Virus record (IMG/VR): IMGVR_UViG_3300042562_000248 | Span: 1-42,548 of that record | Origin: a virus | Strand: one strand, 5' to 3' | DNA length: 42,548 nucleotides | In this document: one piece after another, positions 1-42,548 of the stretch | Layout: every line of letters begins with the position of its first letter | Numbering within the stretch: the stretch's first letter is position 1 | The notes under the pieces: model-generated | Told to the model about the DNA's origin: nothing | Seen by the model: the letters and a program-made list of their open reading frames with translations, nothing else | Database searches by the model: none | Translations under genes and position numbers: made by a program

Positions 1-70
1 CAATGTCTATTCCCGTATTCTCATAACTTGAAATTGTAGTTCTTAATATTTCTACTGCTGTTTGTTTCAT
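1..70 (-). CDS. Small phage protein, MKQTAVEW family (partial, runs off left edge)
   Basis: The ATG is at 70-68 on the minus strand and the frame stays open to base 1. The 23 visible residues start MKQTAVEILRTTISSYEN. The first six residues, MKQTAV, match the protein at 544-903, so this looks like another member of the short-protein family that begins MKQTAVEW and is common in Bacteroidota phages and prophages. It follows the gene at 75-275 by 4 bases and is probably in the same operon. Function unknown. The 3' end lies outside the window. Confidence 0.6.
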   Translation of the reverse strand, partial: MKQTAVEILRTTISSYENTGIDI

Positions 71-74
71 AATA

Positions 75-275
75 TTATTTATCTATATGAATTAAAAAGC
101 TAATTTTTCTTTTTATTGTAGGATATTTTTCTATTAACCACAAACTTAAATCGTCTTTCTCTGAGTCATCGATATGAAACTCTGCATAAGTGTGTATTTT
201 ATGACCTTTAAATATTTCTTGTAATTTTTCTGGAATTTCCGATAATTTAATTACTGATTTTGTTATTGTTTTCAT
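75..275 (-). CDS. Hypothetical small protein (66 aa)
   Basis: The protein starts MKTITKSVIKLSEIPEK. I chose the ATG at 275-273 because the longer reading frame (start at 347) runs 68 bases back into the gene at 280-540, while this start gives the 4-base spacing usual in the operon. It contains a charged, acidic middle (HIDDSEKDDLSLW). I do not recognise a family. It is one of a tight chain of minus-strand early-type genes. Confidence 0.6.
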   Translation of the reverse strand: MKTITKSVIKLSEIPEKLQEIFKGHKIHTYAEFHIDDSEKDDLSLWLIEKYPTIKRKISFLIHIDK

Positions 276-279
276 AATA

Positions 280-540
280 TTATTTATTTTTAAATTGTTC
301 AAACCATTCCTCAAAGTCATTATACACAGGTGGCATATCTTTTTCAAAAATTTTACATTGTCTTGATTGTTTAAAAGATTCTCTTAAATCTCTCTCACTA
401 TAACTTCTTTCTTTTATCAAATCACCATCTGTATCTAATAAAAAGTCAATATCATTTTCTGATAGTAATTTTGAATGTCTAAGTTGTTGTAAATTCCCTT
501 CATAATTACTAGTATTTCCTTTTTCGTTTATCTGTTTCAT
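280..540 (-). CDS. Small phage protein with C-terminal EEWFEQFKNK motif (86 aa)
   Basis: The protein starts MKQINEKGNTSNYEG. It has the segment YSERDLRESFKQSRQ and ends FEEWFEQFKNK. This layout (a D/E-D-L-x-E-x-F-K segment followed by EWFEQFK at the C-terminus) is shared with the proteins at 544-903 and 1570-1779, so the three are paralogues that probably arose by tandem duplication. Homologues of this kind are common in Bacteroidota phages; no function is known to me. It lies 3 bases after the stop of the upstream gene in a polycistronic run. Confidence 0.7.
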   Translation of the reverse strand: MKQINEKGNTSNYEGNLQQLRHSKLLSENDIDFLLDTDGDLIKERSYSERDLRESFKQSRQCKIFEKDMPPVYNDFEEWFEQFKNK

Positions 541-543
541 AAC

Positions 544-903
544 TTATTTGTTTTTAAACTTAATACACCACTCAAATAAATTTAAAGTAGTTTCGGCATT
601 TTGCCATTCTATATAATTTTTTTCTGTTGAAATATACAATGAATTTGGACAAGTTCTATTACTATTAGGATTGAAGTGTTTCCATAATTCTTCTGCAACA
701 ATTCCGTAATATGGTTTTTGGAAAGTGTTAAAATAATATTCCTCTGCTCTTTCTGTATCTTCACTTGCTTCCCAATTAGCATCAATTATCTGTTGCTTTT
801 CCATTTCTTTGGCTTGTTTAATTTCAAGAGCTTCTCCTTTTGTAAATTGCAAACCTGCATCAATAAGTTTTTCTTCTAACCATTCTACTGCTGTCTGTTT
901 CAT
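544..903 (-). CDS. Small phage protein, MKQTAVEW...W-x-x-KFKNK family (119 aa)
   Basis: I chose the ATG at 903-901 (protein start MKQTAVEWLEEKLIDAG) because this start is characteristic of the family. An ATG 21 bases further upstream would add MKNKKQI. The body has a charged helix (KGEALEIKQAKEMEKQQ), then ASEDTERAEEYYF, and ends LFEWCIKFKNK, a degenerate version of the EWFEQFK ending of its paralogues. The start overlaps the 3' end of the gene at 860-1075 by 44 bases in another frame. Function unknown. Confidence 0.7.
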   Translation of the reverse strand: MKQTAVEWLEEKLIDAGLQFTKGEALEIKQAKEMEKQQIIDANWEASEDTERAEEYYFNTFQKPYYGIVAEELWKHFNPNSNRTCPNSLYISTEKNYIEWQNAETTLNLFEWCIKFKNK

Positions 904-1075
904 AATTTGCTTTTTGTTTTTCATATTGTTTTATTAAATCTAATTTGTTTTCTAAATTCATTCTTACTATTGCTTTTAATAGTTTTAAGACGTTATCTCT
1001 TCCTCCTAGTATATTTATATCACTTTGTGAAACTCGTGTCTGTAATCGAATGCTTTTGACTTCTGAAGGTTTCAT
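860..1075 (-). CDS. Hypothetical small protein with MKPSEV start (71 aa)
   Basis: The start is the ATG at 1075-1073, which overlaps the TGA of the upstream gene (ATGA). A longer frame to 1159 would overlap the upstream gene by 88 bases and is less likely. From MKPSEV onward it resembles the second half of the protein at 2472-2762 (MEPSEV): both continue with an R-x-x-TR segment, a G-x-R-x-N/D segment and a final IKQ(W/Y)E. This suggests paralogy, with the first half lost or never present here. Its 3' part overlaps the 544-903 gene. Function unknown. Confidence 0.55.
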   Translation of the reverse strand: MKPSEVKSIRLQTRVSQSDINILGGRDNVLKLLKAIVRMNLENKLDLIKQYEKQKANYETDSSRMVRRKTY

Positions 1076-1332
1076 AGATATATAATCAGGTTGTCGTCCT
1101 GTTCCTCGATGTCGTACTTGCCACATGTGGTGTTGTTGATCGATAACGAAAACTTCCACGTGTTGTGGATCTTTGAGGCTTTCCTTATTTTAACCGTGGT
1201 GTCCACAGTTGGCCGTTTAAATATGACCTTATCCCACTTTATAATTGCAATAAATTCGTCCTTAAACCAGTCGTTCTTTGTACTCAAGTCAAACTGAGTA
1301 CCTGTCATTTTTCTGTCGTATAGTGTAATCAT
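1072..1332 (-). CDS. Hypothetical small protein (86 aa)
   Basis: The protein starts MITLYDRKMTGTQFDLST and ends IEEQDDNLIIYL. Its start overlaps the stop of the upstream gene (TGATG at 1330-1334) and its stop overlaps the next start (ATGA at 1072-1075). This strongly supports both ends and suggests translational coupling. It has alternating hydrophobic beta-strand patterns and no recognisable motif. Family unknown. Confidence 0.65.
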   Translation of the reverse strand: MITLYDRKMTGTQFDLSTKNDWFKDEFIAIIKWDKVIFKRPTVDTTVKIRKASKIHNTWKFSLSINNTTCGKYDIEEQDDNLIIYL

Positions 1333-1568
1333 CAGAATAGTTTTTTAATGTCGTTGTTATTCATTTCTAATAATTTAGTCAATGCGTGATCTGTTACCGC
1401 ATTCGTATCTAAAATCTTAAACAGAACCTCTATCTTTCTGTGTGTCAGCCTTCTACCTTGCGAGAAAAGTTTTACTCGGTTTAGACTGTCCGTGAATTGT
1501 TGTTGTTGCTCTGGGGTTGTTATTGGATCACCGTATTGGGTTGTCCAACGTCCGTTTAAAATTTTCAT
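1332..1568 (-). CDS. Hypothetical small protein (78 aa)
   Basis: The protein starts MKILNGRWTTQYGDPITT. I chose this ATG at 1568-1566 because an alternative eight codons upstream would overlap the 1570-1779 gene by 23 bases. The stop is interlocked with the start of the next gene (TGATG). The middle is basic (FSQGRRLTHRKIEVLFKIL) and the rest is helical. I do not recognise a family; a nucleic-acid-binding role would be a guess. Confidence 0.65.
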   Translation of the reverse strand: MKILNGRWTTQYGDPITTPEQQQQFTDSLNRVKLFSQGRRLTHRKIEVLFKILDTNAVTDHALTKLLEMNNNDIKKLF

Positions 1569-1569
1569 A

Positions 1570-1779
1570 TTATTTCTTTTTAAATTGTTCAAACCATTCT
1601 CCGAAAGTTAAATTGTTGTTATTGTAGCAATTAGTAAATCCACTTTTAAAGGCTTCTTCTAAATCATCTTCATTATAACTATTTTCTTCTTGCCATTTAG
1701 CACCAATTTGAAATAATGTAATATCTCTTTCGCAAATGCAAATTCTTTCAGTTGCTTTCTCTAATGTTTCTTGTATCAT
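1570..1779 (-). CDS. Small phage protein with EWFEQFKKK C-terminus (69 aa)
   Basis: The protein starts MIQETLEKATERICICE. It contains GAKWQEENSYNEDDLEEAF and ends GEWFEQFKKK. The GAKWQEE, YxEDDLxEAF and EWFEQFK blocks are the signature of a short-protein family frequent in Bacteroidota phages and are shared with the paralogues at 280-540 and 544-903. Its start overlaps the stop of the upstream gene (ATGA at 1776-1779). Function unknown. Confidence 0.7.
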   Translation of the reverse strand: MIQETLEKATERICICERDITLFQIGAKWQEENSYNEDDLEEAFKSGFTNCYNNNNLTFGEWFEQFKKK

Positions 1780-1991
1780 AATATCTTTATAAATTTACCG
1801 TTGTTATCTATTAATGTTGTTAGTTGAAATTGCTTATCGAGGTGCTCTAGAACAATATCTAGATTTCCCATATTGAAAACCATTGAAAAGTTGTTTATAT
1901 CAATGTTTGGCTTTAGACTATTGTAGTACTCGTGGAACCATTCCAAACGGTACTGCCCACTATTTCGCATCTTTATATATTCTGTCTTCAT
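1776..1991 (-). CDS. Hypothetical small protein (71 aa)
   Basis: The protein starts MKTEYIKMRNSGQYRLEW and ends LIDNNGKFIKIL. The stop overlaps the next start as ATGA, and the start lies inside the 3' end of the upstream gene (32-base overlap). No motif or family is recognised; the composition is mixed and soluble. Confidence 0.6.
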   Translation of the reverse strand: MKTEYIKMRNSGQYRLEWFHEYYNSLKPNIDINNFSMVFNMGNLDIVLEHLDKQFQLTTLIDNNGKFIKIL

Positions 1992-2157
1992 ATATCTTAT
2001 TTTTTTGGTGATACGTTAGCACATACCATGATTGTTGTAATTCCATTGTTATGCTATCTGTTGCATATATTCTCTGTAGTTTATGGTACGGCAGCTCCTG
2101 ATACCAATAGTCCAATGCCTCTTCCATAAATGTTGTGTAATCATTAAATCTGCTCAT
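1960..2157 (-). CDS. Hypothetical small protein (65 aa)
   Basis: The protein starts MSRFNDYTTFMEEALDYW and is rich in Tyr, Trp and Gln (for example ELQQSWYVLTYHQKN). It overlaps both neighbours (14 bases upstream, 32 downstream), as is typical for this operon. No family recognised. Confidence 0.6.
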   Translation of the reverse strand: MSRFNDYTTFMEEALDYWYQELPYHKLQRIYATDSITMELQQSWYVLTYHQKNKIYEDRIYKDAK

Positions 2158-2341
2158 CGCTTAAAAATTTATAGTACTCATCGTACAAGTCGTTAAAAAT
2201 ATGTCTGTAATTATCTCGATACCTTAAGTCTCCGTTGTCGTCCGTAGTGTATAGTTTCCACTCGTCATTGTCTACCATAAGGAGCAAGTCCTTATGTGCT
2301 AGTTCGCATGACTTCTCTATTACGTTAATTGTTATTTCCAT
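2144..2341 (-). CDS. Hypothetical acidic small protein (65 aa)
   Basis: The protein starts MEITINVIEKSCELAHKD and is strongly acidic and Tyr-rich toward the end (NDLYDEYYKFLSDEQI). Its start overlaps the end of the 47-codon gene upstream by 10 bases. Acidic early phage proteins of this size are often DNA mimics or host-takeover factors, but nothing here proves that. Confidence 0.6.
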   Translation of the reverse strand: MEITINVIEKSCELAHKDLLLMVDNDEWKLYTTDDNGDLRYRDNYRHIFNDLYDEYYKFLSDEQI

Positions 2342-2475
2342 ATTCTTTTAAAGTTATGATTATACTTAAACGTTTTACCGTCCATTTTTACACTATAACC
2401 ATAGTACTCTGAGTTTAACATGAAGTCTCTTCCCTTAGCAATATTCATTCTAAAGTACTGATCGTCGTATATCAT
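2332..2475 (-). CDS. Hypothetical small protein (47 aa)
   Basis: This reading frame starts MIYDDQYFRMNIAKGRDF and ends YNHNFKRIWK. The start overlaps the upstream stop as ATGA (2472-2475), and the stop lies 10 bases inside the next gene. It fills what would otherwise be the only 130-base gap in the operon, which supports it as a real gene. It contains the segment SEYYGYSVKMDGKTFKY. No family recognised. Confidence 0.6.
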   Translation of the reverse strand: MIYDDQYFRMNIAKGRDFMLNSEYYGYSVKMDGKTFKYNHNFKRIWK

Positions 2476-2762
2476 TGCGCGCATAACTCCCATTGTTTTA
2501 TCTTATTAATATTCCTTCCGTTTAGTCCTAACCTACCACATATAAACTTGGCCAACACCTTGTTACCTCGCGTGCCGTTGTCTATTTCCCTCGTGCCAAT
2601 CCTGAAGACTACCTCTGAAGGCTCCATTCCTAAGACTCTGTTGCAAAACTTTGAGTCCTGACCTAAATACAATCTATTGTGTTTAGTATTTGTACTTACT
2701 ATTAAAGTCCACTCGTGACCGAATCCGTAACTACCTCTTGTAACTTCTATTGTTGCTTTCAT
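2472..2762 (-). CDS. Hypothetical protein with MEPSEV motif (96 aa)
   Basis: The protein starts MKATIEVTRGSYGFGHEW. The first half is beta-rich (WTLIVSTNTKHNRLYLG). The second half (residues about 46-96) carries MEPSEVVFRIGTR and ends KIKQWELCAQ, and resembles the 71-residue protein at 860-1075. Stop and start are interlocked with both neighbours (ATGA type). Function unknown; the paralogy suggests early-region expansion by duplication. Confidence 0.6.
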   Translation of the reverse strand: MKATIEVTRGSYGFGHEWTLIVSTNTKHNRLYLGQDSKFCNRVLGMEPSEVVFRIGTREIDNGTRGNKVLAKFICGRLGLNGRNINKIKQWELCAQ

Positions 2763-3076
2763 ATAAAATATTTATTGTTAAATTTTTGTCGTTGTCCTGT
2801 GAAGTTTGGGCTATAAACCAACATGTCAAACTCATCACTACTTATAGCGATACAAGTCTGTGTCATTACAGTACTTATCTTTTCAAAGTCAGATATTACC
2901 TTAGATGCAAGTTTATAGTCCGTTGACAGTTCTAAAACTGCCGTTGGTTCGGGTACTCCGTTATATTCTCCGTTCTCTATTTTAAAACTCACTACCTTGT
3001 AGCCTTTGTGCTCCATGAAGTATTGATAAATGTTCTCTACCGCGTTATTGTTTAATCCGATGTTTACTGTTATCAT
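2759..3076 (-). CDS. Hypothetical small protein (105 aa)
   Basis: The protein starts MITVNIGLNNNAVENIYQ and ends QRQKFNNKYFI. Alternating strand and helix patterns suggest a small alpha/beta fold (residues 25-60 strand-rich, VVSFKIENGEY). Its stop overlaps the following ATG by 4 bases and its first base is shared with the stop of the upstream gene. No family recognised. Confidence 0.65.
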   Translation of the reverse strand: MITVNIGLNNNAVENIYQYFMEHKGYKVVSFKIENGEYNGVPEPTAVLELSTDYKLASKVISDFEKISTVMTQTCIAISSDEFDMLVYSPNFTGQRQKFNNKYFI

Positions 3077-3372
3077 TATAATGTTTTATATAAAGTTTTT
3101 AATTGTTGGATAATACTAGAATAAGCCTCTATCTGGGCTTGTTTTTCTTTCGTTAGTCTCTTAATACCGCTTTGGTGCTTTATTGTCTTAATCTCGTTGT
3201 CTATAGCCTTGGCGACTGCCTGACGCTTTGAAGACTGAAACGTATAAACCTCCCAGGTTCGGTTGATGTAATTACATTTAGCCGTTGCTATTAAAATTCC
3301 GTTGTCATCGTATAGTTCCGACGTGTGACTAAACCCTGACCTGCTACTGTTGTATGTGTTTTTAAATTCCAT
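3076..3372 (-). CDS. Hypothetical small phage protein (98 aa)
   Basis: I chose the ATG at 3372-3370 (protein start MEFKNTYNSSRSGFSHTS); one codon upstream is a GTG that could also start it. Residues 20-45 (LYDDNGILIATAKCNYINR) form a strand-turn-strand typical of small phage proteins. The last 45 residues are a basic, Lys/Gln-rich helix. It follows the 20-codon membrane peptide gene by 2 bases. Function unknown. Confidence 0.65.
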   Translation of the reverse strand: MEFKNTYNSSRSGFSHTSELYDDNGILIATAKCNYINRTWEVYTFQSSKRQAVAKAIDNEIKTIKHQSGIKRLTKEKQAQIEAYSSIIQQLKTLYKTL

Positions 3373-3374
3373 CA

Positions 3375-3437
3375 CTATAAATTATTTAAGATTATTACTA
3401 GAACCGTTACTAAGATTGTAAATTTAATTCTGCCCAT
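3375..3437 (-). CDS. Putative single-span membrane micropeptide (20 aa)
   Basis: The reading frame MGRIKFTILVTVLVIILNNL has two basic residues followed by about 12 uninterrupted hydrophobic residues, so it would insert as one short transmembrane helix. It sits between the 24-residue membrane peptide gene (4 bases away) and the 98-residue gene (2 bases away). It is supported by this tight packing and by the hydrophobic pattern, but it is so short that it could be chance. Confidence 0.4.
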   Translation of the reverse strand: MGRIKFTILVTVLVIILNNL

Positions 3438-3441
3438 GTTG

Positions 3442-3516
3442 TTATGAGTTTACTATGCAATAAGCATATGTTAATATTAATAAAATTAGTCCGATTATTG
3501 TCGTTGTTGTCTTCAT
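3442..3516 (-). CDS. Putative single-span membrane micropeptide (24 aa)
   Basis: The frame starts MKTTTTIIGLILLILTYAYC and ends IVNS. It has one hydrophobic segment (residues 7-22) after a Thr-rich start. Its ATG overlaps the TGA of the upstream gene (ATGA at 3513-3516). Together with the next 20-residue peptide it forms a pair of tiny membrane proteins. Candidate roles seen for such phage peptides include membrane perturbation or superinfection immunity, but this is inference only. Confidence 0.45.
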   Translation of the reverse strand: MKTTTTIIGLILLILTYAYCIVNS

Positions 3517-3683
3517 TTAAATGTTCCTTGGGTTATGTCCTTATGGTTTACTACTAGTTCTGTGAGGCGTTCTAAACTTCCCGCCTCTATCGTGGCATTG
3601 CCAACGTTGGCACGGTATATAGTCCTTTCCGTGCCCTTGTACACTTGTGTGTAGGTTGTGTATTCTATCTCTCTTGCTCGCAT
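3513..3683 (-). CDS. Hypothetical small protein (56 aa)
   Basis: The frame starts MRAREIEYTTYTQVYKGT and ends KDITQGTFK. The first two thirds are strand-rich with alternating Tyr and Thr, then ANVGNATIEAGSLERLTEL. It overlaps the upstream gene by 19 bases and the downstream ATG by 4. No family recognised. Confidence 0.55.
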   Translation of the reverse strand: MRAREIEYTTYTQVYKGTERTIYRANVGNATIEAGSLERLTELVVNHKDITQGTFK

Positions 3684-3808
3684 AAAAAAATGTATTTAGA
3701 ATATAAAATGTTCTTTTCACTCTGTGTTAACTTATTCCAATGTCCGTATAGTTTGGGGTTAATTGGGTGCCCGTCTATACTATATAAAATTTCTTTGTTA
3801 GTACTCAT
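3665..3808 (-). CDS. Hypothetical small protein (47 aa)
   Basis: The frame starts MSTNKEILYSIDGHPINP and continues LYGHWNKLTQSEKNILYSKY. It overlaps the upstream gene by 11 bases and the downstream gene by 19. The packing matches the rest of the operon. Function unknown. Confidence 0.55.
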   Translation of the reverse strand: MSTNKEILYSIDGHPINPKLYGHWNKLTQSEKNILYSKYIFLCEQER

Positions 3809-3977
3809 TGTATTTTATTTTTGATATTAATATTTCAACGTTTCTTGCGTAGATGCTATACTCTATATCGTTTGTAATATAGTCAGTATTGCAACATAAG
3901 TCCTCGTAATGGTCTAGCGTTTCTTTGCGTTCTTGTTTAGTCATTCTAAGGATGTCCTTTTGTGTTAGTGTTGTCAT
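3798..3977 (-). CDS. Hypothetical small protein (59 aa)
   Basis: The frame starts MTTLTQKDILRMTKQERK and is a charged helical protein with a CC pair (DLCCNTDYI) and a basic-hydrophobic end (ILISKIKYNEY). The start is one base after the upstream stop. No family recognised. Confidence 0.55.
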   Translation of the reverse strand: MTTLTQKDILRMTKQERKETLDHYEDLCCNTDYITNDIEYSIYARNVEILISKIKYNEY

Positions 3978-3978
3978 C

Positions 3979-4146
3979 TTAATATTGTGTTAGTGCGTAT
4001 CTCTTTGTATTGCACATTTCAAAGGCTCTGTCATGCTCATCATAACAAACCCATTCTCCATTTTCTAATCTATCAACGCTACCTACAAATACTTTATCAA
4101 TATAAATCAGGTAGTATCCAGCGTGTTTTTTAATTACTTTCTTCAT
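3979..4146 (-). CDS. Hypothetical small protein (55 aa)
   Basis: The frame starts MKKVIKKHAGYYLIYIDK. The pattern HAGYYLIYIDKVFVGSVDR followed by GEWVCYDEHDRA looks like a small antiparallel sheet. It starts one base after the stop of the 62-codon gene. Family unknown. Confidence 0.6.
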   Translation of the reverse strand: MKKVIKKHAGYYLIYIDKVFVGSVDRLENGEWVCYDEHDRAFEMCNTKRYALTQY

Positions 4147-4147
4147 C

Positions 4148-4336
4148 TTAATATGTTTTAAGTTGTGAAGATAAGCCCCCTAGCTTACCTATATAATAAA
4201 TAAATTCATTCGTCTCTATTCTTACAATTCCCTCATCGGATTTGCTTACATTTAAAATGTTGTCGAATTTATCAGTTCGATCCTTATAAAAATTATATAG
4301 ATCTTTTTGACTCTTAGTCATTAAAATGTTATCCAT
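4148..4336 (-). CDS. First gene of the minus-strand early operon, hypothetical (62 aa)
   Basis: The protein starts MDNILMTKSQKDLYNFYK and ends KLGGLSSQLKTY; the first half is helical and charged, the second strand-rich. It is the first gene after the structured leader: its ATG is 15 bases after the end of the hammerhead ribozyme (4351-4403) and 61 bases after the predicted cleavage point. Expression of the whole operon should therefore start from a self-cleaved leader. Function unknown. Confidence 0.65.
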   Translation of the reverse strand: MDNILMTKSQKDLYNFYKDRTDKFDNILNVSKSDEGIVRIETNEFIYYIGKLGGLSSQLKTY

Positions 4337-4350
4337 ATTAATATGTTGTT

Positions 4351-4403
4351 AGTGTTTCGCTATTCTGTAGCTCATCAGCATGGATAACGCATCCATGTAC
4401 ACT
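4351..4403 (-). ncRNA. Hammerhead ribozyme (type III) in the early-operon leader
   Basis: Read on the minus strand, all parts of the hammerhead core are present in order. Stem III strand AGUGU is at 4403-4399, with U at 4399 followed by A at 4398 (site GUA, cleavage predicted between 4398 and 4397). Stem I is a perfect 7-bp hairpin CAUGGAU/AUCCAUG with loop GCGUU (4397-4379). CUGAUGA is at 4378-4372. Stem II is GCUA/UAGC with loop CAGAA (4371-4359). GAAA is at 4358-4355, and its last A plus CACU closes stem III (ACACU with AGUGU, 5 bp). Stem III is the open stem, so this is type III. The match to the known consensus is complete; activity is inferred. Confidence 0.9.
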
Positions 4404-4528
4404 TTACACGTCTATCTCTATTTAAGTAGCTCGTGGTCTTCGGTTTTTATACCTGAGTAGACTTACCCGCTTTATAGTGTCTTCCACTTCCGCCACTTTT
4501 TAAATCTGTGGTCTCGATTTCAACACTG

Positions 4529-4536
4529 CAAACATA
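4529..4536 (-). promoter_or_regulatory. Candidate early promoter -7 box (TATGTTTG)
   Basis: On the minus strand this reads TATGTTTG followed by C, matching the Bacteroidota -7 consensus TAnnTTTG. A TTG lies 16 bases further upstream (4555-4553). It would start a transcript with about 120 bases of leader before the hammerhead cleavage site and then the 22-gene minus-strand operon. It is the only good match I see between 4337 and 5200 on this strand. Confidence 0.5.
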
Positions 4537-4896
4537 CGGCGAATATCAAATACAATCCTAATTTTTAACATAACTTTAACAGTATTATTTCTAACTGCTT
4601 GATTATCAATAGGTGTAATGTGTAGCTACTTTAGAATAATTTAGTATTGGTATATATATAAGGGTTTATTGAAGTGATCTAGTCTATATTATAATAATAT
4701 TGAGGGGTTTTGAGGGGTGCGGGGGTAAGACAGCCCCTAAGACTGTCTAAAATCGATTTTAAGGTGCATTTAAACCAATAAAACAATATCAAACGTATAC
4801 CAATATTAAAACGTCGAGTTTGTGCCTTAAAATCAAAATACCAATAAAATAGATACCAAAACATATCGGTGACGCGGGAAGTCCTATAAACATTGA

Positions 4897-5197
4897 ATTG
4901 GTGTCGATTATTTTAAATTAGTGTCGCTCTAGTGTCGTTTTTAAAAAAGTTTGTCATGGTCTTAAGTCTTGATACCAAAGGGCTAAGAAGGATTTTATCA
5001 TTTCATTCTGATTTTTTTTATGATTATGAGAAAAAAAAAAGAATTTAAAAAGGGGAGATGTATATAGAGCTAGTATTGACTATAAAAACGACACCTCGAC
5101 ACTAATTTACGTTAAGTATTATATTCATTGGGTTTATGTGTTTTATTTTCGTCGTAAAATCGTCACAACGTCGACACCAATATATAATAAACGACAC
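4897..5197. repeat. Inverted clusters of GTGTCG/CGACAC motifs (iteron-like)
   Basis: GTGTCG occurs at 4901, 4921 and 4932; its complement CGACAC occurs at 5089, 5097, 5172 and 5192. The left pair reads AATTA-GTGTCG-CTCTA-GTGTCG-TTTTT (4916-4942). The complement of 5084-5107 reads AATTA-GTGTCG-AG-GTGTCG-TTTTT, so the two arms match including their flanks. The outer copies share ATTGGTGTCGA (4897-4907 and, inverted, 5171-5181). Seven copies of a 6-mer in 300 bases, all left copies in one orientation and all right copies in the other, is not expected by chance. Candidate binding sites for a replication initiator or a repressor. Confidence 0.75.
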
Positions 5198-5212
5198 TAA
5201 AATAATATATTG

Positions 5213-5220
5213 TATCTTTG
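5213..5220 (+). promoter_or_regulatory. Promoter -7 box TATCTTTG
   Basis: This is an exact TAnnTTTG box. The last CGACAC motif (5192-5197) lies 15 bases upstream, where an activator or repressor would act. Transcription would begin just before the first hairpin of the structured leader (5230) and read the zinc-ribbon gene at 5336. Confidence 0.6.
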
Positions 5221-5229
5221 TACTTCAAA

Positions 5230-5300
5230 AGTTGCCCTTCGATAATTGCAACTAAAAAACATTAGCCCATTAATTTGAGTAACGAGGTCGAAGGCGTTAC
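5230..5300 (+). ncRNA. Structured 5' leader: two hairpins with complementary loops (kissing-loop candidate 1)
   Basis: Hairpin 1 has stem AGTTGC/GCAACT (5230-5235 with 5248-5253). Hairpin 2 has stem GTAACG/CGTTAC (5279-5284 with 5295-5300). Loop 1 begins CCTTCGA (5236-5242) and loop 2 ends TCGAAGG (5288-5294); these are perfect complements over 7 bases. The leader lies directly behind a -7 box and 35 bases before the ATG at 5336. The same layout occurs upstream of the HNH gene (5947-6024) with unrelated loop sequence, which supports a selected structure rather than chance. Confidence 0.6.
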
Positions 5301-5335
5301 AATATAATTGGTGGGTATTTTTAATTTATAATATT

Positions 5336-5680
5336 ATGATTTGTTTAAAATGTAAGATTGAAAAAGAAACTAGGGAGTTTCAAGAGAACGAGTTTTTGAC
5401 GCGAGGACGCGTTGATAATTGTTTTGAGTGCGAAAGTGTTTACCTCAACTTTTTAATGCGGGAGAACCAACGTAATGAGTCGAGGGCTAACGCCTTGCAA
5501 CTTGAGAAGGACAAGGCCAACGAGTACCGCAAGACGTACCGACACAAAAACAAGGACGTAATAAATGAGAAGGCGCGACTGTATAGGTTATCTAACAAAG
5601 TACCAAAGGTTATTGATCCTAAGGAGTTCACATATAGAGATGTGATCGACAAGTACAAGGAAGACAGACGTACCACATAG
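5336..5680 (+). CDS. Zinc-ribbon protein related to HNH endonuclease N-termini (114 aa)
   Basis: The protein starts MICLKCKIEKETREFQEN. Two Cys pairs, C3-x-x-C6 and C29-x-x-C32, form a zinc ribbon like that at the start of the HNH endonuclease 350 bases downstream (C4, C7, C30, C33). A basic helical stretch follows (YRKTYRHKNKDVINEKAR). No HNH catalytic motif follows, so it is either an HNH gene that lost its nuclease domain or a stand-alone DNA- or RNA-binding protein. It has its own promoter, a structured leader and a terminator (5688-5714). Its GC content is higher than that of the HNH gene. Confidence 0.65.
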   Translation: MICLKCKIEKETREFQENEFLTRGRVDNCFECESVYLNFLMRENQRNESRANALQLEKDKANEYRKTYRHKNKDVINEKARLYRLSNKVPKVIDPKEFTYRDVIDKYKEDRRTT

Positions 5681-5687
5681 ACCAACC

Positions 5688-5714
5688 AACCCCGCCTGAT
5701 ACGTGGGGTTTTTT
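5688..5714 (+). terminator. Rho-independent terminator after the zinc-ribbon gene
   Basis: Stem AACCCC (5688-5693) pairs with GGGGTT (5705-5710) across an 11-base loop and is followed by a run of T (5709-5714). It lies 8 bases after the stop codon at 5680 and would separate this transcript from the HNH gene. Confidence 0.7.
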
Positions 5715-5900
5715 ACGGCTAGCCTAGCCGACAACAAACGACTACAAGTGGGCACGTGTGTGATGTATGGCCGTGATGATGAGGTCGTCCCTAAGGCGTG
5801 GCAAAAAGCCAAAAAATCTGAGTGGGATTTTGGGAATAGGTACCCCACCCCTCTGAAAAAGATAGGTTTCTTTTCGCGCAACTTTTTCGCAAATCCACCT
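5701..5900. other. GC-rich non-coding island of unknown origin
   Basis: About 49% GC by count over 5701-5880, against about 30% in the HNH gene that follows. It contains the near-perfect palindrome CGGCTAGCCTAGCCG (5716-5730), a TGGC/GCCA hairpin with loop AAAAA (5799-5811), and the pair GTGGG/CCCAC (5823-5847). Both strands carry open frames (plus to 5918, minus to 5983), but the plus one begins with GTG inside the terminator and neither resembles a family I can name. It may be an acquired host segment, a mobile repeat or a structured RNA. Confidence 0.45.
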
Positions 5901-5937
5901 ATAACCCAACTACTATGAATTTCTAATAAAATTTTTG

Positions 5938-5945
5938 TATCTTTG
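5938..5945 (+). promoter_or_regulatory. Promoter -7 box TATCTTTG for the HNH gene
   Basis: This is an exact TAnnTTTG box followed by C, one base before the stem of the first leader hairpin at 5947. It sits between the GC-rich island and the HNH endonuclease gene at 6035. No clear -33 TTG at the expected spacing. Confidence 0.6.
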
Positions 5946-5946
5946 C

Positions 5947-6024
5947 ATTGTAGAGTAGTCGCTACAATTAAAAATATATACAAATTCCAGCATTGATACA
6001 GACGACTACCTGTTGACGTGCTGG
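5947..6024 (+). ncRNA. Structured 5' leader: two hairpins with complementary loops (kissing-loop candidate 2)
   Basis: Hairpin 1 has a 7-bp stem ATTGTAG/CTACAAT (5947-5953 with 5962-5968) and an 8-base loop AGTAGTCG. Hairpin 2 has outer stem CCAGCA/TGCTGG (5987-5992 with 6019-6024), inner stem ACAG/CTGT (5998-6001 with 6010-6013) and an 8-base loop ACGACTAC. GTAGTCG in loop 1 is the exact complement of CGACTAC in loop 2, leaving one unpaired A on each 5' side. Hairpin 2 is followed by TTTTT (6025-6029), so it could act as an attenuator terminator just before the ATG at 6035. Confidence 0.65.
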
Positions 6025-6034
6025 TTTTTACTTT

Positions 6035-6649
6035 ATGAAAATATGCAAAAGGTGTAGTACTTTAAAAGAGTTATCTGAATTTAATATTAACTTAAAAATA
6101 AAAAGTGGATTAGGATCTAATTGTGCTAGTTGTAGAAAAGAAATAAATAAAAAATACAACGACGATAGTATTGAAAAAAGAAAACAATACTATTTAGACA
6201 ATAAAGAACTTAAAAAACAATACGCTAAAGAATATAGATCAAATAATTTAGATAAAATTAAGCAATACGAAAAAAATAATAGATATAAGTCTTACAAAAG
6301 AAAAGTAGTTTTAGCTAAACAAAGAAGAATAGATGATCCTTTATATAAATTTAGTAAAAACACAAGATCTTTAATTTATAAGTCATTTAAAAAATGTAAT
6401 GATAGTTTTAAAAAAAATACTAACACAGAAAATATTCTTGGATGTAGTATTAAAGAATTTCAGCTATACTTAGAGAATAAATTTACATATGGAATGTCTT
6501 TAGATAATTATGGAAAATGGCACATAGATCATATTATTCCAATATCATCAGCTAAAACAGAAGAAGATGTTATAAGATTAAACCATTACACAAACTTACA
6601 GCCGTTATGGGCTAAAGATAACTGGATGAAAGGAAGTAAAATACTCTAA
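6035..6649 (+). CDS. HNH endonuclease with N-terminal zinc ribbon (204 aa)
   Basis: A DNA endonuclease of the HNH superfamily, of the free-standing type common in phages. A zinc ribbon at C4, C7, C30 and C33 is followed by a long basic helical linker (residues 40-110, many K, Y and N). The catalytic part is near the end: WHIDHIIPISSAK with D165/H166, N187 in YTNLQPLW, and N196 in AKDN, which is the common H-to-N variant of the last HNH residue. The size is normal for the family. It has its own promoter, the kissing-hairpin leader and strongly AT-rich codon use. Likely a homing-type or genome-competition nuclease; packaging-linked HNH proteins exist, but it is far from the terminase. Confidence 0.9.
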   Translation: MKICKRCSTLKELSEFNINLKIKSGLGSNCASCRKEINKKYNDDSIEKRKQYYLDNKELKKQYAKEYRSNNLDKIKQYEKNNRYKSYKRKVVLAKQRRIDDPLYKFSKNTRSLIYKSFKKCNDSFKKNTNTENILGCSIKEFQLYLENKFTYGMSLDNYGKWHIDHIIPISSAKTEEDVIRLNHYTNLQPLWAKDNWMKGSKIL

Positions 6650-6661
6650 CATATTTTTTTA

Positions 6662-6669
6662 TATCTTTG
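6662..6669 (+). promoter_or_regulatory. Promoter -7 box TATCTTTG, nearly leaderless
   Basis: An exact TAnnTTTG box that ends 3 bases before the ATG at 6673. If transcription starts 4-8 bases after the box, as usual in Bacteroidota, the message begins at or inside the start codon. Confidence 0.55.
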
Positions 6670-6672
6670 CGT

Positions 6673-6825
6673 ATGGAAATAGAGATACAAAACAGATTAA
6701 GGTTAGGTTTAGTTTTAGGATGGGCATTATATAATATTGATGAGGAGTATGACTATGGAGAGTTTATACTTTACTTATTATTTATAAGTGTACATGTTAG
6801 ATGGATAAATGAATTAAAGTTGTAA
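6673..6825 (+). CDS. Hypothetical small protein (50 aa)
   Basis: The frame starts MEIEIQNRLRLGLVLGWA and ends HVRWINELKL. Two hydrophobic stretches (residues 9-20 and 31-42) flank an acidic YNIDEEYDYGE segment, so it may be a small membrane-associated protein. It lies directly behind a consensus -7 box, and its TAA is part of the next -7 box (6823-6830). No family recognised. Confidence 0.6.
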   Translation: MEIEIQNRLRLGLVLGWALYNIDEEYDYGEFILYLLFISVHVRWINELKL

Positions 6826-6830
6826 CTTTG
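6823..6830 (+). promoter_or_regulatory. Promoter -7 box TAACTTTG
   Basis: It matches TAnnTTTG, overlaps the stop codon of the 50-codon gene, and lies 11 bases before the ATG at 6842 with only CGGAAAAAAAG between. Confidence 0.55.
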
Positions 6831-6841
6831 CGGAAAAAAAG

Positions 6842-7228
6842 ATGAGAGGTTTAAAGATAAAAAAACAAGTACGGAAAGATACTCCATTAGCTTCTACAAA
6901 TGATCCAGGATTTGTTGATCCAAAGTCTGTAATTGTAAAGAGATTGAATAATGGAGAGTACAGACAAAATTCTGACAAAACCATTTCAACTCATAAGATG
7001 GCTTCTTATGAATCAGACGGAAAGTATTATGCTGCACCTACTGTATATCCAAAGGATAGAAAAGGAACCTCGTCTCGTGATCCAAAGGATTGGTATGAGA
7101 GTCCTGAAAAGTCTTTTGCATTTGCAGATACTGCTGTAGCAAGAAAAGAAAGGTACGGTCCTTTTAAAACTGAAAAAGAAGCAAAAGATTTTGCTGCAAA
7201 CGGATATAAAAATAACAAAAATAAATAA
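6842..7228 (+). CDS. Conserved phage protein of unknown function (128 aa)
   Basis: The protein starts MRGLKIKKQVRKDTPLAS. Its middle and end follow a pattern I associate with small phage virion-linked proteins: THKMASYESDGKYYAAPTVY, then a Trp region (DPKDWYESPEKSFAFADTA), then RYGPFKTEKEAKDFAANGY. The first 12 residues are basic. It is the first gene of a short plus-strand unit with the 59-codon gene, upstream of GroEL. No function can be assigned. Confidence 0.65.
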   Translation: MRGLKIKKQVRKDTPLASTNDPGFVDPKSVIVKRLNNGEYRQNSDKTISTHKMASYESDGKYYAAPTVYPKDRKGTSSRDPKDWYESPEKSFAFADTAVARKERYGPFKTEKEAKDFAANGYKNNKNK

Positions 7229-7230
7229 CT

Positions 7231-7410
7231 ATGAAGAGTAGTATAAACAACCCGATGCCAGATCAAACGATTGGTATCACGAAGATAGTAAGAGCTGCTA
7301 AGGCTCAGAAAGAAGTTAAGAAGACGATGCGAATGGCTAACGCTATGGTTATGGCAGATGCTATGAAGCAAGGTCCTTTGCATCATAATATAATCATGAA
7401 GAAGAAGTAA
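7231..7410 (+). CDS. Hypothetical small basic protein (59 aa)
   Basis: The frame starts MKSSINNPMPDQTIGITK and continues with a Met/Ala/Lys-rich helix (KTMRMANAMVMADAMKQG), ending NIIMKKK. It begins 2 bases after the stop of the 128-residue gene, so the two are probably co-translated. The amphipathic Met-rich helix and basic tail resemble other short proteins near 10-11 kb (for example 11106-11228). Function unknown. Confidence 0.55.
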   Translation: MKSSINNPMPDQTIGITKIVRAAKAQKEVKKTMRMANAMVMADAMKQGPLHHNIIMKKK

Positions 7411-7420
7411 TGAATGACAT

Positions 7421-7502
7421 TATATTTGAATAGTTCATCATAGACTACGTCGTGGACAATGAAATACTATAGAAAAAAGCCAAGCGTAATTGTTTGGCTT
7501 TT
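7421..7502 (+). ncRNA. Candidate small RNA: -7 box followed closely by a terminator
   Basis: TATATTTG at 7421-7428 matches TAnnTTTG. About 45 bases later comes a strong terminator (AAAAGCCAA with TTGGCTTTT, 7475-7502, then TTGTCG). No ORF lies between. The pair could produce an RNA of about 70 bases, or the terminator may simply end the 6842-7410 transcript. Confidence 0.3.
7475..7502 (+). terminator. Rho-independent terminator
   Basis: Stem AAAAGCCAA (7475-7483) pairs with TTGGCTTTT (7494-7502), with short extra pairing toward the loop. It closes the small-gene unit and isolates the groEL promoter. Confidence 0.75.
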
Positions 7503-7604
7503 GTCGTTTATATCATTCACTAAGCCAATATATTGTACATAACGTATGATATTTCCATCGTTTAGACTATATATGAGTTATATATAACACATTAAAAAAA
7601 GTTG

Positions 7605-7612
7605 TATATTTG
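7605..7612 (+). promoter_or_regulatory. Promoter -7 box TATATTTG for groEL-groES
   Basis: It matches TAnnTTTG and lies 22 bases before the groEL ATG at 7635, after a terminator and an AT-rich stretch. It gives a short A-rich leader. No CIRCE-type inverted repeat is visible, so no host heat-shock control is suggested. Confidence 0.55.
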
Positions 7613-7634
7613 TCCCTAATTAAATATAAACATA

Positions 7635-9224
7635 ATGAATCCAAAAGACATCATATTTGATGAAGAGGCAAGAGGTAAATTAATAAATGGAATTACCACA
7701 ATGTCCAAAGCTGTTAAAAGTACATTAGGTCCTAGAGGAAAAACTGTCTTAATTGAGAGCCCTAATCATACTCATGGAATAACAATTACAAAAGATGGAA
7801 TTACAGTTTGTAAATCAATTTCTTTACTTGACCCAGTTGAAAATCTTGCGGTTAAGATTATGCGTGAAGCAGCTGACCGTACAGCTACTAGTGCAGGCGA
7901 TGGGACCACAACCTCTATCGTGCTAGCAGAAGCTATTGTATTGCAGGGACAGGAGCTGTTGAATGACAAGCACAACGTAACAGAGGTTATCAGACATATG
8001 AACGACATCACTGATGTGATAGTTGGTAGGTTGGAGAAGAGGTCTAAGAAGGTTAGCGGCAAGACATTGAAGAATGTGGCGTCTATATCGGCGAATAATG
8101 ACTCTGAGCTTGGTAGTATTATAGCTAATACGTATGAGCAGGTAGGTAAGGATGGTATTGTGACCATTGAGGACTCACAGACATCGGAGACTTACACGAG
8201 TGTGACCAACGGTATTAAGATTGATAGGGGATATACGTCTAACATGTTTGTTAATAACCATAAGAAGGATGAGTGCATCTTGGATGATGTGTTGGTGCTG
8301 GTTACGGATCAGGAGATTAGTAATATATTGTCGATTGAGAAGGTTTTGAAGCCGATTATTCAGCAGCAGAAGAAGTTATTGATTATTGGGACGTGTAGTC
8401 AGAACGTTATCAACACGTTGGCCGCCAATGTGGTGCAGAATAACCTAAAGCTGTGTAATATTATACCTCCTCAGTTTGGGTACAAGAGAAATGAGCTGAT
8501 GAGTGATATCGCGTTGGCTGTGGGGGCCAAGTACTTCTCAGAGAGTACGGGTGATGACTTGAGCTTGATTGATATTGAGGATTTGGGTAAAGCAGACAAG
8601 GTAATTGTTGGTAGAGATAGCACTGTGATTGTACGTTCAGAGGTTGCGAGTGATGAGATCAACGAGAGAGTGTCTCAGCTGTGGGATGCACACAACCTGT
8701 CTGACAGGAAGGGTGATAAGGAGTTTATTAAGCAGCGTATTGCCAGTTTGACAGGCGGTATAGGTGTTATATATGTTGGAGGTAACTCGGACCTTGAGCA
8801 GAAGGAGCGTAAGGACAGGGTTGATGACGCTGTGTGTGCGGTTAGGTCTGCGTTAGAGGAGGGTATCCTGCCAGGAGGTGGATTGGCACTGTTTAGTGAG
8901 TCTTACAGCCTTATTGCTGATGCTGATGATACGATTAATGATATTAGTGCTAACAAGTACGTGGCGATGCATATTATGGCGCGCGCGATACAATCTCCTC
9001 TGCTACAGATCATGACCAATGCTGGGTTGGATGGATATGAGATCATGGAGTTTGCGTTCACGAAGGACTGGGGATACGATGTTAAGAATGAGGAGTATGG
9101 TGACATGTTCAAGATGGGTATTATAGATCCACTGAAGGTAACGAAGAACGCGCTGAAGAACGCGGTGAGTGTTGCCACTACGATACTGAGCACGAATGCA
9201 ATTATAACAATAACACGAGCGTAA
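7635..9224 (+). CDS. groEL: Phage-encoded 60-kDa chaperonin GroEL
   Basis: ATP-dependent group I chaperonin, probably a double-ring cage for folding phage structural proteins in the cytoplasm. Conserved parts visible are LGPRGK (31-36), GDGTTTS (88-94, nucleotide loop), the catalytic aspartate in VDDAV (D398, same number as in E. coli) and LPGGG just after. At 529 residues it lacks the Gly-Met tail; it ends ITITRA soon after the last conserved strand. The first 75 codons are about 32% GC, and the rest jumps to about 45-57% from roughly base 7860, so the gene looks mosaic. It forms an operon with groES, whose ATG is 2 bases after the stop. Confidence 0.95.
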   Translation: MNPKDIIFDEEARGKLINGITTMSKAVKSTLGPRGKTVLIESPNHTHGITITKDGITVCKSISLLDPVENLAVKIMREAADRTATSAGDGTTTSIVLAEAIVLQGQELLNDKHNVTEVIRHMNDITDVIVGRLEKRSKKVSGKTLKNVASISANNDSELGSIIANTYEQVGKDGIVTIEDSQTSETYTSVTNGIKIDRGYTSNMFVNNHKKDECILDDVLVLVTDQEISNILSIEKVLKPIIQQQKKLLIIGTCSQNVINTLAANVVQNNLKLCNIIPPQFGYKRNELMSDIALAVGAKYFSESTGDDLSLIDIEDLGKADKVIVGRDSTVIVRSEVASDEINERVSQLWDAHNLSDRKGDKEFIKQRIASLTGGIGVIYVGGNSDLEQKERKDRVDDAVCAVRSALEEGILPGGGLALFSESYSLIADADDTINDISANKYVAMHIMARAIQSPLLQIMTNAGLDGYEIMEFAFTKDWGYDVKNEEYGDMFKMGIIDPLKVTKNALKNAVSVATTILSTNAIITITRA

Positions 9225-9226
9225 AT

Positions 9227-9490
9227 ATGACGGCAATTCCCATAAACAAATACATTCTCATCACAACGATTGATGAGCAGATAAAAACAGAGTCAGGGTT
9301 GCTACTTACGGGTAGTGATGCTGAGAAGTTTAGATATAAGAAGGGATTGGTGGTAAAACCAGGCACCAATGTAGAGGTAATCAAGGAAAATGACATGATA
9401 TACTACGACAAGGGCGCTGGTTATACGATGCTGATAGATAATGTGCCTTATACAATTATTAGAGAGGCTGATGTGGTGGTAGTCCTCTAG
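9227..9490 (+). CDS. groES: Phage-encoded co-chaperonin GroES
   Basis: An 87-residue protein with the GroES fold pattern: INKYILITTIDEQ at the start, a mobile-loop region ESGLLLTGSDA (residues 22-32), KGLVVKPG, then NDMIYYDKGAGYTMLID, and the usual ending READVVVVL. It would cap the phage GroEL. The length is slightly shorter than the bacterial protein (about 95). It sits 2 bases after groEL. Its last 32 bases overlap the 3' end of the opposite-strand regulator gene. Confidence 0.88.
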   Translation: MTAIPINKYILITTIDEQIKTESGLLLTGSDAEKFRYKKGLVVKPGTNVEVIKENDMIYYDKGAGYTMLIDNVPYTIIREADVVVVL

Positions 9491-10019
9491 ACTGCCTGTA
9501 CTTTATTACATGAGGCTGTTGCTGGTAGATATCTTCTTCTATTCGCTTCAGCCTTCTTTTTTCGGCATGGTTTCGGTTCATATTCTTGATAGTACGCTTG
9601 TACATATTGTCTGTGTAGGACACGTTCTTGTTGAAGAGTGTATTGTTCTGCCTGGTCTCTGATATTGGCTCCTCACCATTAAGTTTTTTATAGACACTTA
9701 CCATCATTGACTTACCCTTGCGCGATAGTTCGTACAGTGCCTTCTCCATACCTATTCGTGGTCTCCACTTTATGATCCATCCAGCTTCGGTCATTCTATT
9801 GAATCTATGATTGTCCCAACTGAAGATACACTCGAACTCTTGGAACTGAGGTCTCGTAAATAGTTTTTCAGAGTATAGATAGCATATCATATCGAAGTCC
9901 TGTGAGCTTAGTTCATACTTGTGTTTGGCCCAGTATTTTACTACCTTGTAGTATTTTAGGTAGTCGTTTCCAGGCTCTGTTCTGTTGTAGTTTTTTCTTA
10001 AATTTACGTTGAAATCCAT
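9459..10019 (-). CDS. Putative winged-helix transcriptional regulator (186 aa)
   Basis: The protein starts MDFNVNLRKNYNRTEPGN. I chose the ATG at 10019-10017 because it lies 22 bases after a minus-strand -7 box (10049-10042), whereas the longer frame would start upstream of that box. The middle matches a MarR/PadR-like winged helix: ELSSQDFDMICYLYSEKL, then RFNRMTEAGWIIKWR, then a wing ALYELSRKGKSMMVSVYK. A basic tail follows. Similar proteins occur in Bacteroidota phages next to the late region. Its divergent position at the border of the late genes suggests it controls the switch to late expression and its own gene. Confidence 0.65.
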   Translation of the reverse strand: MDFNVNLRKNYNRTEPGNDYLKYYKVVKYWAKHKYELSSQDFDMICYLYSEKLFTRPQFQEFECIFSWDNHRFNRMTEAGWIIKWRPRIGMEKALYELSRKGKSMMVSVYKKLNGEEPISETRQNNTLFNKNVSYTDNMYKRTIKNMNRNHAEKRRLKRIEEDIYQQQPHVIKYRQSRGLPPHQPL

Positions 10020-10033
10020 TAGATTATATTTTA

Positions 10034-10049
10034 TATCTTTGCAAAGATA
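10034..10049. promoter_or_regulatory. Palindromic divergent promoter: two back-to-back -7 boxes
   Basis: TATCTTTGCAAAGATA is a perfect 16-base palindrome. Each half is an exact TAnnTTTG -7 box, one per strand. Plus transcription leads to the ATG at 10067 (25 bases after the box) and minus transcription to the ATG at 10019 (22 bases after the box). The two transcripts would start on opposite sides, each inside the other promoter, so firing should be mutually exclusive. The palindrome could also be an operator for a dimeric protein such as the divergent regulator. Confidence 0.7.
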
Positions 10050-10066
10050 AAACAATTATTTATATT

Positions 10067-10342
10067 ATGCCTAAAACATCGGCTTGGCAAAGAAAAGAAG
10101 GTAAGTCTGCTACTGGTGGATTGAACGCAAAGGGAATTGCCTCGTATAGAAAGGAAAATCCTAAAAGCAAACTTCAGGCAGCAGTTACGACAGCGCCTTC
10201 TAAGTTAAAAGCTGGGAGTAAAGACGCTAAGAGAAGAGAATCGTTTTGTTTAAGAATGTCAGGAATGCCAGGACCTATGAAGAAGCCGAATGGCGAACCA
10301 ACTAGAAAGAAATTAGCATTAGATAAATGGAATTGTCGATGA
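10067..10342 (+). CDS. Conserved small phage protein, DUF6321-like (91 aa)
   Basis: The protein starts MPKTSAWQRKEGKSATGG and follows a pattern found in many tailed phages: AWQRKEGK-(S)-xxGGLNAKG, SYRKENPKSKLQAAVT, RRESFCLRMSGMPGPMK, KPNGEPTRKKLALDKWNC. I believe this is the DUF6321 family; the name is from memory. It is strongly basic and often sits near structural genes. Function unknown. Its stop overlaps the next ATG (ATGA). It is the first gene of the late strand. Confidence 0.8.
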   Translation: MPKTSAWQRKEGKSATGGLNAKGIASYRKENPKSKLQAAVTTAPSKLKAGSKDAKRRESFCLRMSGMPGPMKKPNGEPTRKKLALDKWNCR

Positions 10343-10458
10343 AAAAAGTAATAGCTTTAGCTAAAAAATGGGATTCAAAGAAATCTTTAGACGGCAAGAT
10401 GTTGTACCTAAAGGGTAACGTTAAAAAACAAGGAGATGCCGTTAAAAAGGGGAAGTAG
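10339..10458 (+). CDS. Hypothetical small basic protein (39 aa)
   Basis: The frame starts MKKVIALAKKWDSKKSLD and ends DAVKKGK, with one fifth or more lysine. It is interlocked with its neighbours (ATGA at the start, a 23-base overlap with the next frame). Small lysine-rich proteins like this cluster here and may be virion-associated. No family recognised. Confidence 0.55.
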   Translation: MKKVIALAKKWDSKKSLDGKMLYLKGNVKKQGDAVKKGK

Positions 10459-10570
10459 TTCGAAAATAATCAGCTCAAATATTAGAACTGAGATGAAGAG
10501 CGGAAAAAAACAGAATCAAGCGATAGCAATTGCTTTATCGGTGACTGGAAAATCTAAAAAGAAGAAGTAA
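10436..10570 (+). CDS. Conserved small phage protein, PLKxGSS family (44 aa)
   Basis: The frame starts MPLKRGSSSKIISSNIRTEM and continues SGKKQNQAIAIALSVTGKSK. The pattern PLK(K/R)GSS...I..N...E...GK.Q.QA(V/I)AIAL is a widespread small-protein family in tailed phages. The start at 10436 is fixed by this pattern although it overlaps the previous gene by 23 bases. The stop overlaps the next ATG (TAATG). Function unknown. Confidence 0.8.
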   Translation: MPLKRGSSSKIISSNIRTEMKSGKKQNQAIAIALSVTGKSKKKK

Positions 10571-11103
10571 TGAATAATATCCCAATGAAAAACTCTGCTC
10601 TTACCGCTATTGCAGCTAAGAGAGTAGCTCAAGAGAACGGAACAAAGACTATCGACCCTCCTATTAAGAGGTCGCAAACTACCGACCCTGATACTGGAGC
10701 TATTACATACAGGCAGTCTTGGAGTAACACTAGTTCATCTAAATCAAGATCGGCTAGTAAATCTCCATCAATATCTACAGTAGGTTCAAAAGTAAAGAGT
10801 ACAAAAACTGTTACTCCAGCGTCAAGAGAGGTAACATCGGTACCAGTACCAACTCCTGCTAAAAAAACAGAGAGTTCAACTCCACTTGCTAAAATACAGA
10901 CTCCTAATGTTAAGAAGGATGCCAAGACTATACTGTATGAGAAGCAAAAGAAAGAGGGAGAGACTAGAGAGCAGTACGAAGCTAGAAATAAGATAGAGCA
11001 GCAGAGGGTAAATAAAAACTCTGCTGAAGCAAAAGCACCACGTGGTTCTGGTGGTTCAATACTAACCGATAAAAACAAAGGGGCAACCTGTAAAACCTGT
11101 TAA
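10570..11103 (+). CDS. Low-complexity Ser/Thr/Lys-rich protein (177 aa)
   Basis: The protein starts MNNIPMKNSALTAIAAKR. Residues 45-115 are low-complexity Ser/Thr/Pro/Lys, probably disordered. Residues 120-155 form a charged helix (KKEGETREQYEARNKIEQQ), and the end is GATCKTC with a CxxC pair. The ATG overlaps the preceding stop. Disordered phage proteins of this kind are often minor virion or decoration proteins; no firm family call. Confidence 0.6.
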   Translation: MNNIPMKNSALTAIAAKRVAQENGTKTIDPPIKRSQTTDPDTGAITYRQSWSNTSSSKSRSASKSPSISTVGSKVKSTKTVTPASREVTSVPVPTPAKKTESSTPLAKIQTPNVKKDAKTILYEKQKKEGETREQYEARNKIEQQRVNKNSAEAKAPRGSGGSILTDKNKGATCKTC

Positions 11104-11105
11104 AA

Positions 11106-11228
11106 ATGATAAAAGAAAAATCAACTGGAGAAATGTATTCGTCTAAAAAAGCAATGATGAAACACGAAAAAATGGAAGGTCCTAAGAAAAAAGGAACTAA
11201 AACATTAATGAAAGTTAAGAAGAAATAA
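11106..11228 (+). CDS. Hypothetical small Met/Lys-rich protein (40 aa)
   Basis: The frame starts MIKEKSTGEMYSSKKAMM and ends TLMKVKKK. It has about one third lysine and six methionines. It fits exactly between its neighbours (2-base gap upstream, TAATG overlap downstream), which supports it as a gene. Similar short Lys-rich proteins occur in phage late regions. Function unknown. Confidence 0.55.
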   Translation: MIKEKSTGEMYSSKKAMMKHEKMEGPKKKGTKTLMKVKKK

Positions 11229-11368
11229 TGCTATTAGGAGATGCGATAGAGAAGGTAACTACTGTTACAGGTATAAAATCTGTGGTAGATAAGATTGCTA
11301 AAAAAACTGGTAAAGATTGTGGCTGTGCTGCTAGAAAAGAAAAACTAAACAAAATAAAAATATTATGA
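11228..11368 (+). CDS. Conserved small phage protein with DCGC motif (46 aa)
   Basis: The frame starts MLLGDAIEKVTTVTGIKS and continues VVDKIAKKTGKDCGCAARKE. The layout GD.IEKVT..TGIK..V......DCGC..RKEKLN is a recurrent small-protein family in many tailed phages, where it lies among structural genes. The CxC could bind metal. Start and stop overlap both neighbours by 1 and 4 bases. Function unknown. Confidence 0.75.
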   Translation: MLLGDAIEKVTTVTGIKSVVDKIAKKTGKDCGCAARKEKLNKIKIL

Positions 11369-11625
11369 GTAATTTCAAATTACAAGGAATGAGAGCGTCA
11401 AGCGTTACTCCATCAAATACAGTAAATATACCATCAATAAGCGGAGGTACAAATACACAAGCATGTGTGCTTTATATTGGCTCTGGAGGTACGTTAAAGG
11501 TATTAACAGAAGGAAATGATGAGGTTACATTTGTAAATGTTCCTAGCGGATCGTTCTTACCTGTAAATGTATTAAGAGTTTTTGCTTCTGGAACTAGTGC
11601 TAGTAACATTATAGCTATCTGGTAA
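11365..11625 (+). CDS. Small phage structural-type protein (86 aa)
   Basis: The protein starts MSNFKLQGMRASSVTPSN and is beta-rich: CVLYIGSGGTLKVLTEGN, then EVTFVNVPSGSFLPVNVLRV and a final ASNIIAIW. The 'V..G.(F)LPV.V.RVFA.GT.A..I.A.W' ending is common in phage proteins encoded next to fibres and is thought to be a small beta-barrel or spike component. Its stop overlaps the next ATG. Confidence 0.65.
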   Translation: MSNFKLQGMRASSVTPSNTVNIPSISGGTNTQACVLYIGSGGTLKVLTEGNDEVTFVNVPSGSFLPVNVLRVFASGTSASNIIAIW

Positions 11626-12056
11626 TGAGTATAGGTATAGGTATTGGAATAAGTTTAACTATATCTGGATATGCATACGATGGTAATGCTCCAATTAATA
11701 TAGTACCTCCATTTATCAGTGGGGGTGTTAATTTTGGAGATACATTAACCACTACTAATGGTACGTGGGCTAGCGATAGCGGAGTACTTAGTTATTTATA
11801 TCAGTGGTATAGAGGTGCTTCACCTATATCTGGTGCTACAGGTACTAGCTATTTAATAGTTAATGCAGATTGGGATAAAAATATAACTTGCAAGGTATCT
11901 GCTATAGATGCAAACGGAGCAAGTCCTTATATTAGTAGTAATCAAGTACTTGTAAGTACTATACCAGCATTTAAAACAAGAGTTATTGCTGATAGCGGAT
12001 TATTTGAAGCAGAAACTTGTTTAAATACAACATTGACTAATTTAAATAACATATAA
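11625..12056 (+). CDS. Ig-like domain protein (143 aa)
   Basis: The protein starts MSIGIGIGISLTISGYAY. Residues about 28-112 match a bacterial/phage Ig-like domain: GDTLTTTNGTWASDSG, then YLYQWYRGASPISGATG, then YLIVNADWDKNITCKVSA. This YQW...I.GAT...Y......D....I.C.V.A pattern is typical of surface Ig domains that bind cell-surface carbohydrates weakly. It is encoded directly before the LamG-type fibre, so it is probably an accessory part of an adhesion complex. Confidence 0.75.
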   Translation: MSIGIGIGISLTISGYAYDGNAPINIVPPFISGGVNFGDTLTTTNGTWASDSGVLSYLYQWYRGASPISGATGTSYLIVNADWDKNITCKVSAIDANGASPYISSNQVLVSTIPAFKTRVIADSGLFEAETCLNTTLTNLNNI

Positions 12057-13720
12057 TGAGTTTATTAGATAAAGCATCGTTAATAGTAACGCCAAACGCA
12101 TATAAAGAAAGTAAATTATATTCAGTTGTTCCTAATACTACATTAGGCGATATGACTGTTGTTCGTGCTACAACAGCAACGAGAGTAAATAGTGCGGGAT
12201 TGATTGAAGTAGTCCCTAGAAATTTGTTGACTTATAGTGAGCAATTTGAAAATGCTAATTGGGTAAAATCAGCAACAGGTACTGCCTCAGCTCCTGTAGT
12301 TTCTACAGATAGTGTAATTTCTCCAATAAATATTCAAAATGCCGAAAAAATAACATTTGATTTAAATGGCGGAACATCTTCTTCGGATTTAAGTTGGATA
12401 TATCAAAATGTTAATACAACTATTGGACTTACTTATACTTTTTCAGCTTATGTAAAAGCAAGCACTATTGGAGATATTGGTAAACAAATTCGTTTTGGTG
12501 GAATTACATATTCTAACACAATAACTTTAACGGATAATTGGCAACGTGTGTTAATAACTCAAACAGCTACTATAGGTACAAGTACTTCTTTTGGCTTTAG
12601 ATTAAGAGGAACGGAAATAACAAATGATGTTTCTATGGATTTATGGGGCGCTCAAGTTGAAAACTTTGCAACAGCAACAGAATATTTTCCTACAACAACA
12701 AGATTAAACATACCACGTATTGATTATTCAAACGGAAGTTGTCCGAGTTTATTGGTAGAGCCACAGAGAACCAACTTGATATTAAGAAGCGATGAATTTG
12801 ACAATGCTTATTGGACAAAATTAGCAATAGGTGGAACAATTTCGCTAACTCCGAATTATTCAAACTCTCCAAGCGGTATTTTAAACGCAGATAGATTACT
12901 TGTTAATACCGTGGGTAGTGCTGCATTAGCAACTTCACCAATTGTAGTTACTAATGCCGTTTCATATACTATGTCAATGTATATAAAATCCAATACAGCA
13001 AGTTCTTACGTTTATCAATTAAGAGATGGATATAGCGGTGTTGTTAGTAGTAATTTGACAATTACACCAACTTGGCAAAGATTTACATTAACTTTTACGT
13101 CAATAGGAACATTAGCAGAATTGCAATTGAGAACTTTGGTTGTTGGAGCATCAGACATATCTATTTGGGGTGCTCAATTAGAAGCAAGTTCATACGCCAC
13201 CTCATATATCCCAACAGTTGCATCTACAGTAACTCGTAACGCTGATGTTATTTCTAAAACAGGAATAAGTAGTTTAATAGGTCAAACAGAGGGGACTTTT
13301 TTTACTGAATTTAACTATAATGGAATAATTGACAATACTACATCAAGGAAAATAATATCTTTAAATGATGGAACTTCAAATAATTTAATTGATGCTTATA
13401 TACAACAAGGATTTACAACACTTCAAGCAAGGTTGAGAAATGGAGGGGTTGGTATAGGTAGTATAACAAGTTCAGCTTTGAGTAGTGGAAATTATAAAGT
13501 TGCTTATGCTTATAAAAATTCTGACTTTGTATTGTATATTAATGGAACTCAAATAGGTTCAGTTTCAAGCGGTACAATATCTTTTAGTTCTCCCGTTGGA
13601 ATTGTTCAAATAGGAGATGGAGAAGCATTAAGCGACCAATTCGGTGGTTTAATAAAATCTGCACAACTATATAAAACACGTTTAACAAACGCAGAACTTG
13701 CACAACTAACAACCCTCTAA
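12056..13720 (+). CDS. Putative tail fibre or adhesin with duplicated CBM-like modules and LamG-like end (554 aa)
   Basis: A receptor-binding candidate. Residues from about 55 to 210 and from about 238 to 385 are an internal duplication: each begins NL(L/I)..S(E/D)(Q/E)F(E/D)NA.W.K, continues through a beta sandwich with W.Q(R) and ends (I)WGAQ(V/L)E....Y.PT. This is the look of carbohydrate-binding beta-sandwich modules. Residues about 400-554 (GQTEGTFFTEFNYNG, then FVLYINGTQIGSVSSGT) resemble a LamG/concanavalin lectin domain. It lies between the Ig-like protein and the lysis genes. Confidence 0.75.
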   Translation: MSLLDKASLIVTPNAYKESKLYSVVPNTTLGDMTVVRATTATRVNSAGLIEVVPRNLLTYSEQFENANWVKSATGTASAPVVSTDSVISPINIQNAEKITFDLNGGTSSSDLSWIYQNVNTTIGLTYTFSAYVKASTIGDIGKQIRFGGITYSNTITLTDNWQRVLITQTATIGTSTSFGFRLRGTEITNDVSMDLWGAQVENFATATEYFPTTTRLNIPRIDYSNGSCPSLLVEPQRTNLILRSDEFDNAYWTKLAIGGTISLTPNYSNSPSGILNADRLLVNTVGSAALATSPIVVTNAVSYTMSMYIKSNTASSYVYQLRDGYSGVVSSNLTITPTWQRFTLTFTSIGTLAELQLRTLVVGASDISIWGAQLEASSYATSYIPTVASTVTRNADVISKTGISSLIGQTEGTFFTEFNYNGIIDNTTSRKIISLNDGTSNNLIDAYIQQGFTTLQARLRNGGVGIGSITSSALSSGNYKVAYAYKNSDFVLYINGTQIGSVSSGTISFSSPVGIVQIGDGEALSDQFGGLIKSAQLYKTRLTNAELAQLTTL

Positions 13721-13721
13721 A

Positions 13722-14075
13722 ATGAATATATACAAATTAAATTACACAGACAAAGAAACAGCAATAGCTGATTTATTAGCTAAAGGGGTTTATGTAGAAG
13801 ATTTATCTTATGGAAAAGGAATTCAAGCTATTGTTGAAATTGGTAAAATTGTTTTAGAAAATGGAACATACGATGCTGACTTTAAAGAAATAACAGAAGC
13901 TATTTACGCTGATGGATATGCTTTTGATGTAATGAGTGATATTGAAATAGTTTTCGAAAGCGAAATATTCCCAAACAATCCTGTACATAGTTTTGCAGGT
14001 TGTGTTAAAGTAGCAGATGAATATATACCAAATGATTTAATAATTGGTTTAAAAATTGAAAATAGAAAAAAATAA
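13722..14075 (+). CDS. Hypothetical fibre-associated protein (117 aa)
   Basis: The protein starts MNIYKLNYTDKETAIADL. It contains GKGIQAIVEIGKIVLENGTY and, near residues 80-95, FPNNPVHSFAGCV. Short proteins with this ending often directly follow fibre genes in Bacteroidota phages, as here (1-base gap). It may be a fibre chaperone or base component. The function is not established. Confidence 0.6.
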   Translation: MNIYKLNYTDKETAIADLLAKGVYVEDLSYGKGIQAIVEIGKIVLENGTYDADFKEITEAIYADGYAFDVMSDIEIVFESEIFPNNPVHSFAGCVKVADEYIPNDLIIGLKIENRKK

Positions 14076-14082
14076 TTTTTGA

Positions 14083-14265
14083 ATGAGTAAAGAGCAATTT
14101 GATTTAATATTAAGTAAATGGATTTCACGAAAGTTACTTGTTTTTATGGTAGCTTGTGGGGGTTTATTTAGCGGACAATTAACTTCATCTGATTGGGTTG
14201 TTATTGCTACAGCTTACATTGGAATTGAGGGAATTACAAACATAGTTGAAAGATTAAGAAAATAA
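14083..14265 (+). CDS. Putative holin (60 aa)
   Basis: The protein starts MSKEQFDLILSKWISRKL. A hydrophobic helix covers residues about 17-33 (KLLVFMVACGGLFSGQL), a weaker second one covers 38-53 (DWVVIATAYIGIEGI), and the end is basic (VERLRK). Size, helices and charge fit a class II holin, and it is the first gene of a lysis cassette with endolysin and spanin downstream. Its stop overlaps the next ATG. The family resemblance is by pattern only. Confidence 0.7.
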   Translation: MSKEQFDLILSKWISRKLLVFMVACGGLFSGQLTSSDWVVIATAYIGIEGITNIVERLRK

Positions 14266-14498
14266 TGGATAACCTAGAACAATTAAGTCAAGATATTAAA
14301 GAAATTAAGCAAGCCCTTTTGGGAAGTGAGTTCAACAACTTCAAAGGAATGGTTTCACAAGTAAAAGAAATAGACGATAGGGTTGAAAATTTAGAAGTTT
14401 TCAAAAACGAGATTTCTGTATATGTAAATCAGTTCAAGGTTGCATTCGTAATATTATTTGGCGCATTGATTACATTATTATTTAAAGCATTCAAATGA
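14265..14498 (+). CDS. Coiled-coil protein with C-terminal membrane anchor, lysis cassette (77 aa)
   Basis: The protein starts MDNLEQLSQDIKEIKQAL. Residues 1-55 form a charged helical coil (KGMVSQVKEIDDRVENLEVF), and residues about 58-74 are one transmembrane helix (FKVAFVILFGALITLLF). This is the layout of XhlA-type lysis helpers. It overlaps the putative holin by 1 base and the endolysin by 4 bases. Candidate antiholin or holin partner. Confidence 0.65.
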   Translation: MDNLEQLSQDIKEIKQALLGSEFNNFKGMVSQVKEIDDRVENLEVFKNEISVYVNQFKVAFVILFGALITLLFKAFK

Positions 14499-14920
14499 AA
14501 AATATATCAAAATATATAACTTACTTAGAGGCAACTACAAGCCAAACCGCAACACGCAAGGGAATAGTAAATATTCCAGGAGAGAAGGAATTAATAAACA
14601 TGCAGCTTGTAGGTATTAGGGTATTTGATGTTGTAAGAGAATATTTTGATATACCACTTAGAGTTTCTAGTTTTTACAGAAGTTTACTATTAAATAACTC
14701 AGTTGGAGGAGCAAAAACTTCTCAACACGTTAAAGGTCAAGCTATTGACATTCAAGCAACTGGAGATATTTCCAATAAAATGATTTTTGAGTATATAAAA
14801 GATAATCTAGATTTTGATCAGTTAATTTGGGAGTTTGGAACAGATAAAAATCCAGCATGGGTTCATGTATCCTATGTATCTAAGGAGAAGAATAGAAAAC
14901 AAATACTACACATAAAATGA
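14495..14920 (+). CDS. Endolysin, peptidase M15 family (141 aa)
   Basis: A zinc peptidase that cuts peptide cross-links of peptidoglycan. The M15_3 signature is visible: S76QHVKGQAIDI gives zinc ligands H78 and D85, IWEF supplies E113 as catalytic base, and WVHVSY supplies H124. The upstream segment RVSSFYRS is the usual strand before the active site. 141 residues is normal for a single-domain enzyme without a wall-binding domain. No signal peptide, so export depends on a holin, which lies just upstream. Its stop overlaps the spanin ATG. Confidence 0.9.
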   Translation: MKNISKYITYLEATTSQTATRKGIVNIPGEKELINMQLVGIRVFDVVREYFDIPLRVSSFYRSLLLNNSVGGAKTSQHVKGQAIDIQATGDISNKMIFEYIKDNLDFDQLIWEFGTDKNPAWVHVSYVSKEKNRKQILHIK

Positions 14921-15345
14921 GATACTTACTAATACTATTACTGCTACTAACTTCCTGTGGTACAAGAAGGGTAAATAAATCTACAGAGGAGACTAAGCAG
15001 GACAAGGTTGAGGTTATACAAAATAATATTCAGGTTAAGGAGAATGTATCTGTAAAGGTTATAGATAGCACTGATGAAATTTGTATCGAGCCAATCGACA
15101 GCATCAAACCGATGGTAATAGACGGTAAGAGCTATTTAAACGTCAAAATTAAGCATAAAAAAAGAAAAGTTAATACAAGTATCGTATTAGATAAAACAGC
15201 GTCTGATACAGGCACAAAAAAGACTGTTGAAAAAACAGAGGTCGTAAAGGATGTAAAAATTATTGAACGCAAGACATCGTTAATTACACAGTTATGGTGG
15301 TTATGGTTACTTATATTATTGTTTATACTATATAAATTAAAATAA
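14917..15345 (+). CDS. Putative one-piece spanin (u-spanin) (142 aa)
   Basis: The N-terminus MRYLLILLLLLTSCG is a lipoprotein signal with lipobox LTSC, lipidated cysteine C14, so the N-terminus sits in the outer membrane. The C-terminus (residues about 124-142, LWWLWLLILLFILYKLK) is a transmembrane helix for the inner membrane. The periplasmic middle is rich in Lys, Val and Glu with strand-like repeats (VNKSTEETKQDKVEV, VEKTEVVKDVKIIE). This two-anchor layout is that of u-spanins such as T1 gp11, which fuse the two membranes at the end of lysis. Position after the endolysin supports it. Confidence 0.8.
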   Translation: MRYLLILLLLLTSCGTRRVNKSTEETKQDKVEVIQNNIQVKENVSVKVIDSTDEICIEPIDSIKPMVIDGKSYLNVKIKHKKRKVNTSIVLDKTASDTGTKKTVEKTEVVKDVKIIERKTSLITQLWWLWLLILLFILYKLK

Positions 15346-15479
15346 TGGCAAAGCAGACAGAGGGGGTTAAGAAGACGAGTAATAATATTAGTAGACCAGG
15401 GATACATTCTAAATCTAAGTCTTCAAAATTAAAAACTTCTAAAAATTATATTAAGAAAAATGTAGGTCAAGGTAAATAA
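15345..15479 (+). CDS. Conserved small basic phage protein (44 aa)
   Basis: The frame starts MAKQTEGVKKTSNNISRP and continues GIHSKSKSSKLKTSKNYIKK, ending GQGK. The pattern 'K.NISRPG.H.K.K(S/T)SK.K.SKNY.K.Y.GQG' is a recurrent short protein in tailed phages. The ATG overlaps the spanin stop (TAATG), and the stop is 2 bases before the next ATG. Function unknown. Confidence 0.75.
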   Translation: MAKQTEGVKKTSNNISRPGIHSKSKSSKLKTSKNYIKKNVGQGK

Positions 15480-15481
15480 TT

Positions 15482-18070
15482 ATGACAAAAATAAGCAGAT
15501 ACGTTATTGACGAAAAGGTTACTGGTTCAGACAAGTGGATTGGATCAGATGCGCAGACTCAGTACACAACAAAGAATTTTACTCCAACAAAGTTAGCTGT
15601 TTATTTTAACGAGAACCAGGTAATAGATATTGGGACTCCTATACGTTACAGATACGATATTCTTGAGGTTGGTGATACTAGATTGCCAGGTACCATAACA
15701 TTTAATCCGCAGGTAGGAACACCATACAGTCTTTCTAGCATATCTTCATTTATACTTAGTAAGTACACGCTTAAAGGTAATGATGTTACCCAGTACCTTA
15801 ACTTCTTAATTGGAAGTAATGTATTGATTTACAAGGCTGACGATATAAATATATTTGGGCTTTATAAGGTGGTTAGTCTTGTAGAGAATATAGACGAACC
15901 TGACTTCTTTGATGTGGTAGTTTCTTATACTACTGGTAATGGATCTATAGTTGAAGATAAGGACTACCTAGTATCTTTAATAGATATTCCAGGTGGAGAT
16001 ATTCCAACAAAGACATCTGACTTAATTAACGATGGTGAGGATGGAATAAATCCTTTTATTACATTAGTGGATATTCCAACACCTAATTTAAACGATGTAC
16101 TGCTAGAAGGAAATATATCTGAATTAGACGCTAAGATAGGCGAGTTATATTTATACGATGGACCAACTGGAGATTATGCTAAAATAAGCGTACAAGACGG
16201 TTTTTTTGGAATAAAAAGAGCTAGCGGAGCTACTATGTTTGCAGTTGATAATGGAAATAGTATATCACTTAATAACGGAACAGCTAACGCTTTAATAGTT
16301 AATTCACTTGCCACAAGTAGAACTTACACATTACCTGATGCAACTGGAACAATTGCTTTGACTAGTGACATTCCCGCACAAGGTTTAACTTCTGTAGGTT
16401 TATCAATGCCTGTAGCTTTTAACGTTTCAAATAGTCCTTTAACTTCAGATGGTACAATAGCAGTTAGTGCAGCAGGTACTTCATCGCAATATATAAGAGG
16501 AGATGGACAACTTGCAACTTTACCAAGCGGCGGTGGTGGTGGTTCTTCTGTTAATTATTATTTAAATGGTAGTATTGCTGCATCGGTTGCAACTTATAAG
16601 CAGATGTCAAACACAGCCATCATTGGAGCAGGTACAGATTTTACATTAACAGGTAATGGATTAATATCACAATTTTTAACCGATTTGGGAAATCCAAACA
16701 GAACAGAAATACCTGGAGGAGCTTGGAACTTTGAAATGTTTTTTTCAATGTCCTCAAATGGCGGTACACCTGCTTTCTATGTACAACTGTTAAAATATGA
16801 TGGTGCAACTTTTACAAGTATTGCATCAAGCTCTGCGGTGCCTGAAAATATAACAGGTGGTACAAGTATTGATTTATATTTAACGTCGTTAGCAGTGCCT
16901 ACAACTCCATTATTAATTACCGATAGACTTGCGATTAGAGTTTATATCATTAATAATTCAGGGGGTAGAACAGCAACATTACACACAGAGAATAGTCATT
17001 TATGTGAAATTATAACTACATTTTCAGGTGGTGTAACTTCATTAAATGGATTGACTACAAATACACAATATTTAGCAGTAGGAACAAGCGGAACAGACTT
17101 TAACATTAATAGTTTAGTTGATACACATACATTCAATTTACCAACAGCATCAGCTACAAATAGAGGTGCATTAAGCACAACAGATTGGAGTTCATTTAAT
17201 GGGAAATTTACTTTACCTGCATTAACTTCAGGTTCTGTTTTATTTTCAGATGGTACAACTATTGCACAAGATAATAGTAACTTCTTTTATAACGATTCTA
17301 ATAATAGATTAGGAATTGGAACAGCAATTCCTACTACAACCTTAGACATTAGGACGCCAAGTCAAGGATATGTTACAATAGGAGGTGCTGATGGTAGAAC
17401 AATTTCAGCATTTAATAACGCAGGAGCGACAGCTGTTATGAATTTTGGAGCTGCAAATTTTAATGGATTTATGTATGGTTCGAGTTGGTTCGATTCTGCC
17501 ACAAATACGCAATCAGTTAGATTATCATCAACAACTGTAACGCTTTGGTCAGCATCAATTGAAAGATTAAGAGTTACTAATAATGGCAATATACTCATTG
17601 GAACTACAACAGACAACGGAGGTAAACTTCAAATCAAAGCACCAGGAGCATTATCAACTGATATAGCGTTACGAGTTAGGAATAGTGCTGATACTGCTGA
17701 CTTGATGACTATGAATGGTGGTGGTACTTTAAATGTAGCTGGTTTAGGAACATTTGGAGGAAATATATCAGTTTCAAAAGTAAATGCAAGTTTAATTTTA
17801 AGCACAGGTTCTGACCAATTTTTAACTTTATTGGCAGGTAATGGGGCAACACAAAAAATAACAGCAACTTATAATTTAGAATTAAATGCTACTTTTGGTA
17901 ATATATTACTTAATCCAAGTGGTAATGTAGGAATAGGAACAACAAGTCCTACAGCTAAGCTACACGTTGTGGGACTGGTAGATTACGCAACAAACGCTTT
18001 AGCTATTGCAGGAGGTTTAACAGTAGGAGCTTTTTATCATACAGCGGGAGTTGTAAAAGTAGTAATATAA
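15482..18070 (+). CDS. Tail fibre or appendage protein (862 aa)
   Basis: The protein starts MTKISRYVIDEKVTGSDK. Residues 1-40 (KISRY..D..VTGSDKWIGSD....TKNFT) form an anchoring module shared with the 219-residue protein at 18641. A beta-rich body contains 'RTYTLPDATGTIAL' (about residue 280), a Gly-rich hinge SGGGGGSS (about 351) and then receptor-type modules. Near the end the fibre repeats (L/V)GIGT..PT..LD(I/V) occur twice (RLGIGTAIPTTTLDI near 611, NVGIGTTSPTAKLHV near 819). Probably trimeric and surface exposed. Confidence 0.75.
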   Translation: MTKISRYVIDEKVTGSDKWIGSDAQTQYTTKNFTPTKLAVYFNENQVIDIGTPIRYRYDILEVGDTRLPGTITFNPQVGTPYSLSSISSFILSKYTLKGNDVTQYLNFLIGSNVLIYKADDINIFGLYKVVSLVENIDEPDFFDVVVSYTTGNGSIVEDKDYLVSLIDIPGGDIPTKTSDLINDGEDGINPFITLVDIPTPNLNDVLLEGNISELDAKIGELYLYDGPTGDYAKISVQDGFFGIKRASGATMFAVDNGNSISLNNGTANALIVNSLATSRTYTLPDATGTIALTSDIPAQGLTSVGLSMPVAFNVSNSPLTSDGTIAVSAAGTSSQYIRGDGQLATLPSGGGGGSSVNYYLNGSIAASVATYKQMSNTAIIGAGTDFTLTGNGLISQFLTDLGNPNRTEIPGGAWNFEMFFSMSSNGGTPAFYVQLLKYDGATFTSIASSSAVPENITGGTSIDLYLTSLAVPTTPLLITDRLAIRVYIINNSGGRTATLHTENSHLCEIITTFSGGVTSLNGLTTNTQYLAVGTSGTDFNINSLVDTHTFNLPTASATNRGALSTTDWSSFNGKFTLPALTSGSVLFSDGTTIAQDNSNFFYNDSNNRLGIGTAIPTTTLDIRTPSQGYVTIGGADGRTISAFNNAGATAVMNFGAANFNGFMYGSSWFDSATNTQSVRLSSTTVTLWSASIERLRVTNNGNILIGTTTDNGGKLQIKAPGALSTDIALRVRNSADTADLMTMNGGGTLNVAGLGTFGGNISVSKVNASLILSTGSDQFLTLLAGNGATQKITATYNLELNATFGNILLNPSGNVGIGTTSPTAKLHVVGLVDYATNALAIAGGLTVGAFYHTAGVVKVVI

Positions 18071-18085
18071 ATAAATAAATAAATT

Positions 18086-18388
18086 ATGGGATTATTAGTA
18101 AGTGCTACGGCAGAAAAAAAGATTTTGATTAAAGGTACTGAAATAGAGTTACCAAGTGTTTATGTTCGTTTAGAATATGCAGGTAGAGCAAACGGAGTAA
18201 CGTTAGAAATTGCAGCGGCTACTTATGCAAGTCACGAAGCATACAAAGACGGAGCAGGAGCTATCTTTACTGATGTTCAACAAGGTGCGTTTTCTGTTGA
18301 ATTAGTAGATGCACAAATGCAAGATTTATCAAGTGCGGAATTGTACTCTAAATTAGCTTTTGAGCAGTTGGGATATTTAGTTGAGTAA
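18086..18388 (+). CDS. Hypothetical fibre-associated protein (100 aa)
   Basis: The protein starts MGLLVSATAEKKILIKGT. It is predicted beta-rich, with EIELPSVYVRLEYAGRANG, and has a helical acidic end (DLSSAELYSKLAFEQLGY). It lies between two fibre-type genes and is preceded by an A/T-rich leader (ATAAATAAATAAATT) and no Shine-Dalgarno. It may be an adaptor for the fibres. Family not recognised. Confidence 0.6.
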   Translation: MGLLVSATAEKKILIKGTEIELPSVYVRLEYAGRANGVTLEIAAATYASHEAYKDGAGAIFTDVQQGAFSVELVDAQMQDLSSAELYSKLAFEQLGYLVE

Positions 18389-18396
18389 ATTTTTAC

Positions 18397-18404
18397 TATC
18401 TTTG
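18397..18404 (+). promoter_or_regulatory. Promoter -7 box TATCTTTG, nearly leaderless
   Basis: An exact -7 box, with CAAG as the only bases between it and the ATG at 18409. A transcript starting the usual few bases downstream would carry essentially no leader. Confidence 0.55.
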
Positions 18405-18408
18405 CAAG

Positions 18409-18648
18409 ATGAAAACAATAACTACACAAGAATTAGAATCGTTGAAGGAAATTAATAATAAATTTAATTCCTTAAGAAACTCTATAGCAGATAATGAAAT
18501 CTCTATAAAGCAATTAGAAAATAATAAAGCTTTGATATTTTCAGAGTTAGAAAAAATATCTTTAGAACATAAAGAAATTGAAGCTATTTTATTTGATAAG
18601 TACGGAAAGGTAAGTATTAACTTAGAAACAGGAGAGATAAATGACTAA
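18409..18648 (+). CDS. Small coiled-coil protein (79 aa)
   Basis: The protein starts MKTITTQELESLKEINNK. Residues 8-62 form a continuous amphipathic helix with heptad-like Leu/Ile spacing (FNSLRNSIADNEISIKQLEN), followed by a short strand tail (YGKVSINLETGEIND). It overlaps the next gene by 8 bases. Such short coils often serve as chaperones or trimerisation partners for fibres. Function not proven. Confidence 0.6.
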   Translation: MKTITTQELESLKEINNKFNSLRNSIADNEISIKQLENNKALIFSELEKISLEHKEIEAILFDKYGKVSINLETGEIND

Positions 18649-19300
18649 AATAAGCCAATATGATGAAATATCAATAGCTACACTTGATGATTTATTAATC
18701 GGAACTGATGTAACAGCTCAAAATGAAACTAAAAACTTTAGTATTCAACAAATAATTGATTTAGTACCCAATAGTACTTATAAAGTATTTACAGCTTTAT
18801 TAACACAGAGCGGAGGGGATGTTCAAGATGATATTATCAGTGGTTTATTGGTTATTGGTAGAACTTATGAAATAGGCGGTTCAATTTCGGGAGATGATTT
18901 TAGGAATGTTGGTGGGCCTTTAATTGTAAGTGATAATGATTTTAATGCAACTTATTTTGTAGCTACTGGAACAACTCCAACAAATTATACAAATGGAACT
19001 AAATTATATTTTAACACAGGTGCCCCAGTAGCGACTATACTAGAGAACACTATTGGTAATATTTGGTTTACTTATGATTCTGAAGGAATTTATTATTGTA
19101 ATTCAGATTATTTATTCCTAAATAAAAAAACATACAACACTCCGTACAACTTTTTTTCAAAAGACTCACTGTACGAAAACTGTGTAAGAACCGAGTTAAC
19201 TAGTGAATCAATAATTACTATCTATACAATTGGGATAGGACTGAATGATCATGATAATGGGTTAATAAATACCGCATTTGAAATCAGAGTATATAACTAA
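18641..19300 (+). CDS. Fibre-like protein with shared N- and C-terminal modules (219 aa)
   Basis: The protein starts MTKISQYDEISIATLDDL. The N-terminal 40 residues match the anchor module of the 862-residue fibre (KIS.Y......D..IG(S/T)D......TKNF). The C-terminal 85 residues (ATILENTIGNIWFTYDSE to FEIRVYN) match the end of the collagen-like protein at 25287 (VVLENTIGTVTWQYEEE to IEIRVYA). It therefore combines modules of two other surface proteins with a short middle. Probably a minor appendage. Confidence 0.65.
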   Translation: MTKISQYDEISIATLDDLLIGTDVTAQNETKNFSIQQIIDLVPNSTYKVFTALLTQSGGDVQDDIISGLLVIGRTYEIGGSISGDDFRNVGGPLIVSDNDFNATYFVATGTTPTNYTNGTKLYFNTGAPVATILENTIGNIWFTYDSEGIYYCNSDYLFLNKKTYNTPYNFFSKDSLYENCVRTELTSESIITIYTIGIGLNDHDNGLINTAFEIRVYN

Positions 19301-19527
19301 TGAAACTACCACTTGTACCCATCGACAAAGCAAATCATTTTATATATGGATTTTTCATATATACATTTGCTTCTTTAGTAATATCTAATCCTTTAGCATT
19401 TGGCGTAGTATGTTTATTTGCTGTAGGGAAAGAAGTAAGAGACCAAATAGTTTATAAAGGATTTGATATATTTGACTTGTTTTTTACAATACTACCTGCT
19501 ATTATAATGATAATTATATTAAATTAA
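19300..19527 (+). CDS. Small membrane protein (75 aa)
   Basis: The protein starts MKLPLVPIDKANHFIYGF. There are three likely membrane segments (about residues 13-28, 29-43 and 58-74) around a conserved-looking polar block GKEVRDQIVYKGFDIFDL. The DK.NHF.YGF...F and KE..DQ..YKGFD..D.. patterns are familiar from Bacteroidota phages and prophages, but the function is unknown. The start overlaps the previous stop (TAATG). Confidence 0.65.
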   Translation: MKLPLVPIDKANHFIYGFFIYTFASLVISNPLAFGVVCLFAVGKEVRDQIVYKGFDIFDLFFTILPAIIMIIILN

Positions 19528-19532
19528 ATAAA

Positions 19533-19757
19533 ATGGACATTCGTAAAATATCAATCGGACCAGACTACAAAAATGCTATGAGTTATATTCAAGACCAAAA
19601 AGTATTAGGTGATTCACATACGATTCACCTGATATTCTTTGATGAAGATAAAAATAGTTTTAAGGTATGGATAGAAAATAACTCTAATGAAGTATTACTT
19701 TGGAAGGAGTTTAATTCTAATATGCCAATATCTGTAGAATACAATATAAACTTCTAA
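19533..19757 (+). CDS. Hypothetical protein (74 aa)
   Basis: The protein starts MDIRKISIGPDYKNAMSY. It is a small alpha/beta protein with strands such as HTIHLIFFDEDKNSFKVWIE. Its stop overlaps the ATG of the GroES-like gene (TAATG), so the two are probably co-translated just upstream of the packaging genes. Family unknown. Confidence 0.6.
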   Translation: MDIRKISIGPDYKNAMSYIQDQKVLGDSHTIHLIFFDEDKNSFKVWIENNSNEVLLWKEFNSNMPISVEYNINF

Positions 19758-20323
19758 TGAAATCTCCTTACTGCTTCATCGTAAAACCATTAGATGGTAA
19801 GCGATACAATAATACTAAGAGTATAGGTGGTATTGATTTAGTAGTCAGTACATCTCAAGAAGACCACACGGTATCTAATAGATTAGGAGTGGTTGAAAGT
19901 ACTCCGATTGGATATAAAGGAGATGTAATAGTTGGAGATTTATTACTCGTACATCATAATGTATTTAAATTATATTATGATATGAAAGGAAATGAGAAGA
20001 GCGGAGCAAGTTATCTTAAGGATGATTTATTTATGGTAGATAACGAACAGTTCTTCATGTACTTCCACGATAATAAATGGAGTGCTCACTCTAAGTACTG
20101 CTTTGTAAAACCAATAAAAACAAGGAACTCGATTATTCATAAGAACACATTAGAGGAGCCTTTAATCGGAACGATAGAGTACATAAATCAAGAGTTACTA
20201 GACCTAGGTCTAAGTATTGGAAATGAGATTTCGTTTGAGCCAAATAGTGAGTACCCATTTTACATAAATGATGAGAAGCTATACAGAATGCTTACTAAAA
20301 ATATTACATTAAAATGGAATTAA
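19757..20323 (+). CDS. Putative tandem GroES-fold protein (188 aa)
   Basis: The protein starts MKSPYCFIVKPLDGKRYN. Residues 6-70 follow GroES order: FIVKPLDGK, a loop with IGGIDLVV, RLGVVESTP, then DVIVGDLLLVHHNVF. Residues about 110-180 repeat it in degenerate form: YCFVKPIKTRNSI, LIGTIEYINQE, GLSIGNEISFEPNSEYPF, then NDEKLYRM. It would be a fused pair of GroES-like barrels, similar in idea to phage co-chaperonins (T4 gp31). It lies directly upstream of the terminase genes and is distinct from the groES next to groEL. Fold call is by pattern only. Confidence 0.55.
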   Translation: MKSPYCFIVKPLDGKRYNNTKSIGGIDLVVSTSQEDHTVSNRLGVVESTPIGYKGDVIVGDLLLVHHNVFKLYYDMKGNEKSGASYLKDDLFMVDNEQFFMYFHDNKWSAHSKYCFVKPIKTRNSIIHKNTLEEPLIGTIEYINQELLDLGLSIGNEISFEPNSEYPFYINDEKLYRMLTKNITLKWN

Positions 20324-20589
20324 AATCAATTAAAGAAAGAATTATTGCTGCTGGTTATAAGGCAGTAGACGAATTAATTAAAATTGCCGAAGATACTATA
20401 ATAAGAGGTGGTGATGATGATTTGTCTGCTGATAAACTCAAGAATGCTGCCTCTACAAAACGTTTAGCAATCGAAGATGCCTTTCATATTCTGAACAGGA
20501 TAGAGCTAGAGCAAGAAAAATTAGTTGACGAATCCGTTGTAAAAACTGAACCTAAAGTACAAGGATTTGCAGAAAGAAGATCAAAATAG
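20314..20589 (+). CDS. Putative small terminase subunit (91 aa)
   Basis: The protein starts MELKSIKERIIAAGYKAV. It is all-helical: residues 3-30, then an acidic turn with GGDDDLSADKLKNAAST, then a long helix with KRLAIEDAFHILNRIELEQE. It overlaps the GroES-like gene by 10 bases and the large terminase by 23. Position, size and helical content fit a TerS that recognises phage DNA, but the sequence alone does not prove it. Confidence 0.55.
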   Translation: MELKSIKERIIAAGYKAVDELIKIAEDTIIRGGDDDLSADKLKNAASTKRLAIEDAFHILNRIELEQEKLVDESVVKTEPKVQGFAERRSK

Positions 20590-22813
20590 TATATATAGGA
20601 TAGTCCAAGACCACGTACCTAAGAGTGTTATTGTAGTAAAGAACAAGAGCAAGACTTGGGAGTACGGCTATAATGAGAAGTATGATATGGTGGTTATATC
20701 TAAAGATGGAACCATTGGAGATATTTATAGTGTTAGCGGATTATTAATTGCACTACCATCAACCCCAGACGATGTTTATAAAAGAGATAGCAAGAAAGAG
20801 AATCAGTATTGGAAACCATCTGAGTACCCAAGGGAGCTTAGTAATATCAAGACTATATTCAACTGGCATACTATGCCTAAGAATTTTAAGGATGAGTGGG
20901 TTGATTATATAGAGGGAGAGTTTGATAGAAGGGATCACGGATTTTTCTTTATGAACAATGGCGTTAAAACTTATATCACAGGTTCTCATTATATGTACTT
21001 GCAGTGGACTAAGATTGATATTGGACTTCCAGACTACCGAGAAGCAAACAGGATATACTTTATATTTTGGGAAGCCTGTAAGGCTGATAACCGTTCATTT
21101 GGTATGGTATACCTAAAGATTAGACGTTCTGGATTCTCGTTTATGGGATCTAATGAGTTATCTAATACAGGGACACTTGCTAAGGATGCAAGACTTGGTA
21201 TACTATCAAAGACTGGTAATGATGCTAAGACAATGTTTACCAATAAGGTGGTTCCTATTATCAGCAATTACCCATTCTTCTTCAAGCCTATCCAGGATGG
21301 TATGGATAAACCAAAGACAGAACTTGCGTTTAGAGTTCCTGCGGCTAAGATTACCAAGAAGAATATGTACGAAAGTGCAGAGTCCGACATTAGAGGTCTT
21401 GATACCACGATTGACTGGAAGAACACGGCTGACAATAGTTATGATGGTGAGAAATTACTATTACTCGTACATGACGAATCGGGCAAATGGATTAAGCCAG
21501 ATAACATCTTAAATAACTGGCGTGTAACAAAGACCTGTCTTAGATTAGGTTCTAAGATTATTGGAAAGTGTATGATGGGTTCAACACCTAACGCGCTTGA
21601 AAAGGGAGGGGCTAACTTTAAGAAGTTATACGAAGAATCAAATGTAAGCACACGTAATGCCAATGGTCAGACAAAGTCTGGTATGTACTCTTTGTATATA
21701 CCAATGGAGTGGAACTTCGAGGGTTATATAGATAGATATGGAATGCCAGTATTCAGAAAGCCAGAAAAACCAGTTATGGGGATTGATGGTCAGATGATCT
21801 CTAATGGCGCCATTGATTATTGGGAGAATGAGGTTGCTTCATTGAAGAGTGATGCTGATGCTCTTAACGAGTTCTATAGACAGTTCTCAAGAACAGAGTC
21901 TCATGCCTTCAGAGACGAGAGCAAGTCATCAATATTCAACCTAACAAAGATATACCAGCAGATTGACTATAACGACTCCTTAATCAAGGATAGAGTACTT
22001 ACACGAGGCTCGTTCAGCTGGTTAAACGGAGAGAAGGATACCAAGGTAGTATGGACTCCAGATCCAAGGGGCAGGTTTAACGTATCGTGGATACCAGAGC
22101 GTAACCTACAGAATGTTATCATTAATAAGAATGGAATGAAGTATCCTGGGAATGATCATATTGGTGCATTTGGATGTGATCCATACGATATATCAGGTAC
22201 AGTAGGCGGTGGAGGATCTAATGGTTCTCTTCATGGACTTACTAAATTTAATATGGATAATGCACCTAGTAATCACTTCTTCTTGGAGTATATCGCAAGA
22301 CCACAGACGGCAGAGATATTCTTTGAGGAGGTACTGATGGCATGTGTATTTTACGGTATGCCTATCTTGGTTGAGAATAACAAACCAAGGCTGCTATATC
22401 ATTTCAAGAACAGAGGCTATAGAGGATTTTCTATGAATAGACCAGATAAGCACTATAATAACCTCTCTAAGACAGAGAAAGAGCTTGGAGGTATTCCTAA
22501 CTCTTCTGAAGATGTTAAGCAGTCTCACGCGTCTGCGATTGAGTCATATATTGAGAAGTATGTAGGACTTGACTTAGAAGGTACTTACAGGGATTCTGAT
22601 GAGATGGGTTCAATGTACTTCACACGTACAATAAACGAATGGTCAAGGTTTGATATAAACAACAGAACGAAGTTTGATGCTGCAATTAGCTCAGGATTAG
22701 CTATAATGGCTAATCAAAAAAATGTGTATGCACAAGTCAAAAAAGAATCGAAAATTATCTTTAACTTTGCAAAGTATAATAATAGCGGAACACATAGCGA
22801 AATAATAAGATAA
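20567..22813 (+). CDS. terL: Terminase large subunit (748 aa)
   Basis: The DNA-packaging motor ATPase and nuclease. The ATPase part shows a divergent Walker A (KIRRSGFSFM, residues 184-193) as in crAss-like terminases, and a Walker B with LLLLVHDES (D303/E304). The C-terminal RNase H-type nuclease shows an acidic residue at D538 in FGCDPYD and another at D704 in TKFDAAISSG. The length fits crAss-like TerL proteins. It overlaps the TerS candidate upstream and abuts the portal gene. A consensus -7 box lies inside its last 50 bases. Confidence 0.93.
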   Translation: MQKEDQNSIYRIVQDHVPKSVIVVKNKSKTWEYGYNEKYDMVVISKDGTIGDIYSVSGLLIALPSTPDDVYKRDSKKENQYWKPSEYPRELSNIKTIFNWHTMPKNFKDEWVDYIEGEFDRRDHGFFFMNNGVKTYITGSHYMYLQWTKIDIGLPDYREANRIYFIFWEACKADNRSFGMVYLKIRRSGFSFMGSNELSNTGTLAKDARLGILSKTGNDAKTMFTNKVVPIISNYPFFFKPIQDGMDKPKTELAFRVPAAKITKKNMYESAESDIRGLDTTIDWKNTADNSYDGEKLLLLVHDESGKWIKPDNILNNWRVTKTCLRLGSKIIGKCMMGSTPNALEKGGANFKKLYEESNVSTRNANGQTKSGMYSLYIPMEWNFEGYIDRYGMPVFRKPEKPVMGIDGQMISNGAIDYWENEVASLKSDADALNEFYRQFSRTESHAFRDESKSSIFNLTKIYQQIDYNDSLIKDRVLTRGSFSWLNGEKDTKVVWTPDPRGRFNVSWIPERNLQNVIINKNGMKYPGNDHIGAFGCDPYDISGTVGGGGSNGSLHGLTKFNMDNAPSNHFFLEYIARPQTAEIFFEEVLMACVFYGMPILVENNKPRLLYHFKNRGYRGFSMNRPDKHYNNLSKTEKELGGIPNSSEDVKQSHASAIESYIEKYVGLDLEGTYRDSDEMGSMYFTRTINEWSRFDINNRTKFDAAISSGLAIMANQKNVYAQVKKESKIIFNFAKYNNSGTHSEIIR
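22762..22769 (+). promoter_or_regulatory. Internal promoter -7 box TAACTTTG with palindrome
   Basis: It matches TAnnTTTG and is part of the 12-base palindrome ACTTTGCAAAGT (22764-22775). It lies in the coding end of terL, 44 bases before the portal ATG at 22814, so the head genes could have their own transcript. Being inside a gene, it could also be chance. Confidence 0.4.
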
Positions 22814-25246
22814 ATGAAGGATGTAAATATTAAGATTAATCCAATTAGCTTTCCAGACCAATTTGCTACTGATAAGGAAAAAGAATCTGTTGAATACGGA
22901 TTGCAGATAGGGCAAAGTATTCAGTATGAGTGGTTTAAGAAGGACAGTCATGGATGTAGATTTTATGATCAACGTTCTAATTTTCATAAATTACGTCTAT
23001 ACGCTCGTGGAGAACAGTCAATAGGTAAGTATAAGAACGAACTATCTGTGGATGGTGATTTAAGTCACCTAAACTTGGACTGGACTCCTGTTCCAATTAT
23101 ACCTAAATTCCTTGACATTGTAGTTAATGGAATGACTGACAGGATGTTTAAGGTTAAGGCGTATGCACAAGATGCTATGTCTACTGATAAACGAAATAGA
23201 TTTCAACAGTCAGTTCAGACTGATATGGCTGCTAAGGACTTGCTTCTTCAGGTAAAAGGTCAGTTTGGAATCGATGCATTTGATACTCCTCCAGAAGAAC
23301 TTCCAGAGACAGACGATGAACTTTCATTGTTCATGCAGATAAACTATAAGCCTGCTATTGAAATAGCTGAAGAACAAGCAATTAACACAATCTTTGACGA
23401 TAATAAGTATAACGATATTCGTAAGAGTGTTGATTTAGATATTGCTACATTAGGAATAGGTATGGCTAAGCACATGTTCTTACCTGGTGACGGAGTTAGA
23501 ATCGAGTATGTGGATCCAGCAAATGTTATCTATAGCTATACAGAGAACCCATACTTTAACGATTGTTTCTATTGGGGAGAGGTTAAGACGGTTCATACGA
23601 CCGAACTCATGAAGATTGATCCAACACTGACATTAGAGCAGTTAGGGGAAATATCTAAATATGGAGAGTCTTGGAATAGTCAGTACGGATTAGCTCAGTT
23701 AAATAATAGTTTATTTAGTAGAGATTCTGCTACATTACTTTATTTTAACTATAAGACTACAAAGAGAATTGTATATAAGAAAAAGAAATTAGAGAACGGT
23801 AGCGAGAAGATGATACCAAAGGACGACACGTTCAATCCTCCACAAGAGATGATGGAAGAAGGAAACTTCGAGAAGATTGAGAAGGTTATCGATGTTTGGT
23901 ATGATGGAATCATGGTTGCTGGTACAAATATTATGTTGAAGTGGGAGTTATCTAAGAATATGGTACGTCCTAAATCAGCAACACAACACGCTATTCCTAA
24001 CTATGTAGCAGTTGCTCCAAGAATGTACAAGGGAGCTATTGAGTCATTGGTGAAAAGGATGATTCCATTTGCCGACTTGATTCAAGTAATTCACCTTAAG
24101 ATGCAGCAAGTATTGGCTAGAGTAGTACCTGATGGGGTATTTATCGATGCCGATGGTATTAACGAGGTTGACCTAGGTACTGGAGCAGCATACAATCCAG
24201 AAGATGCATTAAGATTATACTTCCAAACTGGTAGTGTTATTGGTAGAAGTTATACTGGTGATGGTGAGTTTAATAATGCAAGGATTCCAATCTCTGAGTT
24301 AGGTACCAATAGTGGACAAGCTAAATTACAGAGTTTAATTGGAAGTTATAATCACTATATGGGTATGATTAGAGATGTTACTGGTCTTAATGAGGCTCGT
24401 GATGGTTCTACTCCAAACCCAGATGCATTAGTAGGTGTTCAGAAGTTAGCTGCGCTAAACTCAAACACAGCTACAAGACACATACTAGAGTCTAGTTTAT
24501 ACGTTACACGTTCATTATCTGAGGCAATTTCTTATAGAGTTGCAGATATATTAGAGTATTCTGACTTTAAGGAAGAGTTTATAAATCAGATAGGTAAGTA
24601 TAGTGTTGGTATCTTAGAAGAAATTAAGGACCTATACATATATGATTTTGGTATCTTTATTGAGGTATCACCTGATGAGGAAGAGAAGGCTCAACTAGAA
24701 CAGAACATTCAGATATCACTATCTCGTGATTCTATTTTATTAGAGGATGCTATTGATATTAGAGAGATGAGAAATCTTAAACTAGCTAATCAGCTGCTTA
24801 AACTTAAGAGAAAGAAGAGAGAAGAGCAGAAACAAAAACAAGCTCAGGAGGCTCAGCAAATGCAAGGTCAGATACAGCAACAATCTCAGCAGTTGGCTGC
24901 TCAAGTAGCTATGCAGAAGATTCAAGCTGAGACACAGGCTAAGTTGCAGGTTAAGCAGGCTGAGTCAGCATTTGATATTCAGAAGATGCAAAGCGAGGTT
25001 CAGGCCAAGATGCAGCTTATGGAGATTGAGTTTAACTATAATATGCAGCTTAAAGGTATTGAGGTTCAGACAACTAAGTCTAAAGAGGAAATGAAAGAAG
25101 AGGCTAAGGATAAGCGTGTTAGCTTACAGAATACACAGCAATCTAAACTGATTGACCAACGTAAGAATAACTTGCCACCAGTAAATTTTGAGTCTACAAA
25201 TGACAACTTAGACTCGTTTGACTTATCGCAATTCGGACCAAGATAA
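22814..25246 (+). CDS. Portal protein, crAss-like (810 aa)
   Basis: Forms the ring at the head vertex through which DNA passes. The N-terminal part carries the crAss-like portal pattern: EYGLQIGQSIQYEWF, FHKLRLYARGEQSIGKYKNE, then LNLDWTPVPIIPKFLDIVV and NGMTDRMF (residues about 28-120). The C-terminal 160 residues are a Gln/Lys-rich coiled coil (KREEQKQKQAQEAQQ), then an acidic tail (NDNLDSFDLSQF). The ATG directly follows the terL stop. The length is normal for this group. Confidence 0.9.
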   Translation: MKDVNIKINPISFPDQFATDKEKESVEYGLQIGQSIQYEWFKKDSHGCRFYDQRSNFHKLRLYARGEQSIGKYKNELSVDGDLSHLNLDWTPVPIIPKFLDIVVNGMTDRMFKVKAYAQDAMSTDKRNRFQQSVQTDMAAKDLLLQVKGQFGIDAFDTPPEELPETDDELSLFMQINYKPAIEIAEEQAINTIFDDNKYNDIRKSVDLDIATLGIGMAKHMFLPGDGVRIEYVDPANVIYSYTENPYFNDCFYWGEVKTVHTTELMKIDPTLTLEQLGEISKYGESWNSQYGLAQLNNSLFSRDSATLLYFNYKTTKRIVYKKKKLENGSEKMIPKDDTFNPPQEMMEEGNFEKIEKVIDVWYDGIMVAGTNIMLKWELSKNMVRPKSATQHAIPNYVAVAPRMYKGAIESLVKRMIPFADLIQVIHLKMQQVLARVVPDGVFIDADGINEVDLGTGAAYNPEDALRLYFQTGSVIGRSYTGDGEFNNARIPISELGTNSGQAKLQSLIGSYNHYMGMIRDVTGLNEARDGSTPNPDALVGVQKLAALNSNTATRHILESSLYVTRSLSEAISYRVADILEYSDFKEEFINQIGKYSVGILEEIKDLYIYDFGIFIEVSPDEEEKAQLEQNIQISLSRDSILLEDAIDIREMRNLKLANQLLKLKRKKREEQKQKQAQEAQQMQGQIQQQSQQLAAQVAMQKIQAETQAKLQVKQAESAFDIQKMQSEVQAKMQLMEIEFNYNMQLKGIEVQTTKSKEEMKEEAKDKRVSLQNTQQSKLIDQRKNNLPPVNFESTNDNLDSFDLSQFGPR

Positions 25247-25263
25247 TATATAAAATTAATAAC

Positions 25264-25271
25264 TAACTTTG
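25264..25271 (+). promoter_or_regulatory. Promoter -7 box TAACTTTG
   Basis: It matches TAnnTTTG in the 40-base gap after the portal gene, 15 bases before the ATG at 25287, with a CAAAAAAAATAAG leader. It could give the head fibre, scaffold and capsid genes a strong separate transcript. Confidence 0.5.
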
Positions 25272-25286
25272 CAAAAAAAATAAGAT

Positions 25287-26258
25287 ATGCCAACAGTACC
25301 TAGTGGAACTAGATTTATAGGAATAGCAACTTCAGTAGATTTAACTGAAAGAAAATCAGCTTTATTAAATAAACAAACCGAACCTTTTTCAATTGAGGAT
25401 ATTGCTAGCACTGTAGGTGTAGGTGCTCAAGGACCTCAGGGAGTTCAAGGACCTGCTGGACCATTAGGACCTGTAGGACCTGCTGGATTAGAGTGGCAAG
25501 GTTCATGGGTTTCTGGAACTTCTTATGTAGCGGACGATGCTGTAGGATATAATGGAGCGTCTTGGTTCTGTATATTGGCAACATCAGGGACTACTACTCC
25601 TAACTTAGACGCAACTCACTGGGCTTTATTAGCCTCTCAAGGCGCACAAGGTATTCAAGGTGTACAAGGACCAACTGGACCTCAAGGTATTGGAGCTACT
25701 CAAACATTGCAACAAACAGTTGATTTAGGGAATACTATTACAGATGGTACTAACATTAGAATTGAGGATGGTGTTAACAGCTGTGATTTAAGTCCTGGAG
25801 ATTTAAGTGTATACAATAATACATATATAACAGATTTGTACCCAGGAAATATAACATTTGCAAAACAGATCGGTAATGGATCTATTGAATTAAAAATTCC
25901 AGATACTGTTTCTGTGTCTAGAACAATAACACTTCCAGATGCTTCAGGTACTTTGGCATTGCAGACTTATAAGTCTTACGTGGCTAAGATTACACATAGT
26001 GCTGGTAATTCTGCTCCTACTGCAGTTGTATTAGAGAATACTATTGGGACTGTAACATGGCAATATGAAGAAGAATTTAATTATACATTAGTTAGTTCAG
26101 GTTTATTTACATTAGGTAAGACAGTAATATTTGCAACAAGTCCAACCTTTCCTTTAATGAATGTTGGTGTAGGAACAAATAGTGCTAATTTTGTAGGATT
26201 AACTACAGAAGTAGATGGGTTTGCTAATTTAATGATTGAGATTAGAGTTTACGCATAA
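25287..26258 (+). CDS. Collagen-like head fibre protein with CBM-like domain (323 aa)
   Basis: The protein starts MPTVPSGTRFIGIATSVD. Two Gly-X-Y stretches (GPQGVQGPAGPLGPVGPAG from about residue 50, GAQGIQGVQGPTGPQG from about 118) will form a collagen-like trimer. Between them (residues about 72-114) WQGSWVSGTSYVADDAV, then WFCILATSG and a final Trp resemble a CBM5/12 chitin-binding-type fold. Later come RTITLPDASGTLAL and a C-terminal module shared with 18641-19300. Its place between portal and scaffold suggests a capsid-surface fibre for carbohydrate binding. Confidence 0.75.
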   Translation: MPTVPSGTRFIGIATSVDLTERKSALLNKQTEPFSIEDIASTVGVGAQGPQGVQGPAGPLGPVGPAGLEWQGSWVSGTSYVADDAVGYNGASWFCILATSGTTTPNLDATHWALLASQGAQGIQGVQGPTGPQGIGATQTLQQTVDLGNTITDGTNIRIEDGVNSCDLSPGDLSVYNNTYITDLYPGNITFAKQIGNGSIELKIPDTVSVSRTITLPDASGTLALQTYKSYVAKITHSAGNSAPTAVVLENTIGTVTWQYEEEFNYTLVSSGLFTLGKTVIFATSPTFPLMNVGVGTNSANFVGLTTEVDGFANLMIEIRVYA

Positions 26259-26283
26259 AAATTAAATAAATAAATTAAATAAA

Positions 26284-27357
26284 ATGGAAAATTTTACAGT
26301 TAAAGAAGTTGGTGCTGTAGAGCAAAAGTCTGTTCAAGAGATTGAGCAAACGCTCTTAGACCAACACGAAGAGAGTCAACATCAAGAGGTAGCAGTGCCT
26401 GAAGTTGAAGAAGCAGTAGCTACTCCAGAATATGGAGACTCGGACGTTCTTTCTTACATTAAGAATAGATATAATAAAGAGGTTAACTCTATTGACGAGT
26501 TGCTTCAAAAAAGAGAAGAGGCAGAAGAGTTACCTGGTGATGTATCTGCATACTTCAAATATAAAAAAGAGACTGGAAGAGGTATCGAAGATTTTGCTAA
26601 GTTAAGTAGAGACTTTGATAGTTTAAATCCAGATCAATTATTAGCAGAGTACTACTCTCAGACAGAAGAAGATTTAGACCAAGATGATATCGCGTATATG
26701 ATTGAGGATAAGTTTGCTTATGATGAGGATCTTGATGAACCAAAGGACATTAAGAAGAAGGATATTGCTAAGAAAAAAGAGCTTGCTAAGGCAAAGAAAT
26801 TTTTTGAGGATTCAAAAGAAGCATATAAAATACCTATCGAGTCGAAAGGTGGTTTAGTTTCAGACGATGAGAAAGAATCTTACGATGCTTACAAGAAATA
26901 TGTTCAAGAATCACAGACCTATCAGCAAGAGAGTTCTAGAAAATCTGAATATTTTCAAAAAAAGACTGAAGAAATTTTTTCTAACGAGTTCAAAGGTTTT
27001 GAGTTCAATGTTGGAGATAAGAGTATAACGTTTTTACCTGGAGATGTTATAGAATTAAAGAATGCTCAATCAGATGTTACAAACTTCATATCTAAACACT
27101 TAGATGCGAACGGACTGATATCAGACGCTAAGGGTTATCATCGTTCATTAGCAGCAGCTATGAATCCTGAGAAAATGGCTAAGTTCTTTTATGAACAGGG
27201 CAAGACTGATGCGCTATTAGATAGCACAAGAAAAATTAAGAATATAGATATGGAGACACGTAGTGTACCACAGTCTAGCAGTCAATCAGGTTTTAAAGTT
27301 ACAGCTTCAGATAGTGATAGTGGTAGAGGACTAAAAATTAGAAGTTATAAACAATAA
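26284..27357 (+). CDS. Putative capsid scaffold or head assembly protein (357 aa)
   Basis: The protein starts MENFTVKEVGAVEQKSVQ. It is very acidic, helical and low in Cys/Trp, with segments EVEEAVATPEYGDSDVL, then SQTEEDLDQDDIAYMIED and lysine/glutamate coils (KKKDIAKKKELAKAKKFF). The C-terminal end is Ser-rich. Acidic helical proteins encoded right before the major capsid protein are scaffolds, which bind the capsid protein during procapsid assembly. The assignment is by position and composition. Confidence 0.7.
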   Translation: MENFTVKEVGAVEQKSVQEIEQTLLDQHEESQHQEVAVPEVEEAVATPEYGDSDVLSYIKNRYNKEVNSIDELLQKREEAEELPGDVSAYFKYKKETGRGIEDFAKLSRDFDSLNPDQLLAEYYSQTEEDLDQDDIAYMIEDKFAYDEDLDEPKDIKKKDIAKKKELAKAKKFFEDSKEAYKIPIESKGGLVSDDEKESYDAYKKYVQESQTYQQESSRKSEYFQKKTEEIFSNEFKGFEFNVGDKSITFLPGDVIELKNAQSDVTNFISKHLDANGLISDAKGYHRSLAAAMNPEKMAKFFYEQGKTDALLDSTRKIKNIDMETRSVPQSSSQSGFKVTASDSDSGRGLKIRSYKQ

Positions 27358-27369
27358 AAAACAAAGACT

Positions 27370-28764
27370 ATGTCAGTATTGCCAACACCTGGGTTTTCAT
27401 TAACCCCATCGGCTGAAAGAAAAACTCTTTCAACCAATTATATTACAGATTTCAATTTCTTGAACCAGTATCTTCCTGATACTTACGAGAAAGAATTCGA
27501 ACGTTACGGAAATCGCTCAGTTGCATCTTTCTTAAGAGCAGTTGGAGCTGAAATGCCATCTAACTCTGACCTTATCAAATGGGCAGAACAAGGTCGTTTA
27601 CACACTAAATATGTAAACTGTGACTCTGACTCTGCTGCTGCTGTTGATGTAGCTACATTTACAGTTAACGATACTATCTCTGGTGGTATTGCTTTCAGAA
27701 AAGGTCAAACAGTTTTCTTGTCTGATAATGCAGTTGCTGCTAATTCAAACAAAGCAATCATTACTGATGTTGATTATACTGCTGGAACTTTTGATGTTGC
27801 TTATTACGAAGCTGGTGGACAAACATTTGGTACTTCTGCTGTAATCACTGCATTCGTTTATGGTTCTGAATTCAAAAAAGGAACTGAAGGAATGGAAGAA
27901 TCTCTTGAGTCAGTTGATGACATCTTCGAGAATAGCCCAATCATCATCAAAGATAAATATGCAGTATCTGGTTCAGATATGGCACAAATTGGATGGGTAG
28001 AAGTTACTACTGAAAACGGAGCTACTGGATACTTATGGTACATTAAATCTGAGCACGAAACTCGTTTGCGTTTTGATGACTACTTAGAAATGAGTATGAT
28101 TGAAGCCGTTCCTGCTGAAGCTGGTTCTGGAGCTGCTGCTGGTACTGGAGTAACTTACAAAGGTTCTGAAGGTTTGTTCTATTCTATCAATGACAGAGGA
28201 AATGTTTGGGGTGGTGGAAATCCAACTGCTTTAGTTGATTTTGATGCTATTATCCAAAGACTTGACAAGCAAGGAGCTATCGAAGAAAATGTATTGTTCT
28301 TGAACCGTCAGTTCTCTTTTGATGTTGACGATATGTTAGGAGCACAATCTTCTAATGCTGCTGGTGGAGTTTCTTACGGTTTGTTTGACAACGATAGAGA
28401 TATGTCATTAAACTTAGGTTTCACAGGTTTCCGTAGAGGTTATGATTTCTACAAAACTGACTGGAAATACTTAAATGATGCTACATTAAGAGGTGGTATT
28501 GTAGGTGGATCTGTTAATGGAGTATTAGTACCAGCTGGTTCTACTACAGTTTACGACCAAGTTCTTGGTAAAAACGCTAAACGTCCATTCTTACACGTAC
28601 GTTACAGAGCTTCTGAAACTGAAGACAGACGTTACAAAACTTGGATCACTGGTTCTGCTGGTGGAGCTTCTACTTCTAGCTTAGATGCTATGGAAGTTCA
28701 CTTCTTATCTGAAAGAGCTTTATGTACTTTAGGTGCAAATAACTTCTTCATCTTTGAAGCATAA
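27370..28764 (+). CDS. Major capsid protein, crAss-like (464 aa)
   Basis: Main shell subunit with HK97-type fold expected. The N-terminus has the crAss-like pattern LSTNYITDFNFLNQYLPD, then YEKEFERYGNRSVASFLRAV and WAEQGRLHTKYV (residues about 20-80). Length and position after the scaffold fit. Codon use differs from neighbours: many TTC, AAC, CGT and GCT codons and few AGA, which suggests selection for very high expression. A strong terminator follows 15 bases after the stop. Confidence 0.92.
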   Translation: MSVLPTPGFSLTPSAERKTLSTNYITDFNFLNQYLPDTYEKEFERYGNRSVASFLRAVGAEMPSNSDLIKWAEQGRLHTKYVNCDSDSAAAVDVATFTVNDTISGGIAFRKGQTVFLSDNAVAANSNKAIITDVDYTAGTFDVAYYEAGGQTFGTSAVITAFVYGSEFKKGTEGMEESLESVDDIFENSPIIIKDKYAVSGSDMAQIGWVEVTTENGATGYLWYIKSEHETRLRFDDYLEMSMIEAVPAEAGSGAAAGTGVTYKGSEGLFYSINDRGNVWGGGNPTALVDFDAIIQRLDKQGAIEENVLFLNRQFSFDVDDMLGAQSSNAAGGVSYGLFDNDRDMSLNLGFTGFRRGYDFYKTDWKYLNDATLRGGIVGGSVNGVLVPAGSTTVYDQVLGKNAKRPFLHVRYRASETEDRRYKTWITGSAGGASTSSLDAMEVHFLSERALCTLGANNFFIFEA

Positions 28765-28778
28765 TTAATACCTTAATA

Positions 28779-28807
28779 GGGGACACGGCGATAATCGCCG
28801 TGTTCTC
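28779..28807 (+). terminator. Rho-independent terminator after the capsid gene
   Basis: A 12-bp stem, GGGGACACGGCG with CGCCGTGTTCTC (two G-T pairs), short loop ATAAT, then TTATTTT. It lies 15 bases after the capsid stop codon and would limit read-through from the highly expressed capsid gene. Confidence 0.85.
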
Positions 28808-28838
28808 TTATTTTAATAAATAATTTAAATCTTATAAA

Positions 28839-29573
28839 ATGAAAAATGAATTAACGGATAAAGTATATATCCTAAAGAAAAAGAGTACGCCACTTACTTA
28901 TATGTTGGCATCAAGAAATACCCACAGAGCTGCATTATTGCACTTTGATGGAACTTCACAAAGAGCGTTACGATATGCAAGAAACCAAAAAAGCCCATTT
29001 GAGGATGAGCAGGATGGAAATGCTATCTTAGAACCTATTATCTTTGTGGATGGAGCACTAAGTGTTCCTAGAAATAATCCAGTTTTACAAAAATTCTTAG
29101 AAATTCACCCAGCTAATGGATCAATATTCGAAGAGGTTAATACAGAGAAGGATGCAAATTCTGATGTAGAGAAGTTATCTTCTGAATTAGATGCGCAGAT
29201 TGCGGCAAGAGATTTAAGTTTAGACTTACTTGAGGCTGTAGCTCGTGTATTACTTGGATCTAAGATTGAGAAGATGTCTACTGCTGAATTAAAGCGAGAT
29301 GTTTTTGTATATGCTAGAAGAAATCCAATTCAGTTCTTAGAGATGTTGAACGATCCAATGCTTCAACTTCAGAATACTTGCGCTAAATTCTTTGAGCATG
29401 ATATATTAAGACTGAAAAATAAAGGTAGAGATATTTATTATAACTTACCTTCCAATAAAAAGAAAGTTCTTACCGTACCATTCGGAGAAAATCATATTTA
29501 CATATTAGCGTCCTACCTTCAAACAGATGAGGGACTAGAGGTCTTACGACTACTAGAGAATCATGTTAAATAA
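28839..29573 (+). CDS. Conserved head-associated protein (244 aa)
   Basis: The protein starts MKNELTDKVYILKKKSTP. The N-terminal 100 residues follow a recurrent phage pattern: PLTYMLASRNTHRAALLHF, RALRYARNQKSPFEDEQDG, ILEPIIFVDGALSVPRNN, LQKFLEIHPANG. The C-terminal half is helical. Proteins with this pattern follow the capsid gene in related phages; the role is unknown, possibly capsid cementing or head completion. It lies between two terminators, so it forms its own unit. Confidence 0.65.
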   Translation: MKNELTDKVYILKKKSTPLTYMLASRNTHRAALLHFDGTSQRALRYARNQKSPFEDEQDGNAILEPIIFVDGALSVPRNNPVLQKFLEIHPANGSIFEEVNTEKDANSDVEKLSSELDAQIAARDLSLDLLEAVARVLLGSKIEKMSTAELKRDVFVYARRNPIQFLEMLNDPMLQLQNTCAKFFEHDILRLKNKGRDIYYNLPSNKKKVLTVPFGENHIYILASYLQTDEGLEVLRLLENHVK

Positions 29574-29578
29574 ATTAA

Positions 29579-29609
29579 TAAGCACCCTAAAAAATAGGGT
29601 GCTTTTTTT
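29579..29609 (+). terminator. Rho-independent terminator
   Basis: A perfect 9-bp stem AGCACCCTA/TAGGGTGCT (29581-29589 with 29595-29603), loop AAAAA, then a run of T to 29609. It ends the 244-residue gene and lies directly before the next promoter. Confidence 0.92.
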
Positions 29610-29612
29610 CAC

Positions 29613-29620
29613 TATCTTTG
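29613..29620 (+). promoter_or_regulatory. Promoter -7 box TATCTTTG for the connector/tail genes
   Basis: An exact TAnnTTTG box, placed 3 bases after the T-run of the terminator and 15 bases before the ATG at 29636. The terminator-promoter pair cleanly separates head and connector/tail transcripts. Confidence 0.65.
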
Positions 29621-29635
29621 TAAAAAGTTTTATAA

Positions 29636-30337
29636 ATGATAAATTCGGTTAGAAACACTGTATTGTCTGTGGTTAATAAGAATAACTTTGGGTATATTAC
29701 ACCTGAAGATTTTAACTTATACGCTAAACAGGCTCAGTTAGATATATTTGAGAACTACTTTTACCAGTATAATAATTGGGTAGTTAAACAGAATGCTAGA
29801 ATGTCTGGAAGTGGATATTCTGATTTAGTAAAATCATTAGAAGAAACGATTGATATATTTTCAACAACGGCTACATTAGCCTATGATTTACCATCTGGAA
29901 CGTTTGACATACCTACTGATTATTACTACTTAAATTCTATTAGATACAATAACACAAAGGAGATAGATAGAGTTACTCAAGATAAGTTGATGTATTTATT
30001 ATCATCAAATCTTACAAGTCCATCTACTATGTTCCCTGTGTACTCTATGGAAGGTGCTTCATTAACGATATATCCAAGTACTATTGACTCGTTAGTAAGT
30101 GCTCAATATGTTAGAATGCCAAAGGATCCAAAGTGGACTTATTATCAATTAATGTCAGGTGGTGCTCCATTATTTAATCAAACAGATCCTCTTTACCAAG
30201 ACTTTGAGATACCATACTCTGATGAACCTTTATTGGTAGCTAAAATACTACAATACGCAGGTATATCTATTAGAGAGGCTGATGTATATGCGTTTGCTAC
30301 TTCGGAAGAAACTACTAACAAACAAACAGAGGGATAA
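29636..30337 (+). CDS. Putative head-tail connector (ring) protein 1 (233 aa)
   Basis: The protein starts MINSVRNTVLSVVNKNNF. Residues 1-40 have the helical start typical of connector adaptors (GYITPEDFNLYAKQAQLDIF), followed by a beta part with DLPSGTFDIPTDYYYLNSI and VYSMEGASLTIYPSTI, and a C-terminal helix. Position after the capsid genes and before the large tail protein fits a ring protein docked under the portal, as in crAss-like virions. Which ring it is cannot be told from sequence. Confidence 0.65.
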   Translation: MINSVRNTVLSVVNKNNFGYITPEDFNLYAKQAQLDIFENYFYQYNNWVVKQNARMSGSGYSDLVKSLEETIDIFSTTATLAYDLPSGTFDIPTDYYYLNSIRYNNTKEIDRVTQDKLMYLLSSNLTSPSTMFPVYSMEGASLTIYPSTIDSLVSAQYVRMPKDPKWTYYQLMSGGAPLFNQTDPLYQDFEIPYSDEPLLVAKILQYAGISIREADVYAFATSEETTNKQTEG

Positions 30338-30338
30338 T

Positions 30339-31256
30339 ATGGCTTACTTAAACGGTTATCAATACTATGAAAATTCTGGTAATAATCCTGAGAATGAAAA
30401 CTGGGGTTCTTACCAATACATATCACTATCTGACCTAGTAAACAATTTTATGTTGATGTATGTTGGAAATGACAAATTAATAAATAACGTTAGTAAATAT
30501 AATATTTTATTCCATGCTAAGCGTGGTATCCAAGAGATAAATTATGATGCATTAAAGGAAATAAAGATTCTTGAGATTAGTATTTGTGATGATTTAAAAT
30601 TTGTTCTGCCAAACAATTATGTTAACTATGTTAGAATGTCTTTATACAAGAACGGAATACTTAGACCTCTTTCTGAGAATATACAGGCGAATTATAGTAA
30701 TAGTTATTTACAAGATAATAACTGTAGAGTATTATTTGACCAGAATGGCGATGTTTTAGAGGGTACGTCCATATTAGACTATGACAGAATTAATGATCAA
30801 GTAAGAACAATCTATCTAGGAGAGGGTAAATTCTCTGGTAGAGAGGGATACAACATTGACGGAAGATGGTACTTTGACTATAATGTCGGTTCTCGTTTTG
30901 GTTTAAATACAGAGACAGCAAACTCAAATCCTACGTACAGAATAGACAAGCAATCAGGAGTAATTAATTTTAGTTCTGGAATGGCTGGGGAGCTATGTAT
31001 TTTAGAGTACATTTCTGATGGTATGGAGGGTGGAGACGATGCCGAGGTTCAAGTAAACAAACTTGCTGAAGAGTTTATGTATGCTTATATAAGGTATGCT
31101 GTATTGAATAATAAAACAGGAGTACAAGAATATATCGTACAACGTGCTAAGAAGGACAAAACAGCCCTTTTAAGAAACGCAAAAATAAGATTGAGTAATA
31201 TGCACCCTGGAAGATTATTGATGAATCTGAGAGGTAAAGACAAATGGATAAAATAG
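30339..31256 (+). CDS. Putative head-tail connector (ring) protein 2 (305 aa)
   Basis: I chose the ATG at 30339 (start MAYLNGYQYYENSGNNPE), one base after the upstream stop; a longer frame overlaps the previous gene by 56 bases and is unlikely. The pattern ISLSDLVNNFMLMYVGND, then FHAKRGIQEINYDALKEIK and LPNNYVNYVRMSLY is that of a phage connector/tail tubular type protein. The C-terminal helix ends NMHPGRLLMNLRGKDKW. It immediately precedes the 1452-residue tail protein. Confidence 0.7.
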   Translation: MAYLNGYQYYENSGNNPENENWGSYQYISLSDLVNNFMLMYVGNDKLINNVSKYNILFHAKRGIQEINYDALKEIKILEISICDDLKFVLPNNYVNYVRMSLYKNGILRPLSENIQANYSNSYLQDNNCRVLFDQNGDVLEGTSILDYDRINDQVRTIYLGEGKFSGREGYNIDGRWYFDYNVGSRFGLNTETANSNPTYRIDKQSGVINFSSGMAGELCILEYISDGMEGGDDAEVQVNKLAEEFMYAYIRYAVLNNKTGVQEYIVQRAKKDKTALLRNAKIRLSNMHPGRLLMNLRGKDKWIK

Positions 31257-31257
31257 T

Positions 31258-34200
31258 ATGGCAAACCAATCTGATATTAATGGCAGCATTGAAGTAAATT
31301 TCTTAGCTGGTAAAATGAACAAGGATTTTGACGAGAGGGTTGTTCCTCCTGGTCAATATATTGACGCATTAAACATTAGGATTGGCTCAAGCGAAGGAAA
31401 TAGCGTTGGAGCATTAGAAAATTCTAAAGGAAATACTCAGCTTACAGATATTAGATACCAAGACAACGCATTAGGTAAAGATGCTAGATGCATTGGATCT
31501 TATGAAGATGGTTCTAACGAAACATTATACTGGTTTATATGTGATCCAGGTAATGTAGATATGATATTATCTTATAACACCAACAATAACGTAATAGTAT
31601 ACCATATAGTATCTACAACAGTTTTAAATTTTAGTCTAGATTACCTTATAAATGGCATAAATAAGATTGACGACTTATTATTTTGGACCGATAACTTAAA
31701 TCCTCCAAGAAAAATAAATATAACAAGGAGTTATACTCATCCTGTGCTTTATGTAGATCAAATATCTGAGGATGACATATCTGTTATTGTAGCTCCTCCA
31801 TTAGAGGCACCTTCATTACAGCTTTACAACCAAGCTGGAGAAGAAAACTATATCACCGAGAGGTTCATATCGTTTGCATACCGTTATAAGTACAAGGACA
31901 ACGAGTATAGTGCGTTATCACAGTTTAGTGAGATAGCGTTTGAGCCAGGAAACTTTGAGTTAGATTACTCTACATTCGACAATAAAGCAATGCAGAATAT
32001 ATTTAATTCTGTAAATATATCATTTTACACTGGGGATAAACACGTAATTGGTATTGATTTATGTTTTAAACTATCTGACTCAAATATTATAAATGTAATC
32101 GAGAGGTATAAGAAGTCTGAGCAAGGATGGCTTGATGGAGAGACTCAAACTATATCATTTAATAATAGAAAAATATATACTACTCTCACTGAGAGTGAGT
32201 TACTTAGATTATATGATAATGTTCCTAGAACCGCTAAGTCTCAGACTACAATGGGTAATAGGTTGGTATATGGTAACTATGTTGATGGATATAACATTGA
32301 AGACGCATTAGACTATTCATTAGACTTAATAGTCGAAGATATTGCATATAAGGTTAATGGTGTAGATTATTCTGATGGAATTAATTATACTATAAACCCT
32401 CTTTTAACAGAAACTATTGAGTACTCTAAAATAGATATAGACTTAACTGGAGCTTCTTTAGTTAACGGCTCGTTCTTAACAATATCATTTAATTTAGTTC
32501 ACTCATCTTTTGGTGGAAGTCCGTTATATACTGATGATAACCCACCGTTAAATAGCTTTTCTAAGGACTTTGTATTTAGTTTTCAAAGGGACTATGTAAA
32601 TGTAAATGATTTGGCTACAAGTCAAGAATTTATAGACGCTATATATACTCACGAACCATACGCTAGCGCGTGCTCTGGATTTTCAATAACCGACCTATTT
32701 AATTGTTCTATAGTTACTGAAACTGGATGGAGCGAGGTAGGTAGTGGTATAGTAAGTGTCGATGGTGGATTCCAAATAACAGCTATTGGAGATATATTGA
32801 GTATACAAGTTCCAGCAGTAAAGTTTACTATAGAGGACCCGTTAAATCCTGGTGTATTTTTATTTGCGTACGAGTATTTTTTAAATTCAAGCACTCAATC
32901 TACATTCTCACTTACTGGAGCAAAAAGAAGTTTACATAGTAATAGAGATTACGAGGTTGCTATAGTTTATATGGATGAGTATAATAGAAGTTCTACTGCG
33001 CTTGTAAATACAAATAATACTGTTTTTATACCAGCTAATAATTCTGACAAAAAAAATTCTATAAAGGCAACTATATTTAATAATCCTCCGTCTTGGGCGA
33101 CTAGGTATAAGTTTGTAGTAAAACCTTCTAAGACATTATATCAAACCATATATACCAATTCTTTTTTTATTGAAGATACTGGAGTAACTTGGTTTAAATT
33201 AGATGGGGATAATAGAAGCAAGGTTCAAGATAATGCTACTCTTGTAGTAAAGGCAGATACTAGCGGAATAATTAATGAATTAATAAAAACTAAGGTTCTA
33301 GCACTTGAGTCTAAATCTAGAGACTTTATCCTTAATAATAAAGACGAAAATGGAGATGATATAGTTGAACCAGCTGGACTATATATGAAGCTAAAGCCTT
33401 CTAATTTTGCTGCTGAATATCAAGAAAATTCATTTATAGATAGAGGAAATGTATCTGCGGCTGCAAATTATGCTATTATAGCGTACCCATGTCATATACC
33501 AAATAAAAATTATATACCAGCCGATCCAATAAGCCCTACTAACTATCCAAATACAATATATACCATACCTGCTGGAAGTACTATAAATATAAATTTAAGA
33601 GTATATAGGTACGCTGGAATATCTTGTTCATCAAGAGACTATTTGTTGCAAAATACGTATATAGCTTCTAATGATTACATGGATATGTATGATTTTATTA
33701 CTAGACAAAACATAGACTTAACTGTTGGAACTGAATCTGGAGCTACTGAAAACGATAATGTATTTAATTCTATACTAGGAGACTTTAATACTCCTAACAT
33801 ACTTCCTGTAATAGAAAATACAAATCAGTATCAATTCTTTAAGGATGATATTAATAACGCACTATATTTGATGTGTAGAAGCGGAACCCCAAACTGTGCT
33901 CCAGCTGCTGGTATAGACTTTATAGTAAAGGTACCTCAATCTAGAGTGTCCTGTGAAATTACAGTTCAAAGAGCCACTTCTTTATTAGTATTCGAAACAG
34001 AAGCTGAAGATGCTGATGGTGAGATATACTATGAAGGGAGTGATAATTTTACTATTGTAAATGGTCTGCATTCTGGAAATATTTCTAATCAAACATCTAC
34101 AACTCCAGCAGTAGTTGACTTAAACTTCTTTAACTGTTTTACGTTTGGAAATGGTGTTGAGAGTTATAAGATAAATGATTCGCTTATAGGTTCTCCTTTC

Positions 34201-35616
34201 TATTTAGGAAGTAGAGTTACTGCTGTATCTCAGGAGGAATTTAAGAAGGCCGACAGATATGCTGGACTTACATATAGTGGAATATATAATGCTGAAACAA
34301 ATATAAATAAACTGAATGAGTTTAACCTTGCCCTTTCTAACTGGAAGGATTGTGAGAAATCATTTGGACCAATAAATAAACTATTTGCTCGTAAGACTGA
34401 TTTACTTGTACTTCAAGAGGATAAAATATCTTATGTACTAGCTGGTAAGAACTTACTTTCTGATGCTGCCGCTGGAGGTGCTATTGCTTCTATTCCTGAA
34501 GTTCTTGGAACTCAGATGTCTAGAGTTGAGGACTATGGTATTAGTAATAACCCTGAGAGTTTTGCATCTCGTGGAAGCGAAGTATTCTTTACTGATTCTA
34601 AACGTAATGCTGTATTGAATTTAAAAGGAAGTTCTGGAGCTAATGCTCAGAGTTATGCTGGAGAAGAGCTTGCTGTAATATCGAACTATGGATTAAAGAA
34701 CTGGTTTAGAGACGAGTTTAAGAATACATTCAATAACCAAAAGATTGGTGGATTTGATCCGTATATGAATGAGTACGTTTTATCAAATAATAATCAATCA
34801 TTTCCTATATCTCCTGATATTTATCAGTGTAACACATCTATATCTAGACAGTTTATATTTGACACCTATACCTACGAAGTAGAGGTTGGAGATGCGCTAG
34901 GTGATGTATCTGTTTATTATGACGTTACAGTAGGGTCTGCAAACATATTTGTAACATACAACTCAGTAGAGGTTATTAATGAAGAGATTACAGGAAATGG
35001 AGTTTATGTTTTTTATAAAGACTCAATAAATCCTAATACAGTAACAATTACTATAGAGTGCCTTGAGGAGTCTTCTTATACAATAACAACCGAGTGTCCT
35101 TTTATAGAAGAGCTTACGTTAGTTAGGATAGTGTACAACTCACCAGCTGTAGAGGGACAGACAATTCACAACAACTTTAATTGGTCACTTGGCGGGGTCA
35201 GTAGCGTATATAATGTAGACTACGTGTTGCTTGAGGCTGACGGAGTATCTGTCTATGATTTAATGACTGGTCAACCATCTATTGGAGTTATTCCAGTTAA
35301 TGGAAGTACCGTTAAGATGCAATATAATAAGCTTTTTACAGACGATTTCTTATTTAACCCATCTAGACACGGATTTAAATACTTAGCATCTAATACTCTT
35401 TATTCTGACACCGATAAAGATATACTATACCCACTACTAAATACTTGCACTCCTATACTAAACCCTTCTACTGGAATATACGAGTCTTCATTTGTATACG
35501 ATAACTCATTGGGTAATCAGTACTTATATCTAGTGTGGGATTATACAGATTCTTTTGAGATTGAGCTATGTTATGATGACATAAGTATATCGAATGCGTG
35601 TGATTGTATAATTTAA
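31258..35616 (+). CDS. Large tail stabilisation/muzzle-type protein, crAss-like (1452 aa)
   Basis: The protein starts MANQSDINGSIEVNFLAG. Residues 14-60 carry the signature KMNKDFDERVVPPGQYIDAL, then NIRIGSSEGNSVGALEN, seen in the big tail protein of crAss-like and related podoviruses. The body is beta-rich with many Asn/Ser/Thr and includes a region near residues 1040-1160 (ADRYAGLTYSGIYN, LFARKTDLLVLQEDKISYVL) that is also conserved in type. The end is Cys-rich (ELCYDDISISNACDCII). It probably forms the long tail barrel or muzzle. Confidence 0.82.
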   Translation: MANQSDINGSIEVNFLAGKMNKDFDERVVPPGQYIDALNIRIGSSEGNSVGALENSKGNTQLTDIRYQDNALGKDARCIGSYEDGSNETLYWFICDPGNVDMILSYNTNNNVIVYHIVSTTVLNFSLDYLINGINKIDDLLFWTDNLNPPRKINITRSYTHPVLYVDQISEDDISVIVAPPLEAPSLQLYNQAGEENYITERFISFAYRYKYKDNEYSALSQFSEIAFEPGNFELDYSTFDNKAMQNIFNSVNISFYTGDKHVIGIDLCFKLSDSNIINVIERYKKSEQGWLDGETQTISFNNRKIYTTLTESELLRLYDNVPRTAKSQTTMGNRLVYGNYVDGYNIEDALDYSLDLIVEDIAYKVNGVDYSDGINYTINPLLTETIEYSKIDIDLTGASLVNGSFLTISFNLVHSSFGGSPLYTDDNPPLNSFSKDFVFSFQRDYVNVNDLATSQEFIDAIYTHEPYASACSGFSITDLFNCSIVTETGWSEVGSGIVSVDGGFQITAIGDILSIQVPAVKFTIEDPLNPGVFLFAYEYFLNSSTQSTFSLTGAKRSLHSNRDYEVAIVYMDEYNRSSTALVNTNNTVFIPANNSDKKNSIKATIFNNPPSWATRYKFVVKPSKTLYQTIYTNSFFIEDTGVTWFKLDGDNRSKVQDNATLVVKADTSGIINELIKTKVLALESKSRDFILNNKDENGDDIVEPAGLYMKLKPSNFAAEYQENSFIDRGNVSAAANYAIIAYPCHIPNKNYIPADPISPTNYPNTIYTIPAGSTININLRVYRYAGISCSSRDYLLQNTYIASNDYMDMYDFITRQNIDLTVGTESGATENDNVFNSILGDFNTPNILPVIENTNQYQFFKDDINNALYLMCRSGTPNCAPAAGIDFIVKVPQSRVSCEITVQRATSLLVFETEAEDADGEIYYEGSDNFTIVNGLHSGNISNQTSTTPAVVDLNFFNCFTFGNGVESYKINDSLIGSPFYLGSRVTAVSQEEFKKADRYAGLTYSGIYNAETNINKLNEFNLALSNWKDCEKSFGPINKLFARKTDLLVLQEDKISYVLAGKNLLSDAAAGGAIASIPEVLGTQMSRVEDYGISNNPESFASRGSEVFFTDSKRNAVLNLKGSSGANAQSYAGEELAVISNYGLKNWFRDEFKNTFNNQKIGGFDPYMNEYVLSNNNQSFPISPDIYQCNTSISRQFIFDTYTYEVEVGDALGDVSVYYDVTVGSANIFVTYNSVEVINEEITGNGVYVFYKDSINPNTVTITIECLEESSYTITTECPFIEELTLVRIVYNSPAVEGQTIHNNFNWSLGGVSSVYNVDYVLLEADGVSVYDLMTGQPSIGVIPVNGSTVKMQYNKLFTDDFLFNPSRHGFKYLASNTLYSDTDKDILYPLLNTCTPILNPSTGIYESSFVYDNSLGNQYLYLVWDYTDSFEIELCYDDISISNACDCII

Positions 35617-35629
35617 TAAAAATAAATAA

Positions 35630-35977
35630 ATGGCATACTATATAGATACAGACAATTTTTCTACTGCAACAGCGGTATGGACTGACTCTATTTTAACTAT
35701 CAAGGCTTCTGATGGATACTACTCATTTACAGGTAGTTATAGACAACAACTTGATGGTTTTCTTTTGGAACTAATGGAGTGTCCAACCATACCTCCTATA
35801 CCCTGTATTGAGTATATGGTACAAACAGATGAATTTCCTGCCACGTTAGAGTATAATGATTGTAATGGGCTTCCAGTTTCTATGAACCTGACTTCTTTTC
35901 AAACTATAAATGTTTGCGCACAGGAGGGTACTATATTTGCTACTGGAGCTATAATTAGTTTAATCGGAATTTGTTAA
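35630..35977 (+). CDS. Cys-containing beta-rich virion-type protein (115 aa)
   Basis: The protein starts MAYYIDTDNFSTATAVWT. It has five Cys residues in C-P-T-I...C-I-E, YNDCNGLPVSM, NVCAQEG and a final GIC. The YNDCNG...C..G pattern recurs in small crAss-like tail proteins, and the Cys-rich end of the neighbouring 1452-residue protein suggests they associate. Exact role unknown. Confidence 0.6.
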   Translation: MAYYIDTDNFSTATAVWTDSILTIKASDGYYSFTGSYRQQLDGFLLELMECPTIPPIPCIEYMVQTDEFPATLEYNDCNGLPVSMNLTSFQTINVCAQEGTIFATGAIISLIGIC

Positions 35978-35978
35978 T

Positions 35979-36722
35979 ATGGAAAACACACTAGCATTCA
36001 GTAACGATAGTCAGGGATGGACCTCATTTTTCTCTTATATACCAGAGAATATGATTGGTATGAACTCTTATTTTTATTCATTTAGCAATGGAAATCTGTA
36101 TCGTCATAATACTAATGAAACAAGAAATAAGTTTTATAATGTACAGTATACATCTAAGATAACGACTGTATTTAATGTAGATCAGGGATCTGTTAAGAAT
36201 TTTAATACCATATCATTAAATAGTGAGGATAGTTGGAACTGCAATATACTTACTGATTTATCCACTGGATTTATTGATCAGTCATATTTCGAATTAAAGG
36301 AGGGGGATTATTTTGCTTATATAAGAAGTAATGCAAATACTCAAGATTTAAACTTGCGTTCAACTCAGGGCATAGGTGTTCCAGTATCTATAAATAGTAC
36401 TGTTCCAGCTGCCGTGGTAGTTACATTTGGATATGATCTAGGTAGTATAATAACTATTGGCGCTAATGCGTATAAGAACAATGCGGGAGTTCCTTTGAAG
36501 CTAGGTAAAATAATAAATAAGACAAATACAACAATAACAATAAACACAACTGGCGGTGGTAATATACCATTGGTAACAGACTTTATATTTTATTTCCAAA
36601 ACTCAATTGCTGAATCTTATGGTGTTCGTGGATACTATATGCAGATTGAATTAGAGAATGATAATACATCAAGGGTAGAGATGTTTTCTATAGGAAGTAA
36701 CATATTCAAAAGTTATCCTTAA
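35979..36722 (+). CDS. Conserved tail protein (247 aa)
   Basis: The protein starts MENTLAFSNDSQGWTSFF. The first 70 residues follow a recurrent phage tail pattern: QGWTSFFSYIPENMIGMN, then YFYSFSNGNLYRHN, RNKFYNVQYTSKITTVFN. The remainder is beta-rich, with YFAYIRSNANTQDLNLRS. Probably a tail component interacting with the large tail protein. The next gene has its own promoter. Confidence 0.65.
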   Translation: MENTLAFSNDSQGWTSFFSYIPENMIGMNSYFYSFSNGNLYRHNTNETRNKFYNVQYTSKITTVFNVDQGSVKNFNTISLNSEDSWNCNILTDLSTGFIDQSYFELKEGDYFAYIRSNANTQDLNLRSTQGIGVPVSINSTVPAAVVVTFGYDLGSIITIGANAYKNNAGVPLKLGKIINKTNTTITINTTGGGNIPLVTDFIFYFQNSIAESYGVRGYYMQIELENDNTSRVEMFSIGSNIFKSYP

Positions 36723-36728
36723 ATTTAG

Positions 36729-36736
36729 TATCTTTG
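36729..36736 (+). promoter_or_regulatory. Promoter -7 box TATCTTTG, nearly leaderless
   Basis: An exact -7 box starting 6 bases after the 247-residue gene, with only TACG between it and the ATG at 36741. A third clear case of an almost leaderless arrangement. Confidence 0.55.
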
Positions 36737-36740
36737 TACG

Positions 36741-37136
36741 ATGCACGAGTGTAGGTTAGAAAATAGAGATACTTACTATGAAACACTAGTAAAATGGTGG
36801 ATAAGATGGGATTTCCCAGTACTCGAAAAGACATCGTTACCACATAGAATATTCGTGGTTAGTACAGAAGGAATTGATTTGTATGCGGCTCCAGTTTATG
36901 TTAGTGATTCTGCCTGGTGCTGGATTGGCTTTATAACTGGAAATAAAGACGCAGAGAAGAAGTACAGAAAGAACGCTCTTAATTTTTTGCTTTACAACAC
37001 AGAGCAATATATGAAAAGCATAGGATATGACCTTATTATGACAGTAAGTAGTAATCCAGTATTAAAGAAATTATTTGAAGATGCAAATTACATGTCATCT
37101 TCTAAAAACATTGTTGAATATATAAAAAAGATATAA
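36741..37136 (+). CDS. GNAT-like acetyltransferase-fold protein (131 aa)
   Basis: The protein starts MHECRLENRDTYYETLVK. The sequence WWIRWDFPVLEKTSLP, IDLYAAPVYVSDSAWCWIGF, RKNALNFLLYNTEQYMKSIG, then NPVLKKLFEDANYMSSS fits a GNAT fold with the C-terminal 'GY' strand (residues about 50-125). Small GNAT-like proteins of this kind are a regular part of crAss-like tail modules. No target is known; the Q/RxxGxG/A acetyl-CoA loop is weak, so it may not be an active enzyme. Confidence 0.65.
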   Translation: MHECRLENRDTYYETLVKWWIRWDFPVLEKTSLPHRIFVVSTEGIDLYAAPVYVSDSAWCWIGFITGNKDAEKKYRKNALNFLLYNTEQYMKSIGYDLIMTVSSNPVLKKLFEDANYMSSSKNIVEYIKKI

Positions 37137-37137
37137 T

Positions 37138-37947
37138 ATGGGAGCAGCAGCAGGTGGTGCAGCAGGCGCAGCGGGAGCTACAGGAGGTTTAGCAGGAGGA
37201 TTATCAGCAGCAACACCTTGGGTAACTATGGGATTGGGAGCTGTAAATATAGCTACCGATTTAGTACAGGCAAGTCAGCAAGCAGATGCACAGAAGTCGG
37301 CAGAAAGAGCAGCTGAAGATGCTGCTAGAAAGCAAGAACAATTATTAAGCCAAGATTTTTTTAGTGCGTTACAGGTTCCTATGGAGGCCTATGGAAGAGC
37401 TGCTAGAGAGACTACCTCTCAGGTAGGTCAATTGGTTGGAGCATTACAAGAGGGAGATCCTAGACAATTAGCTGGAGGACTCGGTAAGGTTGCTGCCGCT
37501 GGTATTGCAGGAGAGGCTGAGACTAGAGATGCAATGGCTCAAGATTTATATAAATTAGGTGCTGCTCAAGCACAATCTGCTACGAATGTTAATCAAAATT
37601 TAGCTGGATTAGAAGAGCAAAGATTAGCTGGCGCTCAAAAGACTGCTGCTGAAGCAAGAGCTGCTGAGTTAGGATTATATAGCGGTGCTGCTCAAGCGGG
37701 TGCTGGAATATTAAATACTGGACTTGGAATGATTGATTCATTTGGAGCTGCTAAACAAGCTCCTCAAACTCCAGCTCAACAAGCTCAAACAGCTGCTTAT
37801 TATAAGCAAAATCCACCAGCAATGAGTACTGGTTTTGGACAAAATACAAGCCAACCAGTATCTGCTAATACATTTGGACCACAACCTAATCCGTATCAAA
37901 CTCCAGACTGGATGAGTTCACTATCATTTTTAAATAAAGGACAATAG
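37138..37947 (+). CDS. Putative internal virion protein, Ala/Gly/Gln-rich (269 aa)
   Basis: The protein starts MGAAAGGAAGAAGATGGL. An Ala/Gly-rich hydrophobic start (to about residue 48) is followed by a long Ala/Gln/Glu helix (DAQKSAERAAEDAARKQEQ) and a Gln/Pro-rich disordered end. This is the composition of small ejected virion proteins such as T7 gp14, which enter the membrane during DNA injection. It begins the run of internal virion genes that follows. Confidence 0.65.
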   Translation: MGAAAGGAAGAAGATGGLAGGLSAATPWVTMGLGAVNIATDLVQASQQADAQKSAERAAEDAARKQEQLLSQDFFSALQVPMEAYGRAARETTSQVGQLVGALQEGDPRQLAGGLGKVAAAGIAGEAETRDAMAQDLYKLGAAQAQSATNVNQNLAGLEEQRLAGAQKTAAEARAAELGLYSGAAQAGAGILNTGLGMIDSFGAAKQAPQTPAQQAQTAAYYKQNPPAMSTGFGQNTSQPVSANTFGPQPNPYQTPDWMSSLSFLNKGQ

Positions 37948-37948
37948 T

Positions 37949-39451
37949 ATGCCAGAATATAGAGGAATAGTTAACCCAGCAGATGTAAAAGCAACCCCAG
38001 TATTTGATTGGGGGACTGTTATACAAGGTGTTCAGAAATCATTAACAGATAGTGAGGCTGCTCGTCAAGCCAGTAGAGACAAGTTAGAGAAAGATACTAA
38101 CGATACGCTTACTGCAATGAGTAAAATTACTCTTGGTAAGGACGAAGCTCTCAATACTAAACTTACTGATGCTGCTTATAATTTTAAAGGAGTAGTTGGA
38201 AAGAATGCTCAATTAGTTCGTGAAGGAAAGATGTCTCAAAAAGATTTTAATATGTTTAATCAAAACATAAGCGATACTTTTAATACAATTGATGCTGTAG
38301 GTAAAAATGCTAAAATCGCATACGATACTTATGTTGTAGAAAATAAAGCTGGTAATTTATCTGCTGCTTCTGATTATATGGCTCAAACATTGGGTTTGGC
38401 TGCGTCATTAACTGGCAAGAACATTATAGCTGACCCTAAAACTGGTAGAGGTTTTATTGCTGGAAAAGACCCAAACGATTTAATTGAGGTAAACTGGCTT
38501 AATAACGAAAAAAACTTACTTATACCAAAAGTACAGTTGGATAAAGAGCTTGATGCTCAGGTAGATAAGATAGCTGAATTTACAAGAGTTGGAAGAGTGG
38601 GGGCTGGTGGTATTTGGACTATAGACGATGCTACTGCTCGTAAAGACTTTGATTTATTTGAGAATAATGTAGCTAATGGACTTACAAGTGATCCATTAAG
38701 AGCATTATCAGTACTTGTTGATTACGGAGATATAAAAGGACAAAGATATACCCCAACAATAAATGCAGAAGAGGCTAAGAAAGATCCTTCTAAAATATAT
38801 ATTAAGTTAAATGCGTCTGGAAACCCAGAGCCTGTTCTTACTCCAGAACAAGATAAAGCAGCTAAAGAAACTGGTAAGATATATTTAAGAGAAAGAATAA
38901 AATACGAACAAAAACAAGTTGAAAATACTTGGAGAGGATGGGCTCCAGATAGAAGTGGTGAACCTGCTCCAGTGGTGCCAACTACTCAGGATATCATATA
39001 CTCTGCTGCTTCTTTAGATCCTACTACTAAAAAGAGAACTCCTAAATCTGTATTTACAATGGATGTTCCAGTTATAGATAAGTTTTCAAAGGTGCCTCAA
39101 AACCTTAAGGCTATATACATAAATCCCGTAACTAAAGAGTTGGAGATAAAAATAGAAGAAAAGAATGTAAAAGATGGGATAACTACTACATCCGATGTAA
39201 TGTATTCTGGAAAATCACATAAAAATAAAGAAGGCAAGATGGTGCCTCCTGATATTGCAAAAATATCAAATGTAGCTAGTCAAATATACGATCCTGTTAG
39301 AAGAAGATATTTAAAAGGATATAAAGAACTTTATGAGTATCTTGAACCACAGGCATTAACTAATTGGAATACTATACAAAAATCAGAGGGAGCACAAACA
39401 GGAGGTAATACGTTTACAAGTAAGGGAGGAATTACAGTTGAAATACAATAA
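37949..39451 (+). CDS. Putative internal virion (ejection) protein (500 aa)
   Basis: The protein starts MPEYRGIVNPADVKATPV. It is largely helical, for example SLTDSEAARQASRDKLEKD and KLTDAAYNFKGVVGKNAQL, with no transmembrane segment. It lies between the Ala-rich virion protein and the giant protein with 1-3 base gaps. Position suggests it is ejected cargo; no family is named from sequence alone. Confidence 0.6.
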   Translation: MPEYRGIVNPADVKATPVFDWGTVIQGVQKSLTDSEAARQASRDKLEKDTNDTLTAMSKITLGKDEALNTKLTDAAYNFKGVVGKNAQLVREGKMSQKDFNMFNQNISDTFNTIDAVGKNAKIAYDTYVVENKAGNLSAASDYMAQTLGLAASLTGKNIIADPKTGRGFIAGKDPNDLIEVNWLNNEKNLLIPKVQLDKELDAQVDKIAEFTRVGRVGAGGIWTIDDATARKDFDLFENNVANGLTSDPLRALSVLVDYGDIKGQRYTPTINAEEAKKDPSKIYIKLNASGNPEPVLTPEQDKAAKETGKIYLRERIKYEQKQVENTWRGWAPDRSGEPAPVVPTTQDIIYSAASLDPTTKKRTPKSVFTMDVPVIDKFSKVPQNLKAIYINPVTKELEIKIEEKNVKDGITTTSDVMYSGKSHKNKEGKMVPPDIAKISNVASQIYDPVRRRYLKGYKELYEYLEPQALTNWNTIQKSEGAQTGGNTFTSKGGITVEIQ

Positions 39452-39454
39452 AAT

Positions 39455-42400
39455 ATGCCAAAAATAGTAAAAGCAAACGGAAAGACATTTACATTTGAAG
39501 ATAATGTAACTAACGAGCAAATATCAAGTACTATAGATGAGTACTTCAATGTAAAAAAAAAAGTAGCTACTCAGCCTACTGCTCCAAAAAAGCAGTTGGC
39601 TTCTCCTACACAAACTCAAACTACTCCTACTTCCTCGGATACAGAAGAAACTCAACCTCTTGTGGAATCGGATGGTTTAGGTGGACCGCCTAAAATGAAA
39701 ACATTTACTGGATTTACTCCTGAAGAACAACAGACTCTTCAGGCTAAGCCTGTTCTTAAAATATCTAAATCAGCTGCTAGTAAGAAACTTATACTACAAA
39801 GAGAATTAGCTACCACAAAAGTTACTCCAGAAAATCAAGAGGAAATATTAAGAAAAACTGAAAAGCTTGTAAATTTAAATAAAGAACAAGAAAAACTTAG
39901 TCAAGTTAATTTTTCTAAGTTAGACAATGAAATGAATGTTGCTGCTGATAGATCTAAAGCTAAAGAAACAGCTAAAGTTAGGTTAGATGACGCACTTACT
40001 AACACTGGTATTTGGAATAATATAAAGGCTGCTTCAATAGATATGTATAATGCTGTCTTAGATCAATCTGCATTAAGAGTTATTGGAGCAGATAAGTTAA
40101 AGGCAGACACTGATGTATTATCAGAAGAAAAGAAAGAAGTTTTAAAGGATGCTGCTAAAAATAAAATAGAGTTAAGCGATGTAGAGCTAGAAGAACGTGC
40201 AAAACAACTATATATAGATAAGCAATCTGACCTTATCGTTACCGATAATTTAAATTCATTTTTAGATAATCTTGATGAAAACGATAAAAATCTACTAAAA
40301 CAAAATAGAAGAAATAGAGGCGAGCATTTACAGGAAAGTAATGTAAAGGAAGAAAAGGCTATAAATGCTTATGAGGTTATAGGAAATAAAAAAATAAATG
40401 AATATAAGGCTATAGAACAAGAACTTCTTAAGTATAAAAATAACAATCAGCCTCTTCCAAGAGATATGTATGATGCATATGTTTCTTTAGGTAATGAGAT
40501 AATCGGTATTGGAAATAGCATACAAAAAAGACAATCTATAATAGATAATAATAGAGAAGATTTAGGTAACGTAAGACAAGAGTTTGATCTATTAAAGAGA
40601 AGATATGGAGATATAGATAATGCAGTTACTAATATTGGACTAGGTGGAACTAAAATATTAAATGGTATACTTGGATTTACTAATTACGCAGCTAAATTTG
40701 CAGGTGGTGCTCAAGGACAATTAACTTCATTAGCTGGTCAACAAGTTACAGATAAAATAAGTGATTACATAACTGATGAAGAAAGTCAGTTAAGAAAATC
40801 TGTTGAAAGTATTGAGAGTCCTGAAGGATTTGTAAACTATGTTTCTGATATTATATCTAAACAAATACCAAACCTTGTAGCTACCTCTACTGGTATTGGT
40901 GGTTTAGGAATTATTGGTATATCTTCTACTGGTGAGAAATATACTGAAATGACAAGAGAAGTTCTTGAAGGTAAGGCTACCTATTCTCCATTACAGATGG
41001 CAGTGGCTCCAGCTCTTTGGGGTTCTGCTGAGGTTATATCTGAAATACCTACAGCGTCTATATTGTTTAAAGGTAAAAGACTTATTGATGCTATTGTAAA
41101 AAATGAAGGTGATTTAATTAAAAAATCAGTAAAAGAAAAGGCTAAAGAATGGGCTAAGGACTGGTCTATAGATATGAGTAAGGAAATTACTGGTGAAGAG
41201 TTTACAAATTTCACACAAAACTTTACAAATAAATATATATTAGGTAAAAAAGACGTAGGTCTTTTAGACAATGCTGGTACAGTTCTTAAAGATACGTTTA
41301 CACTTACAAATATATTAAAGGCCACTCCACATGTTGCTGGAGCAGTACTTAAGTCACATCAAAATAACAGTGATTTAAACATTTTAGATGAGAACTCAAA
41401 AAAAATTATTGATTTTTCTAAACAATTAGAGAATGAGTTATTAAATGATACTGAAAGAGCTGTGATTACCAAGCAAATAGAAAAAGCTACTGCTCAGAAC
41501 TCTAAAATAATAGCTAATACTATTGAGAAGGTGAATAATATGCCTGATGATATATATAGAAAGATTATTGACTTAAATAATAATATTGCCGATATTAAGA
41601 TAGAGGCAGTTTCTATAAATGAAGGTGACTTGCCAAACAAAGCAGAACTAATTAAGTCATTAGAATCAGATTATAGAACTGCTCAGACAGAAAGAAATGC
41701 TTTGATAGATGCTAAGTATGAGGCTAAAGTAGTTACTGAAGAAGAACCAACAATAAAAGATAGTCAAATTCCTTTAAAGAGAGAAACTTTTAAATCAGAG
41801 ACAGATAACGGAGCTCCTTTTACTATTGTAGTAACTACTAATAAAGATGGTAGTAGAAAAATAGTGACAAAAGTTGATGAAAATGTATCAGGAGGAGAGA
41901 AGATTAGCAAGGACAATACTCTTACTACTGAAGAATACGTTACAAAGGTATATGGGGAAATTAAAGGAGAACCCACAGTAGAACAAGGTAACGATATTAT
42001 GAATCCTAAGATGAAGGAAAAACTAACTCCTAAACAAAAAGAAGAGTTAGGTATTACTGAAGAAGTAGTTACAGGAGAAGTTATTTCTCATCCTATTGAA
42101 TTAAAAGAAAGTACTACTTATGCAAAGGGTAATAAAATAGGAGATAATAGAGTTGCTTTTGATTTGAATGTAAATAATGAAAGTATTGGTAATATTTCTT
42201 TAGCAAAAGAAGGCAATGGATATTATGTTAATGCTATAGAAATTAATGAAGACTATAAAGGTAAGGGATATGCTGGAGAAACATATAAAATAATAGCTAA
42301 AAAATTACAGAAAGATGGTTATAAATTTAATTCTGCAAAACCTTCATTTATGGAGCCTGAGGCAATTAGAGTTTGGGAAAAATTAGTTGAATCAGGAGAT

Positions 42401-42548
42401 GCTGTTAAAAATAAAGATAATTCATTTTCTTTTACTAAACCTACTGTTGAAGCTATATCTCCAGAGACATCGTCAAACTACGCGAATCTTACAGAAAACA
42501 AGCAAGGAGACTTCGTATTCTTCCACGTTGGAGGTAAGGGGTATGAGA
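39455..42548 (+). CDS. Giant polyvalent-type internal virion protein (partial, at least 1031 aa)
   Basis: The frame starts MPKIVKANGKTFTFEDNV and is open to the end of the window. Residues about 35-110 are Pro/Thr-rich. Residues about 105-370 are a coiled coil. Two hydrophobic regions (about 395-430 and 470-545) could insert in the membrane. After a charged part, residues about 880-985 look like a GNAT domain: AIEINEDYKGKGYAGETY, then FNSAKPSFMEPEAIRVWEKL. At about 1002, GDFVFFHVGGKGYE may begin a further domain. Such multi-domain chains are typical of polyvalent proteins injected with phage DNA. Confidence 0.75.
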   Translation, partial: MPKIVKANGKTFTFEDNVTNEQISSTIDEYFNVKKKVATQPTAPKKQLASPTQTQTTPTSSDTEETQPLVESDGLGGPPKMKTFTGFTPEEQQTLQAKPVLKISKSAASKKLILQRELATTKVTPENQEEILRKTEKLVNLNKEQEKLSQVNFSKLDNEMNVAADRSKAKETAKVRLDDALTNTGIWNNIKAASIDMYNAVLDQSALRVIGADKLKADTDVLSEEKKEVLKDAAKNKIELSDVELEERAKQLYIDKQSDLIVTDNLNSFLDNLDENDKNLLKQNRRNRGEHLQESNVKEEKAINAYEVIGNKKINEYKAIEQELLKYKNNNQPLPRDMYDAYVSLGNEIIGIGNSIQKRQSIIDNNREDLGNVRQEFDLLKRRYGDIDNAVTNIGLGGTKILNGILGFTNYAAKFAGGAQGQLTSLAGQQVTDKISDYITDEESQLRKSVESIESPEGFVNYVSDIISKQIPNLVATSTGIGGLGIIGISSTGEKYTEMTREVLEGKATYSPLQMAVAPALWGSAEVISEIPTASILFKGKRLIDAIVKNEGDLIKKSVKEKAKEWAKDWSIDMSKEITGEEFTNFTQNFTNKYILGKKDVGLLDNAGTVLKDTFTLTNILKATPHVAGAVLKSHQNNSDLNILDENSKKIIDFSKQLENELLNDTERAVITKQIEKATAQNSKIIANTIEKVNNMPDDIYRKIIDLNNNIADIKIEAVSINEGDLPNKAELIKSLESDYRTAQTERNALIDAKYEAKVVTEEEPTIKDSQIPLKRETFKSETDNGAPFTIVVTTNKDGSRKIVTKVDENVSGGEKISKDNTLTTEEYVTKVYGEIKGEPTVEQGNDIMNPKMKEKLTPKQKEELGITEEVVTGEVISHPIELKESTTYAKGNKIGDNRVAFDLNVNNESIGNISLAKEGNGYYVNAIEINEDYKGKGYAGETYKIIAKKLQKDGYKFNSAKPSFMEPEAIRVWEKLVESGDAVKNKDNSFSFTKPTVEAISPETSSNYANLTENKQGDFVFFHVGGKGYE

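Follow-up and report, generated by a model that had tools for sequence, protein, structure and literature searches.

The window, by which we mean the whole stretch of DNA that was analyzed, is a virus record of 42,548 bases. Its minus strand carries an early operon, and immediately upstream of the first early gene lie a hammerhead ribozyme, a structured leader RNA and a putative promoter element:

75 to 4336, minus strand: early operon as far as it lies in the window, 19 head-to-tail ORFs of at least 40 aa (from the ORF list)
4148 to 4336, minus strand: first early gene, 62 aa (from the ORF list; no PHROGs or Pfam match)
4351 to 4403, minus strand: type III hammerhead ribozyme, whole element (from a descriptor, RF00008, our own model R1 and covariation with 10 relatives)
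4399 to 4403, minus strand: 5' strand of hammerhead stem III, AGUGU (from the sequence)
4398, minus strand: hammerhead A17, the H17 position being A (from the sequence)
4397 to 4398, minus strand: predicted cleavage site GUA^C (from hammerhead geometry; cleavage inferred)
4404 to 4515, minus strand: conserved structured leader RNA with P1, P2, a P3 hairpin, a pseudoknot and P5 (from alignments A6 and A7)
4529 to 4536, minus strand: TATGTTTG, which matches the Bacteroidota -7 promoter box TAnnTTTG (from the sequence)

The operon is truncated by the window edge at base 1. The original prediction described 22 genes, a number that cannot be confirmed because the window cuts the operon off. The 62-aa first gene, when used as bait for relatives, gave no matches. 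Promoter activity of TATGTTTG is inferred from its sequence; a -7 box is also found in several related leaders.

The window terminase is 73% identical to that of MW202828.1 (a spring-water podovirus) and 45% identical to that of Flavobacterium phage elemo, with more remote relatives in Cellulophaga, Maribacter and Tenacibaculum phages. A tblastn search with the terminase produced 87 hits (E <= 1e-5), which belong to Flavobacterium, Cellulophaga, Tenacibaculum and Maribacter phages and to MW202828.1. The collection searched includes Bacteroides phage crAss001, whose host is not among these hits; thus, a terminase-based assignment to Crassvirales is not supported. Relatives whose records carry a taxonomy are placed in Elemovirus, Pachyviridae and Pervagoviridae, not in Crassvirales. 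With these as its nearest named relatives, the phage is "crAss-like," as it had been called, just in a loose sense (looser profile kinship is left aside). A megablast search of 25 kb against phage records found no match. Between the early region and groEL is a gene for an Endonuclease VII/HNH-like protein (6035-6649, plus; phrog_1035, E 6.9e-23). The phage-encoded GroEL (7635-9224, plus; phrog_5725, E 1.6e-134) is directly followed by a GroES-like ORF (9227-9490, plus), and MW202828.1 and elemoE have the same pair of genes. A 198-aa ORF (9459-10055, minus) is situated inside this plus-strand operon, and MW202828.1 has an oppositely oriented "repressor protein" next to groES in a comparable place.

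Read from 4403 to 4351 on the minus strand, the hammerhead consists of AGUGU, the A preceding the predicted cut, stem I (CAUGGAU/AUCCAUG) with loop GCGUU, CUGAUGA, stem II (GCUA/UAGC) with loop CAGAA, and a 3' part in which GAA is followed by A15.1 and CACU, closing stem III. Stems III, I and II have 5, 7 and 4 bp. All core nucleotides are present (C3 U G A N G A9, G12 A13 A14, the A15.1-U16.1 pair and H17), and the topology is that of type III, with stem III open and stems I and II closed. The three helices around the core are further supported by compensatory changes, in an alignment selected partly for pairing. The original prediction of a complete minus-strand hammerhead at this place, with a cut between 4398 and 4397 that lies 61 nt 5' of the ATG at 4336, is borne out in each of its coordinates; that the RNA is cut there remains an inference.

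The exact hammerhead structure is contained in the centroid fold, in which stem I is longer by one G-U pair, and when the element is folded by itself, its pairs have probabilities of 0.68-1.0. In longer transcripts, the predicted folds prefer other pairings: the probability of stem III falls to 0.07-0.25 when the leader is included, and that of stem I is 0.09 in the longest RNA, to which 90 nt of the gene were added. Because of these competing pairs, co-transcriptional folding would matter. By folding energy, the element on its own does not stand out (z -1.16), and energy is therefore left out of the evidence. Nine nucleotides in loop I and stem I, GUUAUCCAU (4380-4388, minus), are complementary to the start of the first gene, AUGGAUAAC (4328-4336), and this pairing competes with stem I in predicted folds. 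A switch based on the complementarity was considered and dropped, because the complement is missing from the relatives inspected.

No Rfam model reaches its own gathering score. The type III model RF00008, to which viroid and satellite hammerheads belong, scores 23.9 bits against a cut-off of 48.5, with model positions 5-50 of 54 aligned. The window copy resembles viroid and satellite hammerheads in core, open stem, strand order and the loops that close stems I and II, but unlike them resides in the transcript of a DNA phage. The E-value is 0.0013 for a 66-nt search and ~0.8 if scaled by length to the whole window, which is arithmetic and not a separate search. Given this scaled value and the sub-threshold score, Rfam alone is not decisive. 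The original prediction had named the lack of a covariance-model hit above threshold as one of its possible refutations, and for the curated models this has formally come about. Our model R1, which includes the element itself, scores it at 73.4 bits.

Chance was assessed separately. The pattern CTGATGAR..CGAAAC has a single occurrence in the window and is absent from all 100 shuffles. A full descriptor, which covers all three hammerhead topologies and makes stem demands, produces one strong match in the window and three matches in 2.55 Mb of shuffled window. We also used a set of 100 sequences (1.52 Mb) composed of the window and loci fetched via their GroEL gene, not via the ribozyme. The real core has 33 strong matches in this set, whereas 24 permuted cores searched under identical stem demands average 0.17. 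All 33 are on the strand opposite GroEL, which is the early-operon strand. Because the shuffles are nearly empty and the permuted cores fall so far below the real one, a chance origin of the window hammerhead is excluded.

Type III copies are found in the early leader of six metagenomic relatives (L003, L004, L005, L024, L025 and L026), and the cultured Flavobacterium phage elemoE (NC_055854, also L103) has one at 18099-18151 on the minus strand, ~15 nt before gp59. The absence of homologs in related phages, which would also have refuted the original prediction, is thus clearly contradicted. An alignment of 11 type III copies is paired in 98.3% of its pair cells, both sides have changed in 12 of 16 pairs, and compensatory changes occur in all three stems; when the partner is slid by 1-3 columns, pairing falls to 24-42%. 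Both this alignment and the type I alignment described below were picked partly by pairing, since the descriptor demanded stems, so their pairing and covariation counts are favorable by design. The evidence from strand, junctions and loops is free of this bias. Loops I and II, between which a tertiary contact would be expected in a hammerhead, are kept across relatives.

The covariance models R1 and R2 also found copies outside their training sets (for R1, for example, L056:2833 with 55 bits and L091:6494 with 40 bits; for R2, L080:6971, two in L017, L009:7953 and L077:5217), and both matched cultured phages. As far as sequence comparison can tell, it is the relatives, and not the Rfam score, that settle the identity of this predicted hammerhead, and the Rfam models overlook the group at their cut-offs. 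Matches in L021, L009 (17664), L022, L037, L048 and L087 have weak stems or unusual cores and were rejected as chance. In five contigs (L031, L055, L056, L057 and L096), type III copies lie at gene junctions, not in the early leader, and each is immediately preceded by a hairpin with which the upstream message would be capped at its 3' end.

The leader RNA is ~110-125 nt long, and the stretch is conserved with L003, L004, L005, L246, L240 and elemoE. Five of its 16 pairs are changed on both sides. In the five closest leaders, every cell of P1, the P3 hairpin, the P3-loop pseudoknot and P5 is paired (100%), whereas slid partners are paired in 30-41%, and no shuffle reaches the covariation score. 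This covariation rests on few sequences, namely five. The leader has no match in Rfam. Model R3 places it immediately before a type III hammerhead at 13 different loci (the window, L003, L004, L005, L246, L337, L103, L240, L025, L024, L247, L220 and L230), L337 among them having been obtained independently, through the terminase; L243 is the contig of L003 again and was left out. An R3 match in L007 (E 0.08) is noise, and a leader pattern in L244 is apparently due to chance, as the sequence around it is rich in G+C and lacks the remainder of the leader.

Related contigs carry type I hammerheads farther down the early operon, at gene junctions. In 15 aligned copies, pairing is 100%, and 13 of 15 pairs have double-sided changes. 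When viral contigs were scanned with one type I pattern, at least 120 loci matched; together, the loci found with this pattern and with the leader pattern hold at least 168 type I and at least 14 type III copies, counts in which a few contigs occur twice. An internal array copy in L164 matches the type I and RAGATH-1 models only weakly, with scores under both cut-offs (20 bits for RF00163, cut-off 34; 24.1 bits for RF03152, cut-off 56.3). The cultured phages NC_055854 and NC_062741 carry both hammerhead types, and NC_021789 carries type I. No second hammerhead was found in the window, where relaxed stems gave just weak chance-like folds. With one copy and an incomplete operon, the window therefore does not qualify as an array of more than one hammerhead per transcript; its relatives do.

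Several regularities are evident among the matches listed. All 46 non-redundant loci with multiple copies have them on a single strand, and spacing in the arrays is between a few hundred and ~1000 nt. Of the 14 mixed arrays, 13 have their type III copy at the 5' end; by simple arithmetic, a random order would produce this about once in 10,000 cases or less often. The stop codon of the upstream gene ends at position 6, 10, 1 or 0 of the ribozyme in 105 of 159 type I copies: at position 6 in 43 (UAA within the stem I strand GGUUAA), at position 10 in 25 (UGA of the CUGA core), at position 1 in 22 and at position 0 in 15. The next ATG is 13-18 nt 3' of the ribozyme in 90 of 154 copies. Also among these matches, type I copies have an A at -7 (99%) and at +6 (97%), and loop II is UNAAU-like in most of them, none of which was part of the search pattern. 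These conserved features would point to a tertiary contact and, by inference, to selection on ribozyme function. The largest array listed has eight type I copies in 5.8 kb (L331, 534-4571, plus); this sequence is filed in an Aliivibrio bin and is probably a phage contig. A relative of the window terminase, 26-74% identical, is present in 27 of the 50 pattern contigs among the matches listed, which indicates that the arrays span a broad clade.

At least one hammerhead copy is present in 22 of 50 GroEL-linked contigs and in 7 of 20 terminase-linked contigs over 26 kb, and both figures are lower bounds because many contigs are fragments. Our own models detected no hammerhead above noise in MW202828.1, despite its closely related TerL, nor was any found above noise in the Callevirus, Gundelvirus, Panino, phi13:2 and crAss001 genomes tested. 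The trait looks patchy, as if gained and lost often.

We consider it likely, with a probability of roughly 0.8, that the element is a type III hammerhead acting in cis, with a single cut in the early-operon transcript between the structured leader and the first early gene. What is observed is the motif, its conservation and covariation, its placement by strand and junction, and its link to the leader RNA. Hammerhead cleavage leaves a 2',3'-cyclic phosphate on the upstream piece and a 5'-hydroxyl on the downstream piece. By this known chemistry, inferred cleavage in the window would free a leader RNA of ~110-125 nt with a 2',3'-cyclic-phosphate end, and the early mRNA would then begin with a 5'-hydroxyl right at the stem I hairpin. 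The original prediction that the ribozyme would remove the 5' leader of the operon is thus supported, again with cleavage inferred. It was incomplete in that it foresaw neither the arrays of the relatives nor that the leader removed is itself a conserved structured RNA.

In relatives, cuts by type I ribozymes at later junctions would divide the remaining operon into messages of one gene's length or of a few genes, and the upstream pieces would end in the ribozyme's own hairpins. After cleavage, the downstream mRNA would keep the type III hairpins at its 5' end, and the upstream mRNA would keep the type I hairpins at its 3' end. A type III copy in the leader combined with type I copies at junctions might therefore place structure on both message ends, and a gain in message stability is a further inference, as are processing itself and any effect on expression. 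The most likely reading is that the ribozyme frees the leader RNA and that, in relatives, short messages are cut from the operon by the arrays; these phages would thus fragment their own transcripts at early-gene boundaries with built-in ribozymes. Because the window holds a single copy, the array model rests on the relatives. We hold only tentatively, and with somewhat less than even confidence, the wider view that a widespread group of Bacteroidota-type phages has a ribozyme-punctuated early operon, in which type III releases a new pseudoknotted small RNA from the 5' end and type I, with stop codons embedded in it, cuts at gene boundaries, so that RNA alone would carry out messenger processing. 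The lack of cleavage data, the sub-threshold Rfam scores, the competing folds of long transcripts and the patchiness of the trait all count against the main explanation, in which the hammerhead cuts the early-operon transcript.

It remains possible, although we would not favor it, that the ribozyme is active and that its main product is the leader RNA, so that the hammerhead matures the 3' end of a phage small RNA and effects on mRNA are secondary. The position of the R3 leader directly 5' of type III in 13 loci fits such a role, as do its covarying helices and pseudoknot. There is also a precedent in the theta (HDV-like) ribozymes of gut phages, which have been proposed to process tRNA ends (Kienbeck et al. 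2024, PMC10879173). These too are self-cleaving phage RNAs that process the end of a structured RNA, but they are of another ribozyme class and are located at tRNAs, not in an early mRNA leader. However, no such leader accompanies the internal type I copies or the gene-junction type III copies in L031, L055, L057 and L096. Moreover, L164 (805-1011, plus) retains a degenerate leader (R3 E 3e-4), followed by ..GUCUUAACCAUAAAA..AUG, with no hammerhead core behind it; it has apparently lost the ribozyme and kept the ribozyme's 3' part and the 5'-UTR.

Cleavage could instead be gated by translation, if a ribosome finishing the upstream gene covers the ribozyme and allows it to fold only when translation is low; arrays would then be switches. 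The stops that end at positions 6, 10 and 1 of listed type I copies agree with this proposal. However, overlap of elements is usual in compact phage genomes, GGTTAA happens to hold TAA, and the proposal cannot apply to the type III copy in the window, which has no upstream gene. We consider it unlikely. Very unlikely is a retrozyme-like process in which pairs of hammerheads release fragments that are then circularized. Array spacing among the matches listed and the predicted 5'-hydroxyl and 2',3'-cyclic-phosphate ends would suit it, and Cellulophaga phage phi19:3 encodes an RNA ligase family protein; but what would be released are ordinary early genes, only one copy lies in the window, and circular or spliced products were sought in prophage arrays and not found (Perreault et al. 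2011, PMC3088659). The phi19:3 gene (NC_021789, L104, 752-1678), carried besides the hammerhead, may encode a partner for repair or circularization. That the element is an inactive relic or a chance fold is scarcely tenable despite the score under the Rfam cut-off and the competing folds in longer RNA, given the intact core, the compensatory changes and conserved loops across relatives, and the strand and junction bias.

Clustered hammerheads that flank genes were described previously in prophages, and transcript processing was proposed; three arrays cleaved in vitro, and the A. tumefaciens set did so also in E. coli (PMC3088659). As in the relatives of the window, several hammerheads per transcript flank genes there, and long phage RNA is proposed to yield shorter mRNAs. 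Those arrays differ in that they reside in prophages of other bacteria and flank varied genes, whereas the present group comprises Bacteroidota-type phages with type III followed by type I in an early operon, regular stop and ATG spacing, and a conserved leader. A 2023 paper mentions an earlier-described enrichment of hammerheads near Mu-like phage genes and calls the reason for the phage association unknown (PMC10085705). These reports already cover both the ribozyme class and the notion of arrays in phages. Literature on hammerheads with crAss, Flavobacterium phage or Crassvirales did not describe the system, with subscription journals mostly outside the search. As far as the searched literature shows, the phage group, the III-then-I order, the embedded stops and the linked leader RNA are new; a prior description is not excluded.

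The role of natural hammerheads in phages has been open since their discovery there. The present element occurs in cultured, sequenced phages, namely elemoE, which grows on Flavobacterium sp. BAL314, and phi19:3. Coupled with the strict placement and the linked leader, this makes its function directly testable by end mapping and mutation. In phi19:3, a type I ribozyme (21769-21817) is at the gp051/gp050 junction, and in elemoE one (16304-16361) lies between gp64 and gp66; the placement rule holds in both. An annotated plus-strand ORF, gp65 (16289-16396), overlies the elemoE ribozyme and is probably not a gene.

Follow-up and report, generated by a model that had tools for sequence, protein, structure and literature searches.

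The window analysed here, the whole stretch of 42,548 nucleotides, is a 42.5-kb IMG/VR record of a phage whose promoters are of the Bacteroidota type (TAnnTTTG) and which has a chaperonin gene (GroEL-type, 7635-9224; Pfam Cpn60_TCP1, E 4e-62; relatives in 20 IMG/VR loci). A TAnnTTTG promoter at 5213-5220 lies upstream of hairpin P1 of a first leader, which precedes a small zinc-ribbon gene, and a second leader precedes an HNH endonuclease gene. The features are listed below with the evidence for each.

5213-5220, + strand: Bacteroidota-type -7 promoter element TATCTTTG of leader 1; sequence, and matching spacing in homologous leaders
5230-5253, + strand: hairpin P1 of leader 1, AGTTGC (5230-5235) with GCAACT (5248-5253), loop CCTTCGATAATT; minimum-free-energy (MFE) fold and P1 pairing in family A
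5236-5242, + strand: kissing strand CCTTCGA in loop 1; kiss covariation in family A
5265-5316, + strand: terminator-like hairpin of leader 1, outer stem P2 (GCCCATTAATT at 5265-5275, AATTGGTGGGT at 5306-5316) around P3; MFE fold and P2 pairing in family A
5279-5300, + strand: inner hairpin P3 of leader 1, GTAACG (5279-5284) with CGTTAC (5295-5300), loop AGGTCGAAGG; P3 pairing in family A
5288-5294, + strand: kissing strand TCGAAGG in loop 3; sequence and covariation in family A
5317-5335, + strand: U-rich tail ATTTTTAATTTATAATATT of leader 1, from P2 to the start codon; its U-tail score lies in about the top 6% when set against random positions
5336-5680, + strand: gene for a 114-aa protein with an N-terminal endonuclease-VII-like zinc ribbon and without an HNH core; PHROG endonuclease families (E 0.0024-0.0034) and homologues in L001-L003
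5938-5945, + strand: promoter element TATCTTTG of leader 2; sequence
5947-6024, + strand: leader 2 (family C), with P1 at 5947-5968 (loop AGTAGTCG), P2 CCAGCA/TGCTGG at 5987-6024 and P3 ACAG/CTGT (loop ACGACTAC); kissing-hairpin scan and family C covariation
6025-6034, + strand: U-run TTTTTACTTT downstream of leader 2; its U-tail score ranks among the top 0.3% when set against random positions
6035-6649, + strand: gene for a 204-aa zinc-ribbon and HNH protein, endonuclease VII-like; PHROG endonuclease VII, E 6.9e-23

The strands CCTTCGA and TCGAAGG of leader 1 are perfect 7-base complements, and the MFE fold of the leader with kissing disallowed consists of exactly the P1 and P3 hairpins, both loops open; the linker between P1 and P2 is A-rich. 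The original prediction had placed two such hairpins after a promoter at 5230-5300, the second ending 35 bases before the start codon. Sequence, fold and shuffling of the leader region (0 of 200 shuffles reached its score) bear this out, and the ATG at 5336 is 35 nt past the end of P3. The prediction noted this one leader and overlooked that at 5947-6034 before the HNH gene. A kissing-hairpin scan of both window strands ranks leader 1 first and 5947-6034 next on the + strand, also promoter-proximal, with GTAGTCG (5955-5961) kissing CGACTAC (6003-6009). The 204-aa HNH protein is a candidate free-standing homing endonuclease. Seven of the window's 10 GTGTCG hexamers fall within 300 bp (4901-5197) upstream of leader 1, three on the + and four on the - strand, facing one another; this cluster probably represents operators of a phage regulator, and similar CGACAC/GTCAC repeats lie upstream of the leaders in L001-L003.

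Homologous leaders and the genes they precede

The searches yielded 25 distinct leaders, among which 16 different loop pairs occur, and in the homologous leaders the promoter keeps its position at a matching spacing. Relatives of both genes and of the phage chaperonin led to leaders in L001, L002/L004/L093, L003/L095, L094, L095 (minus strand), L096 (two), L117, L122, L147, L155, L157 and L184, a phage sample skewed towards relatives of the genes used for fetching. Searches by DNA similarity, in which kissing was not a criterion, brought in leaders of cultured phages. Seven Flavobacterium records matched family A, as did, less strongly, Tenacibaculum phage Gundel_1; family B matched 46 Flavobacterium records, family C 34 Flavobacterium records and family D 16 records, from Polaribacter phage Freya and Flavobacterium elemo phages. 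Complementary loops were kept in every leader inspected from these searches. The complete genome of Flavobacterium phage hattifnatt9-1 (39,262 bp) has three leaders, each from a different family and each located in the early/replication region.

Every strong match in the loci fetched early stood before zinc-ribbon/HNH genes. Among the cultured phages, the downstream gene is a DEAD/SNF2-type helicase in snusmum and hattifnatt, an AntA/KilAC antirepressor followed by an HNH gene in Gundel_1, and a metallo-beta-lactamase-fold hydrolase, after RecT, in Freya; others are a NUMOD4 HNH endonuclease and, for family B in Flavobacterium phages, a 70-aa ORF leading into a primase operon. The leader is not tied to zinc-ribbon genes: it does stand before that of the window, as first proposed, but also before helicase, primase-operon, antirepressor, hydrolase and two types of HNH genes. 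The idea of an endonuclease-specific or autoregulatory element was dropped because the DNA-similarity searches found the same leaders before the first four of these, which are not endonuclease genes.

Most HNH relatives from other hosts have no leader. One exception, found through gene relatives, is L051 (with L053 and L076), where at about 2880-2990 the same layout, with the kiss GTAGGAG/CTCCTAC and a 12-bp outer stem, precedes a distant HNH gene after a different, non-Bacteroidota promoter, apparently of the sigma-70 type; this suggests that the module occurs outside Bacteroidota phages too. A search of genome contigs gave no relatives of the zinc-ribbon protein and one, distant, of the HNH protein, and a search of plasmids gave nothing beyond one 24-base match at chance level. 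L091, picked up by a DNA pattern search, was discarded as a chance match and not a leader.

Some loci depart from the common arrangement. In L196 (1380-1495) the kissing strand CCTCTGAC precedes a small extra hairpin and does not sit in a simple loop 1, while P2/P3 and the U-run are normal. The annotated helicase start lies inside the leader hairpin in L214 (2084-2126, snusmum6-1), as it does for the same gene in L215/L220; the true start is likely about 40 bases downstream (MTDYEKFLES...). In L216/L217 tens of bases separate the family B leader from the 70-aa ORF, as if an intervening gene had been lost or the leader served the whole primase operon. Promoterless zinc-ribbon HNH genes in L005, L014, L016, L017, L018, L028 and L115 start about 15 bases past a terminator hairpin and U-run, in several cases the one ending an ssb-like gene. 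In L127, L141, L168 and L194 the ATG of the HNH gene follows a TAnnTTTG promoter by only 11-13 bases, and the messages are apparently leaderless.

Covariation of the hairpins and the kiss

Taken alone, the 7-base pair of leader 1 is modest and not decisive evidence, because a pair of its score is expected about 0.3 times per shuffled 42.5-kb window. That chance complementarity explains it is nevertheless a negligible prospect, and was ruled out by the homologues. Besides the shuffles of the leader region, a scan of 2,013 promoter-like sites in the loci then in the sample gave kissing leaders as its 13 best matches (12 distinct) and one weak match that is not a leader; one shuffle each of 1,991 post-promoter stretches gave none. 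The loops complement their own partner over 6-8 bases, whereas with the loops of other leaders the mean is 3.3, and across the 25 leaders all four helices show compensatory changes.

In the ten leaders of family A, aligned structurally by hand, the kiss is paired in 79 of 80 cells, with double compensatory changes at six of eight positions, and sliding the kissing register by 1-3 bases lowers pairing to 20-40 of 80. P1 is paired in 60/60 cells (double compensatory changes at 2/6 positions), P3 in 40/40 (4/4) and P2 in 49/50 (5/5), the P2 counts depending on the chosen segment borders. The kiss is likewise fully paired in family B (48/48) and family C (28/28), each with compensatory changes at two positions. 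In a five-row alignment 98.1% of cells pair, compared with 88.4% in shuffles and 28-43% in slid versions. Kissing loops were the first recognition criterion for some leaders, which biases their selection; leaders found by a covariance model and by DNA similarity, free of that selection, agree with the rest. The model was built from five leaders with the kissing helix omitted; it picks up the remaining leaders of family A with E values between 6e-8 and 4e-4, and every one of these has kissing loops. This comparative evidence shows that P1, P2, P3 and the kiss are present and that selection maintains their pairing; the kissing-leader structure itself is almost certainly real. The loop-loop helix originally predicted for the message leader is supported by these changes, and the homologues, which might have lost loop complementarity, keep it.

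Every kissing pair is by its nature also a DNA inverted repeat, and with the GTGTCG cluster just upstream of leader 1 it could be argued that the repeats are operators acting at the level of DNA. We regard this as very improbable, as P1, P2 and P3 each covary and are nested so that the complementary bases land in RNA loops, and 16 different loop sequences are hard to square with one binding protein.

The loops have diverged more than their surroundings. When the window is compared with L001, identity is 85% in the upstream DNA and 86% in the coding DNA, but only about 45% in loops 1 and 3; their letters have been exchanged without loss of pairing, through stepwise change or through replacement by another leader of the same family. 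One subtype of family A and family B have the core TCTCA/TGAGA in common, in opposite loops. Such a core makes kissing in trans conceivable, and a compact structured RNA enclosed by a promoter and a terminator-like end could be a separate small RNA gene of about 95 nt (promoter, P1, P2 and U-run), the downstream gene being read by leakage only. This is quite improbable: the unit directly precedes a start codon in the same orientation in nearly all cases, and loop letters vary freely while complementarity to the leader's own partner is kept, which argues for pairing in cis.

Terminator-like anatomy

The picture of a kissing-hairpin leader survives in both hairpins and the kiss, but was incomplete, since the outer stem P2 (5265-5275/5306-5316) and the U-run make the second hairpin terminator-like. 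It appears to form the apex of a longer hairpin of terminator type, and this indicates attenuation of transcription and not a bare kissing leader. In nearly all leaders P2 ends G-rich and a U-run follows, and 24 of the 25 have a U-tail score in roughly the top 6% of the background of random positions. A strict terminator-like hairpin precedes 10 of 19 leader genes and 20 of 523 other genes. The A-rich linker between P1 and P2 is able to pair with the U-tail in ensemble folds, in which respect the leaders resemble classic A-tract/hairpin/U-tract terminators. Judged from sequence, then, the anatomy between promoter and gene is that of an intrinsic terminator or attenuator: a stable hairpin with a G/C-rich base and an immediate U-run. 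Terminators at other sites in the window are compact, and the leader hairpins are longer and looser than those; the U-tail is weak or interrupted in several leaders (ATTTTTAATTT; CTTGTATT in Gundel_1).

Another possibility is that the module is a stabilising or translation-promoting 5' leader, in which the kiss at the 5' end blocks 5'-dependent decay and the U-rich, unstructured stretch before the AUG is offered to ribosomal protein S1. P1 begins no more than about 10 nt from where transcription is expected to start, the U-tail and AUG are largely unpaired in folds, the module is portable between unrelated genes, and Bacteroidota are not known to rely on Shine-Dalgarno sequences. However, the position of the U-run follows the base of P2 and not the AUG, the distance between U-run and AUG being 9-20 nt in most leaders and tens of nt where the family B leader precedes the primase operon. 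Over positions -20 to -1, leader genes are U-rich (51% U, 26% A), whereas the other genes of the clade are A-rich (52% A, 28% U). In the family B operon (hyp-hyp-primase, Flavobacterium) the U-run is kept despite a start codon tens of bases downstream, which suits termination better than translation start. We consider a stabilising leader unlikely, although it deserves some weight.

Masking of the ribosome binding site by a sequestering hairpin of the T4 type was rejected, as the AUG is open in ensemble folds, lying outside the hairpin and 0.6-0.99 unpaired in families A-D, except in L220c (0.41). Leader-peptide attenuation was rejected as well, the leaders having no conserved internal start codon. 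Ensemble folds of families A-D contain no conserved helix competing with P1, P2 or P3, as a terminator/antiterminator switch would have. Because of this, and because the families have few conserved unpaired nucleotides in common, there is as yet no indication of a small-molecule riboswitch.

A model for the kissing leader

We propose that the leader is a portable, cis-acting conditional intrinsic terminator (attenuator) of Flavobacteriia phages, its hairpin held or timed by the kiss. Terminator anatomy between promoter and gene, an open start codon and the absence of a conserved competing helix from the family A-D folds favour this reading, to which we give a probability of about 0.5. Transcription would start a few bases past TAnnTTTG (start and 3' ends being inferred) and P1 would fold first; the P2/P3 hairpin and its U-run would then form just ahead of the start codon or operon, and the P1 and P3 loops would lock into a kissing helix of 6-8 bp. 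P1 could in this way set the speed or stability of the terminator hairpin, and with it the fraction of polymerases reading into the gene. The kiss may either promote termination, by stabilising the hairpin, or delay it, if loop 3 is caught while the stem is still open, and the sequence fits both. Termination by P2, tuning by the kiss, the direction of that tuning and any resetting signal are elements that we infer. A terminator ahead of helicase or primase genes would have to be relieved, which speaks against this reading, as no antiterminator helix or factor was identified.

A processive antitermination RNA resembling HK022 put would read the same anatomy differently, the two hairpins past an early promoter making polymerase ignore later terminators and the U-run being a mere pause. 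The leaders lie directly downstream of promoters, several can occur per genome in early/replication operons (three in hattifnatt9-1), and they are interchangeable between operons. Yet they often precede single genes, and HK022 put sites are not known to end in a U-run; we find a put-like role improbable.

Returning to the conditional terminator, the leaders may, at rather less than even odds, make up a widespread phage RNA class, a 'kissing terminator', in which a hairpin lying upstream takes hold of the terminator loop and so gates early operons of Flavobacteriia phages (helicase, primase, antirepressor, homing endonucleases), possibly answering a signal of the infected cell, with loop pairs differing within a genome to avoid cross-pairing. 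Little is known of gene control in phages of Flavobacterium, Polaribacter and Tenacibaculum, and here a conserved, strongly covarying RNA structure that Rfam does not contain recurs in cultured members of all three groups. The candidate switch is testable at once, as its carrier phages are already in culture, and different loop pairs coexisting in one genome could supply natural RNA parts that do not cross-react. We know of no described system in which a terminator has its loop held by a second hairpin.

Comparison with known systems

The original prediction knew of no riboswitch class with this layout and suggested a new regulatory RNA. The first point agrees with Rfam, in which none of 4,227 families matched at the gathering threshold in the window or in ten representative loci, and none at E<=5 in 5180-6060. 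On the second, the RNA does appear undescribed, its structure is borne out by covariation, and its regulatory role is that of a candidate attenuator. Known riboswitch and leader families, including mini-ykkC, purine, preQ1 and cobalamin, were rejected for want of an Rfam match, as was the HEARO/omega RNA of IscB, the proteins downstream of the leaders being small endonuclease VII-like or NUMOD4 HNH proteins, or non-nucleases. A search of the open-access literature, so that a report elsewhere is possible, returned no description of such a leader, and the main text of the paper on the cultured Flavobacterium phages of families A-C mentions neither promoters, RNA, hairpins nor terminators (PMC7077304).

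In T4, homing endonucleases are kept in check either by hairpins that cover the ribosome binding site or, in mobE and segF, by terminators (PMC2988022). The control hairpins of I-TevI, segB and mobE resemble the present leaders in standing directly before a homing-endonuclease gene, but they hide the ribosome binding site, whereas the leaders leave the AUG open, have a second, kissing hairpin and serve several non-endonuclease genes. In capsule operons of Bacteroides, premature termination in the 5' leader is relieved by UpxY (PMC7819879). These leaders are alike in phylum and in premature termination but are bacterial, and the passage on them in that review describes no kissing pair. The UpxY leaders and the T4 mobE and segF terminators are precedents that support the termination reading. 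Cobalamin riboswitches have kissing loops of five to seven pairs (PMC10907184). As these systems are described in PMC2988022, PMC10907184 and PMC7819879, none of them has the layout of the phage leaders.

In guanidine-II (mini-ykkC) and cobalamin riboswitches two hairpins, or an aptamer and an expression hairpin, are likewise joined by a loop-loop helix; the leaders differ in having no visible conserved ligand-binding core, and their kissing helix is longer and variable. Families C and D, with nearly fully paired loops of 7-8 nt, are like ColE1 RNA I/RNA II and other kissing complexes of 6-7 bp, although the kiss of the leaders is intramolecular, within the message leader. With bacterial and phage attenuators the leaders share a structured post-promoter region and a GC-based hairpin with a U-run before the gene; they differ in that no alternative antiterminator helix was found, and in that the hairpin has a loop-loop partner in the hairpin upstream.
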